Notes under the pieces: model-generated
Seen by the model: the letters and a program-made list of their open reading frames with translations, nothing else
The model's database searches: none
What the model was told of the DNA's origin: nothing
Translations under genes and position numbers: made by a program
NCBI GenBank assembly: GCA_902629215.1
Contig: CACOQC010000001.1
Coordinates: 1 to 64,000, forward strand
Direction of reading: 5' to 3'
Source of the DNA: an uncultured Pelagibacteraceae bacterium
GTDB lineage: Bacteria; Pseudomonadota; Alphaproteobacteria; Pelagibacterales; Pelagibacteraceae
DNA length: 64,000 nucleotides
Shown: in pieces, positions 1-64,000 of the stretch
How positions within the stretch are numbered: position 1 is the stretch's first letter
How the letters are laid out: every line of letters begins with the position of its first letter

Positions 1-1485
1 AATTTTTTCATTCAAACATAATAAATTTTCAATTTTTGTTGGTGAAATATTATCACCACCTGAATTTACAATAATTTCTTTTTTTCTATCTGTTATTTTT
101 AAATTTCCATCATTAGTAAATTCGCCAATATCACCAGTGTGCAACCAACCATTTTTTAAAATTTCATCTGTTTCTTTTTGCATATTCCAATAACCAAGCA
201 TCACATTTTCCCCTTTTACTAATATTTCTCCATCATCTGCAATTTTAACCTCATTAGTTTTAAAAGGAGGTCCAACTGTATCAATTTTGATTTTCCCAGG
301 AATATTACAACTAACAACAGGAGAGGTCTCCGTTAATCCATATCCTTGTAAAGTTGGTAAACCTATGGAATTCAAAAATTCTCCAATTTTTTGATCTAAA
401 GCTCCGCCACCTGAAACAAAAGCTTTCAACTTACCTCCAAATTGTTTTTTAATTTTTCTTCTTACTAGTTTTTCACACAAAAAATTAATAATTTTTTCCT
501 TAAAATTAAGTTCTACTTTATTCAAATTTTTAGTTCCAAGAACAATGGTACTTTCAACTAATTTTTTTTTTAAACCTTTTTGTTTTGATAAATTAAGAGA
601 AATTTTACTATATAAATTTTGGTAAAATCTTGGAACAGCTGTCATAATAGTAGGTTGTGCTACTGACATATTAGGTAATAATTTTTCTAAACTTTCAGCA
701 TAGTAAACTTTTGCTTTAAGATATATTTGTACATATTGAACCGTGTGTTCATATGAATGAGATAGTGGAAGCCAAGTTAAAAAAACTGGTTTTTCATTTA
801 CAATTAATGTTTCTAAAATTTCTTGTGCGCCCTCACAATTCGATAAAATACCTCCATGGCTAAGCATAACTCCTTTGGGATTACCCGTCGTGCCCGACGT
901 ATAAATTATACAAGCTAGATCATCTCTCTGAATTTGGTTATTATATTTATTGTTCAATTTTATAAAGTTTTTTTCATCTAACAAAACTTTACTAAAGATT
1001 TCTTCAAAACATTTTATTTTTTTATCAAATCCATCAATTGAAATTAATATTGAGTCGTTTTTAATAAACTTTTTAATTTTTCTTAACTGCGTATCATTTG
1101 AAACAATACATACCTTGGGTTCACAATCGTTGATTATATATTCATAATCATCTTCAGAATAAGTTGTAAAAAGTGGAACAGTCACTCCACCGGCATTCAT
1201 AATTGCTATATCAGATATTAACCATTCTGGCCGGTTTTCAGACAATAAAATACACCTATCACCTTTAGATATAATTTCTCTTAAGTAATTTGATAAAATT
1301 TGAATTCTATTATTTATCATGAGCCATGAATAAGACAGTGGGCCTGATATTAATTTGTTATCCTTATTTTTTTGTTTTAGTGAAATCAAAAAAATTTCTT
1401 TCATTTTTTCAAAATCATTTGAAGTTTTCTCTTCAAATTTTTTAAAAAAAAGCTCTACTAAACTATTTATCTCTTTCAGTTCCAT
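1..1485 (-). CDS. Long-chain acyl-CoA synthetase / AMP-binding enzyme (partial, runs off the window start)
   Basis: Hand reverse translation starts MELKEINSLVELFFKKFEEK and contains IIYTSGTTGNPKGVMLSHGG and LQGYGLTETSPVVSCN, the AMP-binding signature motifs; no stop before position 1. Confidence 0.88.
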   Translation of the reverse strand, partial: MELKEINSLVELFFKKFEEKTSNDFEKMKEIFLISLKQKNKDNKLISGPLSYSWLMINNRIQILSNYLREIISKGDRCILLSENRPEWLISDIAIMNAGGVTVPLFTTYSEDDYEYIINDCEPKVCIVSNDTQLRKIKKFIKNDSILISIDGFDKKIKCFEEIFSKVLLDEKNFIKLNNKYNNQIQRDDLACIIYTSGTTGNPKGVMLSHGGILSNCEGAQEILETLIVNEKPVFLTWLPLSHSYEHTVQYVQIYLKAKVYYAESLEKLLPNMSVAQPTIMTAVPRFYQNLYSKISLNLSKQKGLKKKLVESTIVLGTKNLNKVELNFKEKIINFLCEKLVRRKIKKQFGGKLKAFVSGGGALDQKIGEFLNSIGLPTLQGYGLTETSPVVSCNIPGKIKIDTVGPPFKTNEVKIADDGEILVKGENVMLGYWNMQKETDEILKNGWLHTGDIGEFTNDGNLKITDRKKEIIVNSGGDNISPTKIENLLCLNEKI

Positions 1486-1489
1486 AATT

Positions 1490-1574
1490 TGGTGGGCGAA
1501 GAGAGAATCGAACTCTCACTTCTTGCGAAACACGATTTTGAGTCGTGCGCGTCTACCAGTTCCGCCATTCGCCC
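1490..1574 (-). tRNA. tRNA-Leu (anticodon CAA), CCA encoded
   Basis: Minus strand GGGCGAATGGCGGAACTGGTAGACGCGCACGACTCAAAATCGTG...GAGAGTTCGATTCTCTCTTCGCCCACCA: 7-bp acceptor stem, anticodon stem CACGA/TCGTG with loop CTCAAAA, long variable arm, T-loop GTTCGATTC. Confidence 0.96.
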
Positions 1575-1633
1575 TTAATTATTTAATAATTTATTAAATA
1601 GTATAAGAACTAAAATTATATTAAAACCAAAAA

Positions 1634-2239
1634 ATGTTTAATACTCTTTACAAAAAATGTTTAGATTTAGCTGCTCACAAAAGTTCTAAATATTACTTAG
1701 CTTTAGTTTCTTTTATTGAAAGTTCTTTTTTTCCTATACCACCAGATGTAATGGTAATACCAATGGTTATTTCCAAAAAAAATGATTTCTTTAAAATTTT
1801 TCTTATAACTACCATATTTTCTGTTTTAGGAGGAATATTAGGTTATTTTATTGGAGCCTTTTTTTTTGAGTTAGGAATGGAAATTGTGAGTTTATATGGC
1901 TATGAAGATAAGTTAACTAACCTTAAAAATAATTTAATAAACAGTGAGGGTTTCTATGCTTGGCTTAGCATACTTTTTTTAGCAGGCTTCACTCCTCTAC
2001 CATACAAAGTTTTTACTATTGCTAGTGGTTTAATCGGATTTAATATCTTAATTTTTATTTTTATAAGCTTAATTTCCAGAGGTTTACGTTTTTTTATAGT
2101 ATCTTATCTATCATATAAATTTGGAGATTTGTTTACTCAATTTATGAATAAACATGGATCTAAATGGTTTACAATTGTAGGAATATTAATTGTTGCTATT
2201 GTAATTTTTGTATATTTAATATTTAAGTTTTATGTATAA
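1634..2239 (+). CDS. YqaA/DedA-like VTT-domain membrane protein
   Basis: 201-aa membrane protein with SFIESSFFPIPPDVMVIPM and FLAGFTPLPYKVFTIASG, typical of the SNARE-associated/DedA family. Confidence 0.85.
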   Translation: MFNTLYKKCLDLAAHKSSKYYLALVSFIESSFFPIPPDVMVIPMVISKKNDFFKIFLITTIFSVLGGILGYFIGAFFFELGMEIVSLYGYEDKLTNLKNNLINSEGFYAWLSILFLAGFTPLPYKVFTIASGLIGFNILIFIFISLISRGLRFFIVSYLSYKFGDLFTQFMNKHGSKWFTIVGILIVAIVIFVYLIFKFYV

Positions 2240-2717
2240 CTTAAAAATAAATACCTTTTTAAAAGTAATTTTTTTAATTAGTTCATTTGCGATAATTTCT
2301 GCCTTTTTTATAGAATATGTCCTTGGACACAAACCTTGCAATCTATGCTTAATAGAAAGAATTCCTTATGTATTAAGCATAATTCTAATAATTCTAAATT
2401 ATATTTCAAAAAAAAATGAATATTTTATAATTCTTTTATTATTAATAATATTTTGTTTTTCATTGATAATGTCATTTTATCACTTCGGAATTGAGCAAGG
2501 TTTTTTTGAAGAGTCTACAGTTTGTGGATTAAAAGATGCGTCTCTTATTCTTTCTAAAGAGGAAATATTGAAACAATTACAAACAAAATCTATAAGCTGT
2601 AAAGATGTGACATTTAGAATTTTTGGATTTTCATTAACTACATTTAATATAATAATCAGTTTAATTTTAATTGTTTTACTATTAAATATTTTTAGAAATT
2701 ATGAAAAATTTCAATAA
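2232..2717 (+). CDS. dsbB: Disulfide bond formation protein DsbB family
   Basis: FFIEYVLGHKPCNLCLIERIPY (CxxC) plus a second cysteine pair; four hydrophobic segments. Confidence 0.85.
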   Translation: MYNLKINTFLKVIFLISSFAIISAFFIEYVLGHKPCNLCLIERIPYVLSIILIILNYISKKNEYFIILLLLIIFCFSLIMSFYHFGIEQGFFEESTVCGLKDASLILSKEEILKQLQTKSISCKDVTFRIFGFSLTTFNIIISLILIVLLLNIFRNYEKFQ

Positions 2718-3231
2718 TAAAGTTGAAGAATTTATAAGAGTAGATCACGCTGGTGAACGCGGTGCTGTTAAAATTTATGAAGGTCAGTTATTAGCACTAA
2801 ATACGTTAATTAAAGATGAAACATTAAAAAAAACAATTGAAGAAATGAAAATTCATGAAAAAGAACATTGTGAATTTTTTGAGTCAGAGATCAAAAAAAG
2901 AAAAATCAAACCAACAAAATTTTTACCTTTATGGGACTTACTTGGAGTTGGTCTTGGTTTTGGATCAACAATTCTTGGTAAAAAAGCAGCAATGTTGTGC
3001 ACTGCTTCAGTTGAAGAGGTGATTGACAAACATTATCAAGATCAAATAAATAAACTTGGACCTGAGGAAAAAGAACTAAAAAAAAAAATCATTAAATTTA
3101 GAGAAGATGAATTACATCATAAAGATATAGCGTATGAAAAAGGGGCAACAAAAAAAGGTTTATATTCTTTAATGGATAAAATTATTAAAACTGGTTCAAA
3201 AATAGCAATTAATATTTCTGAGAAAATTTAA
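2701..3231 (+). CDS. coq7: Demethoxyubiquinone hydroxylase (Coq7/UbiF-type di-iron)
   Basis: IRVDHAGERGAVKIYEGQ, EKEHCEFFE, EEVIDKHYQDQ, EDELHHKDIA di-iron ligand motifs. Confidence 0.92.
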   Translation: MKNFNNKVEEFIRVDHAGERGAVKIYEGQLLALNTLIKDETLKKTIEEMKIHEKEHCEFFESEIKKRKIKPTKFLPLWDLLGVGLGFGSTILGKKAAMLCTASVEEVIDKHYQDQINKLGPEEKELKKKIIKFREDELHHKDIAYEKGATKKGLYSLMDKIIKTGSKIAINISEKI

Positions 3232-3801
3232 TTAAGCTTCTAGTTCAACATCCCAATATAAATAATCCATCCAACTTTTATGTAAATAATTTGGTGGAAA
3301 GTTCTTACCATTGCGGTGCAAATCTTCAGTTGAAGGTTGAAAAGGGTATTGATTAAGTTTCATACCAGAAATCTTTAGTAACTTTCCTCCCTTTTTTACA
3401 TTACAAGCTGAGCAAGCTGTTACAACATTATCCCAATTTGTTTCTCCACCTTTAGACCTTGGTAATAAATGATCAAATGTTAATTCTTCGCTACTCCCAC
3501 AATATTGACATGAAAACTTATCACGAAGAAAAACATTAAATCTTGTGAAGCTCGGTTTAGATTGCGGAACAATATAATCTTTTAATGCTATAACACTTGG
3601 TAATTGCATATTAAATGAGGGGCTTCTTACAATTCTGTCGTAAGTGCTTACAATAATTACTCTATCTAAAAAAACAGATTTAACAGTATCTTGCCATGAC
3701 CATAATGATAAAGGATAGTAACTTAAAGGTCTATAATCTGCATTTAAAACCAATGCAGGACATTTTTCTAACGATACATCTTTTTCAACAAAACTATTCA
3801 T
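3232..3801 (-). CDS. HNH endonuclease family protein
   Basis: CQYCGSSEELTFDHLLPRSKGGETNWDNVVTACSACNVKKGG, an HNH domain with CxxC pairs. Confidence 0.9.
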   Translation of the reverse strand: MNSFVEKDVSLEKCPALVLNADYRPLSYYPLSLWSWQDTVKSVFLDRVIIVSTYDRIVRSPSFNMQLPSVIALKDYIVPQSKPSFTRFNVFLRDKFSCQYCGSSEELTFDHLLPRSKGGETNWDNVVTACSACNVKKGGKLLKISGMKLNQYPFQPSTEDLHRNGKNFPPNYLHKSWMDYLYWDVELEA

Positions 3802-3846
3802 AAATAAAGTTTAGCTTAAATAAAAAATTATTTCAATATTTAGCAG

Positions 3847-4500
3847 TTATAAAATTTTTTTTAAAATATAATTTAATCCTATACTCGAAGCTTGAATAGG
3901 AATATGATGGTCGCAATCTTTAATTAAATGAGTTTCGATTTCTACATTATTTCTGATAAAAAAGTCTTTAGCTTCAAGTAAAAAATTAGGTGAAACAACC
4001 TGATCTGAGTCACCATGAATTAGTAAAATACTTGTTGAATTTTTTTTTCTTACTTCTAAATCTTTTTGATTGATAATTTTTCCTGAAAAACCAACAATAC
4101 AATTAAAAGGTTGGTCTGAAGTTAATCCTAAATTTATTGACATCATACACCCCTGACTAAAGCCAGATAAACAAATCTTATTATTTTCCAATTTAAATTC
4201 TTCTTTTATCTCTGATATGAATTTATTAAGTTTTTTTTCTGCTTTAATTGACTCTTCTAAAATATACTTTGGGTCATCTTTAGTAAGATCAAACCATTGA
4301 TAACCAGTTGGATTTATAGGGCATTGCTCATGGCCATTAGGACAAATGAATATTGTATTGGGTAAATATCTTTTCCAATTCAATGATAGCATACTAATAT
4401 CCTTGCCATCACCACCATATCCATGGAGTAAAATAATAGCATTAGTAACCTTCATACCATTTTCAGGTTTTATAATTGTTGATTCTAGACAAAATGTCAT
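3847..4500 (-). CDS. Phospholipase/carboxylesterase-type alpha/beta hydrolase
   Basis: IILLHGYGGDGKD, GFSQGCMMSINLGL nucleophile elbow, HGDSDQVV, CDHHIP. Confidence 0.88.
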   Translation of the reverse strand: MTFCLESTIIKPENGMKVTNAIILLHGYGGDGKDISMLSLNWKRYLPNTIFICPNGHEQCPINPTGYQWFDLTKDDPKYILEESIKAEKKLNKFISEIKEEFKLENNKICLSGFSQGCMMSINLGLTSDQPFNCIVGFSGKIINQKDLEVRKKNSTSILLIHGDSDQVVSPNFLLEAKDFFIRNNVEIETHLIKDCDHHIPIQASSIGLNYILKKIL

Positions 4501-4548
4501 ACTTTATAATTTATGTTTTTTTATTTTTAAAACTCTTTACAGTATGTA

Positions 4549-4758
4549 ATGTATATGATTTCCGGTGTAATTTTAAAAATATTATCGATAATTTTATTAG
4601 CCTTAGTAGGAATAGTTTTAATTCTTGGAATTGGAACTTTATTTAAAGGCGGAGAAACAAGTAAAAAATATTCAAATAAGTTAATGCAGCTGAGAGTTTT
4701 GCTACAGTTTATTGCAATACTTGCTTTGGTTGGTTTTGCTTACTTTTTCAAAAATTAA
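4549..4758 (+). CDS. Small two-TM HIG1-domain-like protein
   Basis: 69 aa, two TM segments with LGIGTLFKGGETSKKYSNKLMQLRVLLQFIAI between them, like bacterial HIG1/twin-TM proteins. Confidence 0.7.
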   Translation: MYMISGVILKILSIILLALVGIVLILGIGTLFKGGETSKKYSNKLMQLRVLLQFIAILALVGFAYFFKN

Positions 4759-5264
4759 TTATATAGACTTAGCCAATTTACAAATTCATCATCTTCAAAA
4801 TCAATTGAACCTACAATTCTTGCAAATTCTTCTCCATTCTTATTTATTAAAATTGATGTTGGAACACCTCTTAAAGAAAGTTTTTTAGGTAAATTAGAAT
4901 TTTTATTAAAATAAATTTCTAAATTTTGTATCTCTAAATCCTTGAAAAACTTTTCAGCTTTTTCAATTTTATCTTGTCCAATATTTATAGGAAATATTTT
5001 TAAATTCTTTAAATTTTCATTAATCGATAATAAATCTAATGACGGCATTTCTTCTTTGCAGGGAGCACACCATGTTGCCCAAAAATTTAATATGACTAAA
5101 TTATCACGATAATCATCTAAGTTGACTTGCTTATTTTCTGCATCTAAAAATGTTAAACTATCGTGCTTTTTTAAATCTCCTTTAATAATTAGATTTTTTA
5201 TATTAGGTGGTTCATCTGCAAATGATAAATTAGATAAAAATATAAATATTATTAAAAATCTCAT
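4755..5264 (-). CDS. TlpA-like periplasmic thiol-disulfide oxidoreductase
   Basis: Signal peptide; LVILNFWATWCAPCKEEMPSL (WCxxC); GVPTSILINKNG. Confidence 0.9.
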   Translation of the reverse strand: MRFLIIFIFLSNLSFADEPPNIKNLIIKGDLKKHDSLTFLDAENKQVNLDDYRDNLVILNFWATWCAPCKEEMPSLDLLSINENLKNLKIFPINIGQDKIEKAEKFFKDLEIQNLEIYFNKNSNLPKKLSLRGVPTSILINKNGEEFARIVGSIDFEDDEFVNWLSLYN

Positions 5265-5288
5265 TTTAAATAGGTATAATTAATTACC

Positions 5289-6680
5289 ATGATAAAAAAT
5301 AAAAACAACAGAGCAATTTGGAATACACGCATAACAAAGAGTACATCCAATCTTTTTCAGAAAGTTGGAGGTTCTCTTTATGTTGATAAAAAACTTTATA
5401 AAGAAGATATCGCTGGTTCAATTGTGCATGTAGAAATGCTTTTTAAACAAAAGATTATATCTTTTAAAATTAAAAATAAAATTATCTATGGATTAAATAA
5501 AATTGAAAAAGAAATTTCTAAAAATAAATTTCAATTTAATAAGAATTTTGAAGATATTCATATGAGTATAGAAAAAAGATTAGTTGATTTGATAGGAAGC
5601 GATGCTGGATATATTCATACTGCAAGATCAAGAAATGATCAGGTTATTACTGATTTTAAAATTTGGATTAAAAAATCATCTAATGAAATCAATGATAATT
5701 TACATAAAATCATTAAATCATCATTAAAGATAGCTGAAAAAAATATTAAAACTATCATGCCAGGTTTTACACATCTTAAAAATGCACAGCCCGTATCGTT
5801 CGCTCACTATTTAATGTCTTATGTTGAAATGTTTATGAGAGATAAAAGAAGATTCAATAATAATTTAGTAAATCTAAATGAAAATCCACTTGGTGTTTCT
5901 GCTCTTACAGGGACCTCATTCAATATAGATAGAAATTACACTACCAAAAAATTGGGTTTTAAAAATCCTACCAACAATTCTATAGATACAGTTTCTGATA
6001 GAGATTTTGTTTTAGATTACTTATATTCTTGTTCAGTTTGTTCTATGCATATATCTAGAATTTCTGAAGAGTTAATAATATGGAATTCAGATGCTTTTAA
6101 TTTAATAAAATTATCAGATAAAATTGTGACAGGCTCATCGATAATGCCACAGAAAAAAAATCCTGATTCTTTAGAATATTTAAGAGGCAAAACTGGTTCA
6201 ATTTATGGAAGTCTATTTTCGATGCTTACAATTCTTAAGGGTCTTCCAATATCTTATTTTAAAGATTTACAAGATGATAAAGAATTAGTCTTTAAATCAA
6301 CTGAAACACTAATCAATTGCCTTAAATTGCTAAATGAAGTTTTAAATAATATTAGTCCAAATAAAAAGCGAATGCTAGAATTAGCAAATATGGGATATAC
6401 AACGGCTACTGATTTAGCAGATTATCTAGTGAAAAATCATTCAATGTCATTTAGAGAAGCTTATCAAAAAACTGCTGCAATTGTTAATCTTGCAGAAAAA
6501 AAGAAGAAAAAACTTAATGAATTAACTATTGATGAATTAAAAAAAGTCGAAACAAAGTTAACAAATGAGGTATTAAGAGTTTTTGATTTAAAAAATTCTG
6601 TTAATTCAAAAAAATCTTATGGAGGAACTGCTTTTGAAAATATAAAAAAAATGATAATCAAATATAAAAAACAAATATGA
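5289..6680 (+). CDS. argH: Argininosuccinate lyase
   Basis: TARSRNDQVITDFK, GFTHLKNAQPVSFAHY, GSSIMPQKKNPDSLE. Confidence 0.97.
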   Translation: MIKNKNNRAIWNTRITKSTSNLFQKVGGSLYVDKKLYKEDIAGSIVHVEMLFKQKIISFKIKNKIIYGLNKIEKEISKNKFQFNKNFEDIHMSIEKRLVDLIGSDAGYIHTARSRNDQVITDFKIWIKKSSNEINDNLHKIIKSSLKIAEKNIKTIMPGFTHLKNAQPVSFAHYLMSYVEMFMRDKRRFNNNLVNLNENPLGVSALTGTSFNIDRNYTTKKLGFKNPTNNSIDTVSDRDFVLDYLYSCSVCSMHISRISEELIIWNSDAFNLIKLSDKIVTGSSIMPQKKNPDSLEYLRGKTGSIYGSLFSMLTILKGLPISYFKDLQDDKELVFKSTETLINCLKLLNEVLNNISPNKKRMLELANMGYTTATDLADYLVKNHSMSFREAYQKTAAIVNLAEKKKKKLNELTIDELKKVETKLTNEVLRVFDLKNSVNSKKSYGGTAFENIKKMIIKYKKQI

Positions 6681-6805
6681 ATAAAAATTTAAGTTTAATA
6701 ATTATTATATTTATTTTAATTACTTCTTGTGGGAAAAAAAATAGTCCCATTTACAAAGAACAAAATTCTAAAATATTAGACACCAAATTAATTAGGGTGT
6801 TATGA
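6677..6805 (+). CDS. Small lipoprotein (LptM/YifL-like), 42 aa, not in the ORF track
   Basis: Hand translation MNKNLSLIIIIFILITSCGKKNSPIYKEQNSKILDTKLIRVL*; lipobox ITSC; ATGA-type overlaps with argH upstream and lysA downstream. The position before lysA is typical of this lipoprotein family. Confidence 0.75.
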   Translation: MNKNLSLIIIIFILITSCGKKNSPIYKEQNSKILDTKLIRVL

Positions 6806-8016
6806 AATACGTATCAAATAATTTTTCAATTGATGGGTTCAAAACAGATATTTTAGCAAAAAAATATTCTACACCAATTTATTGTTATTCTTTCAAAAAA
6901 ATAAAAGAAAATATAAATGAATTTAAAGATAATTTTAAAAATATTAATCCAATTATTTGTTTTTCTGTAAAATCGAATTCAAACAAACAAATATTAAGAG
7001 AAATCAAAAAGCTTAAATTGGGAGCAGATGTTGTTTCATTAGGTGAGCTTATGAAAGCACTAAATTCGGGAATTAAACCAAATAAAATAGTTTTTTCAGG
7101 TGTGGGAAAAACATCAAAAGAAATTAGTTATGCTATAGAAAAAAAAATACTTTTAATAAATGCTGAATCAAAAAGTGAGATTTTAGAAATTGAAAAGATT
7201 GCTAAAATTAAGAAAAAAAAAGTAGATATAGGTATTCGTCTTAATCCTAACACAGATGCTAAAACTCTTAGTCAAATTTCAACTGGGAAAAAAGAAAACA
7301 AATTTGGTGTATCTGAAAAAACTTTCTTAAATTTAGTGAAGTATTTAAAAAAATCAAAAAACATAAATCTTAAGTGTTTAAGTGTGCACATAGGAAGTCA
7401 AATCTTAAATAATAAACCTTATGAAAAAATGCTTAAAGTTTTAGATAAAATAATTAAGAAATCTAATTTTCATTTTGAATATATAGATTTAGGTGGTGGT
7501 ATGGGAATAGATTATAAAAAGGGTAATAGAAAACTTAACTTAAAAAAATACTCTTTAAAAATTAAAAAATTTAAAGATAAACACAATTCTAAAATTATTT
7601 TTGAGCCTGGCAGATCTATTATTGGTAATACTGGAATTTTGATATCAAGAATTATTTATATCAAAGAGGGATATAAAAAGAATTTTGTAATAATAGATGC
7701 AGCTATGAATGATTTAATAAGACCAGCTTTGTACAATGTAGAACACCGTATTATTCCTGCAAAAAAAAATAAATTGAAATCTAAAAAAGCTTATGAATTT
7801 GTTGGTCCTATTTGTGAGAGTACTGATAAGTTTTCAACTGTAAAGAAATTTCAAAAATTAAGAGAGAAAGATTTAATTATCATTTGTGATGTTGGTGCAT
7901 ATGGGATGTCTTTAAGTTCGAACTACAATTTAAGACCAAAACCAATTGAATTATTAATAAAAAATTCAAAAATTCAAATAATTAATAAAAGACAAAGTTT
8001 AAAAGAATTAATTTAA
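6802..8016 (+). CDS. lysA: Diaminopimelate decarboxylase
   Basis: CFSVKSNSNKQIL PLP lysine region, SVHIGSQI, LGGGMGIDY, EPGRSIIGNTG, GPICESTD. Confidence 0.96.
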   Translation: MKYVSNNFSIDGFKTDILAKKYSTPIYCYSFKKIKENINEFKDNFKNINPIICFSVKSNSNKQILREIKKLKLGADVVSLGELMKALNSGIKPNKIVFSGVGKTSKEISYAIEKKILLINAESKSEILEIEKIAKIKKKKVDIGIRLNPNTDAKTLSQISTGKKENKFGVSEKTFLNLVKYLKKSKNINLKCLSVHIGSQILNNKPYEKMLKVLDKIIKKSNFHFEYIDLGGGMGIDYKKGNRKLNLKKYSLKIKKFKDKHNSKIIFEPGRSIIGNTGILISRIIYIKEGYKKNFVIIDAAMNDLIRPALYNVEHRIIPAKKNKLKSKKAYEFVGPICESTDKFSTVKKFQKLREKDLIIICDVGAYGMSLSSNYNLRPKPIELLIKNSKIQIINKRQSLKELI

Positions 8017-8027
8017 TTTTTAATTAA

Positions 8028-8729
8028 ATGCTTAGGAATTATTTATTTTCACTATTTTTCTTTTTAGGAATAATTTTTATTTCATTGATATTCATCCCGG
8101 CATTTTTTTTACCTCAAAAGGTAGTATTATTTGGAGGAAAATTAATGGGTTATTGGTCAGTTTTCTGCTTAAAAATTTTTTTATCAACTAAAGTTGTTGT
8201 GAAAGGAAAAGAAAACATTGTTACAAATAAAAAATTTTTTATTGCTTCTTCACATCAATCAATGTTTGAAACATTTTTTCTTCAAACAATTTTTAACTCA
8301 CCAATATTTATTTTAAAAAAGGAACTTTTGCTAATTCCAATTTTTGGATGGTATCTTAGAAAAATTGGATCAATCTCAATTAATAGAAATAAAGTCTCAA
8401 AAGAAAACCTGGGTTTTTTTGATAATATTTCAAAAATGATTAATAATACAAATAGACCTCTGATAATTTTTCCACAAGCAACAAGAGTATTGCCAGCAGA
8501 AAGACCTCCATTTAAAAAAGGAGTTGGAAGAATTTATGAAGAGTTGAATATTTTATGCCAACCAGTAGCAATTAATTCAGGATATGTTTGGCCTAAAAAA
8601 GGAAATAAAATTTCCAACAAAGTAATTGTGGTTTCAATAATTGAACCAATTAATCCTGGTTTAAATAAGGAAGATTTTATACAACTTGTTGAAAAAAAAA
8701 TTTATTCAGAATTAGATTTAATAAATTAA
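8028..8729 (+). CDS. plsC: 1-acyl-sn-glycerol-3-phosphate acyltransferase
   Basis: SSHQSMFETFF (HX4-type motif, here HQSMFE) and IFPQATRV. Confidence 0.85.
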   Translation: MLRNYLFSLFFFLGIIFISLIFIPAFFLPQKVVLFGGKLMGYWSVFCLKIFLSTKVVVKGKENIVTNKKFFIASSHQSMFETFFLQTIFNSPIFILKKELLLIPIFGWYLRKIGSISINRNKVSKENLGFFDNISKMINNTNRPLIIFPQATRVLPAERPPFKKGVGRIYEELNILCQPVAINSGYVWPKKGNKISNKVIVVSIIEPINPGLNKEDFIQLVEKKIYSELDLIN

Positions 8730-9838
8730 CCTTTCATAGGCATAACAACGAAAATACTATTGAAATCACCTGGATCTTTTATTAATGCAGGTGATCCTGA
8801 GTCGTTTAAAAACAATTCGATTTTTTCACCGTCTAACTGTGAAGCTACATCAATCAAATACCTAGAATTAAAACTAATTTCAAGATCGTCGTCAAATTTG
8901 ATTGGGATTGTCTCTTTTCCATCTCCACTATTAGCATTGTTGACTGATAAATTAAGTGTGTCTTTTGTTAAATTGAATTTAACACCATCTTTTTTATCCA
9001 GTGATACTGATGCTACTCTATCAACGGAATCTAAAAATAATTTTAATTCTACTTCTAATTTTTTTTTATTATTTTTTGGTATTACCTGTATATAATTAGG
9101 AAACTTTCCGTCAATTAATTTTGAAATTAATATACTATTTTTAAGTTCAAATTTTATTTTTGATTTTGCATTTGATATTTTTACATCACCATCATAATTA
9201 TCTAATAAAGAACAAAGTTGGAAAATTGTTTTTTTTGGTAAAATAATTGGTTCAAAATTTATCTTTTCATTTAATCTAATTTTAGAAATAGACATTCGAT
9301 GACTATCTGTAGCCACGGCCGTTAAATAATTTTTTTCTTCAAATTCAGTTTGATGCAAGTATATTCCACTTAAATAATGTCTAGTTTCATCGTTAGAAAC
9401 AGAAAACTTACATTTATTTAATAATTTCAAAAATTCTTTTGATGCTATTTTAAATTCATTTTCACTAAAATTTTCATTAGTAAGTGGAAATTCAGATGCA
9501 TCAATACAATTCAAATTAAAAATTGATTTATCAGACTCTAAGTGCAATTTGTTGGGGTTATTTAAAGTCAAATTAATTTTTTTCCCAGAGGAAAATTTTC
9601 TCACAATATCATACATAATTGATGACGATGTTGTAGTTTTTCCTTCTTCTAAAATTTCAATATTATTCAAATCATGAATAAATATTAAATCTAAATCAGT
9701 TGCTGTTATGATTAATTTTGAATCTTTTACATCTAGTAAAATATTTGACAAAATAGGAAGGGTGCTTCTTTTTTCAATTACCCCCTGACAAAAACTTAAT
9801 GCTTGCTGCAAATCTTGCTGATTAACACTAAATTTCAT
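8726..9838 (-). CDS. dnaN: DNA polymerase III beta subunit
   Basis: MKFSVNQQDLQQALSFCQGVIEKRSTLPILSNILL and C-terminal VVMPMKG; adjacent to dnaA. Confidence 0.97.
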   Translation of the reverse strand: MKFSVNQQDLQQALSFCQGVIEKRSTLPILSNILLDVKDSKLIITATDLDLIFIHDLNNIEILEEGKTTTSSSIMYDIVRKFSSGKKINLTLNNPNKLHLESDKSIFNLNCIDASEFPLTNENFSENEFKIASKEFLKLLNKCKFSVSNDETRHYLSGIYLHQTEFEEKNYLTAVATDSHRMSISKIRLNEKINFEPIILPKKTIFQLCSLLDNYDGDVKISNAKSKIKFELKNSILISKLIDGKFPNYIQVIPKNNKKKLEVELKLFLDSVDRVASVSLDKKDGVKFNLTKDTLNLSVNNANSGDGKETIPIKFDDDLEISFNSRYLIDVASQLDGEKIELFLNDSGSPALIKDPGDFNSIFVVMPMKG

Positions 9839-11252
9839 TTTCTTTATTGTATAAAATTTGATTTTTTAATTTATTAATATTATCAACCATTTCGGAATCT
9901 TCCTGCTTCAATTTCTCAATGGTTTTAACAGAATGAATTATCGTTGTATGGTCTCTATTAGAAAACTCACGTCCAATCTCAGGTAAAGATTTTGATGTGA
10001 GTATTTTTGTAAGATAAATTGCTGTTTGTCTAGGCCTTACTAAATATCTTGATCTTCTAGATGATAACATTTCGTTTTTGCTTATTTTGAAAAATTTACA
10101 AACTAATGTTTGGATTAAATCAATTGTAACTTTATTTTCTGTTAAATTTAGTAAATCTTTTAAAACGACTTTAGTTTCTGATAAAGTTGGCATCTTTTTA
10201 TAAATTCTAGAAAATGACACGATTCTATTAACTGAACCAACTAATTCTCTAATACTTGCGGTAATTTCATTACTAATAAATTCTTTCACCTCTTCCGAAA
10301 TTTTAAATTGTCCTGAATATAAGCTATCAAGCTCATCAGATTTTTTTTGAACAATTTTTTTTCTTAATTCAAAATCAGGTTTTTGTATGTCAACAACCAA
10401 ACCACCGGAAAATCTAGATTTTATTCTCTCTTGAATTCTAGATAGCTTATTAGGTGCTCTATCAGCAGAAACAATTATTTGTGAACCTCTGTCAAATAAA
10501 GCATTAAAAGTATGAAAAAATTCTTCTTGCATGGCCTCTTTACCATTCATAAATTGAATATCATCAATTAATAAAACATCAGTATTTCTGAAATAATCTT
10601 TAAATTTTACCATATCGTTTGCTTTTATTGATTTTACGAACTGGTACATGAATCTTTCAGCAGAAATGAACATTATCTTGTTATTTTTTTTTAACTCATA
10701 CCCTATGGAATTTAAAAGATGTGTTTTTCCCATACCAACACCCCCATAAATATAAAGGGGATTATAACTAGAGCTATTTTCTGAAACTTTACGTGAGGCC
10801 TCATATGCCAATTTATTACTTGAGCTTGTTATAAAATTTTCAAATCTTTTATTTGGATCAATTCTATTATATTGAAGATATGATTCTTCAATAAATGATA
10901 CATTTTCTTGATTTTTGATTAAGTGAAAGTTTTCTTTGTTAAAATTTGTTTTAGTATCTAGATTTTTTTCATCAATAATTTTAAATTCTATCCTTATAAT
11001 ATTTTTATTATGGGTCTTAATTACCTGTAAAATTTGATCTAAATATCTAGAAGTGATCCAGTCTCTTATAAATCTTGTTGGCACAGATAATAAAAGATAA
11101 TTATTAAACTCCTCTACTAAATTAATTTTCTTCAACCAACTTTCATAAATATCATTCCCCAATTTATTTTTCATTTCAATCTGAATTGAATTCCAATCCA
11201 AATTTTGAGGTTTTAATTTATTTAAATTATTATTTTTAAAAGTATTACTCAT
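9828..11252 (-). CDS. dnaA: Chromosomal replication initiator DnaA (start at MSNTFKN preferred over the track start at 11279)
   Basis: YGGVGMGKTHLLNSIG, VLLIDDIQFMNGKE, FSNRDHTTIIHSVKTIEKL. Confidence 0.95.
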   Translation of the reverse strand: MSNTFKNNNLNKLKPQNLDWNSIQIEMKNKLGNDIYESWLKKINLVEEFNNYLLLSVPTRFIRDWITSRYLDQILQVIKTHNKNIIRIEFKIIDEKNLDTKTNFNKENFHLIKNQENVSFIEESYLQYNRIDPNKRFENFITSSSNKLAYEASRKVSENSSSYNPLYIYGGVGMGKTHLLNSIGYELKKNNKIMFISAERFMYQFVKSIKANDMVKFKDYFRNTDVLLIDDIQFMNGKEAMQEEFFHTFNALFDRGSQIIVSADRAPNKLSRIQERIKSRFSGGLVVDIQKPDFELRKKIVQKKSDELDSLYSGQFKISEEVKEFISNEITASIRELVGSVNRIVSFSRIYKKMPTLSETKVVLKDLLNLTENKVTIDLIQTLVCKFFKISKNEMLSSRRSRYLVRPRQTAIYLTKILTSKSLPEIGREFSNRDHTTIIHSVKTIEKLKQEDSEMVDNINKLKNQILYNKENEI

Positions 11253-11521
11253 TTGTGGGGAACATTGAGTTAGAACCATAATAAAATTATTGCAAGATAT
11301 AATTTTAAAATTTGAAAAAAAAATAAAATCTACGATTGTGAAATCTTACGTTGTAAAAATATTTTTTATTTTTAATCAAAAAAAATTTTTTATTAATAAA
11401 ATTTATAATTGAAAATTAATAAAATAAAAATTTACTAAATCTAAATATTGTATCTAACGACAATAAATTTATAGATTTTGTAGCTCCTGAGGTTGCATTA
11501 GAATAACAACCCTGAGTATGT

Positions 11522-11785
11522 TTACTTTAGAGCTGATATTTTTTTAGTTATTCTTGAAACATTTCTAGATGCATTCTGTCTCTTTATAATTCCTGTCTTA
11601 GCAATTTTCATGAGTTCAGAATTCAACTTAGGTAAGAATTTTAGCGCTTCTGACTTTTTTTTACCCTCTAAAAGAATATTCATTTTTTTTAAAGCATTTT
11701 TATATCTACTTTTTCTAGCTTTATTGACAGCTGTCTGTTTAGAAATTCTTCTAATTCTTTTTATTGCAGATTTAGTGTTTGCCAT
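11522..11785 (-). CDS. rpsT: 30S ribosomal protein S20
   Basis: MANTKSAIKRIRRISKQTAVNKARKSRYKNALKK. Confidence 0.97.
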   Translation of the reverse strand: MANTKSAIKRIRRISKQTAVNKARKSRYKNALKKMNILLEGKKKSEALKFLPKLNSELMKIAKTGIIKRQNASRNVSRITKKISALK

Positions 11786-11837
11786 TTTTCGCTGGTGATA
11801 TAACCACAGAATTTGTCTTGGTCAACTATTATATTTG

Positions 11838-12701
11838 CTATTTTTGGCATTTATTACAATAAAAGACTGATCTGTTCGAAATCATTTTTTTCTCAATTTT
11901 TCCATTACAATCTTTACGTAAACAATTTAATTTGTCTCTTTGATAAACCTTAAAATTATCTTGAAAACTACCTTTGTTGCCTTGTGTATTTGTAAAGTTT
12001 TGAATTGAAGATCCACCTTTTTTAATAGCATTTTTTAAAACCTTTTTTGAGTAGAAAATGATGTTTTTATAATCTTTCTTATTTAAACTTTTACTTTGTT
12101 TAAACGGATTTATTTTACAAAAATATAATATTTCATTAGCATAAATGTTTCCAATACCTGAAACAAATTTTTGATCTAATAAATAATTTTTTATATTTTT
12201 TGTTTTATTTTTAAGACTTTTCTTGAAATATTGTATATTAAATTTTTTATCAAAAGGCTCTGGACCATAATTTTTAAAAAATTGTTTTAATTTTTCATTA
12301 TTTTCAATAATTTTAAAAAAACCAAATCTTCTTGGATCATTATAAATTATTTTTAATTTATTAAAGGAAATCAATATATGATTATGTTTTTTAGGCAATG
12401 ATACAGAACTATAAAAACTTGTATTTGTAAAATTATTTTTTCTTCCAGCTTTTATAATGTGAACCGTTCCTGACATTCCCAAATGTAAAACTAATATAGA
12501 TTTATTATCCAAATATAAGAGAATATATTTGGAAAATCGTTTTACATGTTGAATTTTAGAAAATTTTATTTTTGATGAAAAATCTTTGCTTAATTTAAAC
12601 CTGAGATTAGAGTTATTTACAACTACTCTCTTAATTTGTTTATTTTCAACATTTTTTTTAAGTGATTGTTTTACTATTTCTACTTCAGGCAATTCAGGCA
12701 T
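11838..12701 (-). CDS. mutM: Formamidopyrimidine-DNA glycosylase
   Basis: MPELPEVEIVKQSL start; GIGNIYANEILY; C-terminal zinc finger. Confidence 0.96.
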   Translation of the reverse strand: MPELPEVEIVKQSLKKNVENKQIKRVVVNNSNLRFKLSKDFSSKIKFSKIQHVKRFSKYILLYLDNKSILVLHLGMSGTVHIIKAGRKNNFTNTSFYSSVSLPKKHNHILISFNKLKIIYNDPRRFGFFKIIENNEKLKQFFKNYGPEPFDKKFNIQYFKKSLKNKTKNIKNYLLDQKFVSGIGNIYANEILYFCKINPFKQSKSLNKKDYKNIIFYSKKVLKNAIKKGGSSIQNFTNTQGNKGSFQDNFKVYQRDKLNCLRKDCNGKIEKKMISNRSVFYCNKCQK

Positions 12702-12797
12702 ATTTAATGAAATATATCATATTTTCATGATGATATGTTTAAAGTTTTTGATTAATTAAATCTAAAACTTTATATTGATAATCAAAAATTTATTTTT

Positions 12798-13502
12798 ATG
12801 GAACAACAGCTTCAAAATAAAAAAGGTCTAGTCGATAAAGTCTTTAATAAAGTATTTGATAAATATGATTTAATGAATGATTTTATGTCTTTAGGTGTTC
12901 ATCGATTTTGGAAAAGAGATTTGATTAACATGATGGCTCCGACAAAAAATAAAAAATTGATAGATGTTGCATGTGGTACTGGGGACATAGCAAAACTTTT
13001 CTTAAAAAAAACGAATAATGGTTCAACTGTTTTTAACATTGATCCAAATAAAAATATGATAAACCAAGGTAAAAAAAGACTTAAAAATTTAAAAAATATT
13101 ACCTGGTATATTCAGAGTGCTGAGAAATTGAATTTTCAAGATAATTATTTTGATTACTATACAATAAGTTTCGGTCTTAGAAATACAAAGGATATTAATA
13201 AATCACTTGAAGAGGCTTATAGAGTTTTAAAACCAGGGGGAAGATTTTTATGTTTAGAATTTTCTAAAATTAATAATTTAAATTTGGATTTTATATATAG
13301 AAATTATTCTAAGTTAATACCTAAAATTGGTAAACTAGTTGTTGGTGAAAGCCAACCATATGAATACCTAGTAGAAAGTATAGAAAAATTTTTAAATCAA
13401 GAAGAATTAAAAGATAGTATGAAAAAAGTAGGTTTTACAAAATGTGATTATAGAAACTTAAGTGGTGGAGTTGTAGCAATTCACTCAGGTTGGAAAGTTT
13501 AA
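12798..13502 (+). CDS. ubiE: Ubiquinone/menaquinone C-methyltransferase
   Basis: VFDKYDLMNDFMSLGVHRFWKR; DVACGTGDIA; FGLRNTKD. Confidence 0.96.
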   Translation: MEQQLQNKKGLVDKVFNKVFDKYDLMNDFMSLGVHRFWKRDLINMMAPTKNKKLIDVACGTGDIAKLFLKKTNNGSTVFNIDPNKNMINQGKKRLKNLKNITWYIQSAEKLNFQDNYFDYYTISFGLRNTKDINKSLEEAYRVLKPGGRFLCLEFSKINNLNLDFIYRNYSKLIPKIGKLVVGESQPYEYLVESIEKFLNQEELKDSMKKVGFTKCDYRNLSGGVVAIHSGWKV

Positions 13503-15070
13503 TGTTCAAAAAATTATTTACTTTATTTCAACTTGGTAGAAAGGTAGCTAAGTCTGATATATTATCTATTACATCTAAATTTCAAAAGCCACCCTTAGCA
13601 ATAATTATTTTATTTAAAATTTTATCATTTTCTTTTTCTGAAAAGAAACAAGTTGATATGGACAAAAGTGAGGGTGAGCGTTTAGCTAATTCACTTGAAT
13701 CCATGGGGACAACATTTATAAAGCTCGGTCAATTTTTAGCTACAAGACCAGACATAATTGGTGAAGAGTTGTCAAAACAACTTGAAAATCTGCAAGATAA
13801 GTTACCACCATTTTCTTTGCTGCACGCTAAAGAGATTATTAAGAATGATTTAGGTGAAGATACTTATAACTCAATAATTGATTTAAGTGAACCTGTAGCT
13901 GCAGCTTCAATTGCTCAAGTACATAAAGCAAAAATAAATGATGGTGGAACAATAAAAGATGTAGCAATAAAAATTTTACGACCCAATATAAAAAAAATAT
14001 TTAATGAAGAAATAGATGCAATCATGCTTTTTGCCTTTTTAATTGAGTCCTTCATAAAAAAAACAAAAAGACTTAAATTAGTTGAGGTAGTTTTTTTGTT
14101 AAAAGAAATAACTAATTTAGAAATGGATCTTAGATTTGAGGCAGCAGCGGCTAATGAGTACGCAGAAAACACAAAAAATGATGTTGGTTTCAGAGTTCCT
14201 CAAATTTATTGGAATTTTACGAGTGAAAATGTAATGACATTGGATTGGGTTGATGGAATTTCAATTAGAGAAACTCAAGAATTAAAAAATAGAAATTTTA
14301 ACACTGAAAAAATTGCGGAAGATATTATTCAAAGTTTTTTAAGACATGCGGTAAGAGATGGATTCTTTCATGCTGATATGCATCAAGGAAATATATTTAT
14401 AGATACTGATGGTCAAATTGTTCCAATTGATTTTGGTATAATGGGAAGACTTGATAAAATGAGTAAAAGATTTTTAGCAGAAATATTATTTGGATTTATT
14501 CAAAGAGATTATCGAAAAGTTGCAGAGGTACACCTAGTTGCAGGTCTCGTTCCTAAAGAAGTACCTATTGATGATCTCGCTCAAGCCTTAAGATCCATCG
14601 GTGAACCAATATTTGGTCAAGCTGTAAAAGATATATCTGGAGGAAAATTATTAAAGCAATTGTTTGATGTTACTGAAAAATTTAATATGCAAACTCAACC
14701 TCAACTTCTAATGTTGCAAAAAACTATGGTTGTTGTTGAGGGAGTAGCAAGAAAATTAAACCCAAATACAAATATATGGACCACATCTAAGCCTGTATTA
14801 GAGAATTGGTTAAAAGAAACAAAAGATCCAATGACAACTATTAACGAGACAATCCAAAATACCTCTGAAGTCATAAAAAGATTACCTGAATTTCCTGAAA
14901 TAATGGATAAAGCCAATCAAGCACTTACATATCTTGCAAGTGGACAGATTCCCCAAAACTCTAATTCATACAATGCTTTAAATACAAAAAAATCAGAAAT
15001 GACTGCTTTTAGAAATCAATCTATTATTGGTTTTTTAATCCTTGTAATTTTTGGTCTATTGGTATTTTAA
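13490..15070 (+). CDS. ubiB: Ubiquinone biosynthesis protein UbiB (ABC1/ADCK-like)
   Basis: GTTFIKLGQFLATRPDIIG; AAASIAQVHKA; FFHADMHQGNIF; IDFGIMGRL. Confidence 0.96.
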   Translation: MESLMFKKLFTLFQLGRKVAKSDILSITSKFQKPPLAIIILFKILSFSFSEKKQVDMDKSEGERLANSLESMGTTFIKLGQFLATRPDIIGEELSKQLENLQDKLPPFSLLHAKEIIKNDLGEDTYNSIIDLSEPVAAASIAQVHKAKINDGGTIKDVAIKILRPNIKKIFNEEIDAIMLFAFLIESFIKKTKRLKLVEVVFLLKEITNLEMDLRFEAAAANEYAENTKNDVGFRVPQIYWNFTSENVMTLDWVDGISIRETQELKNRNFNTEKIAEDIIQSFLRHAVRDGFFHADMHQGNIFIDTDGQIVPIDFGIMGRLDKMSKRFLAEILFGFIQRDYRKVAEVHLVAGLVPKEVPIDDLAQALRSIGEPIFGQAVKDISGGKLLKQLFDVTEKFNMQTQPQLLMLQKTMVVVEGVARKLNPNTNIWTTSKPVLENWLKETKDPMTTINETIQNTSEVIKRLPEFPEIMDKANQALTYLASGQIPQNSNSYNALNTKKSEMTAFRNQSIIGFLILVIFGLLVF

Positions 15071-15078
15071 TTCACTCG

Positions 15079-16278
15079 ATGAGTAATTTGAACAATAAAA
15101 AGATCTTATTAATAATTTGTGGTGGAATAGCTGCTTATAAAAGTCTTGAAATAATTAGGCTTTTAAAAAAAAACAACGTTATTATAAAAACAATTCTTAC
15201 CAAAAGTGGTGCTGAATTTGTAACACCTCTTTCAATTACTTCGTTATCCCAATCAAAAGTTTATCAAGACCTTTTTAGTATAGAAAATGAAGCAGAGATG
15301 GATCATATTAGTCTTTCAAGGTGGGCAGATCTTATTTTAATTGCACCTGCAACAGCTAATACAATATCTAAACTTGCAAATGGAAATTCTGATGATTTGG
15401 CATCTACAGTTGCTCTTGCTTCAAACAAAAAAATTTTTATTGCTCCTGCAATGAATGTAAGAATGTGGGACCATCAATCTACTAAAGATAATATAGCTAA
15501 ATTAAAAACTTATGACTATAAATTAATTGGTCCAAGAATTGGGAACATGGCATGTGGCGAATATGGTGAAGGAAAGATGTCAGAACCAATAGAAATAGTA
15601 AAAGAACTAGAAAGTTATTTTAAAAATTTAAAGAAAAATAACAAGTTAAAGGCAATAGTAACTGCAGGGCCTACTAATGAATATATTGATCCTATAAGGT
15701 TTATTACTAATAAATCAAGTGGAAAGCAGGGATATGAAATTGCAAAATCGTTATCAAAAAAAGGTTTTGATACAACCTTAATTTCAGGGCCAACAAATTT
15801 GGAAATAAACAGCGATATTAATCTAATAAAAGTTGAAACTGCCGAAGAAATGTTTCTAGCGACACTTAATAGCTTACCTGCTGATGTTGCAGTATTTTCA
15901 GCAGCAGTTGGTGATTATAAAGTAAAAAAAACTTCAAAAGAAAAAATTAAGAAAGTAGACAATCTTTATTTAGAATTAGAGAAAAATGTAGATATTCTAA
16001 ATTATATTTCTAATCATAATTCTTTAAGACCAAAGCTTGTAATTGGATTTGCTGCAGAAACTAATAATTTAGAAAAATATGCTAATAAAAAACTTAACGA
16101 AAAAAATTGTGATTGGATAATTGCAAATGATGTATCAAATAAAAAAATAGGATTTAACTCAGATTTTAATGAAGTATCAATTTTTTATAAAAGTAATAAT
16201 ACTGAAAAACTAAAATACAAACACAAATCTGAAATTTCAGATGAAGTAGTAGAAAAAATTATTAATCATTTAAATTAA
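15079..16278 (+). CDS. coaBC: Bifunctional phosphopantothenoylcysteine decarboxylase/phosphopantothenate-cysteine ligase
   Basis: ICGGIAAYKSLEIIRLL; APAMNVRMW; TAGPTNEYIDPIRFITNKSSGKQGYEIA. Confidence 0.96.
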   Translation: MSNLNNKKILLIICGGIAAYKSLEIIRLLKKNNVIIKTILTKSGAEFVTPLSITSLSQSKVYQDLFSIENEAEMDHISLSRWADLILIAPATANTISKLANGNSDDLASTVALASNKKIFIAPAMNVRMWDHQSTKDNIAKLKTYDYKLIGPRIGNMACGEYGEGKMSEPIEIVKELESYFKNLKKNNKLKAIVTAGPTNEYIDPIRFITNKSSGKQGYEIAKSLSKKGFDTTLISGPTNLEINSDINLIKVETAEEMFLATLNSLPADVAVFSAAVGDYKVKKTSKEKIKKVDNLYLELEKNVDILNYISNHNSLRPKLVIGFAAETNNLEKYANKKLNEKNCDWIIANDVSNKKIGFNSDFNEVSIFYKSNNTEKLKYKHKSEISDEVVEKIINHLN

Positions 16279-16715
16279 TGATTAAAGTTATAATCAAAAA
16301 ATTAGATTCCTCTGTTCAGTTACCTACATATAAAACCGATGGTGCATCAGGTATGGATTTAATGGCACATATAGAAAAACCAATTAACTTAGAACCTGGG
16401 AAATCTTGTCTTGTTCCGACCGGATTATCAGTTGCATTTCCTAAAGAATATGAGGTTCAAATAAGACCAAGGTCTGGTTTGGCTGCAAAAAACAATATTA
16501 GTGTTTTGAATACACCAGGAACGATTGATAGTGATTATAGGGGGGAAATTAAGATAATTCTATTTAATCACGGAAATGAAAATTTTATAATTAACAACAA
16601 TGATAGAGTTGCTCAAATGGTATTAACTCCAGTTATGGAAATGGAACTAGAGGAAGCAAATGAACTTCCAAAATCTGTAAGAGGTGAGGGAGGATTTGGC
16701 TCAACTGGTAAATGA
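16278..16715 (+). CDS. dut: dUTP diphosphatase
   Basis: GASGMDLMAHIE; RPRSGLAAKN; GTIDSDYRGE; RGEGGFGSTGK. Confidence 0.97.
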   Translation: MIKVIIKKLDSSVQLPTYKTDGASGMDLMAHIEKPINLEPGKSCLVPTGLSVAFPKEYEVQIRPRSGLAAKNNISVLNTPGTIDSDYRGEIKIILFNHGNENFIINNNDRVAQMVLTPVMEMELEEANELPKSVRGEGGFGSTGK

Positions 16716-17449
16716 AAAATAGTTTAAATAAATCTCAAATCGAAAGATTTTCGAGACAATTAGTTTTAAAAAATATTGGTGCTAAAGGTCAGAAAAAAAT
16801 TTTATCCTCTAAAGTTTTAATTGTTGGCATCGGTGGTTTAGGTTGTCCTGCAGCAGAAAATCTAGTAAGGGCTGGTATTGGCACTATAGGTCTTATCGAC
16901 AACGACATTGTCAATCTTTCAAACATTCATAGACAAAGTTTATTTAATTCTAAGGACATTAAAAAAGCAAAAGTTGCTGTAGCAGAAAAAAAATTAAAAG
17001 AAATAAATCCACTAACAAAAATTAAAACTTATAAATCAAGACTCAACGAGAAAAATATTGAAAAAATCATCAAAAATTATGAACTTATTATTGATGGTTC
17101 AGATAATTTTAAAACAAAATTCTTAATTAATGATTATTGTATGAAGTTAAAAAAAAAATTAGTTACTGGCGCTATAAGTAAATTTGATGGTCACATATTT
17201 ACATTTGATTTTAAAAATAAAAAAACAGCATCATTGAAAAATTTTTATCAAGAAAATGAGATTTCAGATGATGTTTTAAATTGTGAGTTTGAAGGCGTTC
17301 TTGGAACTATCGCATCAGTAGTGGGTACTACCCAGGCAAATGAGGCTTTAAAAATGTTAATGGAAATTGGTCAAAACTTAGAAAATCAAATATTAATTAT
17401 AGATCTGCTAAATCTTAATTTTAGAAAAGTTAAATTCAAAAAAAAATAA
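16712..17449 (+). CDS. ThiF/MoeB/HesA family adenylyltransferase
   Basis: RFSRQLVLKNIGAKGQKKILSSKVLIVGIGGLGCPAAENLVRAGIG; NLHR-like SNIHRQSLF. Confidence 0.92.
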   Translation: MKNSLNKSQIERFSRQLVLKNIGAKGQKKILSSKVLIVGIGGLGCPAAENLVRAGIGTIGLIDNDIVNLSNIHRQSLFNSKDIKKAKVAVAEKKLKEINPLTKIKTYKSRLNEKNIEKIIKNYELIIDGSDNFKTKFLINDYCMKLKKKLVTGAISKFDGHIFTFDFKNKKTASLKNFYQENEISDDVLNCEFEGVLGTIASVVGTTQANEALKMLMEIGQNLENQILIIDLLNLNFRKVKFKKK

Positions 17450-17457
17450 GATAATAT

Positions 17458-17907
17458 TTGATAATGAAAAAAATTTTTTTTTTAATAGTAATTTGGATTT
17501 TCTTTCAATCTATTGTTTTTTCTGAAGAAATTTTTCTTTCATTAAAAAAAAATCAAGTTAACGTAAGATATGGTCCAAGCTTTGAATCACCAATTAAATT
17601 TGTTTATAAAAAAGTTCATTTACCAATAAAACAAATTGATAAGAAAGAAAATTGGAGGAGAATTATAGACTCTAAAAACAATAGTGGGTGGATACACTGG
17701 TCTCAATTAAAAAAAACCAATTCTATAATTCCTTTGGAAGATAAAATTCTATTTAAAAAACCCTCTAATTTTTCGAAACCAATTGCCAAAATTAAAAAAG
17801 GTAGACTTTTGATATTTCAAAAGTGTGATGGCAAATGGTGTAAAGTTAAAACTAAAAAAGTTAAAGGTTGGATTAAAATAGATAATATTTGGGGTTCAAT
17901 TAACTAA
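17458..17907 (+). CDS. Secreted bacterial SH3-domain protein
   Basis: Signal peptide, then KNQVNVRYGPSFESPIKFVYKK...WRRIIDSKNNSGWIHWSQL. Confidence 0.82.
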   Translation: MIMKKIFFLIVIWIFFQSIVFSEEIFLSLKKNQVNVRYGPSFESPIKFVYKKVHLPIKQIDKKENWRRIIDSKNNSGWIHWSQLKKTNSIIPLEDKILFKKPSNFSKPIAKIKKGRLLIFQKCDGKWCKVKTKKVKGWIKIDNIWGSIN

Positions 17908-18496
17908 AGTCTGCTGATAAAGATTTTACTGTTACGTCATTTAATTTTGTTGAATGTGAATAATCATTATGATCAATCCCAAGTTCAATTAATGAGTTCG
18001 ATTTAAATTTTTTTATTTGTTCTTCATTAAATTTAAAGTGAATAAACTGAACCGATGAAGCTTTTCCCTCTGCTGAGGTTCTATCAACATCTTCTTCTGG
18101 AACAGCTTTAATTAAGTCTCCATCTACTTTCATATAAACCTTTTCCTCTATTCCTCCTACTTTGCCTAAAAAGGTTGCTCTAGAGACAGGATTATCGATT
18201 TCAAACATTAATGTTGCTGTTAGTTCTTTTCCGTTTGGTACTAAAGGATTATAAGCTGATAGCTCATCTTTTAATTGATCATCACCGCCTTTTTCAATGT
18301 AAAGCATTTCCTGAACTTGAGCTAACATTGTTTCGTAACTTTCAAAGTAAAATGTTGCGTAAGGTCCTAATGGAACTCTTCTATCTTTTTTAAATTCTAC
18401 AATACTTTTTCTTAATTCTTTTCTTTGTTTAGTATAGACATCTAAAGGCATGATGTCTTCTTTTTGTATTATTCTCTTTTCTTTTGGCATCATCAT
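17900..18496 (-). CDS. DUF3501 family protein
   Basis: EDIMPLDVYTKQRKELRKSIVEFKKDRRVPLGPYATFYFESYETMLAQVQEMLYIEKGG, recognised DUF3501 pattern; start overlaps the stop of the upstream Fe-S gene by 4 nt. Confidence 0.85.
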   Translation of the reverse strand: MMMPKEKRIIQKEDIMPLDVYTKQRKELRKSIVEFKKDRRVPLGPYATFYFESYETMLAQVQEMLYIEKGGDDQLKDELSAYNPLVPNGKELTATLMFEIDNPVSRATFLGKVGGIEEKVYMKVDGDLIKAVPEEDVDRTSAEGKASSVQFIHFKFNEEQIKKFKSNSLIELGIDHNDYSHSTKLNDVTVKSLSADFS

Positions 18497-19824
18497 AACC
18501 TATAACTTTTTGCTATCAATTCGATAGGATGTAGTGCCTCATCATTTGAAATATTTGTATCTGCTTCTAATTGTTTTAAATGTTTTCCTGCTAACGGACA
18601 ATCTGAAGCCATATATTTATTATTTTTAGTTTTGATTTGTCTCGTTGTTGGCCTCCCGACTTTAATTGCTAAATCATGTGTTTCTTTCATCACACCAAAT
18701 GTTCCTCCGTGACCAGCACATCTTTCTACTACATCAACTTTTACATTAGGTATCAACTTTAACATATCTCTAGCTTTAATACCCATATTTTGAGCTCTAG
18801 CATGACAAGCATGATGAACTGTTACACCTCCATCGATTTCTTGTAATCCGTCAGCTATGCCTTCATTATTTGCAATATCAACCACATATTCATCAATGTC
18901 CATTACATTTGCTGAAAGTTTTTTGATATTTTCATTATTTGGGAGCAATAAAGGCCATTCAAATTTCAACATAAGACCACAGCTAGCAGTAAGTGTAACA
19001 ACTTTATAACCTTTATCTATCCATTCTAATAAATCTTTTGATACTTTTTTCGCCTGATCAACTACTTTTGGTAAATCAGCTTGTTCTAAAAATGGCATTC
19101 CACAACACCCAGGATAAGCCTCTTGCACCTCAACTCCATTTTTTTTTAATACTTTTAACGCAGCAACACCTGTATTTTTTTTATTAAAATTAACAAAGCA
19201 GGTTGAATAAATCACAACTTTTCTGTCACTTTTCTTATTTTCAAAATTTATTTTATGAATATTTTTTTTAAAAAAATTTGAAAAAGTTTCTGAATTATAT
19301 TTTGGAAGTTGAGCTCTGATATCTATGCCTGCAATTATTTCTAACAGTTTTCTGAAGAGTTTATTTTTGATATTGGACAACCAATTAATTAAACCTGAAA
19401 ACATCACACCAATTTTAGAATTCCTATCAATTTCCGCTAGTTGTCTAGGCACAGCAGGTAATTTACCTTGTTTCTTTTGTGCCATCCTATATCTCAACAT
19501 TAAGTGGGGAAAATCTAAATCAAAATCATGTGGAGGTACGTATGGACATTTGGTCATAAAACACATATCACATAATGTACATGCGTCCACAACTGGAGCA
19601 AATTGATCACTAGATAAGCTGTCTACATCTTCATTTTTTGACTCATCAATCATATCAAAGAGTTTTGGGAATGAGTCACAAAGATTAAAGCATCTTCTGC
19701 AACCATGACAAATATCAAACACTCTTCTCATCTCAGAATCTAATTTTTCTGAATTTAAAAAATCTGGATTTTCAAAATCTATCGGATGTCTTATAGGGGC
19801 TTCTGTGCTTCCTTCTTTATTCAT
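18493..19824 (-). CDS. Heterodisulfide reductase/GlpC-like Fe-S oxidoreductase (two 4Fe-4S motifs, CCG domains)
   Basis: CHGCRRCFNLC, CTLCDMCFMTKCPYVPP, AYPGCCGMPFLEQAD, VHHACHARAQNMG...ERCAGHGGTFG. Confidence 0.9.
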   Translation of the reverse strand: MNKEGSTEAPIRHPIDFENPDFLNSEKLDSEMRRVFDICHGCRRCFNLCDSFPKLFDMIDESKNEDVDSLSSDQFAPVVDACTLCDMCFMTKCPYVPPHDFDLDFPHLMLRYRMAQKKQGKLPAVPRQLAEIDRNSKIGVMFSGLINWLSNIKNKLFRKLLEIIAGIDIRAQLPKYNSETFSNFFKKNIHKINFENKKSDRKVVIYSTCFVNFNKKNTGVAALKVLKKNGVEVQEAYPGCCGMPFLEQADLPKVVDQAKKVSKDLLEWIDKGYKVVTLTASCGLMLKFEWPLLLPNNENIKKLSANVMDIDEYVVDIANNEGIADGLQEIDGGVTVHHACHARAQNMGIKARDMLKLIPNVKVDVVERCAGHGGTFGVMKETHDLAIKVGRPTTRQIKTKNNKYMASDCPLAGKHLKQLEADTNISNDEALHPIELIAKSYRL

Positions 19825-19919
19825 ATCACTAAATTCATTATTAAAACTAAAGCAATTGAAACCATAATTACAAGTTCGTTACACCAATCCTCAATTGTTT
19901 GTACAAATTGATCTAACAT
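19821..19919 (-). CDS. Putative 32-aa single-TM protein, not in the ORF track
   Basis: Hand translation MLDQFVQTIEDWCNELVIMVSIALVLIMNLVI*; stop overlaps the ATG of the Fe-S gene (ATGA). Confidence 0.55.
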   Translation of the reverse strand: MLDQFVQTIEDWCNELVIMVSIALVLIMNLVI

Positions 19920-19947
19920 TTGTTTCAGTAAATTTTTTTAAAGTTTT

Positions 19948-19970
19948 TAGTGGGCGATAAACGCCCACTA
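19948..19970. other. Strong hairpin between rubrerythrin and downstream genes
   Basis: TAGTGGGCG ATAAA CGCCCACTA: perfect 9-bp GC-rich stem in an AT-rich gap; no clear U-tract. Confidence 0.8.
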
Positions 19971-19980
19971 ATTAAATATA

Positions 19981-20397
19981 TTAGCTGATAGATTCTAAAG
20001 TTTTTTGGAATTTGCCAGCATGAGATTTTTCAGCCTTTGCTAATGTTTCAAACCAATCAGCAATTTCCTCAAATCCCTCTTCTCTAGCAGTTTTTGCCAT
20101 ACCCGGGTACATATCAGTATACTCGTGAGTTTCACCAGCTACAGCTGACTCTAAATTTGCTTTAGTTTCACCAATTGGTTTACCAGTTGCTGGGTCACCA
20201 ACCTGCTCTAAATACTCAAGATGTCCATGAGCATGTCCTGTCTCACCTTCAGCAGTTGATCTAAAAACTGTAGCTACATCATTATATCCTTCAATATCAG
20301 CTTTTTGAGCAAAGTATAAATATCTTCTATTTGCTTGGCTCTCTCCTGCAAATGCTGCTTTTAAGTTTTCTTCTGTCTTAGTTCCTTTTAATGACAT
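19981..20397 (-). CDS. Rubrerythrin lacking a C-terminal rubredoxin domain
   Basis: KGTKTEENLKAAFAGESQANRRYLYFAQKADIEGY; GETGHAHGHLEYL; AVAGETHEYTDMYP; AEKSHAGKF di-iron motifs; ends at 138 aa with no rubredoxin CxxC pairs. Confidence 0.93.
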   Translation of the reverse strand: MSLKGTKTEENLKAAFAGESQANRRYLYFAQKADIEGYNDVATVFRSTAEGETGHAHGHLEYLEQVGDPATGKPIGETKANLESAVAGETHEYTDMYPGMAKTAREEGFEEIADWFETLAKAEKSHAGKFQKTLESIS

Positions 20398-20455
20398 TTT
20401 AATCTCCTTAATTAATGTTATTAAATATATAAGTTTTATAACAAAAATGTCAACA

Positions 20456-20472
20456 GTTTAGAATAATTATAA
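20456..20472 (+). promoter_or_regulatory. ICE-like motif copy A upstream of rubrerythrin
   Basis: GTTTAGAATAATTATAA; 16/17 identical to copy B on the opposite strand upstream of the Irr-like gene. Confidence 0.5.
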
Positions 20473-20502
20473 TGTATAATTTAAACTATTGATATTACAG
20501 TA

Positions 20503-20931
20503 TTATTTTTGATTTTGATTATCAGTTGCAACTTTTACTAATACTTCAACTGAATTTATTTTTTTTCCTGAAATATTTCTTTTTATCTTAGGTGTTTCAA
20601 TAATTTTTTCGTCACAATCGATTAATTCATTTGTATCTTCATCAAAAAAATGGTGATGATTAGTTGTGTTGGTATCGAAATAACTTTTATCACTATTTAT
20701 AGAGATCTCTTTTAAATACCCTTTATATTTAAATGCATGAACAGTATTATAAACTGTGGCTAAAGATATTTTTTCATTTAACATTTCTGAAATATTTTTA
20801 GCTAGATCATTTATTGTAAAATGGAAAGTATTGTCCCTATCAAACAAAAGCTCACAAATTTTTAGCCTTTGTTTTGTTGGTCTTAGTCCTGATGATCTTA
20901 ATTTATCAATAAATTCGTTCTTTTTAGACAT
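20503..20931 (-). CDS. Fur-family regulator, Irr-like
   Basis: LRSSGLRPTKQRLKICELLF; ISLATVYNTVHAFKYKG; TNHHHFF (HHH motif typical of Irr). Confidence 0.85.
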   Translation of the reverse strand: MSKKNEFIDKLRSSGLRPTKQRLKICELLFDRDNTFHFTINDLAKNISEMLNEKISLATVYNTVHAFKYKGYLKEISINSDKSYFDTNTTNHHHFFDEDTNELIDCDEKIIETPKIKRNISGKKINSVEVLVKVATDNQNQK

Positions 20932-20937
20932 TGTTTT

Positions 20938-20954
20938 TTATAATAATTCTAAAC
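20938..20954 (-). promoter_or_regulatory. ICE-like motif copy B upstream of the Irr-like gene
   Basis: Minus strand GTTTAGAATTATTATAA; 16/17 match to copy A; left half equals the ICE half-site TTTAGAA. Confidence 0.5.
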
Positions 20955-21005
20955 TTTATGTATATTATAATACCCTAAAATCAAGTAATAAGATGTTCAA
21001 ATTTT

Positions 21006-21506
21006 ATGAAAAAAAACTCCTATTCATATGATGAACTTATAAATTGTGGAAACGGAGGTCTTTTTGGCCCTGGAAATGCTAAATTACCACTTCCGCCAAT
21101 GCTTATGTTTGATAGAATTACAGAAATAAATGATAATAATGGTGCTTTTAAAAAAGGGTCATTAAAAGCAGAATTAGATATTAAAAAAGATCTATGGTTT
21201 TTTGATTGTCATTTTAAAGAAGACCCTGTGATGCCAGGTTGCCTTGGACTTGATGCTATGTGGCAATTAGTGGGTTTTTATTTGGGTTGGATAGGAAACC
21301 CTGGAAAAGGAAGAGCTTTAGGAGTAGGGACTGTTAAATTTACGGGTGAAGTATTACAGAATGTTAAATTAGTGACATATGAAATTGATATGAAAAAAAT
21401 TATGTCTCCAGGTGGAACGACTGTAGGGCTGGCTAATGGAGTTGTTTTAGCTGATGGAAAAAAAATCTATTCAGCAGAAAGTTTAAAGGTAGGATTATTT
21501 AAGTAA
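21006..21506 (+). CDS. fabA: 3-hydroxydecanoyl-ACP dehydratase/isomerase
   Basis: [51 protein letters not shown]. Confidence 0.96.
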
Positions 21507-22717
21507 TGAGAAGAGTTGTAATTACAGGCTTAGGTATTGTTTCATGTTTAGGAAATAATCAAGAAGAAGTTCATCAATCTCTTTTAAATTCAAAATCAGG
21601 GATAACTTTTTCTGAAGAGTATAAAGAACATAATCTTAAAAGCCATGTTCATGGAAAACCTAATATTAAACTTGAGGATCATGTAGATAGAAAAACTATA
21701 AGATTTATGGGATCAGGCTCAGCTTATAATTATATTGCAATGAAAGAGGCAATAAAAGACTCTGGCCTAGAAGAAAATGAAGTTAGTAATTTTAAAACAG
21801 GAATTGTAATGGGTTCTGGGGGTCCCTCTATTGAAAACGTAATTTTAGCTGCAGATAAAACTAGAGCTAAAACTCCAAAATTAATGGGTCCATTTATTGT
21901 ACCCAGAACAATGGCTAGCACAGCTTCAGCAACGCTTGCTGTTCCTTTTAAAATAAAAGGAACAAACTACACAATGAGTTCAGCGTGCGCAACTAGTGGA
22001 CACTGTATTGGAAACTCTATGGAGCTAATTCAAATGGGTAAACAAGATGTTATATTTGCAGGAGGAAGTGAAGAAATTCACTGGGCAATGACTGCTATGT
22101 TCGATGCAATGACTGCTTTATCATCAAAATATAATGATACTCCACAATCTGCATCGAGAGCATATGATAAAACTAGAGACGGTTTTGTAATCGCAGGTGG
22201 TGGTGGAGTTTTAGTTCTCGAAGAATACGAACATGCAAAAGCTAGAGGTGCAAAAATTTATGCAGAATTAACAGGTTATGGAGCTACCTCTGATGGTTAC
22301 GATATGGTAGCACCATCGGGTGAGGGAGCCGTAAGATGTATGAAAATGGCAATGGCAACTACTAAAAATAAAATTGATTATATTAATACCCATGGAACAT
22401 CTACCCCAGTAGGAGATATAACTGAACTAAATGCAGTTAAAAATACTTTTGGAGATAATATTCCAAAAATTAGTTCAACAAAATCATTATCAGGACATCC
22501 ATTAGGAGCTGCATCAGTGCATGAAGCCATTTATTGTTTAATAATGATGAAAAATAATTTCATTGCTGGTTCAGCAAATATTTTTGAAATGGATGAAGAA
22601 GCTAAAAAATTCCCGATAGTTGCCAAGACAGAAACTGGGACAACTTTAAACACCGTGATGTCTAATAGTTTTGGTTTTGGTGGAACCAATGCTGCTTTAA
22701 TTTTTGAAAAGGTTTAA
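21506..22717 (+). CDS. fabB: 3-oxoacyl-ACP synthase I
   Basis: [59 protein letters not shown]. Confidence 0.96.
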
Positions 22718-22719
22718 TT

Positions 22720-23505
22720 ATGAGTTTGATGAAAGGTAAAAAAGGTTTAATCATGGGTGTTGCTAATGAAAGATCTATTGCCTGGGGTATTTCTCAAAAA
22801 CTTTCAGAAGCTGGAGCAAAATTAGCATTTACATATTTAGGTGATGCTCTTAAAAAAAGAGTTGTTCCCTTAGCTGAAAAATTAAACTCTAAAATAACAT
22901 ATAGTTGTGATGTCGAAAAAAAAGAAGAAGTAGTCAAATTGTTTGAGGATATCAAATCTCAATGGGGAGAAATCGATTTTGTTGTTCATGCAGTTGCTTT
23001 TTCGGATAAGTCAGAATTATCAGGTGAATATTTAAACACAACAAGAGAAAACTTTTTAAGAAGTATGTTAATTTCATGTTTTTCATTTACAGAAGTAGCA
23101 AAAGAAGCCTCAAAAGTAATGAAACAAAATGGAAGCTTGCTTACATTAACTTATGAGTCTACTAAAGCTATTCCAAATTATAATGTAATGGGTGTTTGTA
23201 AATCAGCGTTAGAGGCAAGTGTAAAATATCTAGCTAGAGATTTAGGAACTAAAAGTATAAGGGTTAATGCAATAAGTGCTGGACCTATTAAAACATTAGC
23301 TGCTTCTGCTATTGGCGATGCAAAATTCTTATATAAATGGAATGAAGACCATTCTTTCTTAAAAAGAAATGTGGATATCCACGATGTAGGAAATTCAGCA
23401 TTATATCTACTAAGTGATCTTGCTAATGGTGTTACAGGTGAAATTCATTATGTAGATGCTGGATATAATAAAGTTGGAATGCCAGATCCTAAAAATATTA
23501 GCTGA
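22720..23505 (+). CDS. fabI: Enoyl-ACP reductase
   Basis: KGLIMGVANERSIAWGIS; YNVMGVCKSALEASVKYLA; VNAISAGPIKTLAASAIG. Confidence 0.95.
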   Translation: MSLMKGKKGLIMGVANERSIAWGISQKLSEAGAKLAFTYLGDALKKRVVPLAEKLNSKITYSCDVEKKEEVVKLFEDIKSQWGEIDFVVHAVAFSDKSELSGEYLNTTRENFLRSMLISCFSFTEVAKEASKVMKQNGSLLTLTYESTKAIPNYNVMGVCKSALEASVKYLARDLGTKSIRVNAISAGPIKTLAASAIGDAKFLYKWNEDHSFLKRNVDIHDVGNSALYLLSDLANGVTGEIHYVDAGYNKVGMPDPKNIS

Positions 23506-23518
23506 TATAATTTAAGTA

Positions 23519-23638
23519 ATGGAAATTTTCATATTTTTAATTTGTCTAGTATTTGTTATTTATTTTTTATTTAGACCCACCTCTAAAAAAGAAAAAGACC
23601 AATTTAATGATAAAAATAATTGGCGAGGTGGATTTTAA
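23519..23638 (+). CDS. Putative 39-aa single-TM protein, not in the ORF track
   Basis: Hand translation MEIFIFLICLVFVIYFLFRPTSKKEKDQFNDKNNWRGGF*; fills the gap between fabI and convergent pnp. Confidence 0.45.
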   Translation: MEIFIFLICLVFVIYFLFRPTSKKEKDQFNDKNNWRGGF

Positions 23639-23641
23639 TTA

Positions 23642-25714
23642 TTATTCAGCAGCCTGTTTTATAGAAAGTTTAACTTTACCTCTATCGAAACCAATTACTT
23701 TTACTTTTACTTCATCACCTTCTTTTACGATGTCAGTAACTTTAGCTACTCTTTTGGCTGCAAGTTCTGAAATATGAACAAGTCCATCTTGTTTTCCCAA
23801 AAAATTAACAAATGCACCAAATTCCATAATCTTCATAACTTTACCTGAGTAAATTTTATTTAATTCAGCTTTTGCAGTAATATCTTTAATCATTTGCAAA
23901 GCAATATTTCTAGACTCTTCATCAGGAGCAGCAACAGTTACAACTCCTTCATCATTCACATCTACTTTTGCTCCTGATTTTTCAACTATCTCTCTGATAG
24001 TTGCCCCACCTTTTCCAATTACAGCTGCAATATCCTTTTTATCAACATTTATTTTTTCCATTTTTGGAGTATGTTTTCCAACATCCTCTCTTGAAGCTGA
24101 TAATGCCTTATTCATCTCTCCTAAAATATGAACTCTTCCATCTTTAGCCTGGCTTAATGCCTGCTCCATAATTTCAAATGTAATACCAGTAATTTTAATA
24201 TCCATTTGTAGGGAAGTAATTCCATCTTTAGTTCCAGCAACTTTAAAATCCATATCACCTAAATGATCTTCATCACCTAAAATATCTGATAAGACACTAA
24301 AATCATTTCCCTCTTTAATTAATCCCATTGCTATACCTGCAACTGGTTCTTTAATTGGTACTCCTGCATCCATTAATGCAAGTGATGTTCCACAAACTGT
24401 AGCCATTGATGATGAACCATTAGACTCTGTTATTTCGGATACTACTCTAAAAGTATAAGGAAATGACTCTTTTGTGGGCAATGAAGAATGAATAGCTCTC
24501 CATGCTAATTTACCATGTCCTATTTCCCTTCTACCAGTTCCTATTCTTCCAGTCTCTCCAACTGAAAATGGTGGAAAATTATAGTGCAACATAAATCTTT
24601 CTTTTTGTAGTCCATCTAAGCTTTCAATTCTTTGTTCATCATCTGATGTGCCTAGGGTAGCAGTTACAATTGCTTGTGTTTCTCCTCTTGTAAACAAAGC
24701 AGAACCATGTGTTCTTGGCAAAATTCCAACCTCACATGAGATAGGTCTTACATCAGATAAGCCTCTGCCATCAATTCTATTTTTATTTTTTAAAATATCA
24801 GTTCTTACAATTGATTTTTCTATCTTTTTAAGCTCAGAATTTACATCTAAATCTGTATAGTTTTCATCTTCCTCATAAAGTTTTTTAGCTTTATCTGTTA
24901 TCTCTGAAATTTGATTTGACCTATCTTGTTTATCTCTTGTTGCAAAAGCTTTTTTAAGATCTTCTGTAAAGGCTTCTTCAAGTTTTTTCTTAACTTCAGA
25001 CAGATCTTTCTTTTCAACAACCCATTCAGGTTTTCTACATTCTTTTGCAAGTTCCTCAATCATTTTAATCACAGGAACAAAGCCTTCATGACCAAATTTA
25101 ACAGCATTTAACATTTCTTCCTCTGTTAAACCACTTGCCTCAGACTCAACCATAAGCACAGCATCTTTTGTACCTGCTACGACTAAATCTAATTTTGATT
25201 TTTCTAATTCTGCTTTAGATGGATTTAAAACATATTTTCCATCAATATATCCAACCCTAGATGCACCAACAGGACCCAAAAAAGGCATACCTGAAATAGC
25301 TAATGCTGCTGATGAGGCTATAATAGATAAAATATCTGCTTCATTTTCCTTATCGTAAGAAATTACAGTCGGTAATAACTGAACCTCATTTTTAAATTCG
25401 TCAGGAAACAGAGGTCTTATTGGTCTATCAATTAATCTAGAAATTAATGTTTCGCTTTCTGTCGGTCTTGCTTCTCTTTTAAAATATCCTCCTGGAATTT
25501 TTCCAGCTGCATAATATTTTTCTTGGTAATTTACAGATAATGGAAAGTAATCCACATCAGGGTTTACTTTTTTTGCACCCACTACTGTTGCTAAAACTAC
25601 TGTTTCTCCACATGTTGCTATTATTGCACCGTCTGCCTGTCTTGCTACTTTACCTGTTTCTAAACTTATCTTCTTTCCCGCTACTTCAATTTCCTTATTA
25701 TATAATTTAAACAT
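23642..25714 (-). CDS. pnp: Polynucleotide phosphorylase
   Basis: [33 protein letters not shown] ([11 protein letters not shown]) and S1 domains. Confidence 0.97.
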
Positions 25715-25771
25715 TTCATTTCCATTTCGTTTCGTTCGTTTCGTCCCATTCCGTTCTATCTATCTTGAGTT

Positions 25772-26020
25772 CTATTTCCTTAAATTCAATTTCGACAGTA
25801 CATTCTTGTAAGAGTTCACCTTATTTCTTTTAAGATAGTCTAACAATTTTTTTCTTCTATTAACTGCTTTTAACAATCCAACGGATGAATGTTTATCTTT
25901 TTTGAATTGTTTAATATGCTTAGAAAGCGTTTCAATTTTATCAGTTAACAAAGCTATCTGGATTTCAGATGATCCTGTATCTTTATCGTGGATAGCCAAT
26001 TCTTGTGCTTTTTTACTCAT
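25772..26020 (-). CDS. rpsO: 30S ribosomal protein S15
   Basis: HDKDTGSSEIQIALLTDKIETLSKHIKQFKKDKHSSVGLLKAVNRRKKLLDYLK. Confidence 0.97.
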   Translation of the reverse strand: MSKKAQELAIHDKDTGSSEIQIALLTDKIETLSKHIKQFKKDKHSSVGLLKAVNRRKKLLDYLKRNKVNSYKNVLSKLNLRK

Positions 26021-26031
26021 ATATTATTTTC

Positions 26032-26400
26032 CTATTTATTTGTTTGTTTTATTAAATTTTCAATTTTTTCTGCATACTCAAAAGACTCATCTTTTCTAAA
26101 AAGTAATTTTGGTAAAAATTTCATTATTACTTTTTGTGATAATATTTTTCTTATTAAAAAAGAATACTCTTTTAATTTTTCTATTGACTCGTCCGCATTT
26201 TTTCCACCAAGAGGCAAAACATAAGCTTTAGCGATTTTTAAATCCTGACTCATTCTCACTTCAGTTACTGTAATAGTATTTGTTTCTAAATTTGGCAACT
26301 TAGCCTCATTTCTTAAAAAAATCATACTTAAAGATTGTTTTATCATTTCTCCAACTCTTAATTGTCTTTGAGATATCGGTTTTCCTATTCTATCAGCCAT
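26032..26400 (-). CDS. rbfA: Ribosome-binding factor A
   Basis: SQRQLRVGEMIKQSLSMIF; TITVTEVRMSQDLKIAKAYVLP. Confidence 0.93.
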   Translation of the reverse strand: MADRIGKPISQRQLRVGEMIKQSLSMIFLRNEAKLPNLETNTITVTEVRMSQDLKIAKAYVLPLGGKNADESIEKLKEYSFLIRKILSQKVIMKFLPKLLFRKDESFEYAEKIENLIKQTNK

Positions 26401-28592
26401 TATATTGTCCTCTCTTTTGATGTAACATTAAATGCCTCAATTGTATCGTTTTTTTGAAAATCCATGTAATCTTTTACTGTAATTCCACACTCTTGACCAT
26501 TATTTACCTGTTTGACCTGATTTTTTTCTCTAAAAATTGTTCCTATTTTACCCGTATAAATAATTGTTCCATCTCTAACTATTCTAACATTAGAAGTGCT
26601 TAAAATCTCTCCATCAACTACTTTTGAGCCTGCCACTTTCCCTGCCCCTGAAACTTTAAATATTTCAAGTATTTGAGCTGATCCTGTAATTGTCTCTTGA
26701 ATATCAGGAGTTAATAAACCTGACATTCTTTTTTTAACATAATCAAGAACTTCATAGATTATATTAAATGATGAAATATTAATATTTTCATTCTCTGCTA
26801 ATTTTTTTGCTTCTTTACTTGGTTTTACATTAAATGCAATAACTACAGCATTGGAAGCCTTTGCTAATGTTATATCAGTTTCAGTTACCATTCCAATATC
26901 AGCTAATATAATTTTAGGCTTAACTTCATCATGATCAAATTTACTAATAGCATTTTTTATTGCCTCCGAAGATCCATGAACATCTGATTTAATTATCAAA
27001 TTTAGCTCTTCTGTTGAAGATTGATTTGAAAATGCAGACTCTTGTGTTGCAAAAGATAATGGATTTTTATTTTCTTTATTTTCTTGTGCTCTACTTTCAC
27101 TTAACGTTTTTGCTTCTTTCTCACTTTCCAAAACTATAAAATCATCACCTGATTTTGCAGCACCATTAATACCTAGTACTTCCACAGGGGTTGATGGTAA
27201 AGCTTCATCAATATTCTTTCCTTTATCATTTATGATTGCTCTAACCTTTCCCCATTTCAATCCACTAACAAAAAAATCTCCCTTTTTAAGCGTCCCAGAT
27301 GTAACAATTAAATTAGCTACTGGACCTCTCCCTATATCTATCTTTGATTCCAATACTGTTCCTGTAGCTTTAGTTTCAAAATTTGTTTTCAAATCTAAAA
27401 TTTCTGCTTGAAGAATTATAGACTCAATCAATTTTTCTAAATTAAGTTTTGTTTTTGCTGAAATTTCAACCATCAAAGTATCTCCAGATAATTCTTCCGC
27501 TATCAATTCATGCTCTAATAATTGGTTCTTTATTTTTTGTGGATCAGCTTCTGGTAAATCACATTTATTAATCGCAACAACAATTGGAACTTTTGCTGCT
27601 TTAGCATGTTTGATAGATTCAACTGTTTGTGGTTTTACTCCGTCATCAGCAGCAACAACTAGAACAACTATATCTGTTAATTTTGAACCTCTAGCTCTCA
27701 TTTCCGTAAATGCAGCATGACCTGGTGTATCTATAAAAGTTAATTTATTTGAATGACTTTCAATTTGATAAGCTCCTACATGCTGAGTAATACCTCCAAA
27801 TTCACCTGATACAACGTTTGCACTTCTTAAAACATCAAGAACAGATGTTTTACCATGATCAACGTGACCCATTACAGTTATAATTGGTGGTCTATTTTTT
27901 AAGTTTTCTGATCTAGATTCTTTTATTTTTTTTATTATTTCTTCAGCTTTTTCTTCTCTTATTGGATTATGACCAAACTCTTTTACGAGAAATTCTGCAG
28001 TATCAGCTGCTAATGTTTGATTAATAGTTACTGTTACTCCCATACCAAACAAAAATTTAATAACATTACTTGATTGTTCTGCCATTCTATTTGCTAATTC
28101 TCTTACTGTAATGGCTTCAGGTATATTTATATCTCTTTTAATTTGTTTTTGATTTTCACTATCATCATTTTTATTAGCATTTTTAAGTTCTTTTTGTCTT
28201 GCTCTTTTTACAGATGCTAAACTTCTTTCCCTAGTTTCAATCTCATCACTTAGTGCTCTTGAAACTGTTAATTTAACCTCTCTTTTTTTAGTTCCTAGTT
28301 TTGTTTTTTTATCTTTATTTTCATTATCGTCCTTTAATCTTTTTGTTGCTCTCTGCTCAGCTAACTTTCGTTTTTCAAAATCACTAGTTGTTGATGATGT
28401 TTTTGCTAAAAATTTTGGCTTCGAAAAAATATCTTTTTTGCTGAAAGGTGAACTTTTTTTAAATCCAAAAGATTTATTTGATGTTTGATGGCTTTGCTTC
28501 TTATCAATTATTACAGTTTTTTTATCTTTAAAGTTTTTAAATGATTTTTTGGTAGTTCCTGAAATAGTAAGTTTTGTTTTTTTGTTCTCCAT
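26400..28592 (-). CDS. infB: Translation initiation factor IF-2
   Basis: RPPIITVMGHVDHGKTSVLDVLR; FIDTPGHAAFTEMRARG; INKCDLP. Confidence 0.97.
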   Translation of the reverse strand: MENKKTKLTISGTTKKSFKNFKDKKTVIIDKKQSHQTSNKSFGFKKSSPFSKKDIFSKPKFLAKTSSTTSDFEKRKLAEQRATKRLKDDNENKDKKTKLGTKKREVKLTVSRALSDEIETRERSLASVKRARQKELKNANKNDDSENQKQIKRDINIPEAITVRELANRMAEQSSNVIKFLFGMGVTVTINQTLAADTAEFLVKEFGHNPIREEKAEEIIKKIKESRSENLKNRPPIITVMGHVDHGKTSVLDVLRSANVVSGEFGGITQHVGAYQIESHSNKLTFIDTPGHAAFTEMRARGSKLTDIVVLVVAADDGVKPQTVESIKHAKAAKVPIVVAINKCDLPEADPQKIKNQLLEHELIAEELSGDTLMVEISAKTKLNLEKLIESIILQAEILDLKTNFETKATGTVLESKIDIGRGPVANLIVTSGTLKKGDFFVSGLKWGKVRAIINDKGKNIDEALPSTPVEVLGINGAAKSGDDFIVLESEKEAKTLSESRAQENKENKNPLSFATQESAFSNQSSTEELNLIIKSDVHGSSEAIKNAISKFDHDEVKPKIILADIGMVTETDITLAKASNAVVIAFNVKPSKEAKKLAENENINISSFNIIYEVLDYVKKRMSGLLTPDIQETITGSAQILEIFKVSGAGKVAGSKVVDGEILSTSNVRIVRDGTIIYTGKIGTIFREKNQVKQVNNGQECGITVKDYMDFQKNDTIEAFNVTSKERTI

Positions 28593-28602
28593 TTCTCATA
28601 CC

Positions 28603-30159
28603 TCAATCTTTATAAACTATATTTCTTGCTGACATTACTAAATTGTCCGCCTCTTCTTTAGACAGTGCAAAATCTTCTAGATAACCTTGTATCTTAATCC
28701 TCTCTCCCTTAATGACGTCATAACCACCTGTTAATTCATCTGAAGCCAAATCAGCAAAATCTTCTAATTTTAATATTTTTTGTTCACCTAAGGTTACTAG
28801 CATCCCGGGAGTTAATCCTTTCAAATTGATAAGTGAGTCATCTAAACCTAAATCTTTTATTCTTTGCGAAATATCTTCTTGATCTTTTTTATGAAAATCC
28901 TCTGCTCTTTCAATTAAAGCTTTAGCTGTTTCCTCCTCTATTCCTTCAATTTTTGTTAAATTTTCCAATGATGTATCTTTTATATCATCTATTGTTGAAA
29001 AACCTTCTGCTACCAATAATTGACCTAGTGTTTCATCCAGCTCTAGATTTTTAACAAAGTTATCAGTTTTTTCTTTAAATTCTATTTGTCTTCTCTCAGA
29101 GTCTTCCTGATCTGTCATTATATTTATTTCATAATTTAATAATTTCGTAGCTAGTCTAACGTTTTGTCCTCTTCTACCAATAGCTTTACTAAGATTTTCT
29201 TCTGTAAGAATTACATCAAGTTTTTTTCTTACAGCATCAACGTTTACTCTTTGAACTTCAGCTGGTGAAAGGGCGTTAGAAACTAGAATTGCTGGATCCT
29301 CAGACCAATTAACAATATCAATTTTTTCACCTTGCAATTCATTTACTACTGCCTGAACTCTCGATCCTCTCATTCCAACACATGCTCCAACTGGGTCTAG
29401 TGACGTATCGACTGCTTTTACACAAATTTTAGCTCTACTACCAGGATCTCTAGATGAAGATTTTATTTCAATTAAACCATCGTAAATTTCAGGAACTTCT
29501 TGGGTAAAGAGTTTTTCCATAAATTTTGGATGAGCTCTAGACAAAAAAATTTGCTGTCCTCTAGATTCTCTTCTAACGTCAAAACAATAGGCTTTTACTC
29601 TATCTCCCGCTTTAATATTCTCTCTTGGAATTAGTTCATTCTTTTGAATAATTGCCTCAGTTCTACCTAAATCAACTATTACATTTCCGAATTCTAATCT
29701 TTTTACAATACCGCTTAAAATTGTATCTTTCTTATCAATAAATTCATTAAACTGTCTCTCACGCTCTGCTTCTCTTACATTAAGAGTAATAACTTGTTTT
29801 GCTGTTTGTGCAGCAATTCTCCCAAAATCAAAAGTGGGAAGAGGTTGTAAAATTTCTTCTCCAATTTTTTTATCTTTATTTGACGCATCTAAAATTATAG
29901 CATCCTCAAGTTTGATTTCTGTGTTTGTATTTTCTGGATTTTCAGAAATTATTAACTTTCTAAAAATTTCAATATCACCACTTTCTCTATTGATTAGTAC
30001 CTTTATTTCATTGTCGTGACCAAACTTTGATTTTGCTGCTTTAGCTATCCCTGTTTCCATAGAGTTAATAATTAATTCTTTATCAATAGATTTTTCTAAT
30101 GCTACTGCCTCAGCAATTCTTAATAATTCAAGTTTATCTGCTCTTTTATTTAACATAAC
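28603..30159 (-). CDS. nusA: Transcription termination/antitermination factor NusA (start at MLNKRADK)
   Basis: GACVGMRGSRVQAVVNELQGEKIDIVNWSEDPA; IGRRGQNVRLA. The track start at 30195 translates a terminator hairpin, so 30159 is preferred. Confidence 0.95.
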   Translation of the reverse strand, partial: VMLNKRADKLELLRIAEAVALEKSIDKELIINSMETGIAKAAKSKFGHDNEIKVLINRESGDIEIFRKLIISENPENTNTEIKLEDAIILDASNKDKKIGEEILQPLPTFDFGRIAAQTAKQVITLNVREAERERQFNEFIDKKDTILSGIVKRLEFGNVIVDLGRTEAIIQKNELIPRENIKAGDRVKAYCFDVRRESRGQQIFLSRAHPKFMEKLFTQEVPEIYDGLIEIKSSSRDPGSRAKICVKAVDTSLDPVGACVGMRGSRVQAVVNELQGEKIDIVNWSEDPAILVSNALSPAEVQRVNVDAVRKKLDVILTEENLSKAIGRRGQNVRLATKLLNYEINIMTDQEDSERRQIEFKEKTDNFVKNLELDETLGQLLVAEGFSTIDDIKDTSLENLTKIEGIEEETAKALIERAEDFHKKDQEDISQRIKDLGLDDSLINLKGLTPGMLVTLGEQKILKLEDFADLASDELTGGYDVIKGERIKIQGYLEDFALSKEEADNLVMSARNIVYKD

Positions 30160-30172
30160 TTTATATACTCCA

Positions 30173-30198
30173 AAAAAAAATGGGCCAAAGCCCATTTT
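30173..30198 (-). terminator. Rho-independent terminator between metK and nusA
   Basis: Minus strand AAAATGGGC TTTG GCCCATTTTTTTTT: 9-bp stem followed by a T tract. Confidence 0.8.
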
Positions 30199-30254
30199 GA
30201 TAATTCAACAATGTAGTCGCAATATATAAAAGTTTTTTAATTATTCAATAAAAA

Positions 30255-31424
30255 CTATTTTGAAAAAATGTTTGTTTTATCAGTATTTTCCCATGAAAAA
30301 GCTCCATTCTTTTCAACTTCTCTGCCGAAATGCCCGTACGATGCTGTTTTTTCATATATTGGTTTATTTAAACCAAGCAACTCTCTTATTCCCCTAGGAC
30401 TTAAATCAAAATTTTCCTTTATTTTTTCCTCTACAAATTTATTTTTATCTAAATCGTTATCAAAAAGATTTACATAAATAGAAAGTGGTTTTGAAACCCC
30501 TATGGCGTAAGCTAATTGTATTAAACACTTATCTGCAATTTTTGAAGCAACAACGTTTTTTGCTATATATCTAGCTGCATAAGCTGCAGACCTATCAACT
30601 TTAGTCGGATCTTTACCAGAAAAAGCACCTCCCCCATGTGGTGCTGCACCCCCATAAGTGTCTACAATAATTTTTCTTCCTGTTAATCCACAATCTCCAT
30701 CAGGACCACCTATAACAAAATTACCAGTCGGATTTACATAAAACTCTTTTTCATCGAAATCTTGCATAAAATTTTTTGGTATAGAATTCATCATATATGG
30801 TCTTAATAATTCTCTAACTTGATCTTGATTTACATCAATTGAATGTTGTGAAGATATTACAACAGATTTTACTTTTGACGGTTTACCATCAATATATTCA
30901 AAAGTTACTTGACTTTTAGAGTCAGGTTCAATGTTTTCTAATTTTCCAGACTTTCTATCCTCAGCCATTAATCTTAAAATTTTATGTGAATAATGGATTG
31001 GAGCTGGCATTAAAACATCCGTTTCATTACAGGCATAACCAAACATTATTCCTTGATCTCCTGCACCTTCATCTTTATTACCAGATGAGTCTACTCCCAT
31101 GGCAATATCTGCTGATTGCGAGTGTAAATGACTTTCTATTTTAGTAGCCTCCTTCCACGTAAAACCATCTTGGTCATATCCGATATCTTTAATGCAATCT
31201 CTTACTTTATTTATTAAATAATCTTTTTTAATTTCAGGTCCTCTAACTTCACCAGCTAGTACAACTTTATTTGTTGTAGTAAGTGTTTCACATGCTACCC
31301 TTGCGTAAGGATCATTTGATAAGTAAGTGTCAACCACCATGTCAGAAATTCTATCTGAAACTTTGTCAGGATGACCTTCAGAAACAGATTCACTTGTAAA
31401 AAGAAAGTTTTTTAAATTACTCAT
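30255..31424 (-). CDS. metK: S-adenosylmethionine synthetase
   Basis: [51 protein letters not shown]. Confidence 0.97.
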
Positions 31425-33006
31425 TTTTAATTTTATTAAATGAAAAAATTAAAAAAATATACAATAAAATTAATAAAAAAAATATTTTATTTCCATAAAT
31501 AGAAAATATTGTTGGTTCTAAATCTCTTCTATTTATAAAATCAATATAACCATCTTCTCCATAATCAATTTTTTTTTCAATTTCACCTATTGGATTTATT
31601 ATAACTCCCATTCCATTATTGGCAGATCTTACTACGTATTTACCACTTTCTATTGCTCTAAAAATACTGTGCACCAAATGTTGTTGTGGACCAACAGAAT
31701 TTCCAAACCATCCATCTTCAGATATGTTTAAAATATAATCAAAGTTAAAATTTTTTGTAAGTTTTCCACTATAAATTATTTCATAACAAATAAGTGGTAG
31801 AAAGCTCAAACTATCAAAACCATTTTTAAATTGAATAATTTTCCTTTGTTCACCCCTAGTAAACGATCCAAAATTATTTGTAATTGTTTTAAAACCGACC
31901 TTTGTTAAAAAACTTTCAAAAGGTATAAATTCACCAAAAGGAACTAGATTAACTTTGTTATAATCTTTTATTAAATTTAAATTATTATCAAATACAGAAA
32001 ATGAATTAAAAAATTCATATTGTCCTTTATTTGCCTTTCTACTTGTTATTCCAAGACCAACTAAATGATTTTTTGTAAAATTACTTTCAAATAAATCACT
32101 ATATAAAATTAATTGATCTTGATATGTGCCAGGTATTATTCCTTCAGGCCATAAAAAAAATATTTTTTTTTCAGGGTCAGGAGAGCTTAAATTTATCAGT
32201 TCATTTATAACCTTTTTTGTATCTACATTTGTATAGAATTTATCTAAGCTTATATTTGAACTTACAGCTCTAATTGTGTAGGAATTTTCTGTTAAATTTT
32301 TACTCAAGAAAAGATTTTTATACAAAGCACTATAAATTAATAACAATACAGGAAATAATGATAATAATATAAAAACAATTATTTCTTTTTTTGATTGTCT
32401 AAGAATGTAAATTGAGGGTAATGCAAAAAAACTAATGACCATAAGATTTAACGAATAAGTGCCTATTACTGAAAGAAAACTTAAGAAATCAATATTATCG
32501 GCAAGACTATAGACTATTAAATTCCATGGAAAACCAGTCAGAATATTTCCTCTGATATATTCAACTAATCCAAATAAAAGTGAAAAAAGAAAAAATGCGC
32601 TTGTTACATTTTTAAAATTAAAAATATAAAAAACAAATGTAATTATTCCGTAAAATAAAGCTAAAAAAGCTGGAATTAAAATAAGGGCTACTGGTATTAA
32701 AAAATTAAGATTCTGATCAAAAGTAAGAGAAATAGTTATCCAATATATATTTGTTAAAAAATAACCAAAACCAAATAACCAACCATAAAAAAAGAAAATT
32801 TTTTTATTAGAATGTTTTAAATTTTTAAATAAAAAAATAAAAAATATACTAAATGTAAAAAAATTGATTAAAAAAAAGTTTATTGGCGGAAGACTTAATG
32901 AGCTGAGTGCTCCTATGACTATTAATAAAAAAGTATCTAATACAATCTTTTTTTTTAATTTAATTGATGAATTTCTGAACGGATCTAAAAATTTTTTGTT
33001 CTTCAT
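31417..33006 (-). CDS. lnt: Apolipoprotein N-acyltransferase
   Basis: Polytopic N-terminus plus nitrilase domain: [55 protein letters not shown]. Confidence 0.94.
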
Positions 33007-33421
33007 TAAGCATTTTTATATAATCTTTTTTTCTAATATGATCAAAATTTAATAAATGTAAAAAACCGTGGATAAAGGTTTTTGCTACATTCTCCTTAAA
33101 AAAAGATGTTTTTGAGCTTTTAGGTTTATTCATATAATTAAAACTAATGATTATATCTCCTAAGTAAATCTCTTTGGATTTTTTAGATTTTTGGTGAAAT
33201 GGGAATGATAAAATATCGGTATGTTTATTTTTATTCCTAAATTTTTTATTAAGTTTTTTTACATTTTTGTTGTTTGAAAGTAACAAAGTAAGATAAATTT
33301 TTTTATTAACAAATTGAAATTTTTTTGGGAAAAACTTACACAAATTATTAAAAAAAAACTCCTTTTTCTTTATTTTTTTTGACCAGGATTTATCCTCAGA
33401 AAGTACATTAACCTTGATCAT
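32960..33421 (-). CDS. ybeY: Endoribonuclease YbeY
   Basis: FRNKNKHTDILSFPF; FIHGFLHLLNFDH (HGxLHLxGxDH-like). Confidence 0.92.
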   Translation of the reverse strand: MIKVNVLSEDKSWSKKIKKKEFFFNNLCKFFPKKFQFVNKKIYLTLLLSNNKNVKKLNKKFRNKNKHTDILSFPFHQKSKKSKEIYLGDIIISFNYMNKPKSSKTSFFKENVAKTFIHGFLHLLNFDHIRKKDYIKMLNEEQKIFRSVQKFIN

Positions 33422-34412
33422 TATTGTTAGAATATGCTTTAACAATTTTTGATACTAAAGGATGTCTAACTACATCTGAATGATCAAAATCTACAACCGA
33501 AATTTCATTTAAATGTGATAGTATTTTTTTTGATCTATCTAATCCAGAAGCTCGTTTATGAGGTAAATCGATTTGAGAGGGATCACCGTTAACTACAATT
33601 TTAGAATTTTCACCAATTCTCGTTAAGAACATTTTTATTTGAGTGTCAGTAGCATTTTGAGCTTCATCTAAAATTGCAAAAGAATTTTTTAAAGTTCTCC
33701 CTCTCATAAAAGCAAGAGGGGCAATCTCTATATCACCAATTTCAATCATTCTTTGAATTTTTTCGAAATGAAACAAATCATAAAGTGAGTCATATAAAGG
33801 TCTTAAATATGGATCAACTTTTTCTTTCATATCTCCTGGTAAAAAGCCTAATCTCTCTCCAGCCTCTACAGCTGGTCGTGATAATATTATTCTTTCTATT
33901 TTTTTTTCAAGCAACATCGTCAAACCAACAGCAACAGCTAAAAATGTTTTTCCTGTACCAGCAGGCCCAGCTGAAATTATTATTTCACTTTGTCTTAATG
34001 CTCTCACATATTCTTTCTGTTTTTCTGATCTTGGTATAATAGATTTTTTTGGTGTTTTAATTATATCTGTAATATTTGAATTTTTAACTTTTTCATTTAT
34101 CATAAACTTATCTACAGAAGAAAAAATATCTTTATCTTCTATGCTACCATTGTTAATGAATTGATCTACTAAAAATTGAATTGCATTCTTAACAATCTCA
34201 TTTTTTTCAGTACTAGATTTTATTAAAATGGAATTTCCTCTAGAATAAATACTTGCACCTGTTATCTTTTCCAATTCTTTGAGATTTTTATTAAATTCTC
34301 CAACAATACCTATCAATAGGTTGTTATCTTGAAAAATAACACTTAAAGAATTATTTTCCGAATAAACAAACTTTAATAAAGATTGGTTATTTTTTTTTAT
34401 TAGGTTACTCAA
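33408..34412 (-). CDS. PhoH-like ATPase
   Basis: ISAGPAGTGKTFLAVAVG; LSRPAVEAGERLGFLPGD; LDEAQNATDTQIKMFLTRIG. Confidence 0.95.
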   Translation of the reverse strand: MSNLIKKNNQSLLKFVYSENNSLSVIFQDNNLLIGIVGEFNKNLKELEKITGASIYSRGNSILIKSSTEKNEIVKNAIQFLVDQFINNGSIEDKDIFSSVDKFMINEKVKNSNITDIIKTPKKSIIPRSEKQKEYVRALRQSEIIISAGPAGTGKTFLAVAVGLTMLLEKKIERIILSRPAVEAGERLGFLPGDMKEKVDPYLRPLYDSLYDLFHFEKIQRMIEIGDIEIAPLAFMRGRTLKNSFAILDEAQNATDTQIKMFLTRIGENSKIVVNGDPSQIDLPHKRASGLDRSKKILSHLNEISVVDFDHSDVVRHPLVSKIVKAYSNNNDQG

Positions 34413-34414
34413 AT

Positions 34415-35740
34415 CTATGCCACTCTTCTTTTTAATTTTAAGCTTTCACCAAATAGAGTATTTTGGTTACTATTTTTAATTTTTACTTTCACTACATTGC
34501 CTACTTCTTCATCATTACCATCAAATATGACTGAAGTCATGTATTCTGATCGACCAAAAAATTTGTTACTTTCCTTTGTTTTATTTTCTACCAAAACCTC
34601 AATTTCTTTATTTTCAAGGGATTTATTCATTAAAATTTGATGATCAAAAAGTTGTTTTTGAACTTTTTCTAATCTTCTTAAAGAAATTTTTTTATCAATA
34701 AGGTTTAATCCTGAGGCAACAGTTCCAGGTCTTGGACTGAATATAAATGAAAATGAATTTATGAATTTGATATTTTTAATTAAATCTAAAGTTGCTTTAA
34801 AATCTTTTTCTTCTTCTCCAGGATAAGCGATTATAAAATCACTTGAAAACTCAATACTTTGATTAATCATTTTTAATTTTTCATATGTTTTTATATAATC
34901 TCTAACTAAGTGTTTTCTATTCATCAATTTTAAAATTCTATCAGATCCACTTTGCACTGGTAGATGAACTAATGGCATTATCTTTTTCGAGATGCTATAA
35001 ACGTTTATTAAATCCTCTGTCATGTCTCTAGGATGAGAGGTGGTATATCTAATTCTTTTTATCTCCCGAATTTTTTCTATTTCAAGTATTAGATCTGACA
35101 ACCTATAATCATTACTGTTATAAGCATTAACATTTTGGCCTAATAATATAATTTCTTTAACACCATTTTCAGATAAACTTTTCGCCTCATCAATTATCTC
35201 TTTAAATGATCGTGAGTGTTCAGGACCTCTAGTGTACGGAACTACACAAAAATGACAAAATTTATCACAACCCTCTTGAATGGTTAAAAATGAAGAAACT
35301 TTCTTTGATGAATTTTGAATTTTATTCAAATAATCAAATTTTGAAATAGTATCAAATTCTGTTTCATCTAATTTTTCTTGATTATCAATATGTTCTTTAA
35401 TCTTATCATTTATTTTATGATAAGCTTGCGGTCCAATAACAATATCTATATATGGCTCCCTTTTTATCATTTCTTCGTTTTCTGCTTGAGCAACACAACC
35501 TGCAATTATAATTATTGGTTTTTTTTTAAACTTAAATTTTTTTTTTACTCTACCTATTTCATGATAAACCTTTTCTTTAGCTTTATCTCTAATGTGGCAA
35601 GTATTTAATAGATAACAATTTGTTTCCTCTAGATTTTCTGTTTTAGTAAATCCAATTTTTTTGGTAATATCAAAAATACGATTGGAATCATATTCATTCA
35701 TTTGGCACCCAAACGTTTTAATAAAGATTTTTTTACTCAT
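34415..35740 (-). CDS. miaB: tRNA-2-methylthio-N6-dimethylallyladenosine synthase
   Basis: KTFGCQMNEYDSNRI; GCDKFCHFCVVPYTRGPEHSR; GLNVNAY-like LGQNVNAYN. Confidence 0.96.
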   Translation of the reverse strand: MSKKIFIKTFGCQMNEYDSNRIFDITKKIGFTKTENLEETNCYLLNTCHIRDKAKEKVYHEIGRVKKKFKFKKKPIIIIAGCVAQAENEEMIKREPYIDIVIGPQAYHKINDKIKEHIDNQEKLDETEFDTISKFDYLNKIQNSSKKVSSFLTIQEGCDKFCHFCVVPYTRGPEHSRSFKEIIDEAKSLSENGVKEIILLGQNVNAYNSNDYRLSDLILEIEKIREIKRIRYTTSHPRDMTEDLINVYSISKKIMPLVHLPVQSGSDRILKLMNRKHLVRDYIKTYEKLKMINQSIEFSSDFIIAYPGEEEKDFKATLDLIKNIKFINSFSFIFSPRPGTVASGLNLIDKKISLRRLEKVQKQLFDHQILMNKSLENKEIEVLVENKTKESNKFFGRSEYMTSVIFDGNDEEVGNVVKVKIKNSNQNTLFGESLKLKRRVA

Positions 35741-36152
35741 CCTTTGGGTCTATTTTAACTCCGTATAACTCAAGTTTATGATCAACTAGTTTATAACCAT
35801 ATTTTTCAGCTACTTTTTTTTGTAATTTTTCAATATCATCATCTACAAACTCAATAATCTTTCCAGTTTTAACATCGATTAAATGATCATGGTGGCCTTC
35901 ATTCAATTCTTCATATCTAGCTTTGCCACCTTTAAACTCATGTTTTGTAAGTATCCCTGACTCTTCAAATAATTTTACAGTTCGATAAACAGTTGCGATA
36001 CTTATTTTGGGGTCAATTTTTGATACTCTTTTATAAAGTTCATCGACATCTGGGTGATCTGTTGATTCTGACATCACTTTTGCAATTATACGTCTTTGAT
36101 CCGTAAGTTTAACACCTTTTGATAAACATTTTTGTTCAATAGTTTCAGACAT
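35733..36152 (-). CDS. Fur-family regulator
   Basis: GVKLTDQRRIIAKVM; ISIATVYRTVKLFEESGI; GHHDHLIDVKTGKIIEF. Confidence 0.9.
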   Translation of the reverse strand: MSETIEQKCLSKGVKLTDQRRIIAKVMSESTDHPDVDELYKRVSKIDPKISIATVYRTVKLFEESGILTKHEFKGGKARYEELNEGHHDHLIDVKTGKIIEFVDDDIEKLQKKVAEKYGYKLVDHKLELYGVKIDPKDE

Positions 36153-36160
36153 TTCTAATT

Positions 36161-36547
36161 TTAACTCAAATAAATAGGATTAATCAAATTTTTTTTAATT
36201 TTATATTTTTGACATAAATTTGGAATATCTTCATATTTAACTTCGTTTTCGTACTCAAAATCATCAAAACTAAAGCAAAAATAATCAATATTATTTGATA
36301 AATTAATAGCTTTTACAATTGAAAGTGAATTTCTTATTCCAGCAAAACTTCCTGGACCCCTATTTACATAAATTTGTGAAATTTTTTTAAAACTTAAATT
36401 TTTTGACATTAAAAATTCATTAATAAGCATTACCAGTTTTTCATAGTTATTTTTACTATTTTCATAAATAATATTATAACTATTATCATTATTAATGATC
36501 ATAAAAAAAACTTTGTCTTTGGCCGCATCAATTATTAGCTTATTCAT
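36161..36547 (-). CDS. tsaB: TsaB-like (YeaZ) protein, short form (start at MNKLIID)
   Basis: NRGPGSFAGIRNSLSIVKAI matches the TsaB GPGSFTGLR motif; only about 128 aa. Confidence 0.75.
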   Translation of the reverse strand: MNKLIIDAAKDKVFFMIINNDNSYNIIYENSKNNYEKLVMLINEFLMSKNLSFKKISQIYVNRGPGSFAGIRNSLSIVKAINLSNNIDYFCFSFDDFEYENEVKYEDIPNLCQKYKIKKNLINPIYLS

Positions 36548-37562
36548 CTTACAATTTATTTTTTTCACTAACTCTAATTCACAAGACAATAATAGTAAAT
36601 ATTATTCAAACGATAGTGGTGTTTTATCTATAATGTATCATCGCTTTAATGAAAATAAATATCCATCAACAAATGTACGTATGGAGATCTTTCATAAACA
36701 AATGGAAGTTATAAAACAACTAGGTTATAAATTTTATAATCCAGAGTATTTTTTGAAAGAATTTGAAAAACCAAAAAATGAAAAGAAAATATTAATTACT
36801 ATAGATGATGGATTTAAATCATTTTATAATGAAGCTTGGCCATATTTAAAAAAAAATAATATTCCATTTATCCTTTTTGTGTCTACTGAACCTGTTGGAA
36901 AATATGGCTATATGTCATGGGATGAAATTAAAGAAATAGATGAATCTAAATTAGGTTTTATTGGCCATCATTCACATACTCATAAATATCTAATTGATTT
37001 TAGCGAAAAGGAATTTGAAAATGATATAGAAACAGCTTCAAGAATTTTTCAAAAAGAACTTGGATATGTACCACCAATTTTTTCTTATCCTTTTGGAGAA
37101 TATTCATTTTATATGAAAAATTACATTTCTAAAAATTTTAAATTAGCGTTTGGTCAACATTCTGGGATTATTGATATAAATAAAGATAAATATGAACTTC
37201 CTCGATTTCCAATCAATGAAAAATATGGAGAATTAAAAAGGTTTAAATCAATAATTAATTATCTACCACTTGAATACAAATCATTAGAACCTGAGGAAAA
37301 AAAGTTAAACAAAAATAACAATCCTCCAAAATTGATTGTAAAATTTTTTGATGAACAAAAAAATATAGAAAATATTAACTGTTATTCAAATGATGGTGGT
37401 AATTGGAAAAAACCAAATCTGAAATTTTTATCGAATACTCTAATAATCAATTTTGAAGATCCTTTCTTACCTAGACGAGGTAGAATAAATTGTTCATTAA
37501 ATGATAATGGGAAATGGCGTTGGTTTGGAACACAATTTACCGTGAAACAAAAACTAAATTAA
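36495..37562 (+). CDS. Secreted polysaccharide deacetylase family protein
   Basis: Signal-like N-terminus; LSIMYHRF, ILITIDDGFKSFYNEAWP, IGHHSHTHKYL: NodB homology motifs. Confidence 0.9.
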   Translation: MIIKKTLSLAASIISLFILQFIFFTNSNSQDNNSKYYSNDSGVLSIMYHRFNENKYPSTNVRMEIFHKQMEVIKQLGYKFYNPEYFLKEFEKPKNEKKILITIDDGFKSFYNEAWPYLKKNNIPFILFVSTEPVGKYGYMSWDEIKEIDESKLGFIGHHSHTHKYLIDFSEKEFENDIETASRIFQKELGYVPPIFSYPFGEYSFYMKNYISKNFKLAFGQHSGIIDINKDKYELPRFPINEKYGELKRFKSIINYLPLEYKSLEPEEKKLNKNNNPPKLIVKFFDEQKNIENINCYSNDGGNWKKPNLKFLSNTLIINFEDPFLPRRGRINCSLNDNGKWRWFGTQFTVKQKLN

Positions 37563-38630
37563 GCTCTCTAATTTTATGCTAGAAGGTAATAACTTAGCAT
37601 CATCAAAATCCTCAAGATTGTTTTGCTTTATAATTTTTTGTAAGACCTCAACATATTGATTTCCAGTTTCCGCATATTCATCTAAAAATTTAGAAAGTAT
37701 AATACTATTTAACGGCAAGCCTTTATCTCGTAATTTTGCTCTTTCTTTTCTAAATTCTTTGTATGATGAGTGTGTGTTTAGATTTCTTTGATAAGCTCTA
37801 ACTGACGCTTGAAGCACATTAAATTTCATTACTTTATGACCTTCATCTTTATCTGCATCCTTTGGTTTTAAACCCTCACCTGACCATGTCCATTGTCCGA
37901 AAAGGGCATTTCCTTCTTGTGCAAATCTTGAAGTACCCCAGCCAGTTTCCTTTGCTGCTTGAGCTAAAGCCAAAGACACAGGAACTTCATCCATTCTAAT
38001 TTTTAAAGTTGATAAATCTTTTGATGGAATACCATACTGTTTGTACTTTTTATCTAGCCATTTTTTTTCTAAATCTGTGTTATTACTTTTATTAATTATG
38101 CTAAATAATCTTTTTCTATCTAACTTTATATTATTATTTTCTTTCAGTATTAATGGTAAAACTATTTGAATAAAAAATTCTTTTCTTTTATTAGTATTTT
38201 CAATCATTTTAATTTCATTCGGCAATAATGTTAAAGCTACAGGTTTTACCAATTTTGTTTTTCTTACATCTTCAAGTTTATAGTCTGTATCTTCAAATAA
38301 TTGTTTTATAGTAGAAGCATTCAATCTTACAGTATCTGTTTCTAAGTCATTAAGACTAAAAATATCTTTTAGTAAATCTTTCTCATCCAATATTTTATCA
38401 TCACTTTCTACACTACTAGAGCCATTATTAAGAGTATATGCTAAAACTTGTTTAGATTTATTTTCAAAAGCACCATCTTTATTGTTTGCGTAATTTATGA
38501 CTAAAGGCATTGAATAAAAAAAGAAAATTAATAACAAAGAGGAAATAAAAATTCTTGGAATTGATCCTATTTCTTTTTGATCAAAATATTGAATGAACTT
38601 AGTTTTTTTTATCAAGTTTTTTTTATACAT
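37554..38630 (-). CDS. Bax-like glucosaminidase family protein
   Basis: PVSLALAQAAKETGWGTSRFAQEGNALFGQWTW; AYQRNLNTHSSYKEFR. Confidence 0.88.
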   Translation of the reverse strand: MYKKNLIKKTKFIQYFDQKEIGSIPRIFISSLLLIFFFYSMPLVINYANNKDGAFENKSKQVLAYTLNNGSSSVESDDKILDEKDLLKDIFSLNDLETDTVRLNASTIKQLFEDTDYKLEDVRKTKLVKPVALTLLPNEIKMIENTNKRKEFFIQIVLPLILKENNNIKLDRKRLFSIINKSNNTDLEKKWLDKKYKQYGIPSKDLSTLKIRMDEVPVSLALAQAAKETGWGTSRFAQEGNALFGQWTWSGEGLKPKDADKDEGHKVMKFNVLQASVRAYQRNLNTHSSYKEFRKERAKLRDKGLPLNSIILSKFLDEYAETGNQYVEVLQKIIKQNNLEDFDDAKLLPSSIKLESLI

Positions 38631-38633
38631 ATA

Positions 38634-39173
38634 TTAAATTGCCTCAACTTGTTTAACTTCAGGTATATAATGACACAAAAGATTTTGAACGCCTTGCTTC
38701 AAAGTCATCGTTGAACTAGGGCAACCTGAGCAACTACCCTGTAATTGAACCCTAACAATTCCATTTTTAAATTCTTTAAACTTTATATCCCCGCCATCTT
38801 TAGCAACAGCTGGTCTTATTTTTTCATTTAAAATTTGAACAATTTTTTTTTCTATATCTTTTAAGTTTTCTAAATTTTCATTTAAATCTTTATCAATTAC
38901 ATATTCTTTACCATCTGAATAATAATCATTTATTAATGAGATAATAATATGCTTTAAATTTTCCCATTCTATATCTTCGTACTTATTCACCGAGACAAAA
39001 TCTTTTCCTAAAAAAATACTTTCAACACCATTTACAGAAAGTAAATTTCTAATTAATTCATTGTTACTCTCATTTTTGTCATTTATTTCAAAAGATCCAT
39101 TATTTGATACAATCTTTCCAGGCAAAAATTTTATTGAATTTGGATTTGGTGTAGTCTCTATTTGAACAAACAT
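38634..39173 (-). CDS. NifU/NfuA-like Fe-S scaffold (Nfu N-terminal plus NifU domain)
   Basis: MFVQIETTPNPNSIKFLPG; RPAVAKDGGDIKF; CSGCPSS. Confidence 0.95.
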   Translation of the reverse strand: MFVQIETTPNPNSIKFLPGKIVSNNGSFEINDKNESNNELIRNLLSVNGVESIFLGKDFVSVNKYEDIEWENLKHIIISLINDYYSDGKEYVIDKDLNENLENLKDIEKKIVQILNEKIRPAVAKDGGDIKFKEFKNGIVRVQLQGSCSGCPSSTMTLKQGVQNLLCHYIPEVKQVEAI

Positions 39174-39225
39174 ATTTTATTTATAATCATAAATTATAAA
39201 ATTAAAACTTGATATTTTAAATGTC

Positions 39226-40227
39226 TTAAAAGCCTACTATTTCGTGAATTTTTTTTATTTTAAGTGAGGCTTGTTCATTAGCTTTTTCATATCCCTCAAC
39301 TAGAATTTCATCTAAAAAACTTTTTTCATTTAACAATTTTTTAATTTCTTTAGAAATTGGTGAAATTTTCTCAACTATTACTTGTGATAATTTTTCTTTA
39401 AATTCAGAAAAATTCTTCCCTGAAAATTCATTTATTGATTTTTCGAGTGTTAAACCTGTTAAGCTAGAATAAATTCCAATTAAATTTTTTGCTTCTGGTC
39501 TCTTATTGAGCTCATCATTATTTGATGGCATCGGCAATGGATCTGTTTTTGCTTTTTTAATTTTATTAATTATTACATCTGAACTATCAGTTAGATTTAT
39601 TCTACTTAAATCTGATAATTCTGATTTACTCATTTTTTTAGTCCCATCCTTAAGGCTCATAATTCTTGAAAATTCTTTTTGAATTAATGGCTCAGGCACT
39701 TTAAAAAAATTTTCTGCTTTAAAATCATTATTAAATTTCTGAGCAACATCTCTACAAAGTTCTAAATGTTGTTTTTGATCATCTCCAACTGGTACATGTG
39801 TTGCATCATATAATAATATATCCGCTGCCATTAAAACTGGATAAGAATATAATCCAACACTTGCTTTTTCTTTATCTTGACCAGCTTTTTCCTTAAATTG
39901 AGTCATTCTACTCAGCCAACCAGTTCTTGCAGTACAACTTAAAATCCAAGCTGCTTCAGAGTGAGCTGTTACACTTGATTGATTGAATATAATACTTTTT
40001 TTTGGATCTATCCCGCTGGCTACAAAAGTAGCTACTGTTTCACGAATGTTATTTCTAAGTTCCTTGGGATCTTGTTTTACTGTTATTGCATGTAAATCAA
40101 CTACACAAAATATGCAATCATTTTCATCATCATTATTCAACTCTACAAAATTTTTTATTGCTCCCAAATAATTACCTAAATGAAGATTACCAGTAGGTTG
40201 AACGCCTGAAAATATTTTTTTTACCAT
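39226..40227 (-). CDS. trpS: Tryptophanyl-tRNA synthetase
   Basis: [28 protein letters not shown]. Confidence 0.97.
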
Positions 40228-40229
40228 GT

Positions 40230-41759
40230 TTAATACTTTAATTTAAGATCTTTGGAATTAAAAGCTTTGATAAGAAATGATATCAACAAATATAAAATTA
40301 AAGCTAATATTACAACTAAAATTAAGTAAAATAATTTAAATTTATAATCATATATTAAATAATTACTAAAAAAAGAAATTAGATAATTAAAAATAAAGCC
40401 CATTAAAATAGATGCAAAAATGATTTTAAAAAAATTCTTTAAAAATATCTTGTTAAATGAAAATAATTTTTTATTACTTAAACAAATATACAAAATTATA
40501 GAATTAAACCAAGACGAGATGGATGTTGCTATGGGAATTATTATAAACCCAATATCTCTAAAATAATAAAGACTGATAATAATATTTAAAATTACAGAAA
40601 TTAAAGAAATATAAAAAGGTGTCTTGGTATCATGATTAGCAAAGAAAAAACTGGAAAAAACTTTTATCAACGCAAATGCAGGTAGCCCGAAGGAGAAATA
40701 ATAAAGAGCATAAGCTGAATTTTCCACCGAAATCTCGTCAAAAGATCCATAACCAAATAAAGCAGAAATAATCTCATTTGAACCAATCATTAGAGCTATA
40801 GTAGCAGGGATACTTAAAAACATACTTAATTCTAAAGCTTTATTTTGAATTAAATGAATTTTATCTATTTTGTTCATTTGAACGTATTTTGATAATTGTG
40901 GTAAAACTACAACTCCAATAGCAATTCCTGCTATCGCTAAGTTTATTTGATAAATTCTATCTGCGTAATAAAGATAAGAGACTGCGCTAGCTTGGAATGA
41001 TGCAATTATTGTTCCAACTAGTATATTTATTTGGGTTACTCCTGATGAAAAAATACTTGGTAAAAGTTTTTTGAAAAAAATTTTGACTGGTTTCGTTATA
41101 TGAAAATTAAAATTTAATTTAAATGAATAAAATTTATTTACAAATTTATACAAAAAAATAATTTGAAGAAAGCCTGCAATTGAAACACCATAAGAAAGAT
41201 AGTATACAATATGGTCGTCTAATAATTTCCCAAAAAATAATATTCCAATTAATATTATATTTAAAATAATTGGCGCTGCTGAAGCTGCTGCAAATTTATT
41301 ATATGAATTCAAGATTGCTGCAAAAAAAGATGCTAAACATACAAACATTAAGAATGGAAATGTAATTCTAGTTAAAGATATTGCTAATTGTAATTTCTCA
41401 GTATCTCCCACAAATCCAGGAGCAATTAAACTTACAAAAATTGGCATGAAAATCTCTATTATGAATACTAAAAAAAAAAGACTCAAAAACAAAAGATTAA
41501 AAATTTGATCTGCAAATTTTTTTGATTTTACTTTTCCTTTAGTGAGCTCAGATGTATAACTAGGAACAAAAGCAGCATTAAATGTTCCCTCAGCAAATAA
41601 TCTTCTAAAAGTATTCGGAATTCTAAATGCAACAAAAAAAGCATCAGCAATAAGGCCTGTGCCTAGAAATATTGCAATTAAGATGTCTCTTAAATAACCA
41701 AGTATTCTGCTGATTATTGTATAAAATCCAAAAGTCCCTGTTGACTTAATTAAATTCAT
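40230..41759 (-). CDS. murJ: Lipid II flippase MurJ
   Basis: [56 protein letters not shown]. Confidence 0.96.
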
Positions 41760-41810
41760 AAATCATATTAGTCTTAATTTTACCCCATTTGTACACCTAA
41801 TTAATAAAAA

Positions 41811-44093
41811 ATGAAAAAAACAAAAGTTGATCATTATACTGATAAAGAAGCATTAGAATTTCATAGCTACAAAAAACCTGGCAAGATTGAAATTTCTTCT
41901 TCTAAAAATATGACTACAAAGAGAGATCTAGCTTTAGCATATTCTCCAGGTGTTGCCGCACCTGTGAGAGCGATAAGCGAAAATCCTGAGGCTGTTTTTG
42001 ATTATACAAGTAAAGGAAATTTAGTTGCTGTTATAAGTAATGGTTCAGCTATTTTAGGTATGGGAAATTTAGGTGCTTTAGCCTCAAAACCAGTAATGGA
42101 AGGAAAAGCAGTTTTATTTAAAAGATTTGCAGATATTGACTCAATAGATCTTGAGATAGATTCAGGTGATGCAAATGAAATTATTAATAGTATAAAAAAT
42201 TTTGCTCCAAGTTTTGGTGGAATAAATCTCGAAGATATTGCCGCTCCAGATTGTTTTATTATAGAAGAAAAGTTAAAAGAAATCTTAGATATACCAGTTT
42301 TTCATGATGACCAACATGGTACGGCTATTATTACGACAGCAGCATTAATAAATGCCCTAGATATTAGCAAAAAAAAAATTGATGAAATAAAAATAGTTGT
42401 GAATGGTGCAGGTGCCTCTGCAATGGCTTGTACTAATTTATTCAAAAAAAGCGGAGTTCCTCAAAAAAATATAACTATGGTGGATAGAAAAGGTGTAATT
42501 TTTAGAGGTAGAGATAATTTAAACCAATGGAAATCTAGTCATGCAATCGATACAAAAAATCGAACATTAGATGATGCAATTAAAAATGCAGATGTATTTT
42601 TAGGTCTATCCGCAAAAGGTGCTTTAACAAAAGATATGGTAAAAAAAATGTCTAAGAATCCAATTATATTTGCTTGTGCAAACCCTGATCCTGAAATCAC
42701 ACCAGAAGAAATTGAAGAAGTAAGAGATGATGCAATTATAGCAACTGGCAGATCTGATTATCCTAACCAAGTGAATAATTTAATAGGCTTTCCTTATATT
42801 TTTAGAGGTGCATTGGATGTAAGAGCAAAAACAATCAATGAAGAAATGAAAGTTGCTGCTGCTCATGCAATTGCAAATTTAGCAAAAGAAGATGTACCAG
42901 ACGAGGTAGTTGCTGCAATGGGTGGAGAAAGACCACACTATGGAAAAAATTATATAATTCCATCAACTTTTGATCCAAGATTAATTAGTGTAATTCCAGC
43001 TGCTGTTGCAAAAGCTGCAATGGAGACAGGTGTTGCAAGAATTAATATTGAAAACTTTGATACATATAAAGATCAACTCAAACAAAGATTAGATCCAACT
43101 GTAACCATTATGCAAGGTGTAAATAACTACATTAAGAAAAAACAAAAAAAAGTAGTTTTTGCTGATGGTGAAGATGAAAATATGCTTAAAGCTGCAATAG
43201 CTTTTAAAAATTCAAAACTAGGAATACCAATTTTGATTGGAAAAGAAGAATTAATTAAAAATCAAATAAAAAAAATTGGTTACAACGAAAACTTCGATAT
43301 CGAAATTGTAAACTCAAAAGATACTCCTAAAAGAGAAAAATATGTAAAATATTTGTTTAAAAGACTTCAAAGAGAAAAAGGGATGTTAGAGTGGGATTGT
43401 GACAGACTTATAAGGAATGATAGAGTGATTTGGGCATCTTGCATGGTTGCTTGCAAAGATGCTGACGCAATGGTTACTGGAAATACAAGAAGATATTCTT
43501 CATCCCTTGAAAAAATAACTCAAGTGGTGGATCCAAGACCTGGAGAAATAATGTTTGGTTTAAACTTAATTGTAAATAGAGGTAAAACCATTTTCATTTG
43601 TGATACTTCAGTAATTGAATATCCAAATGCAGAACAATTAGCTGAAATGGCAAAATCAGCAGCTAGAGTTGTAAAACTTTTTGGTATTGTTCCAAAAATT
43701 GCTTTTTTATCTCACTCAACTTTTGGCCAACCTGCAACTGATAGAACTAAAAGATTAAGTGATGCTGTAGAAATTTTGAAAAAAAATAATGTTGATTTTA
43801 AATTTGATGGGGAAATGCAACCCGATGTGGCTTTGGAAGAAATTTATAAAGAGCTTTATCCTTTTTCTGAAATTGTTGGTAATTCAAATGTTCTTATCAT
43901 GCCAAGTCAACATAGTGCTGCTATTTCATATAAAATGATTAAATCAATGAGTAGAGCAAAAGTTATTGGACCATTATTGATTGGTTTAGGTTTACCTATC
44001 GAAATTGCACCTTTAAGAAGTTCTACTTCAGAAATATTAAATCTAGCTTCTATAGCTGCATATTCAGCTGATGTTATTGACTATAAAAAATAA
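41811..44093 (+). CDS. maeB: NADP-dependent malic enzyme with phosphotransacetylase-like C-terminus
   Basis: LALAYSPGVAAPVRAI; FHDDQHGTAIITTAA; C-terminal PTA-like region. Confidence 0.95.
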   Translation: MKKTKVDHYTDKEALEFHSYKKPGKIEISSSKNMTTKRDLALAYSPGVAAPVRAISENPEAVFDYTSKGNLVAVISNGSAILGMGNLGALASKPVMEGKAVLFKRFADIDSIDLEIDSGDANEIINSIKNFAPSFGGINLEDIAAPDCFIIEEKLKEILDIPVFHDDQHGTAIITTAALINALDISKKKIDEIKIVVNGAGASAMACTNLFKKSGVPQKNITMVDRKGVIFRGRDNLNQWKSSHAIDTKNRTLDDAIKNADVFLGLSAKGALTKDMVKKMSKNPIIFACANPDPEITPEEIEEVRDDAIIATGRSDYPNQVNNLIGFPYIFRGALDVRAKTINEEMKVAAAHAIANLAKEDVPDEVVAAMGGERPHYGKNYIIPSTFDPRLISVIPAAVAKAAMETGVARINIENFDTYKDQLKQRLDPTVTIMQGVNNYIKKKQKKVVFADGEDENMLKAAIAFKNSKLGIPILIGKEELIKNQIKKIGYNENFDIEIVNSKDTPKREKYVKYLFKRLQREKGMLEWDCDRLIRNDRVIWASCMVACKDADAMVTGNTRRYSSSLEKITQVVDPRPGEIMFGLNLIVNRGKTIFICDTSVIEYPNAEQLAEMAKSAARVVKLFGIVPKIAFLSHSTFGQPATDRTKRLSDAVEILKKNNVDFKFDGEMQPDVALEEIYKELYPFSEIVGNSNVLIMPSQHSAAISYKMIKSMSRAKVIGPLLIGLGLPIEIAPLRSSTSEILNLASIAAYSADVIDYKK

Positions 44094-44094
44094 T

Positions 44095-44688
44095 TTAATC
44101 TTTTTGAATTCTTAAATTTTCTACTAATAAAATACTTGCTATCACATCTTCTACATCCAATATTTGTTTTGCTTCTTTTATTACTAGATTTTTTTCATCA
44201 GATGTAATTGCAATACCATAAATATAAATTTTCTTTTTGTATGTATCAATTTGATAGTTTGATGCCTTTATATTTTTATTAAAAATAAGCGCAGTTTTTA
44301 ATTGAGAAGTAATTAGAATATCTTTGGCAGACTGTTTAAAGTTAAACTCCTCTCTAATTTTTATATCATTTCTTACAGATCTAACGCCTTGTGTTTCCCA
44401 TGCTAATTTTGTTAATTTTAATTTTTCCTCTGGATTATCAACTTTACCTTTAAGAAATATTCTTCCATCTAAAACTTTTGATTTAATAGATAAAAGATAT
44501 TTTTTATCTATTAAAATTATTCTTGCACTCAAACTTTTCTGCATTATAGAGTCATCGATTTGTGTCCCTATTGATCTTGGATCTGTTGCTACGCTTACAC
44601 CTGTTCCAAAAATTCCTGTTGATGAGACACCAACACAGCTATTAATAATTAAAGTTAGAAGTAATAATATAGTTAAATTAATTCTCAT
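44095..44688 (-). CDS. BON-domain lipoprotein (YraP/DolP-like)
   Basis: Lipobox-like INSC; VLDGRIFLKGKVDNPEEKLKLTKLAWETQGVRSVRNDIKI. Confidence 0.85.
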   Translation of the reverse strand: MRINLTILLLLTLIINSCVGVSSTGIFGTGVSVATDPRSIGTQIDDSIMQKSLSARIILIDKKYLLSIKSKVLDGRIFLKGKVDNPEEKLKLTKLAWETQGVRSVRNDIKIREEFNFKQSAKDILITSQLKTALIFNKNIKASNYQIDTYKKKIYIYGIAITSDEKNLVIKEAKQILDVEDVIASILLVENLRIQKD

Positions 44689-45544
44689 TTTTCAATTTAA
44701 GACAATAATCATATATTAATTTTTTTGATATTTTATTTTCTTTGTTAACCAATTTTATAATTTCTTTAATACTTAATTTATTTATTAATTTACTAATATT
44801 TCTTTTATCTGATTCACTCAATAAATGTGAGAATTTATTACTTTTTTTTTTTTCTGATATTACTATTGTGATTTCCCCTTTTAAATTCATATCTAATTTG
44901 TCAAGATCATTTATTTTGGATCTTATAAACTCCTCATAATATTTTGAAATTTCTCTACAAATCACAATCTCTCTTCCAATAAATTTTTCTTTTAAAAAAG
45001 GGATTATTTTATCAATTTTTTTTGGTGAAATGAAAAAAACTAACGAACAATCTAAATTTGATAATATATTTAAGTCCTCTAATAATTTCTTTTTTTTTTC
45101 AGGAAAAAAACCATAGAAAAAGAATTTCTCTGAAAAGCCGCTAATCGAAATAGCAGAAGAAACAGACGATGGTCCTGGTAAAGGAATAATTGCAATGTTT
45201 TTTTTAACACATTCATTAATTAATAAATTACCAGGATCAGAAATTGTAGGTGTTCCTGCATCTGATATAAGTGAAATAATTTTTTTATTTACTAAAAGAT
45301 TAATTATTTTGTCTAAATTTTTTTTCTCATTGAACTTATGATATGAAATTAACTTTGATTTAATTTTATATTTATCAAATAATTTTTTTGAAACTCTTGT
45401 ATCTTCACATAAAATATAATCAGAATTTTTTAATATTTCTATGGATCTTAATGTAATATCACCTAAATTTCCAATCGGAGTCGGCACCACATAAAGGCCA
45501 TTTTTTAGATTTTTATTATTAGGTATTGTTAAATTTACAATCAT
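44678..45544 (-). CDS. rsmI: 16S rRNA (cytidine1402-2'-O)-methyltransferase
   Basis: GLYVVPTPIGNLGDITLRSIEIL; LISDAGTPTISDPG; PLPGPSSVSSAISISGF. Confidence 0.96.
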   Translation of the reverse strand: MIVNLTIPNNKNLKNGLYVVPTPIGNLGDITLRSIEILKNSDYILCEDTRVSKKLFDKYKIKSKLISYHKFNEKKNLDKIINLLVNKKIISLISDAGTPTISDPGNLLINECVKKNIAIIPLPGPSSVSSAISISGFSEKFFFYGFFPEKKKKLLEDLNILSNLDCSLVFFISPKKIDKIIPFLKEKFIGREIVICREISKYYEEFIRSKINDLDKLDMNLKGEITIVISEKKKSNKFSHLLSESDKRNISKLINKLSIKEIIKLVNKENKISKKLIYDYCLKLKNEN

Positions 45545-45575
45545 TTTTGTAGTTAAACTATTATAATATCATTAA

Positions 45576-46730
45576 ATGAATAAATTTTTTAAAATATTTC
45601 TAATTGTACTAGTTTTGTTATTTGCCAAACATTCCGATGGATTAACTGAAGATGAAAAAATAAAAATTGGACTTTTAGTGCCTTTGTCTGGTGATAATAA
45701 AAATCTTGGTGAACAAATAATTAGATCTACTAAAATGGCATTACAAGAAATAGGAACAGATAAAATTGAAATTTTTCCAAAAGATGCTGGCTCTGATGCA
45801 AACTCAACTCTCAAATCAGCTTATGCATTGAAAAAGGAAGGAGTAAAAATTATAATAGGACCAATTTTTTTTGATAGCTTAAATTATCTTAGTGAAGTAG
45901 AAGATGTAATTTTTTTATCACTTACAAATAAAGTTTCAGATTTACCTAAAAATGTAATTAGCACAGGAGTAAATTCAATATCACAACTTAATACTATAAA
46001 CAAATTTATCAAATCAAATGAAATAAAAAAAACAATTTTTCTAACTCCTGATCTTCACTATAAAGATGAAGTTAAGTCTGCAATTAAAAAATCTAATATA
46101 AAAATATTTAAACATTACATATATGATACAGACCCAACTAAATTAACTCAACAAATTGAGGATTTAACAAACTATAAGATAAGAAAACAAAATTTAGTTG
46201 ATGAAATAAAAAGAATAGAAAATTCTGACCTTGAAAATAAAGAACGAAGAATAAAAAGACTAAAAAAAAGATATACAATCGGGAATGTAAGTTTTGATTC
46301 TATTATAATTTCAGACTTTGATGAAAGTCTTAAAAGCGTTGTCACATCCTTTCTTTATTCTGATGTATCACCAAAGGATAAATACTTTATAACGTTCAAT
46401 CAGTGGTTTGATGAAAGTTTATTATCTGAAAATGCTACACAACCCATATATTTTCCCTCAATTAACAAAGCTAATTTAGAAAAATTTAATTCAGATTTTC
46501 AAATGAAGTATAATCAAAAACCCAACCATTTATCTTTATTAAGTTATGATCTTTTAGGTCTTATTTATTATCTATCTTTAAAAACAGATTTTTCTGATGT
46601 AAATAATCTTTTTAAAAAAGAAAATTCATTTAAAGGTAAGATTGGCATCTTTGATGTAAAAAATAATAGTATTCATCATAGACTTAACTTTTATAAAATT
46701 GAAAATAATAAATTCAAAGAAATTTTCTAA
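45576..46730 (+). CDS. Periplasmic binding-fold protein, LpoA/penicillin-binding protein activator-like
   Basis: KIGLLVPLSGDNKNLGEQIIRSTKMALQEI; divergent to rsmI as is common for this family. Confidence 0.85.
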   Translation: MNKFFKIFLIVLVLLFAKHSDGLTEDEKIKIGLLVPLSGDNKNLGEQIIRSTKMALQEIGTDKIEIFPKDAGSDANSTLKSAYALKKEGVKIIIGPIFFDSLNYLSEVEDVIFLSLTNKVSDLPKNVISTGVNSISQLNTINKFIKSNEIKKTIFLTPDLHYKDEVKSAIKKSNIKIFKHYIYDTDPTKLTQQIEDLTNYKIRKQNLVDEIKRIENSDLENKERRIKRLKKRYTIGNVSFDSIIISDFDESLKSVVTSFLYSDVSPKDKYFITFNQWFDESLLSENATQPIYFPSINKANLEKFNSDFQMKYNQKPNHLSLLSYDLLGLIYYLSLKTDFSDVNNLFKKENSFKGKIGIFDVKNNSIHHRLNFYKIENNKFKEIF

Positions 46731-47316
46731 TTTTTTTAAAAGCCTGATACCTGTGATCCATTTTATATTTTTCTGCAGGTTTCATTTGACCAAAAGTTTT
46801 ACTTTTTTTCAAAGGTATGAAAATTGGATCATAGCCAAATCCATTTTTTCCTTTTGGTTCATCCGAAATATAACCCTCTACTTTTCCTAAAACACAAGCC
46901 ATTTTTTTATTTAAATAATAAATAGACAGCACACAAATAAATCTAGCTTTAATTTTTTTATTTTTCCAATTTTTATCTTTTTTATTTAACTCTTTGTATA
47001 CTCTTCTTATAGCCTTACCGAAATCTCCTTGCTTTCCACCCCACCTAGCAGAATAAATTCCAGGACTTTTATCTAAAAAATCTATCTCTAAACCCGAGTC
47101 ATCAGCCAAACAAATTAATCCTGTTTTTTTTGAGAAATATTTGGATTTAATTAATGAGTTTTCTTTGAAAGTCTTTCCATTTTCAACTGGACTCTTAAGA
47201 TTAAATTCAGATATAGAATGAATTTTAATGCTTTTTGGCAACAAACTCTTAATTTCACGTAATTTACCCTTGTTATTAGTACCAATCAATAATTTATTAA
47301 TTTTTTGCATGGGCAT
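46714..47316 (-). CDS. rdgB: XTP/dITP diphosphatase (RdgB/HAM1)
   Basis: LLIGTNNKGKLREIKSLL; ADDSGLEIDFLDKSPGIYSARWGG; GFGYDPIFIP. Confidence 0.95.
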   Translation of the reverse strand: MPMQKINKLLIGTNNKGKLREIKSLLPKSIKIHSISEFNLKSPVENGKTFKENSLIKSKYFSKKTGLICLADDSGLEIDFLDKSPGIYSARWGGKQGDFGKAIRRVYKELNKKDKNWKNKKIKARFICVLSIYYLNKKMACVLGKVEGYISDEPKGKNGFGYDPIFIPLKKSKTFGQMKPAEKYKMDHRYQAFKKIRKFL

Positions 47317-47352
47317 CTAGAAATTACTAAAATTCTTACCATATAAGAGGCT

Positions 47353-48006
47353 ATGGAAAAAGAGGAAAACCAAAATAGTACTTCTGCAGATCAAAATCAG
47401 GATACATTAAAAGAAACTGAGAAGCCTGAAGAAAACTTAACCAAAGAAAATATAAAAGAAACAAGCCAAGAACCTAAAGAAGAAATTAAAGAACTAAGTC
47501 CAGAGGAAAAAATTGCTGAACTTGAAGATAAAATAGCAAGAACTTTTGCTGAAATGGAAAATCAAAGAAGAAGGTTTGAAAAAGAAAAAGAGGATGCTTT
47601 TGAATATGGGGGTTATAGTTTTGCTAAAGAAGCTCTTAATTTAATTGACAATCTAGATCGCTCTAAACAAGTCCTTGAAAATGACAATAAACTAAAAGGA
47701 TCAGACGCATTGAGTAAAACTTTAGAACATTTAGAGATTATAAAAAAAGATCTAATCTCAATTTTCGAAAAAAATAATATTAAACCGATTGATTGCCTTA
47801 ACAAAAAACTAGATCCAAACTTTCATCAAGCAATGATGGAAATAGAGGATGATACGAAAGAAGCTGGTACAATAATTCAAGAGATACAAAAAGGTTTTAC
47901 TATCAAAGATAGGCTACTTAGACCTTCATTGGTGGGAGTATCAAAAAAAGTTACAAAAAAAGATGAAAAAACTAAAGAAAATCAGGAAAATTCAAAAAAT
48001 AAATAA
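47353..48006 (+). CDS. grpE: Nucleotide exchange factor GrpE
   Basis: FAEMENQRRRFEKEKEDAFEYG; FHQAMMEIEDD; GFTIKDRLLRPSLVGVSK. Confidence 0.95.
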   Translation: MEKEENQNSTSADQNQDTLKETEKPEENLTKENIKETSQEPKEEIKELSPEEKIAELEDKIARTFAEMENQRRRFEKEKEDAFEYGGYSFAKEALNLIDNLDRSKQVLENDNKLKGSDALSKTLEHLEIIKKDLISIFEKNNIKPIDCLNKKLDPNFHQAMMEIEDDTKEAGTIIQEIQKGFTIKDRLLRPSLVGVSKKVTKKDEKTKENQENSKNK

Positions 48007-48018
48007 TTATGAGATCAA

Positions 48019-48046
48019 CTTGTAGTTTTGCATTTAAACCCTATAT
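48019..48046 (+). promoter_or_regulatory. Candidate RpoH (sigma-32) promoter for dnaK
   Basis: CTTG-N17-CCTATAT in the 61-nt grpE-dnaK gap; fits the alphaproteobacterial RpoH form CTTG-N17/18-CYTATNT as I recall it. Confidence 0.6.
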
Positions 48047-48067
48047 GACGAAAGAGAGATTAATATT

Positions 48068-49993
48068 ATGAGCAAAATAATTGGAATAGACCTAGGAACA
48101 ACGAATTCATGTGTTGCTATCATGGAGGGAACACAAGCTAAAGTTTTGGAAAATACTGAAGGAGCAAGAACAACTCCGTCAGTAGTTGCATTTAGCGATG
48201 AAAGTGAAAAATTAATCGGACAGCCAGCTAAAAGACAAGCTGTTACAAATCCAGAAAATACTATTTTTGCAGTTAAAAGATTAATTGGAAGAAATTTTGA
48301 TGACCCTACTGTTAAAAAAGATATAGAGGCGGCACCTTTTAAAATAGTTAATTCTGAAAAAGGTGATGCTTGGATAGAAGCTAAAGGTGAAAAATATTCT
48401 CCATCCCAAATATCGGCTTTTATTTTACAAAAAATGAAAGAAACTGCCGAAAAATATTTAGGACAAGCAGTAACCAAAGCAGTAATTACTGTCCCAGCAT
48501 ATTTTAATGATGCTCAAAGACAAGCGACTAAAGATGCAGGAAAAATTGCTGGCCTTGAAGTACTTAGAATTATAAACGAGCCAACTGCTGCGTCACTTGC
48601 ATATGGTTTGGATAAAAAACAAAATAAGAAAATCGCTGTTTATGATTTAGGTGGAGGAACATTTGATGTTTCAATTTTAGAACTAGGTGATGGTGTTTTT
48701 GAAGTCAAATCAACTAATGGTGATACATTTTTAGGTGGAGAAGATTTTGATAATACTATTGTAGATTATTTAGTATCTGAATTTAAGAAAGATAACGGTA
48801 TAGATCTTAAATCTGATAAGCTTGCATTACAGAGATTAAAAGAAGCTGCAGAGAAAGCAAAAATTGAATTATCATCAGCTGAACAAACAGATATAAACTT
48901 ACCATTTATAACAGCTGATAAAACAGGTCCGAAACATATCAATCTAAAAATGACTAGAGCCAAACTTGAAGCTCTTGTTGAAGACTTAATCGCAAAAACA
49001 ATGCCTCCGTGTAAAACAGCATTAAAAGATGCGGGAATAACTGCTAATGAAATTGATGAAGTTGTTATGGTAGGTGGTATGACAAGAATGCCAAAAGTAA
49101 TTGAAGAAGTAAAAAACTTTTTTGGTAAAGATCCAAACAAAAGTGTCAACCCCGATGAAGTTGTTGCAATGGGTGCTGCAATTCAAGCTGGTGTTCTTCA
49201 AGGTGATGTCAAAGATGTATTGTTATTAGATGTAACTCCTTTATCCTTAGGAATAGAGACTTTAGGTGGTGTATCTACTAAACTTATAGAGAAAAATACA
49301 ACTATCCCTACTAAAAAAAGCCAAGTGTTTTCTACCGCTGAAGATAATCAGCCAGCAGTTTCAATTAGAGTTCTTCAAGGTGAAAGGGAGATGGCAACAG
49401 ATAATAAATTACTTGGTAATTTTGAGTTAGTTGGTATTGCACCAGCTCCAAGAGGTGTTCCTCAAATTGAAGTAACTTTTGACATCGATGCAAATGGAAT
49501 AGTAAATGTTTCTGCAAAAGATAAGGGAACTGGTAAAGAACAAAAAATTCAAATCCAAGCCTCAGGTGGACTAAGTGATGAAGAAATTGAGAAAATGGTT
49601 AAAGATGCGGAAGTAAATAAAGAAGCTGATAAAAAGAAAAGAGAGTCAGTTGATGTAAGAAATCAAGCAGATACATTAATCCATTCTACCGAAAAAAATT
49701 TAAAGGAACATGGTTCAAAAATTTCTGATGCAGAGAAAAAAGCAATTGAAGATGCATCATCCGCTGTAAAAGAGTCTTTAAAGACAGAAAATATTGAAGA
49801 TATTAAGAAAAAAACTGAAGCTTTAGTCCAAGCATCAATGAAACTTGGAGAAGCAATATATAAATCACAACAGAATACTAAACCAGAGTCAAACAAAGAC
49901 GATGGAGATGATAACAAAGGAAAAAAAGACGATAATGTTGTTGATGCGGATTTTGAAGAAGTAAAAGACGAAAATAAAGAAAAAAGCGCTTAA
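48068..49993 (+). CDS. dnaK: Chaperone DnaK
   Basis: [33 protein letters not shown]. Confidence 0.98.
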
Positions 49994-50020
49994 CTGACAT
50001 CTAATTGTCCAGGTTAATAA

Positions 50021-51151
50021 ATGGCTAAAAGAGATTATTACGATGTCCTAGGCGTAAGTAAAACTGCTAGTCCTGAAGAATTAAAATCTGCATATAGAAA
50101 ATTAGCTGTAAAATACCACCCCGATAAAAATCCAGGCGATAAAACTGCGGAAGATAAATTCAAAGAAGCGAGTGAAGCCTATGGCGTTCTTTCTGACAAA
50201 TCAAAAAAAGAAAATTATGATAACTTTGGTCATGCTGCCTTTGAAAACGGTGGTGGTAGAGGAGGATTTGGAGGATTTGGCGGATTTAGTGGTTCAGATT
50301 TTTCAGACATATTTGAGGATTTTTTTGGAGACTTTGGTGGAGGTGGAAGAAGAAGTTCTAGAAAAAGCTCAAATAGAGGTTCAGATTTAAGATATGATCT
50401 GTCTATATCATTAGAAGAAGCATATACGGGTAAGAAACAAAATATACAATTTTCAACTTCAGAAAAATGTACTACATGCAAAGGAAATGGATCAAAACCT
50501 GGTCATAGCCCTGATAGATGTACCTATTGTGGTGGAAATGGCAAAGTAAGGTCTAATCAAGGTTTTTTTACTGTTCAACAAACATGTCCTCAATGTGCTG
50601 GTAGTGGTGAGGAAATTACAAATCCATGCAATGATTGTAATGGTCAAGGGAATAAACAAACTTCAAAAAAAATATCAGTAACAATACCAAAAGGTGTTGA
50701 CGATGGAACTAGAATTAGACTTGCTGGAAAAGGTGAGGCTGGAACAAGAGGTGGAGTAAGTGGTGATTTATATTTGTTTATTAACATTGATACGCATCAA
50801 CTTTTTAAAAGATCAGATGTAAATTTATTTTTTGAATTTCCAATTTCTATTGCTGATGCTGCTTTGGGTACAACTTTAGAAATTCCAACTATAGATGGGG
50901 GGAAAGCAAAAATTAAAATACCTGATGGAACTCAGAATGGTAAACAATTTAGATTAAAAGGTAAAGGGATGCCATTCATGCGTAGAGGAGATTTTGGCGA
51001 CCTTTATGTGCAAATAAAAACAGAGGTTCCAATCTCTTTAAATAAAGAGCAAAAAGAATTATTAGAAAAATTTAGAAAAATAGAGAATGAAAGATCTAAT
51101 CCGAGTATCAAGAAATTTTTTCAAAAAGCTAAAAGTTTTTGGAAAAACTAA
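50021..51151 (+). CDS. dnaJ: Chaperone DnaJ
   Basis: J domain with [10 protein letters not shown] region; four CxxCxGxG repeats. Confidence 0.98.
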
Positions 51152-51153
51152 AT

Positions 51154-51324
51154 ATGGGGTTTGATGAAATTATTCCAGCATTAGCTCTGATAGCAGTATT
51201 AATATTAGTACTACCCAGCTTTATAAGAACTAATCTTAAAAAAAAAGTGTTTCTAAAGAATTTAAGTATTTGGGGTATAATTGTATTATTTCTTATGATA
51301 ATTTTATACACAATTTACTCATGA
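51154..51324 (+). CDS. Small two-TM protein (56 aa)
   Basis: MGFDEIIPALALIAVLILVLPSFIRTNLKKKVFLKNLSIWGIIVLFLMIILYTIYS; overlaps the dapB start as ATGA. Confidence 0.65.
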   Translation: MGFDEIIPALALIAVLILVLPSFIRTNLKKKVFLKNLSIWGIIVLFLMIILYTIYS

Positions 51325-52097
51325 AAAAAATTAATTTAGCTATAACAGGATGTATGGGAAGGATGGGTCGTCAAATCATCAAATCAGCAAAATCTGATAA
51401 AGTTTTTAGATTGGTTTCTCTTACAGAAAGTAGAAAGTTAAACAAAAAAATTAATAACATAAAGATTACTCAAAATACAATCGATTCATTCAAAAAAGCA
51501 GATCTAATTATAGATTTTACTATCCCAAAATGTACTTTTGAAGTTTTAAAAATTGCTTCTAAATTAGAAAAAAAAGTAGTTATTGGTACAACTGGTTTTT
51601 CAAAAAAAGAGGAAAGCTTGATAAAAAATTATTCAAAAAAAATTCCAATTCTCAAAGCTGGCAATATGAGTTTAGGAATTAATCTTTTAATGTATCTAAC
51701 TGAAATAGCCTCAAATTCTTTAGGTAAAAACTTTCTCAGTAAAATTTTTGAAATTCATCATAAATACAAAAAAGATTATCCTTCAGGAACTGCTTTAATG
51801 CTTGGAAAAGGGATAGCTAAAGGTAAAAATAAAAACTTATATGATATAATTGGTAAAAAGTTTCTTAACAAAAAAACATTTCCTTACGGAAATAAGCTAA
51901 ATTTTAATTCCATAAGAAAAGGTGAAATTATTGGTGAACATGAAGTAAAATTTTCTAGTGGTAAAGAAATAATAACACTTAATCATGAAGCTTTTGATAG
52001 AGCCTTATACTCTGAAGGAGCGTTATCTGCTGCCAAATGGTTATTTAAAAAGAAGCAAGGTCTGTACTCAATGAGAGATTTAATGAATTTCAAATAA
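51321..52097 (+). CDS. dapB: 4-hydroxy-tetrahydrodipicolinate reductase (start MKKINLAITG, inside the longer track ORF)
   Basis: INLAITGCMGRMGRQI; IGTTGFSK; EIHHKYKKDYPSGTAL. Confidence 0.95.
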   Translation: MKKINLAITGCMGRMGRQIIKSAKSDKVFRLVSLTESRKLNKKINNIKITQNTIDSFKKADLIIDFTIPKCTFEVLKIASKLEKKVVIGTTGFSKKEESLIKNYSKKIPILKAGNMSLGINLLMYLTEIASNSLGKNFLSKIFEIHHKYKKDYPSGTALMLGKGIAKGKNKNLYDIIGKKFLNKKTFPYGNKLNFNSIRKGEIIGEHEVKFSSGKEIITLNHEAFDRALYSEGALSAAKWLFKKKQGLYSMRDLMNFK

Positions 52098-52750
52098 TGG
52101 ATCAAATTCAAAGAGTTAAGATAATAACTAGAATATTAAACAAAACCTATCCCAATATCAATGTTCCTCTTAAAAGCCGAAATATTTTCACTTTACTTAT
52201 TTCAGTTCTTCTCTCTGCGCAATGTACGGACGTTAATGTTAACAATGTAACAAAAAAAATTTACCCTAAGTATTATAAACCAGAACATTTCGTCAAATTA
52301 GGAAGAAAAAGAATAGAAAAATTAATAAAAAAAATCGGTATATTTAGAATTAAAGCTAAAAGTATTTTTAATTTATCAAAAATATTAGTAAATAATTATA
52401 ACAGTAAAGTTCCTAATACTTTTGATGAATTAGAAAAACTTCCTGGAGTAGGTCATAAAACAGCAAGTGTTGTAATGTCACAAGGATTTGGTTTTCCAGC
52501 ATTTCCGATAGATACACATATTCATAGATTGGCTCAAAGATGGGGATTAACTAACGGTAAAAATGTTATTCAAACAGAGAAAGATTTAAAAAAACTATTT
52601 CCAAAAAAAAATTGGAATAAACTTCACTTACAAATCATTTATTATGGAAGAGAATACTGTAAGGCAAGAGATTGTTTTGGAATAACTTGTAAAATATGTA
52701 GTACTTGTTATCCTAAAAGAAAAAAACCATTAATCACAAAAAGAGCATAA
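52097..52750 (+). CDS. nth: Endonuclease III
   Basis: LISVLLSAQCTDVNVN; LPGVGHKTASVVMSQGFG; C-terminal CxxxxxxCxxCxxxxxC-type cluster. Confidence 0.97.
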   Translation: MDQIQRVKIITRILNKTYPNINVPLKSRNIFTLLISVLLSAQCTDVNVNNVTKKIYPKYYKPEHFVKLGRKRIEKLIKKIGIFRIKAKSIFNLSKILVNNYNSKVPNTFDELEKLPGVGHKTASVVMSQGFGFPAFPIDTHIHRLAQRWGLTNGKNVIQTEKDLKKLFPKKNWNKLHLQIIYYGREYCKARDCFGITCKICSTCYPKRKKPLITKRA

Positions 52751-53680
52751 ATGAAAATTTTAGGAGTAGGTAATGCAATAGTAGATGTTATTTGTAAGGT
52801 TAGTGATGAATTTATTGCAGAAAATAATTTAGTAAAAAGCAATATGAAATTAATTTTTGATGAAAATGAATTTAAAAAATTATTTTCAAATTTAAAAATA
52901 GAGAAAACTATTTCAGGTGGATCAGTTGCTAATTCTATAGTTGGATTATCCCAACTTGGCAATAAAGTTGGATTTATAGGTAAAATCTCTGATGACGATT
53001 TAGGAAAAAAGTATGAAATGGGACTCAAAGATGAAAATGTTGACTTTGTTTATTCCAAAAAAAAAGAAGCTCTCCCCACAGGAACTTGTTTAATTTTAAT
53101 AACACCTGACTCAGAAAGAACTATGTGCACATTTCTTGGAACTGCTGGAAAAATTAATGAAAACGATATCAATGTCGATTCCATAAAAAATAGTGAAATT
53201 ACATTTTTAGAAGGTTATTTGTGGGATGAAGGTGATCCAAAGAAAGCATTTGATAAAGCAATTAATAATTCAAAAAAAGTTGCAATGTCATTATCAGATA
53301 AATTTTGTGTTGATAGACATAAAACTCATTTTTTGGAATTAATTAAAAATAAATTAGATATTACTTTTGCAAACGAAGATGAAATTACATCTCTTATAGA
53401 TACAAAAAATTTTAGTGAAGTAATTGAATTTGCCAAACAAATAAAAAAACTTATAATTATTACAAGAGGTGAAAAAGGAGCAATCTCAATAAAAGGAGAT
53501 GAAATTAACGAAATTACTGCAAAGAAAAATTTAAATATAATTGATTTGACTGGTGCAGGTGATTTGTTTGCAGCAGGCTTTCTTCATGGATTAATAAACA
53601 ATTTATCAAATGACTTATGTTTGGAAAAAGGAACTGAAATGTCATCCAAAATAATTCAACAAATAGGTGCTAGATTTTAA
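52751..53680 (+). CDS. PfkB-family sugar/nucleoside kinase
   Basis: GGSVANSIVGLSQLG; IDLTGAGDLFAAGFLHG. Confidence 0.93.
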   Translation: MKILGVGNAIVDVICKVSDEFIAENNLVKSNMKLIFDENEFKKLFSNLKIEKTISGGSVANSIVGLSQLGNKVGFIGKISDDDLGKKYEMGLKDENVDFVYSKKKEALPTGTCLILITPDSERTMCTFLGTAGKINENDINVDSIKNSEITFLEGYLWDEGDPKKAFDKAINNSKKVAMSLSDKFCVDRHKTHFLELIKNKLDITFANEDEITSLIDTKNFSEVIEFAKQIKKLIIITRGEKGAISIKGDEINEITAKKNLNIIDLTGAGDLFAAGFLHGLINNLSNDLCLEKGTEMSSKIIQQIGARF

Positions 53681-53681
53681 T

Positions 53682-53789
53682 TTATTTTTTTTTTCTTTTA
53701 AAACTGCCTTTTCCTTTTTTAGGTTTAATTACTCGTGGCTTATATTTTTTATTAAATAAATCTTTGGCGTATATATTTTTTTTTCTCAA
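53682..53789 (-). CDS. Putative ArfA-like alternative ribosome-rescue factor (35 aa, TTG start), not in the ORF track
   Basis: Hand translation (M)RKKNIYAKDLFNKKYKPRVIKPKKGKGSFKRKKK*; matches the RVxxxKKGKGS(Y/F)xRKxK core of ArfA; TTG overlaps the TGA of the upstream gene. Confidence 0.6.
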   Translation of the reverse strand: MRKKNIYAKDLFNKKYKPRVIKPKKGKGSFKRKKK

Positions 53790-54346
53790 TTTATTTTATA
53801 TCCATTTTCTGTGCTAATAATAAATTTTTCATCATCAAACATATCTTTAATTTTTTTTCTTAAACGATAAATATGAGTTTCAACAGTATGTGTTTCTAAA
53901 ATTGAAGAATGTCCCCACACTTCTTTTTGTAAATCAATAATATTCATTGGTTTTGAAGAATTATTTAGAAAAAGAATTAAATTAGACTCTCTTTCTGTTA
54001 AAGAAAGTTTCTTATTATCTAATGCTAATTCTCTTGAATTTAGATTTAGAGTGTAAAAACCAATTCTAATTTTTGAATTTGTTCTAAAATTATATTTTAA
54101 AAAATAAATATTAATTAATTCTAAAATTTTTTTAATACTTAATGGAAAATTATTCAATAAAAGTTGATTTTTAAACTTAAATTTTTCACTATCAGTAATA
54201 ACTAAATAGTTATCTATTTTATTTTCATCAAAATCTTTGATATTTTTTTTATTAAAAAAAATGATTTTAAACTCTTCAGAGTACAATTCATTTAATATGT
54301 TGAATAAATTTTCATTTTGATAGATTATCAAAGTTTTAGGACTCAT
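53786..54346 (-). CDS. OmpR/PhoB-type winged-helix regulator with degenerate receiver-like N-terminus
   Basis: KLSLTERESNLILFLNNSSKPMNIIDLQKEVWGHSSILETHTVETHIYRLRKKI...ISTENGYKIN. Confidence 0.85.
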   Translation of the reverse strand: MSPKTLIIYQNENLFNILNELYSEEFKIIFFNKKNIKDFDENKIDNYLVITDSEKFKFKNQLLLNNFPLSIKKILELINIYFLKYNFRTNSKIRIGFYTLNLNSRELALDNKKLSLTERESNLILFLNNSSKPMNIIDLQKEVWGHSSILETHTVETHIYRLRKKIKDMFDDEKFIISTENGYKIN

Positions 54347-54357
54347 TTTGTAAAGAT

Positions 54358-54849
54358 ATGTTAATTAGTTTAAAAAATAAAGATACACTATCTTGTGGTG
54401 ATTTCTTGTTCAAATGCTCAATAGGAAAAAAAGGGCTAAGCTCAAGTAAAATAGAAGGTGACATGAAAACACCAAAAGGTATTTTTTCATTAGGACCATT
54501 ATTTTATAGAAAAGATAGAAATAAAATACCTTTAACAAAAATTAAAACCATTAATATTACAAAAAAAATGGGATGGTGTGATGACATTAATCATTTTAAA
54601 TATAATTGCTTAATTAAGATAGATAAAAAAATTAAACATGAAAAAATGTATAGAAATGATTATAAATATGATTTTTTAATTCCAATAAATTATAATACTA
54701 AAAAACCAAAAAGAAATAAAGGTAGTGCAATTTTTTTACACCTTACAAAAAATTATAAAAAAACTTTAGGCTGCATTACTTTAAAAAAAAATGATTTTTT
54801 AATACTTCTCAAATTAATAAATAAAAAAACAAAAATTAAAATTTTCTAA
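54358..54849 (+). CDS. L,D-transpeptidase (YkuD) family protein
   Basis: EGDMKTPKGIFSLGPLFYR; GSAIFLHLTKNYKKTLGCITL catalytic HxxxxxxxxxGC region. Confidence 0.85.
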   Translation: MLISLKNKDTLSCGDFLFKCSIGKKGLSSSKIEGDMKTPKGIFSLGPLFYRKDRNKIPLTKIKTINITKKMGWCDDINHFKYNCLIKIDKKIKHEKMYRNDYKYDFLIPINYNTKKPKRNKGSAIFLHLTKNYKKTLGCITLKKNDFLILLKLINKKTKIKIF

Positions 54850-55499
54850 GATCTATTACCAAAGATTTTAGATCCTATTCTTATAAAAGTCGAACCATGT
54901 TTAATTGCATCTAAATAATCATTCGACATTCCTAGACTTAATTCTTGAAGATCTAACTGTTTATTAAGTTTTTCCATTTGCTGAAAATACCCATCTGTAT
55001 TTTCATTAACAGGAGGTAAACACATAAGCCCTATTATATTTAGTTTTAAATCTTTAATACAAATTGAATAAAATTCATTTAACTCATTTATATTAATACC
55101 CGCTTTCTGTTCTTCTCCACCAATATTTACTTGAATAAAAATTTTGATTTTTTTATCATTTTTAGACTGATGTTCTGAAATTTTTTTTGCTAATTTTAAA
55201 TTATCCAATGAATGAAGGTAATCAAATAAAGGGAACAAAAATTTTACTTTATTAGTTTGAAGTTTACCAATCATATGGAGTTTTATATTTTTAAAATCTT
55301 TTTTAATTGGTATCCATTTTTCTATAGCTTCCTGAATTTTGTTTTCACCAAAATGACTATGACCATAATCAATAAGTGGGATTATGTCTGATGAGGGAAA
55401 TGTTTTGCTAACAGCTATAATTTGGGGCAATTTTTCTGTATTAGTTTTTTTCTTTAATAAGTTTTCAATTGCAATTAAATTGTTTACATTTTTATGCAT
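54846..55499 (-). CDS. YggS/PLPBP family PLP homeostasis protein
   Basis: IIAVSKTFPSSDIIPLIDYGHSHFGENKIQEA; HMIGKLQTNKVKFL; GLMCLPP; LSLGMSNDYLDAIKHGSTFIRIGSKIFG. Confidence 0.95.
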   Translation of the reverse strand: MHKNVNNLIAIENLLKKKTNTEKLPQIIAVSKTFPSSDIIPLIDYGHSHFGENKIQEAIEKWIPIKKDFKNIKLHMIGKLQTNKVKFLFPLFDYLHSLDNLKLAKKISEHQSKNDKKIKIFIQVNIGGEEQKAGININELNEFYSICIKDLKLNIIGLMCLPPVNENTDGYFQQMEKLNKQLDLQELSLGMSNDYLDAIKHGSTFIRIGSKIFGNRS

Positions 55500-56045
55500 A
55501 ATAAAATCTTACCAAGTACTTATCATTTTATAGATAATTTAAATATAGAAAATATTTCAAATTTACATAAAAGTATTTGTCTTATTTATAGAAATTATAA
55601 TTCTAATATTAATTTAAGTGAACTTTTAAATTTTAAAAAAATTTGCAAAAAATTGAAATTAAAATTTATTATTTCAAATGAAATTGATTTGGCTTTTAAG
55701 TGCAGATTAGATGGAGTTTATTTACCATCTTTTAATAAAAAATTCTATTTAAAGAAATTTCAAAATTTAAAAGATTTTATAATTATAGGATCAGCTCATA
55801 CATTAAATGAAATCAGAGTCAAAGAAAGGCAAAATGTAGAACAAATTTTTTTATCTCCATTATTTAAAACTACTAAATCTAATTACAAACTCGGCATAAT
55901 TAGATTCAACAATCTTAGTAAGCTAACACGCAAACCTTTAATAGCTTTAGGTGGAATAAACAAAAACAATATTAAACAGTTAAAATTAATTAATGTAAAT
56001 GGTTTTGCTGGTATAACTTATTTTAACAAAAAAAATATTTCATAA
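55494..56045 (+). CDS. Divergent ThiE/TenI-like (thiamine phosphate synthase family) protein
   Basis: RLDGVYLPSFNKK, IIGSAHTLNEIRVKE, FLSPLFKTTKSN, IALGGINKNNIKQL. Confidence 0.75.
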   Translation: MHNKILPSTYHFIDNLNIENISNLHKSICLIYRNYNSNINLSELLNFKKICKKLKLKFIISNEIDLAFKCRLDGVYLPSFNKKFYLKKFQNLKDFIIIGSAHTLNEIRVKERQNVEQIFLSPLFKTTKSNYKLGIIRFNNLSKLTRKPLIALGGINKNNIKQLKLINVNGFAGITYFNKKNIS

Positions 56046-56049
56046 TAAA

Positions 56050-57573
56050 ATGTCAAAGAATTTAAAAGAAGAAATTTCAATTTTGATTAAAAAATTTGAA
56101 AGCAAGAGATATAATGATGTTATCAATGAATCATTAGTAATTTTAAAAAAAAAAGATAACGATTTTTTATGGAATTTAGTAGGCCTATGTTTTCAAAATT
56201 TAAACAAATACAATAAATCAATTGAATGTTTTGAAAATGCAACAAAAATAAATCCTAAAAATTTTTCAGCCTTTAACAATTTAGGTATCTCCTATAAAAA
56301 ATTAAAAAGATACAAAGAATCTGAAACAAGCTTACTAAATTCAATAACTATCAATCCTGATTATGTAAATGCGATGGTCAATATGGGTAATTTAAAAAAT
56401 GAAACTTATTTTTTTAATGACTCAATTAGATATTATGAACAAGCAATTGAATTAAACAATAAATTACCCTCAACTTATTTGAATTTAGCTAATGTTTGTC
56501 AAACAATTAATCAAATTGAAGAAGCAAAAAAGTATTTATACAAAGCCATTACTATAGATGAAACTTTTACAATAGCTGATCAAAAATTAAGTATGTTGGA
56601 AAAATATGATAAAGATAATTTGCACTTAAAAACAATGTTAAAAAAATTCAAGTCGAGTGATTTGGATAATGCAAAAAAAATATATTTATGTTTTGGTATC
56701 TACAAAGCGTTAAATGACATAGAAGACTACCAAGGTTCAGTTAAATACTTAAAGCTTGGTAACAAACTTCAAAGAGAATTATTGAATTATGATATCGATT
56801 TTCATAAATCTTTATCAAAAAAAATAAAAACAATTTTTTCAAAAATTGACCTGAAAAATTTTAATAATAAGCCCAAAAATTCAAAATATATTTTTATTTT
56901 AGGTATGCCAAGATCAGGGACAACACTAATTGAAAAAATAATTTCTTCTCATTCCAAGGTTTCTACAATCAGCGAGTCAAATTTTATACCTGAAAAAATT
57001 TTCAATTTTTTAAATAAGGATTTTGAAAATTTTATTGAGTTTTTAAAATCTGATTTTGAAAATGATTATAAAAAATTTACTCAGTCATTTAATATCCAAA
57101 ATCAATTTATAATTGATAAAACACTTATTAATTTTTGGTATTTAGGATTTATCAAAATTCTTTTTCCTGGTTCAAAAATCATTCATGTCTCTAGAAATCC
57201 ATTAGATAACTGTTTGTCAATTTTTGAGAATTTATTTGATTACCAACAGGGATGGGATTGTGATCAAAATGAATTAGCAGAGTATTATTTAATTTATAAA
57301 GATTTAATGGAATATTGGAACAAGTTATTTAGCAAAACTATTTTTAATATAAAATATGAAGATGTTATTTCAAATCCAAAAAAAAAAATTGAAGAATTAA
57401 TAAGTTTTTGTCAATTAGACTGGGAAGAAAAATGTTTAAATTTTCATGAAAACAATAATCCAATTAAAACGCTAAGTGTAAATCAGGCTAATAAACCTAT
57501 ATATAAAAATTCAATAAATAAATTTAAAAACTTTGAAAAAGACCTTGATATTTTATTTAAAAAATTAAGTTAA
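56050..57573 (+). CDS. TPR-repeat sulfotransferase fusion
   Basis: N-terminal TPRs (YNKSIECFENATKINPKNFSAFNNLGISYKKLKRY), then FILGMPRSGTTLIEKIISSHSKVSTISES PAPS-binding loop and HVSRNPLDNCLSIF. Confidence 0.9.
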   Translation: MSKNLKEEISILIKKFESKRYNDVINESLVILKKKDNDFLWNLVGLCFQNLNKYNKSIECFENATKINPKNFSAFNNLGISYKKLKRYKESETSLLNSITINPDYVNAMVNMGNLKNETYFFNDSIRYYEQAIELNNKLPSTYLNLANVCQTINQIEEAKKYLYKAITIDETFTIADQKLSMLEKYDKDNLHLKTMLKKFKSSDLDNAKKIYLCFGIYKALNDIEDYQGSVKYLKLGNKLQRELLNYDIDFHKSLSKKIKTIFSKIDLKNFNNKPKNSKYIFILGMPRSGTTLIEKIISSHSKVSTISESNFIPEKIFNFLNKDFENFIEFLKSDFENDYKKFTQSFNIQNQFIIDKTLINFWYLGFIKILFPGSKIIHVSRNPLDNCLSIFENLFDYQQGWDCDQNELAEYYLIYKDLMEYWNKLFSKTIFNIKYEDVISNPKKKIEELISFCQLDWEEKCLNFHENNNPIKTLSVNQANKPIYKNSINKFKNFEKDLDILFKKLS

Positions 57574-59028
57574 CTTTTTTATTCCATATTTTTTTAAAAA
57601 AGGAATATAATTTTCAAGGTAACTTAAATCATGTTTAGTAATTTTATTTCTTACCTGAAGATTACTTACAGTTTTAATTATTGTTGTCTTTTTATAATTT
57701 TCATCAATTATTTTTTTATTCCATTTAATACCTAGAAAATTAAATAGATTTTTTGAATTATCCACGGGATTTTCAGAAAAATTTTCTAAATTAATTATTT
57801 CAAGATTAATTTTTTTTTCTAAAAGAATTTCATTGAGATTATTTTCGTAAAGCTCCATAAAAGTAACTATTTTTTCTATGGAATGAGACCATAATAAGTT
57901 TGGTAAAAAAACTTTTAAAATTCCAAGTAAATTTGCAACATAATTTCTTTTACAATAAATAAATTTAGCTCTAGGGAAAATTTTACTCAAAATTTTGATA
58001 TAAAGGAAATTTTCAAGAGACTTATCAGTAAAACTTTTAGATGTGTCAATACCTACTTGTTTATATTGATTTAAAACTAAACTTTCTAGATTTTGTAATC
58101 CATTATCATCAAAATCAAAATTTACATTTAAATTATTATCATCATAGTTAGAAATAATATTTTTTGAAAAAAAAACTTTTCCCATCACTCCAGTTTCATC
58201 TCCCTTGATTATCTGATTTTCACTGGAACAAATTAAATTTTCAATCATTGTTGTTCCTGATCGTGGTAAACCCATTATGAAAATTGGGTAATTTTTTGAT
58301 TTACTTTTAAAATCTATATTTTCAATTTTTTTGATAAATTGTGGTAATAAATTAGTAAAATAATTAAATTCCTGTTCTGAGGCCTTGTTCCTACTCTGAA
58401 TGAAATAACGATGACCATTTATCAAATTATCTAATTCATAATCAAAATTTTTATTATTCTTTTCATTTTCGGCGAGGATTAAACTTGCATAAATAATATT
58501 CACATTATTTTTATTATCTTCAGTCTTAAAATTATTTATTTTATTGATCAAAGTGTCAGATAAATATTTTTTATCTAATTTAATTAGTTCATAAAAAGCA
58601 TTAAAATTATGTGGTTCTTCTTCTATGATTTTATTGTAATAATTTTCTGCAATCTTGAATTTACCAATCTCGGAATAAATTTTACCAAGATTGAATAATG
58701 CATTAATATTTTTTTCATTAATATTTAAAACTTTTTCAAATAATTTAATTGCTTTTTCATATTGATTAGATTGCAACAAAACCTCTGCTAAAAAACTTTG
58801 ATTTAGTTCGTCTGGTCCTTTCAGGTTTATGGATTTTTTTATATATTTGATAGCTGATAAATAATTATATACTCTAAAATAAGAATGACCTAAATACCAA
58901 CAGATTAAAAAATTCGACTCTTTTTCTTTTAAATTTTCAAGTATATCAATAGAGATTTGATATTTAGCTTCTTTAAAATTTAATAAAGCTTTATCAATAT
59001 GAGGCTGAATTGAATTTTTGTTTTCCAT
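57565..59028 (-). CDS. TPR-repeat sulfotransferase fusion (second copy)
   Basis: TPRs (YEKAIKLFEKVLNINEKNINALFNLGKIYSEIGKF), then PIFIMGLPRSGTTMIENLICSSENQIIKGDETG. Confidence 0.88.
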   Translation of the reverse strand: MENKNSIQPHIDKALLNFKEAKYQISIDILENLKEKESNFLICWYLGHSYFRVYNYLSAIKYIKKSINLKGPDELNQSFLAEVLLQSNQYEKAIKLFEKVLNINEKNINALFNLGKIYSEIGKFKIAENYYNKIIEEEPHNFNAFYELIKLDKKYLSDTLINKINNFKTEDNKNNVNIIYASLILAENEKNNKNFDYELDNLINGHRYFIQSRNKASEQEFNYFTNLLPQFIKKIENIDFKSKSKNYPIFIMGLPRSGTTMIENLICSSENQIIKGDETGVMGKVFFSKNIISNYDDNNLNVNFDFDDNGLQNLESLVLNQYKQVGIDTSKSFTDKSLENFLYIKILSKIFPRAKFIYCKRNYVANLLGILKVFLPNLLWSHSIEKIVTFMELYENNLNEILLEKKINLEIINLENFSENPVDNSKNLFNFLGIKWNKKIIDENYKKTTIIKTVSNLQVRNKITKHDLSYLENYIPFLKKYGIKKLT

Positions 59029-59064
59029 AATGATATTTTACACTTTTATAAAATAATAAAGCAC

Positions 59065-59096
59065 AAAAAAAAACGGCCCTTAAAAAAGGGCCGTTT
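59065..59096 (-). terminator. Rho-independent terminator of the porin gene
   Basis: Minus strand AAACGGCCCTT TTTT AAGGGCCGTTT followed by a run of T: 11-bp stem. Confidence 0.92.
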
Positions 59097-59119
59097 AATA
59101 AGTAAATTACTTAATTAAA

Positions 59120-60145
59120 TTAGAATGCTAATGACAAACTAATTTCTGTAATTTCATCGTTAGTACCTGCAGTACCACTTTGGTTATCTTGAGAGTTGTT
59201 TTGGATAGCAATTGTAGCTCCACCCATAGTGTAAGCTATTGCAATACCAGTTGACTCTTGAGTAACGTCAGCGTCTGAACCATTTTTCTTATAAGTCATA
59301 TCGTGTTGGTTATAAGAAATTGATAGGTTATCGTTAACTGCAAATGCAATACCGTATGCTTCTACTTCTCTTGCACCTGTGTTAGTGTTTGCAGCTGTAG
59401 CTGATCTTGTGTTGTTAGACTCAGACAGCGTAATACCAGCAGTGATTGGACCCATTGTATAGTTAGCAAATCCAACAACTGATGAAGCGTCTTCATTACC
59501 CACTACTGCTTCATCATCGTATGATGATTGACCAGCACCGATACCAACAGACAATCCTTCTACTAAATCGCTACTTGTAATTGCGAAGTTAACGTTAGAA
59601 CCGTTAGCTAATGAAGTGTTATCTCCACCTGCACCACCGTCTCCGTTATCAGCTGAAGTTAAAGCTGGAGCGTACTCAACAGAAATACTCACTCCACCTA
59701 CTGTATTAGAATAACCTAATACACCAGCAGAACCACCAGTGTGAACTAATCCACCTGAAGAGTTACCTGTGTTGTGCCATGATTCTTCCCAAGCAGTCGG
59801 TGATTTATCATCGATTGTGCTAGCACCAAAAGTACCTACACCTTGGTCAAAACCAATTGTACCCATATCACCCATGTCTAAAAGAACGTTGTGTGATAAA
59901 AGTCCAGCTGGGCTGTTATCGTTAGTAGAAGCATAAAATGATGCAGTTCCTAAACCGTCAACATCTCCTGATCCACTAAACATGATAGCTGATTTACTAC
60001 CAAATGGGTTACCTGAATTAGTCTTATCATCAGACTTATAAGTAACTTCCCAAATACCGCTTACGCCTAATTCACCAGCTTGAGCGGACATTGCAACTAA
60101 TGAACCAGCTAATGCTGATGCACCAATTTTAGTTAGTTTTTTCAT
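59120..60145 (-). CDS. Gram-negative porin-like outer membrane protein
   Basis: Signal peptide MKKLTKIGASALAGSLVAMSAQAGELGVSGIWEVTY; beta-rich; C-terminal EITEISLSLAF ends in aromatic F. Confidence 0.85.
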   Translation of the reverse strand: MKKLTKIGASALAGSLVAMSAQAGELGVSGIWEVTYKSDDKTNSGNPFGSKSAIMFSGSGDVDGLGTASFYASTNDNSPAGLLSHNVLLDMGDMGTIGFDQGVGTFGASTIDDKSPTAWEESWHNTGNSSGGLVHTGGSAGVLGYSNTVGGVSISVEYAPALTSADNGDGGAGGDNTSLANGSNVNFAITSSDLVEGLSVGIGAGQSSYDDEAVVGNEDASSVVGFANYTMGPITAGITLSESNNTRSATAANTNTGAREVEAYGIAFAVNDNLSISYNQHDMTYKKNGSDADVTQESTGIAIAYTMGGATIAIQNNSQDNQSGTAGTNDEITEISLSLAF

Positions 60146-60163
60146 ATTAATTACTCCTTATTG

Positions 60164-60182
60164 TTAATTAATTAATTAATTA
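60164..60182. repeat. (TTAA)n tetranucleotide tract in the porin 5' leader
   Basis: ttaattaattaattaatta, 19 nt, about 18 nt upstream of the porin ATG on the minus strand. Confidence 0.85.
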
Positions 60183-60313
60183 TGAGCGAACTTTTTATCA
60201 ATTTTTATCAACCTAAATTGAATTATCTTAAGTTTTAAAGTAATTTTTGATTAAGTGTTGTAAAAATATCACATTGCTAAAATATGTTGAATTATTTGAA
60301 TTAAGAAATAAAA

Positions 60314-60937
60314 GTGTTAAAAAAACCAATGTTTACAAAGCTTTTTAATCATTTTCTTGGAAAAATAGCACTATTTTTGATTTTAATTTTAACAATAAAT
60401 CAGTGTGGATTTTATAAAAAAACTGATGCTAGAAAAACCCCCACTAATGCAAAAGAAAGGGTTAAAAAAAACCTCGAGGAAGGAAGAAGAATTAAATTTG
60501 GTCAACTGGTTGGTAAAGGTGGATCGGGCAATTTTGAATTTGCTAGCTCTAACGAAATGTGGAGAGCCACGGTTGATATATTAGATTTTATGCCATTAGC
60601 AAATGCAGATTATGGTGGTGGGGTAATTATTACTGATTGGTATAATGAAGGAAACAAAAAAAATGAATCAATAAAAATTATGGTTCAATTTTTATCAAAT
60701 GAAATTAGAGCCGATGGATTAAAAGTTACTGTCTATAATAAAGTCTGCAATGAGGATAATTTAACGAACTGTTCCACAGCTGTTAAAGAAAACGATGGTA
60801 TTGGACAAGAATTAAAATTAGCGATACTAAGAAAAGCTGCTGAACTCAAAGTTTATAGGACTGAGAAGGAAGTAAAAGAATATAGAAAGAAAAATCAAGG
60901 TAAAGTTGTTTTTCCAGAGAGTTTAGGCAAAGATTAA
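60314..60937 (+). CDS. DUF3576-like lipoprotein
   Basis: Hydrophobic N-terminus with INQCGF lipobox-like; NEMWRATVDILDFMPLANADYGGGVIITDWY. Confidence 0.85.
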   Translation: MLKKPMFTKLFNHFLGKIALFLILILTINQCGFYKKTDARKTPTNAKERVKKNLEEGRRIKFGQLVGKGGSGNFEFASSNEMWRATVDILDFMPLANADYGGGVIITDWYNEGNKKNESIKIMVQFLSNEIRADGLKVTVYNKVCNEDNLTNCSTAVKENDGIGQELKLAILRKAAELKVYRTEKEVKEYRKKNQGKVVFPESLGKD

Positions 60938-60978
60938 AATTTTTGTTATAATAATTCCCTTAAAAAATAGATTTATTT

Positions 60979-63528
60979 ATGATGGATAGATATAACTTCA
61001 ATATAATCGAAAAAAAATGGCAAGATATTTGGGATAAAAACCAAAGTTTCAAAACGATTGCGGATAAAAATAAAAAAAAATTTTATGTATTAGAAATGTT
61101 TCCCTATCCTTCTGGTAAGATACATATGGGACACGTTAGAAACTATACTATTGGTGATGTGCTTGCTAGATATAAATCGATGCAAGGTTTTAATGTTTTG
61201 CATCCAATGGGGTGGGATGCTTTTGGTATGCCTGCCGAAAATGCTGCAAGAGAAAATAAATTAGATCCAAAAAAATGGACAAATTCAAACATCACTACTA
61301 TGAAAAACCAATTAAAAAGGCTTGGTTTATCAATTGATTGGGATAGAGAAATTTCAACTTGCTCTGAAGATTATTATAAACATCAGCAGATATTCTTTCT
61401 TGAGTTACTAGATAAAAAATTGATTTATAGGAAAGAAAATTACGTAAATTGGGATCCAGTGGATGAAACAGTTCTTGCAAACGAACAAGTAATAGATGGA
61501 AAGGGTTGGCGTTCTGGTGCTGCTGTAGAGAGAAAAAAATTAAGTCAATGGTTCTTTAATATTTCAAAATTTTCTCAAGATCTTTTGGATGGTTTAGATG
61601 GTTTAAATAGTTGGCCCAATAAAGTAAAAACTATGCAAAAAAATTGGATAGGTAAATCTTTTGGGTGTGAAATCGAATTTAAAGTTGAAGGTGAGTTGCC
61701 AGTTAAGAAAATAAAGTGTTTTACAACAAGACCTGATACTCTTTTTGGATTTTCTTTTTTAGCACTATCTATAGATCATGAAATATCAAACTTTTACAAA
61801 GATCATAAAGAGTTTATAAATTTTAAAGAAGAGTGCTCTAAAACAGGCACTACAGAAGAAGCTTTAGCTGTTGGAGAAAAAATAGGTTTTAAAACAAACC
61901 TTAAAGCAATAAATCCGCTTAATCCATCTCAAAAAGTGCCTGTATATTTTGCCAACTTTGTACTCATGGATTATGGCTTTGGCGCAGTATTTGGATGTCC
62001 AGCTCATGATCAAAGAGATTTTGACTTTGCAAAAAAATATAATTTAGAAATTAAAACTGTTGTTAGACCCAATGAAAAAGATAAAAATTTTAAAGTTGAA
62101 AATGAAGCTTATTCAGGCCCAGGTGTAATAATAAATTCTGAATTTCTAAATGGTTTTGAAGCACCAAATAATTCGGTTATTGAGACTATAAAAATTCTTG
62201 AAAAAAGAAAATTGGGAAAAAAACAAATTAACTATAGATTAAAAGATTGGGGCGTCTCACGACAAAGATATTGGGGTTGTCCAATACCAATTATATATGA
62301 TCAAGATGGAAAAGTTCACCCAGTTCCTAAATCAATGTTGCCAGTAAAACTTCCTGAGAATATTGATCTGAATGTGAAAGGCAACCCTCTTGATAGTATT
62401 GAAAACTGGAAACACATTGAAATTGATGGAAAAAAATATACTAGAGAGACAGATACTTTAGATACATTTGTGTGTTCTTCTTGGTATTATTTAAGATTTT
62501 GTTCTCCTAATGAAAAAAATTATGGTTTTAACAAAACAGATATAGATTATTGGATGCCAGTTGATCAATACATTGGTGGTGTTGAACATGCAATATTGCA
62601 TTTATTATATTCTCGTTTTTTTATGAGAGCTTTAAATTTTGAAAATAAAAATTTTGACATCAAAGAACCATTTAAAAGCTTATTTACTCAAGGAATGGTT
62701 TGTCATGAAACATTTAAGGATGAAAAGAATAATTGGCTTAATCCAGATGAAGTATTTTCCGAAGATGGAAAAAATTTCCTTACAATTCAAGGAAAAAATC
62801 AAGTTAAAGTTGGTCCATCAGAGTCGATGTCAAAATCAAAAAAGAATACAATCGATCCTGAAAAAATGATTAATAATTATGGTGCTGACTCAGTAAGATT
62901 ATTTATAATGTCAGATAGCCCGCCAGAAAAGGATGTTCAATGGTCAACGGAAGGTATGGAAGGATCATTTAAATTTATACAAAAATTATGGTCCCTAAAT
63001 AAAAAATTTACAGATAAAATTAACAAGAATGAAAAAGGGATTAACAATGATACAATTATTAAATACGTTAACTCTTTAATCAATAAGATTACCAATAATC
63101 TAGAAAACTTTAGGTATAATGTAATTATTGCAAATTTTTATGAAATGTATAATTTTTTAAATAAAGAGTTAGAAAAACCTGTAAGTAAAAAAGTTCTGGT
63201 AGATAATTATTATATTATCTTAAAATTATTAAATCCCTTTGTCCCTCATTTTGCTTCAGAATGTTTGGAAAAATTTTCGAAATTTAAAAAAGACAATAAT
63301 GAATGGCCTAAGGCTAATGAAAAACTTTTAGCGGAAGAAAAAGTAAAAATTGTTGTTCAAATAAATGGGAAAAAGCGTGAAATTTTAGAAACAACAAAAG
63401 ATATAAGTGAAAATGAAATTCTAGATATGATAAATAGTAATGATAAATTAAAAAACTACTTATACAAAAAGGAATTAATAAAAAAAATATTTGTGCCTAA
63501 CAAAATAATTAACTTAATTATCAAATGA
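60979..63528 (+). CDS. leuS: Leucyl-tRNA synthetase
   Basis: [51 protein letters not shown]. Confidence 0.98.
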
Positions 63529-63989
63529 AAATATTTAAAATAATTTTAATAACTTTATTTTTTTTTCAAACAAATTGTGGATATAAAATAGTTAATAACA
63601 TTGATAATTTTAAATTTACAATTATTGACTACAAATTAACTGGTGAAAAAAGAATAAATAACCTTTTAGATAAAAATTTTAGAAGATTTGAAGATAATAT
63701 TTCACAATCAATATCAAGTTTTATTGTACATGCAAACAGTTCAATAAATAGATCCATTACTTCAAAAAATAGTTCAGGTGAAGCTTTAAGTTATGATCTA
63801 AAAATAACGATTGTAATGGAAGTTTATGAAAATAATAATTTATTAGATAAAACTTCATTTGATGAAAGCACTAGCTACGATAATTTAAATAGTAAATTTG
63901 AATTAAAACAGTATGAAAATATTTTAATACAAGATTTAACAAATGAAATGATATTCAAAATAAATAATAAATTAAACTCAGTAAAATGA
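63525..63989 (+). CDS. lptE: LPS-assembly lipoprotein LptE-like
   Basis: Lipobox [22 protein letters not shown]; position directly after leuS is typical. Confidence 0.8.
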
Positions 63990-64000
63990 TCTCGAAATCA
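63986..64000 (+). CDS. Start of a downstream gene, by position probably DNA polymerase III delta subunit (partial)
   Basis: ATGA overlap with lptE; only MISKS is visible; identity inferred from leuS-lptE-holA order. Confidence 0.35.

Follow-up and report, generated by a model that had tools for sequence, protein, structure and literature searches.

The locus studied here lies in a window of 64,000 nucleotides, which is the whole stretch of DNA analysed, and it raises the question of whether a very short reading frame at the end of a regulator gene is a gene at all and, if so, whether its product is an ArfA, the factor that frees stuck ribosomes. An earlier note had described a minus-strand ORF with the core RV..KKGKGSF.RK, a TTG start (53787-53789) overlapping the TGA stop of the upstream regulator (53786-53788), a run of nine A near the start and a run of ten A at the end. 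All of these features are present as described (Table 1).

Table 1. Features of the arfA locus and their coordinates in the window
Feature	Position	Strand	Details
arfA-like gene, 35 aa	53682..53789	-	TTG start, TAA stop; product (M)RKKNIYAKDLFNKKYKPRVIKPKKGKGSFKRKKK
RVIKPKKGKGSFKR core, residues 19-32	53694..53735	-	aligned to E. coli ArfA chains; K22, K24-S29 and R32 invariant
TTGA, shared by the start of arfA and the stop of the regulator	53786..53789	-	read from the sequence; 17 loci have an equivalent 4-nt overlap (ATGA/TTGA/GTGA), 13 a 1-nt overlap
OmpR-type winged-helix regulator, 186 aa	53786..54346	-	PF00486, 42.9 bits; syntenic in relatives
adk, convergent downstream neighbour	52751..53680	+	ORF list; conserved convergent neighbour, ends 1 nt from the arfA stop

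A lysine-rich reading frame may arise by chance in the A-rich end of a gene, and this one is indeed very A-rich, short and devoid of an ATG, while AAA accounts for 83% of the lysine codons in the family. Nevertheless, this explanation is refuted by conservation, and we give it practically no credence. The search of the whole 1.06 Mb genome with PF03889 returned one place only at E<=0.01 (E 6.0e-6), which is the ORF of the window. Its product scores 26.1 bits against the Pfam gathering cut-off of 25.5, so that the ArfA model test suggested by the earlier note came out positive, by a small margin. Matches to PF03889 were found in 47 of the 61 genomes of the genus (30 of the 61 scoring over the cut-off) and in 9 of the 10 that are nearly complete, and 79 of 94 sampled Pelagibacteraceae genomes carry a gene of the GKGS type. 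In an alignment of 24 SAR11 sequences (A1) 11 residues are invariant, the reading frame is kept across the genus, and the KKGKGS core is conserved between strains, with K24-S29 and R32 identical in all 24. Over 68 distinct core DNA sequences, pN/pS was 0.17 in frame as opposed to 1.13 and 2.84 in the shifted frames; therefore, selection acts on the protein, and these ratios point to strong purifying selection. Synteny kept in 80 loci, as well as the ATG that most relatives have at the same place, also speaks against a chance frame. The ORF is thus, on the evidence of its conservation, a genuine gene.

Regarding the start codon, the relatives have ATG at this position in 58 of 71 cases, TTG in 8 and GTG in 5, and this supports the TTG start of the window. 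Upstream of it the frame is open for two codons only, and another usable start is absent. We also considered the A-runs as a slippage or regulatory signal and rejected this, since runs of such length are to be expected from lysine codon usage: the longest runs had a mean of 9.0, against 9.5 expected from the lysine codons of neighbouring genes.

In almost every one of the 80 loci where the contig reaches far enough, the gene directly follows the regulator, and in most of the 80 it is followed by adk on the other strand and then by nth, dapB and dnaJ; other genes intervene between regulator and arfA in a few genomes (L097, L142, G061). The product of the adk neighbour we take to be a PfkB/adenosine-kinase-like sugar kinase. 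For the regulator of the window, a Pfam scan found the C-terminal DNA-binding domain only and no receiver domain. Among about 70 loci, regulator and arfA overlap by 4 nt in 17 and by 1 nt in 13, which are the most frequent arrangements, and by more in a further 27. Because the start/stop overlap is kept in most relatives, the translational coupling to the regulator that had been proposed is plausible. However, the tie is one-way: 10 Pelagibacter genomes without a GKGS arfA retain the regulator, which runs straight into adk and leaves no room for the gene. Therefore, arfA is a removable passenger of the regulator and not its obligate partner.

Other arrangements were seen around these genes. 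In two SAR11 lineages (L253:4960-7437 and L255:4975-6560), a gene that we take to be photolyase-like precedes the ArfA relative, either directly or with one gene in between, the relative being the GKG-less form described below in G063 and the GKGS form in G061. The 3' ends of SAR11 arfA and adk face each other at a distance of 1 nt (53680-53682 in the window), and those of E. coli arfA and mscL overlap by 4 nt (L261:932-935), a likeness that is possibly due to chance in compact genomes, although antisense RNA is described as important for the E. coli pair (PMC10070815).

As for the identity of the product, we consider it very probable that the window ORF is a SAR11 arfA encoding a minimal ArfA, whose role in ribosome rescue we infer. 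Searched against the PDB, the A1 profile matched no chains other than those of ArfA (E 1.7e-6), with an alignment that is gap-free over 32 residues and reaches residue 43 of the E. coli protein; the single window sequence gave only E 0.05. The hhalign comparison of A1 with E. coli and alphaproteobacterial ArfA scored 61.4, and the maximum of 200 column shuffles was 16.6. ArfA is the only Pfam match of the window protein, which does not reach the cut-off of PF23876 (DUF7230) and is matched by no NCBIfam model. Its 35 residues contain no GGQ motif, and this excludes a hydrolase domain of its own of the ArfB type. For a tree, 35 residues carry too little signal.

Residue by residue, N5, L11, Y16, R19, V20 and K22 correspond to N14, L20, F25, R28, V29 and K31 of E. 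coli ArfA, and the basic mRNA-channel segment is present as KKGKGSF.RK, where E. coli has KKGKGSY.RK. The RVIKPKKGKGSFKR core would comprise the end of the strand on the RF2 side and this basic segment, whose E. coli counterpart sits in the mRNA channel. The change A18T inactivates E. coli ArfA; the Ala18 position aligns with K9, and the alanine is shifted by one residue towards the N-terminus (A8), which is also the case in other ArfA of alphaproteobacteria that pass the cut-off, e.g. L234 and L235. The strand Y16-K-P-R-V20 matches F-R-Q-R-V at E. coli 25-29, with mostly conservative variation (Y/F, K/R, R/K, V/I). In E. coli, the mid-region strand of ArfA pairs with RF2 213-217, and an N-terminal hydrophobic patch formed by Leu19, Leu24 and Phe25 binds Trp319 of RF2 (PMC5378476). 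These three positions are occupied by D10, K15 and Y16 in SAR11 ArfA, that is, in the patch only Phe25 is clearly kept (as Tyr), and an invariant leucine, L11, stands one residue after the Leu19 position.

Regarding the length, the SAR11 protein is shorter than that of E. coli genus-wide (34-42 aa vs 72), as the earlier note supposed for this one. It spans E. coli residues 10-44 approximately, its C-terminus being the equivalent of Lys44. According to a review (PMC8012679), the last 17-18 residues of E. coli ArfA are dispensable, 55-residue forms are active, a 40-residue form is inactive, and the structures resolve 46-48 residues. SAR11 ArfA would therefore sit near the lower length limit for an ArfA, because it ends at the Lys44 equivalent and the 40-residue E. 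coli form is dead.

We also made an inventory of the ribosome-rescue genes. The source genome has an alpha-tmRNA (227.9 bits) and SmpB (191.8 bits), and its RF2 (L263) keeps SPF, GGQ, Trp319 and Phe217, which are the residues described for ArfA/RF2 (PMC5378476), with Ile in place of Val198 of E. coli. RF1 was not found in this genome, which we put down to its completeness of 84%. A third PF00472 protein was found in none of the 147 Pelagibacterales genomes, the order having only two long ones, RF1 and RF2. ArfB is absent from these genomes, because none exceeds two such proteins and the search is able to detect ArfB: among 115 genomes sampled from the class as a control, 32 had at least three. 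Many alphaproteobacteria with small genomes also show only two PF00472 proteins; therefore, the lack of ArfB is not confined to SAR11.

With these data, two other readings of the protein can be weighed. One is a small basic ribosome- or RNA-binding protein that has the ArfA channel segment and another job without recruitment of RF2, e.g. in hibernating or protecting ribosomes. The best-kept part is in fact the lysine/glycine segment contacting 16S rRNA, and of the three residues that contact RF2 in E. coli, two have changed; however, the N-terminal N..A..L and Y-x-x-R-V are invariant or nearly so and align with ArfA without gaps, RF2 keeps its Trp319 and ArfB is missing, and we regard this reading as unlikely. 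The other is a factor of the ArfA lineage that has changed its partner to RF1 or to both release factors, like ArfT, which is also about 40 aa and provides a precedent (PMC8012679). The hydrophobic patch on which the RF2 dependence of E. coli ArfA rests has been retained only in part, but the RF2 of the source genome retains the Trp319 switch loop, which RF1 lacks, and such a change of partner seems to us unlikely as well.

For the preferred reading, a minimal ArfA acting with RF2, the following mechanism can be proposed. The 35-aa protein would bind ribosomes that have run to the 3' end of a broken mRNA and stalled there, and its lysine-rich KKGKGSF.RK tail would occupy the empty mRNA entry channel. 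The N-terminal part and the Y-K-x-R-V strand would recruit RF2 and open it, and then the GGQ loop of the opened RF2 would release the nascent chain.

The control of this gene probably differs from the E. coli one, where a 3' hairpin (RNase III) and the tail lead to a non-stop mRNA and to control by tmRNA, and are dispensable for activity. No 3' hairpin was found in SAR11 arfA: z averaged 0.34 across 71 loci and was 0.54 for the window region, whereas the E. coli gene gave -4.4; on these folding values an E. coli-like hairpin with control of the RNase III type was rejected for the window gene. The stop codon comes directly after the core, and the hydrophobic tail of E. coli ArfA is absent. Because the hairpin is absent and a natural stop follows the channel segment, we infer that synthesis of SAR11 ArfA is constitutive and does not depend on failure of trans-translation. 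It would be a standing back-up beside tmRNA-SmpB, not produced from non-stop mRNA and expressed by translational coupling with the regulator upstream, and would take over the part played by ArfB in other alphaproteobacteria.

Searching the order with A1 also gave weak matches in a second family and a third genus, which are proteins of the type NP.AK.LRTPKFK.RV...KK without the GKG. Several of them are placed in DUF7230 by Pfam, of which two reach its cut-off or exceed it and the others score lower. As judged by profile comparison, these GKG-less proteins are homologous to ArfA (score 55.0; maximum of 200 column shuffles 16.1). Among the 94 Pelagibacteraceae genomes, the GKGS form is present in 79, the GKG-less form in 7, neither in 8 and both in none; in the second family the GKG-less form occurs in 40 of 53 genomes. 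In the wider class PF03889 is rare, with matches in 10 of 289 genomes, two of them SAR11, and the GKG-less form is scattered. We suggest, as a possibility that falls a little short of even, that Pelagibacterales and other ArfB-less alphaproteobacteria use one ArfA superfamily of 35-50 aa in two interchangeable forms, the tail-less GKGS one and the GKG-less one (DUF7230 and relatives), and that the latter is an unrecognised ribosome-rescue factor, also found in phages.

GKG-less proteins of 35-47 aa (L223-L229, L247, L241, L242, L245, with the match close to the centre of each locus) were seen in other SAR11 and in alphaproteobacteria; their genes are often at the end of an operon and were not found to share a genome with the GKGS form. 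The complete or nearly complete Pelagibacter genomes G065, G073, G154, G071 and G084 have neither form, and at their loci (L283, L285, L287, L289, L292) regulator and adk are directly convergent.

Marine viral contigs contain many GKGS forms (68 loci). Host contamination as their source was rejected, and phages seem to bear their own arfA copies, because none of the 68 has host neighbours. In marine phages, ArfA may be extended at the N-terminus, e.g. by GKWDGRSR.SND.YR...DRIF, as was seen at L165, L170, L172, L179, L185, L200-L203 and L297:2489-2665, and in HTVC027P the gene comes just before that of the small terminase. Larger viral proteins, of about 120-145 aa (L187, L188, L192-L194, L175, L180, L181), have KPKKGKGSYTRK in mid-protein and STVNKAGNYTKP.MRKR.F at the C-terminus, and here a different phage protein may have the ArfA-like segment built into it. 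The match in Caulobacter phage Cr30 (L299:1501-1620) lies mostly in the unannotated gap between gp024 and gp023, and that in Roseobacter phage CRP-212 (L298:1501-1587) near the C-terminus of a very large protein, gp38.

SAR11 are among the most abundant bacteria of the ocean, and a common arfA together with the absence of ArfB changes the picture of ribosome rescue in streamlined cells. Furthermore, a natural ArfA of 35 residues shows how little of the protein might suffice, and the replacement of the GKGS form by the DUF form suggests a function, open to testing, for a family that has none assigned. What appears to be new is a tail-less, hairpin-less and regulator-overlapping form, placed within ArfA by its sequence, where ArfB is missing. 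We found no report of arfA in SAR11 chromosomes in the openly searchable literature. In a survey of more than 15,000 genomes, 2,022 of the 2,376 alphaproteobacteria had arfB, and arfA was listed for none (PMC11633108). The SAR11 gene thus appears to have been overlooked, although a pelagiphage copy was named ArfA in 2025, and its shortness and A-richness may have let it escape the nucleotide profiles of the survey.

Compared with known systems, SAR11 ArfA shares with E. coli ArfA (YhdL, PF03889) the gap-free ordered part, the KKGKGS(Y/F).RK and R-V core, a score that passes the cut-off and an RF2 with Trp319 in the genome. It differs in its 35 aa instead of 72, lacking the N-terminal 9 residues and anything past Lys44, in the missing hydrophobic tail and non-stop hairpin, in Leu19 and Leu24, which are not kept, and in the overlap of its gene with a regulator gene. 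The DUF7230-like set (PF23876) is profile-homologous to ArfA and replaces the GKGS arfA in other SAR11, whereas its members lack the GKG of KKGKGS and are absent from the window, and PF23876 does not match the window protein. The gp30 of pelagiphage HTVC027P, named ArfA in 2025 (PMC12753301), has the same core and is about 65% identical to the marine viral relative used as query; however, it has 58 aa and an N-terminal extension, and its gene adjoins the small terminase gene. Finally, BrfA of Bacillus and ArfT of Francisella, compared here by description, resemble it as short basic proteins recruiting release factors, but are described as being of independent evolutionary origin (PMC8012679).
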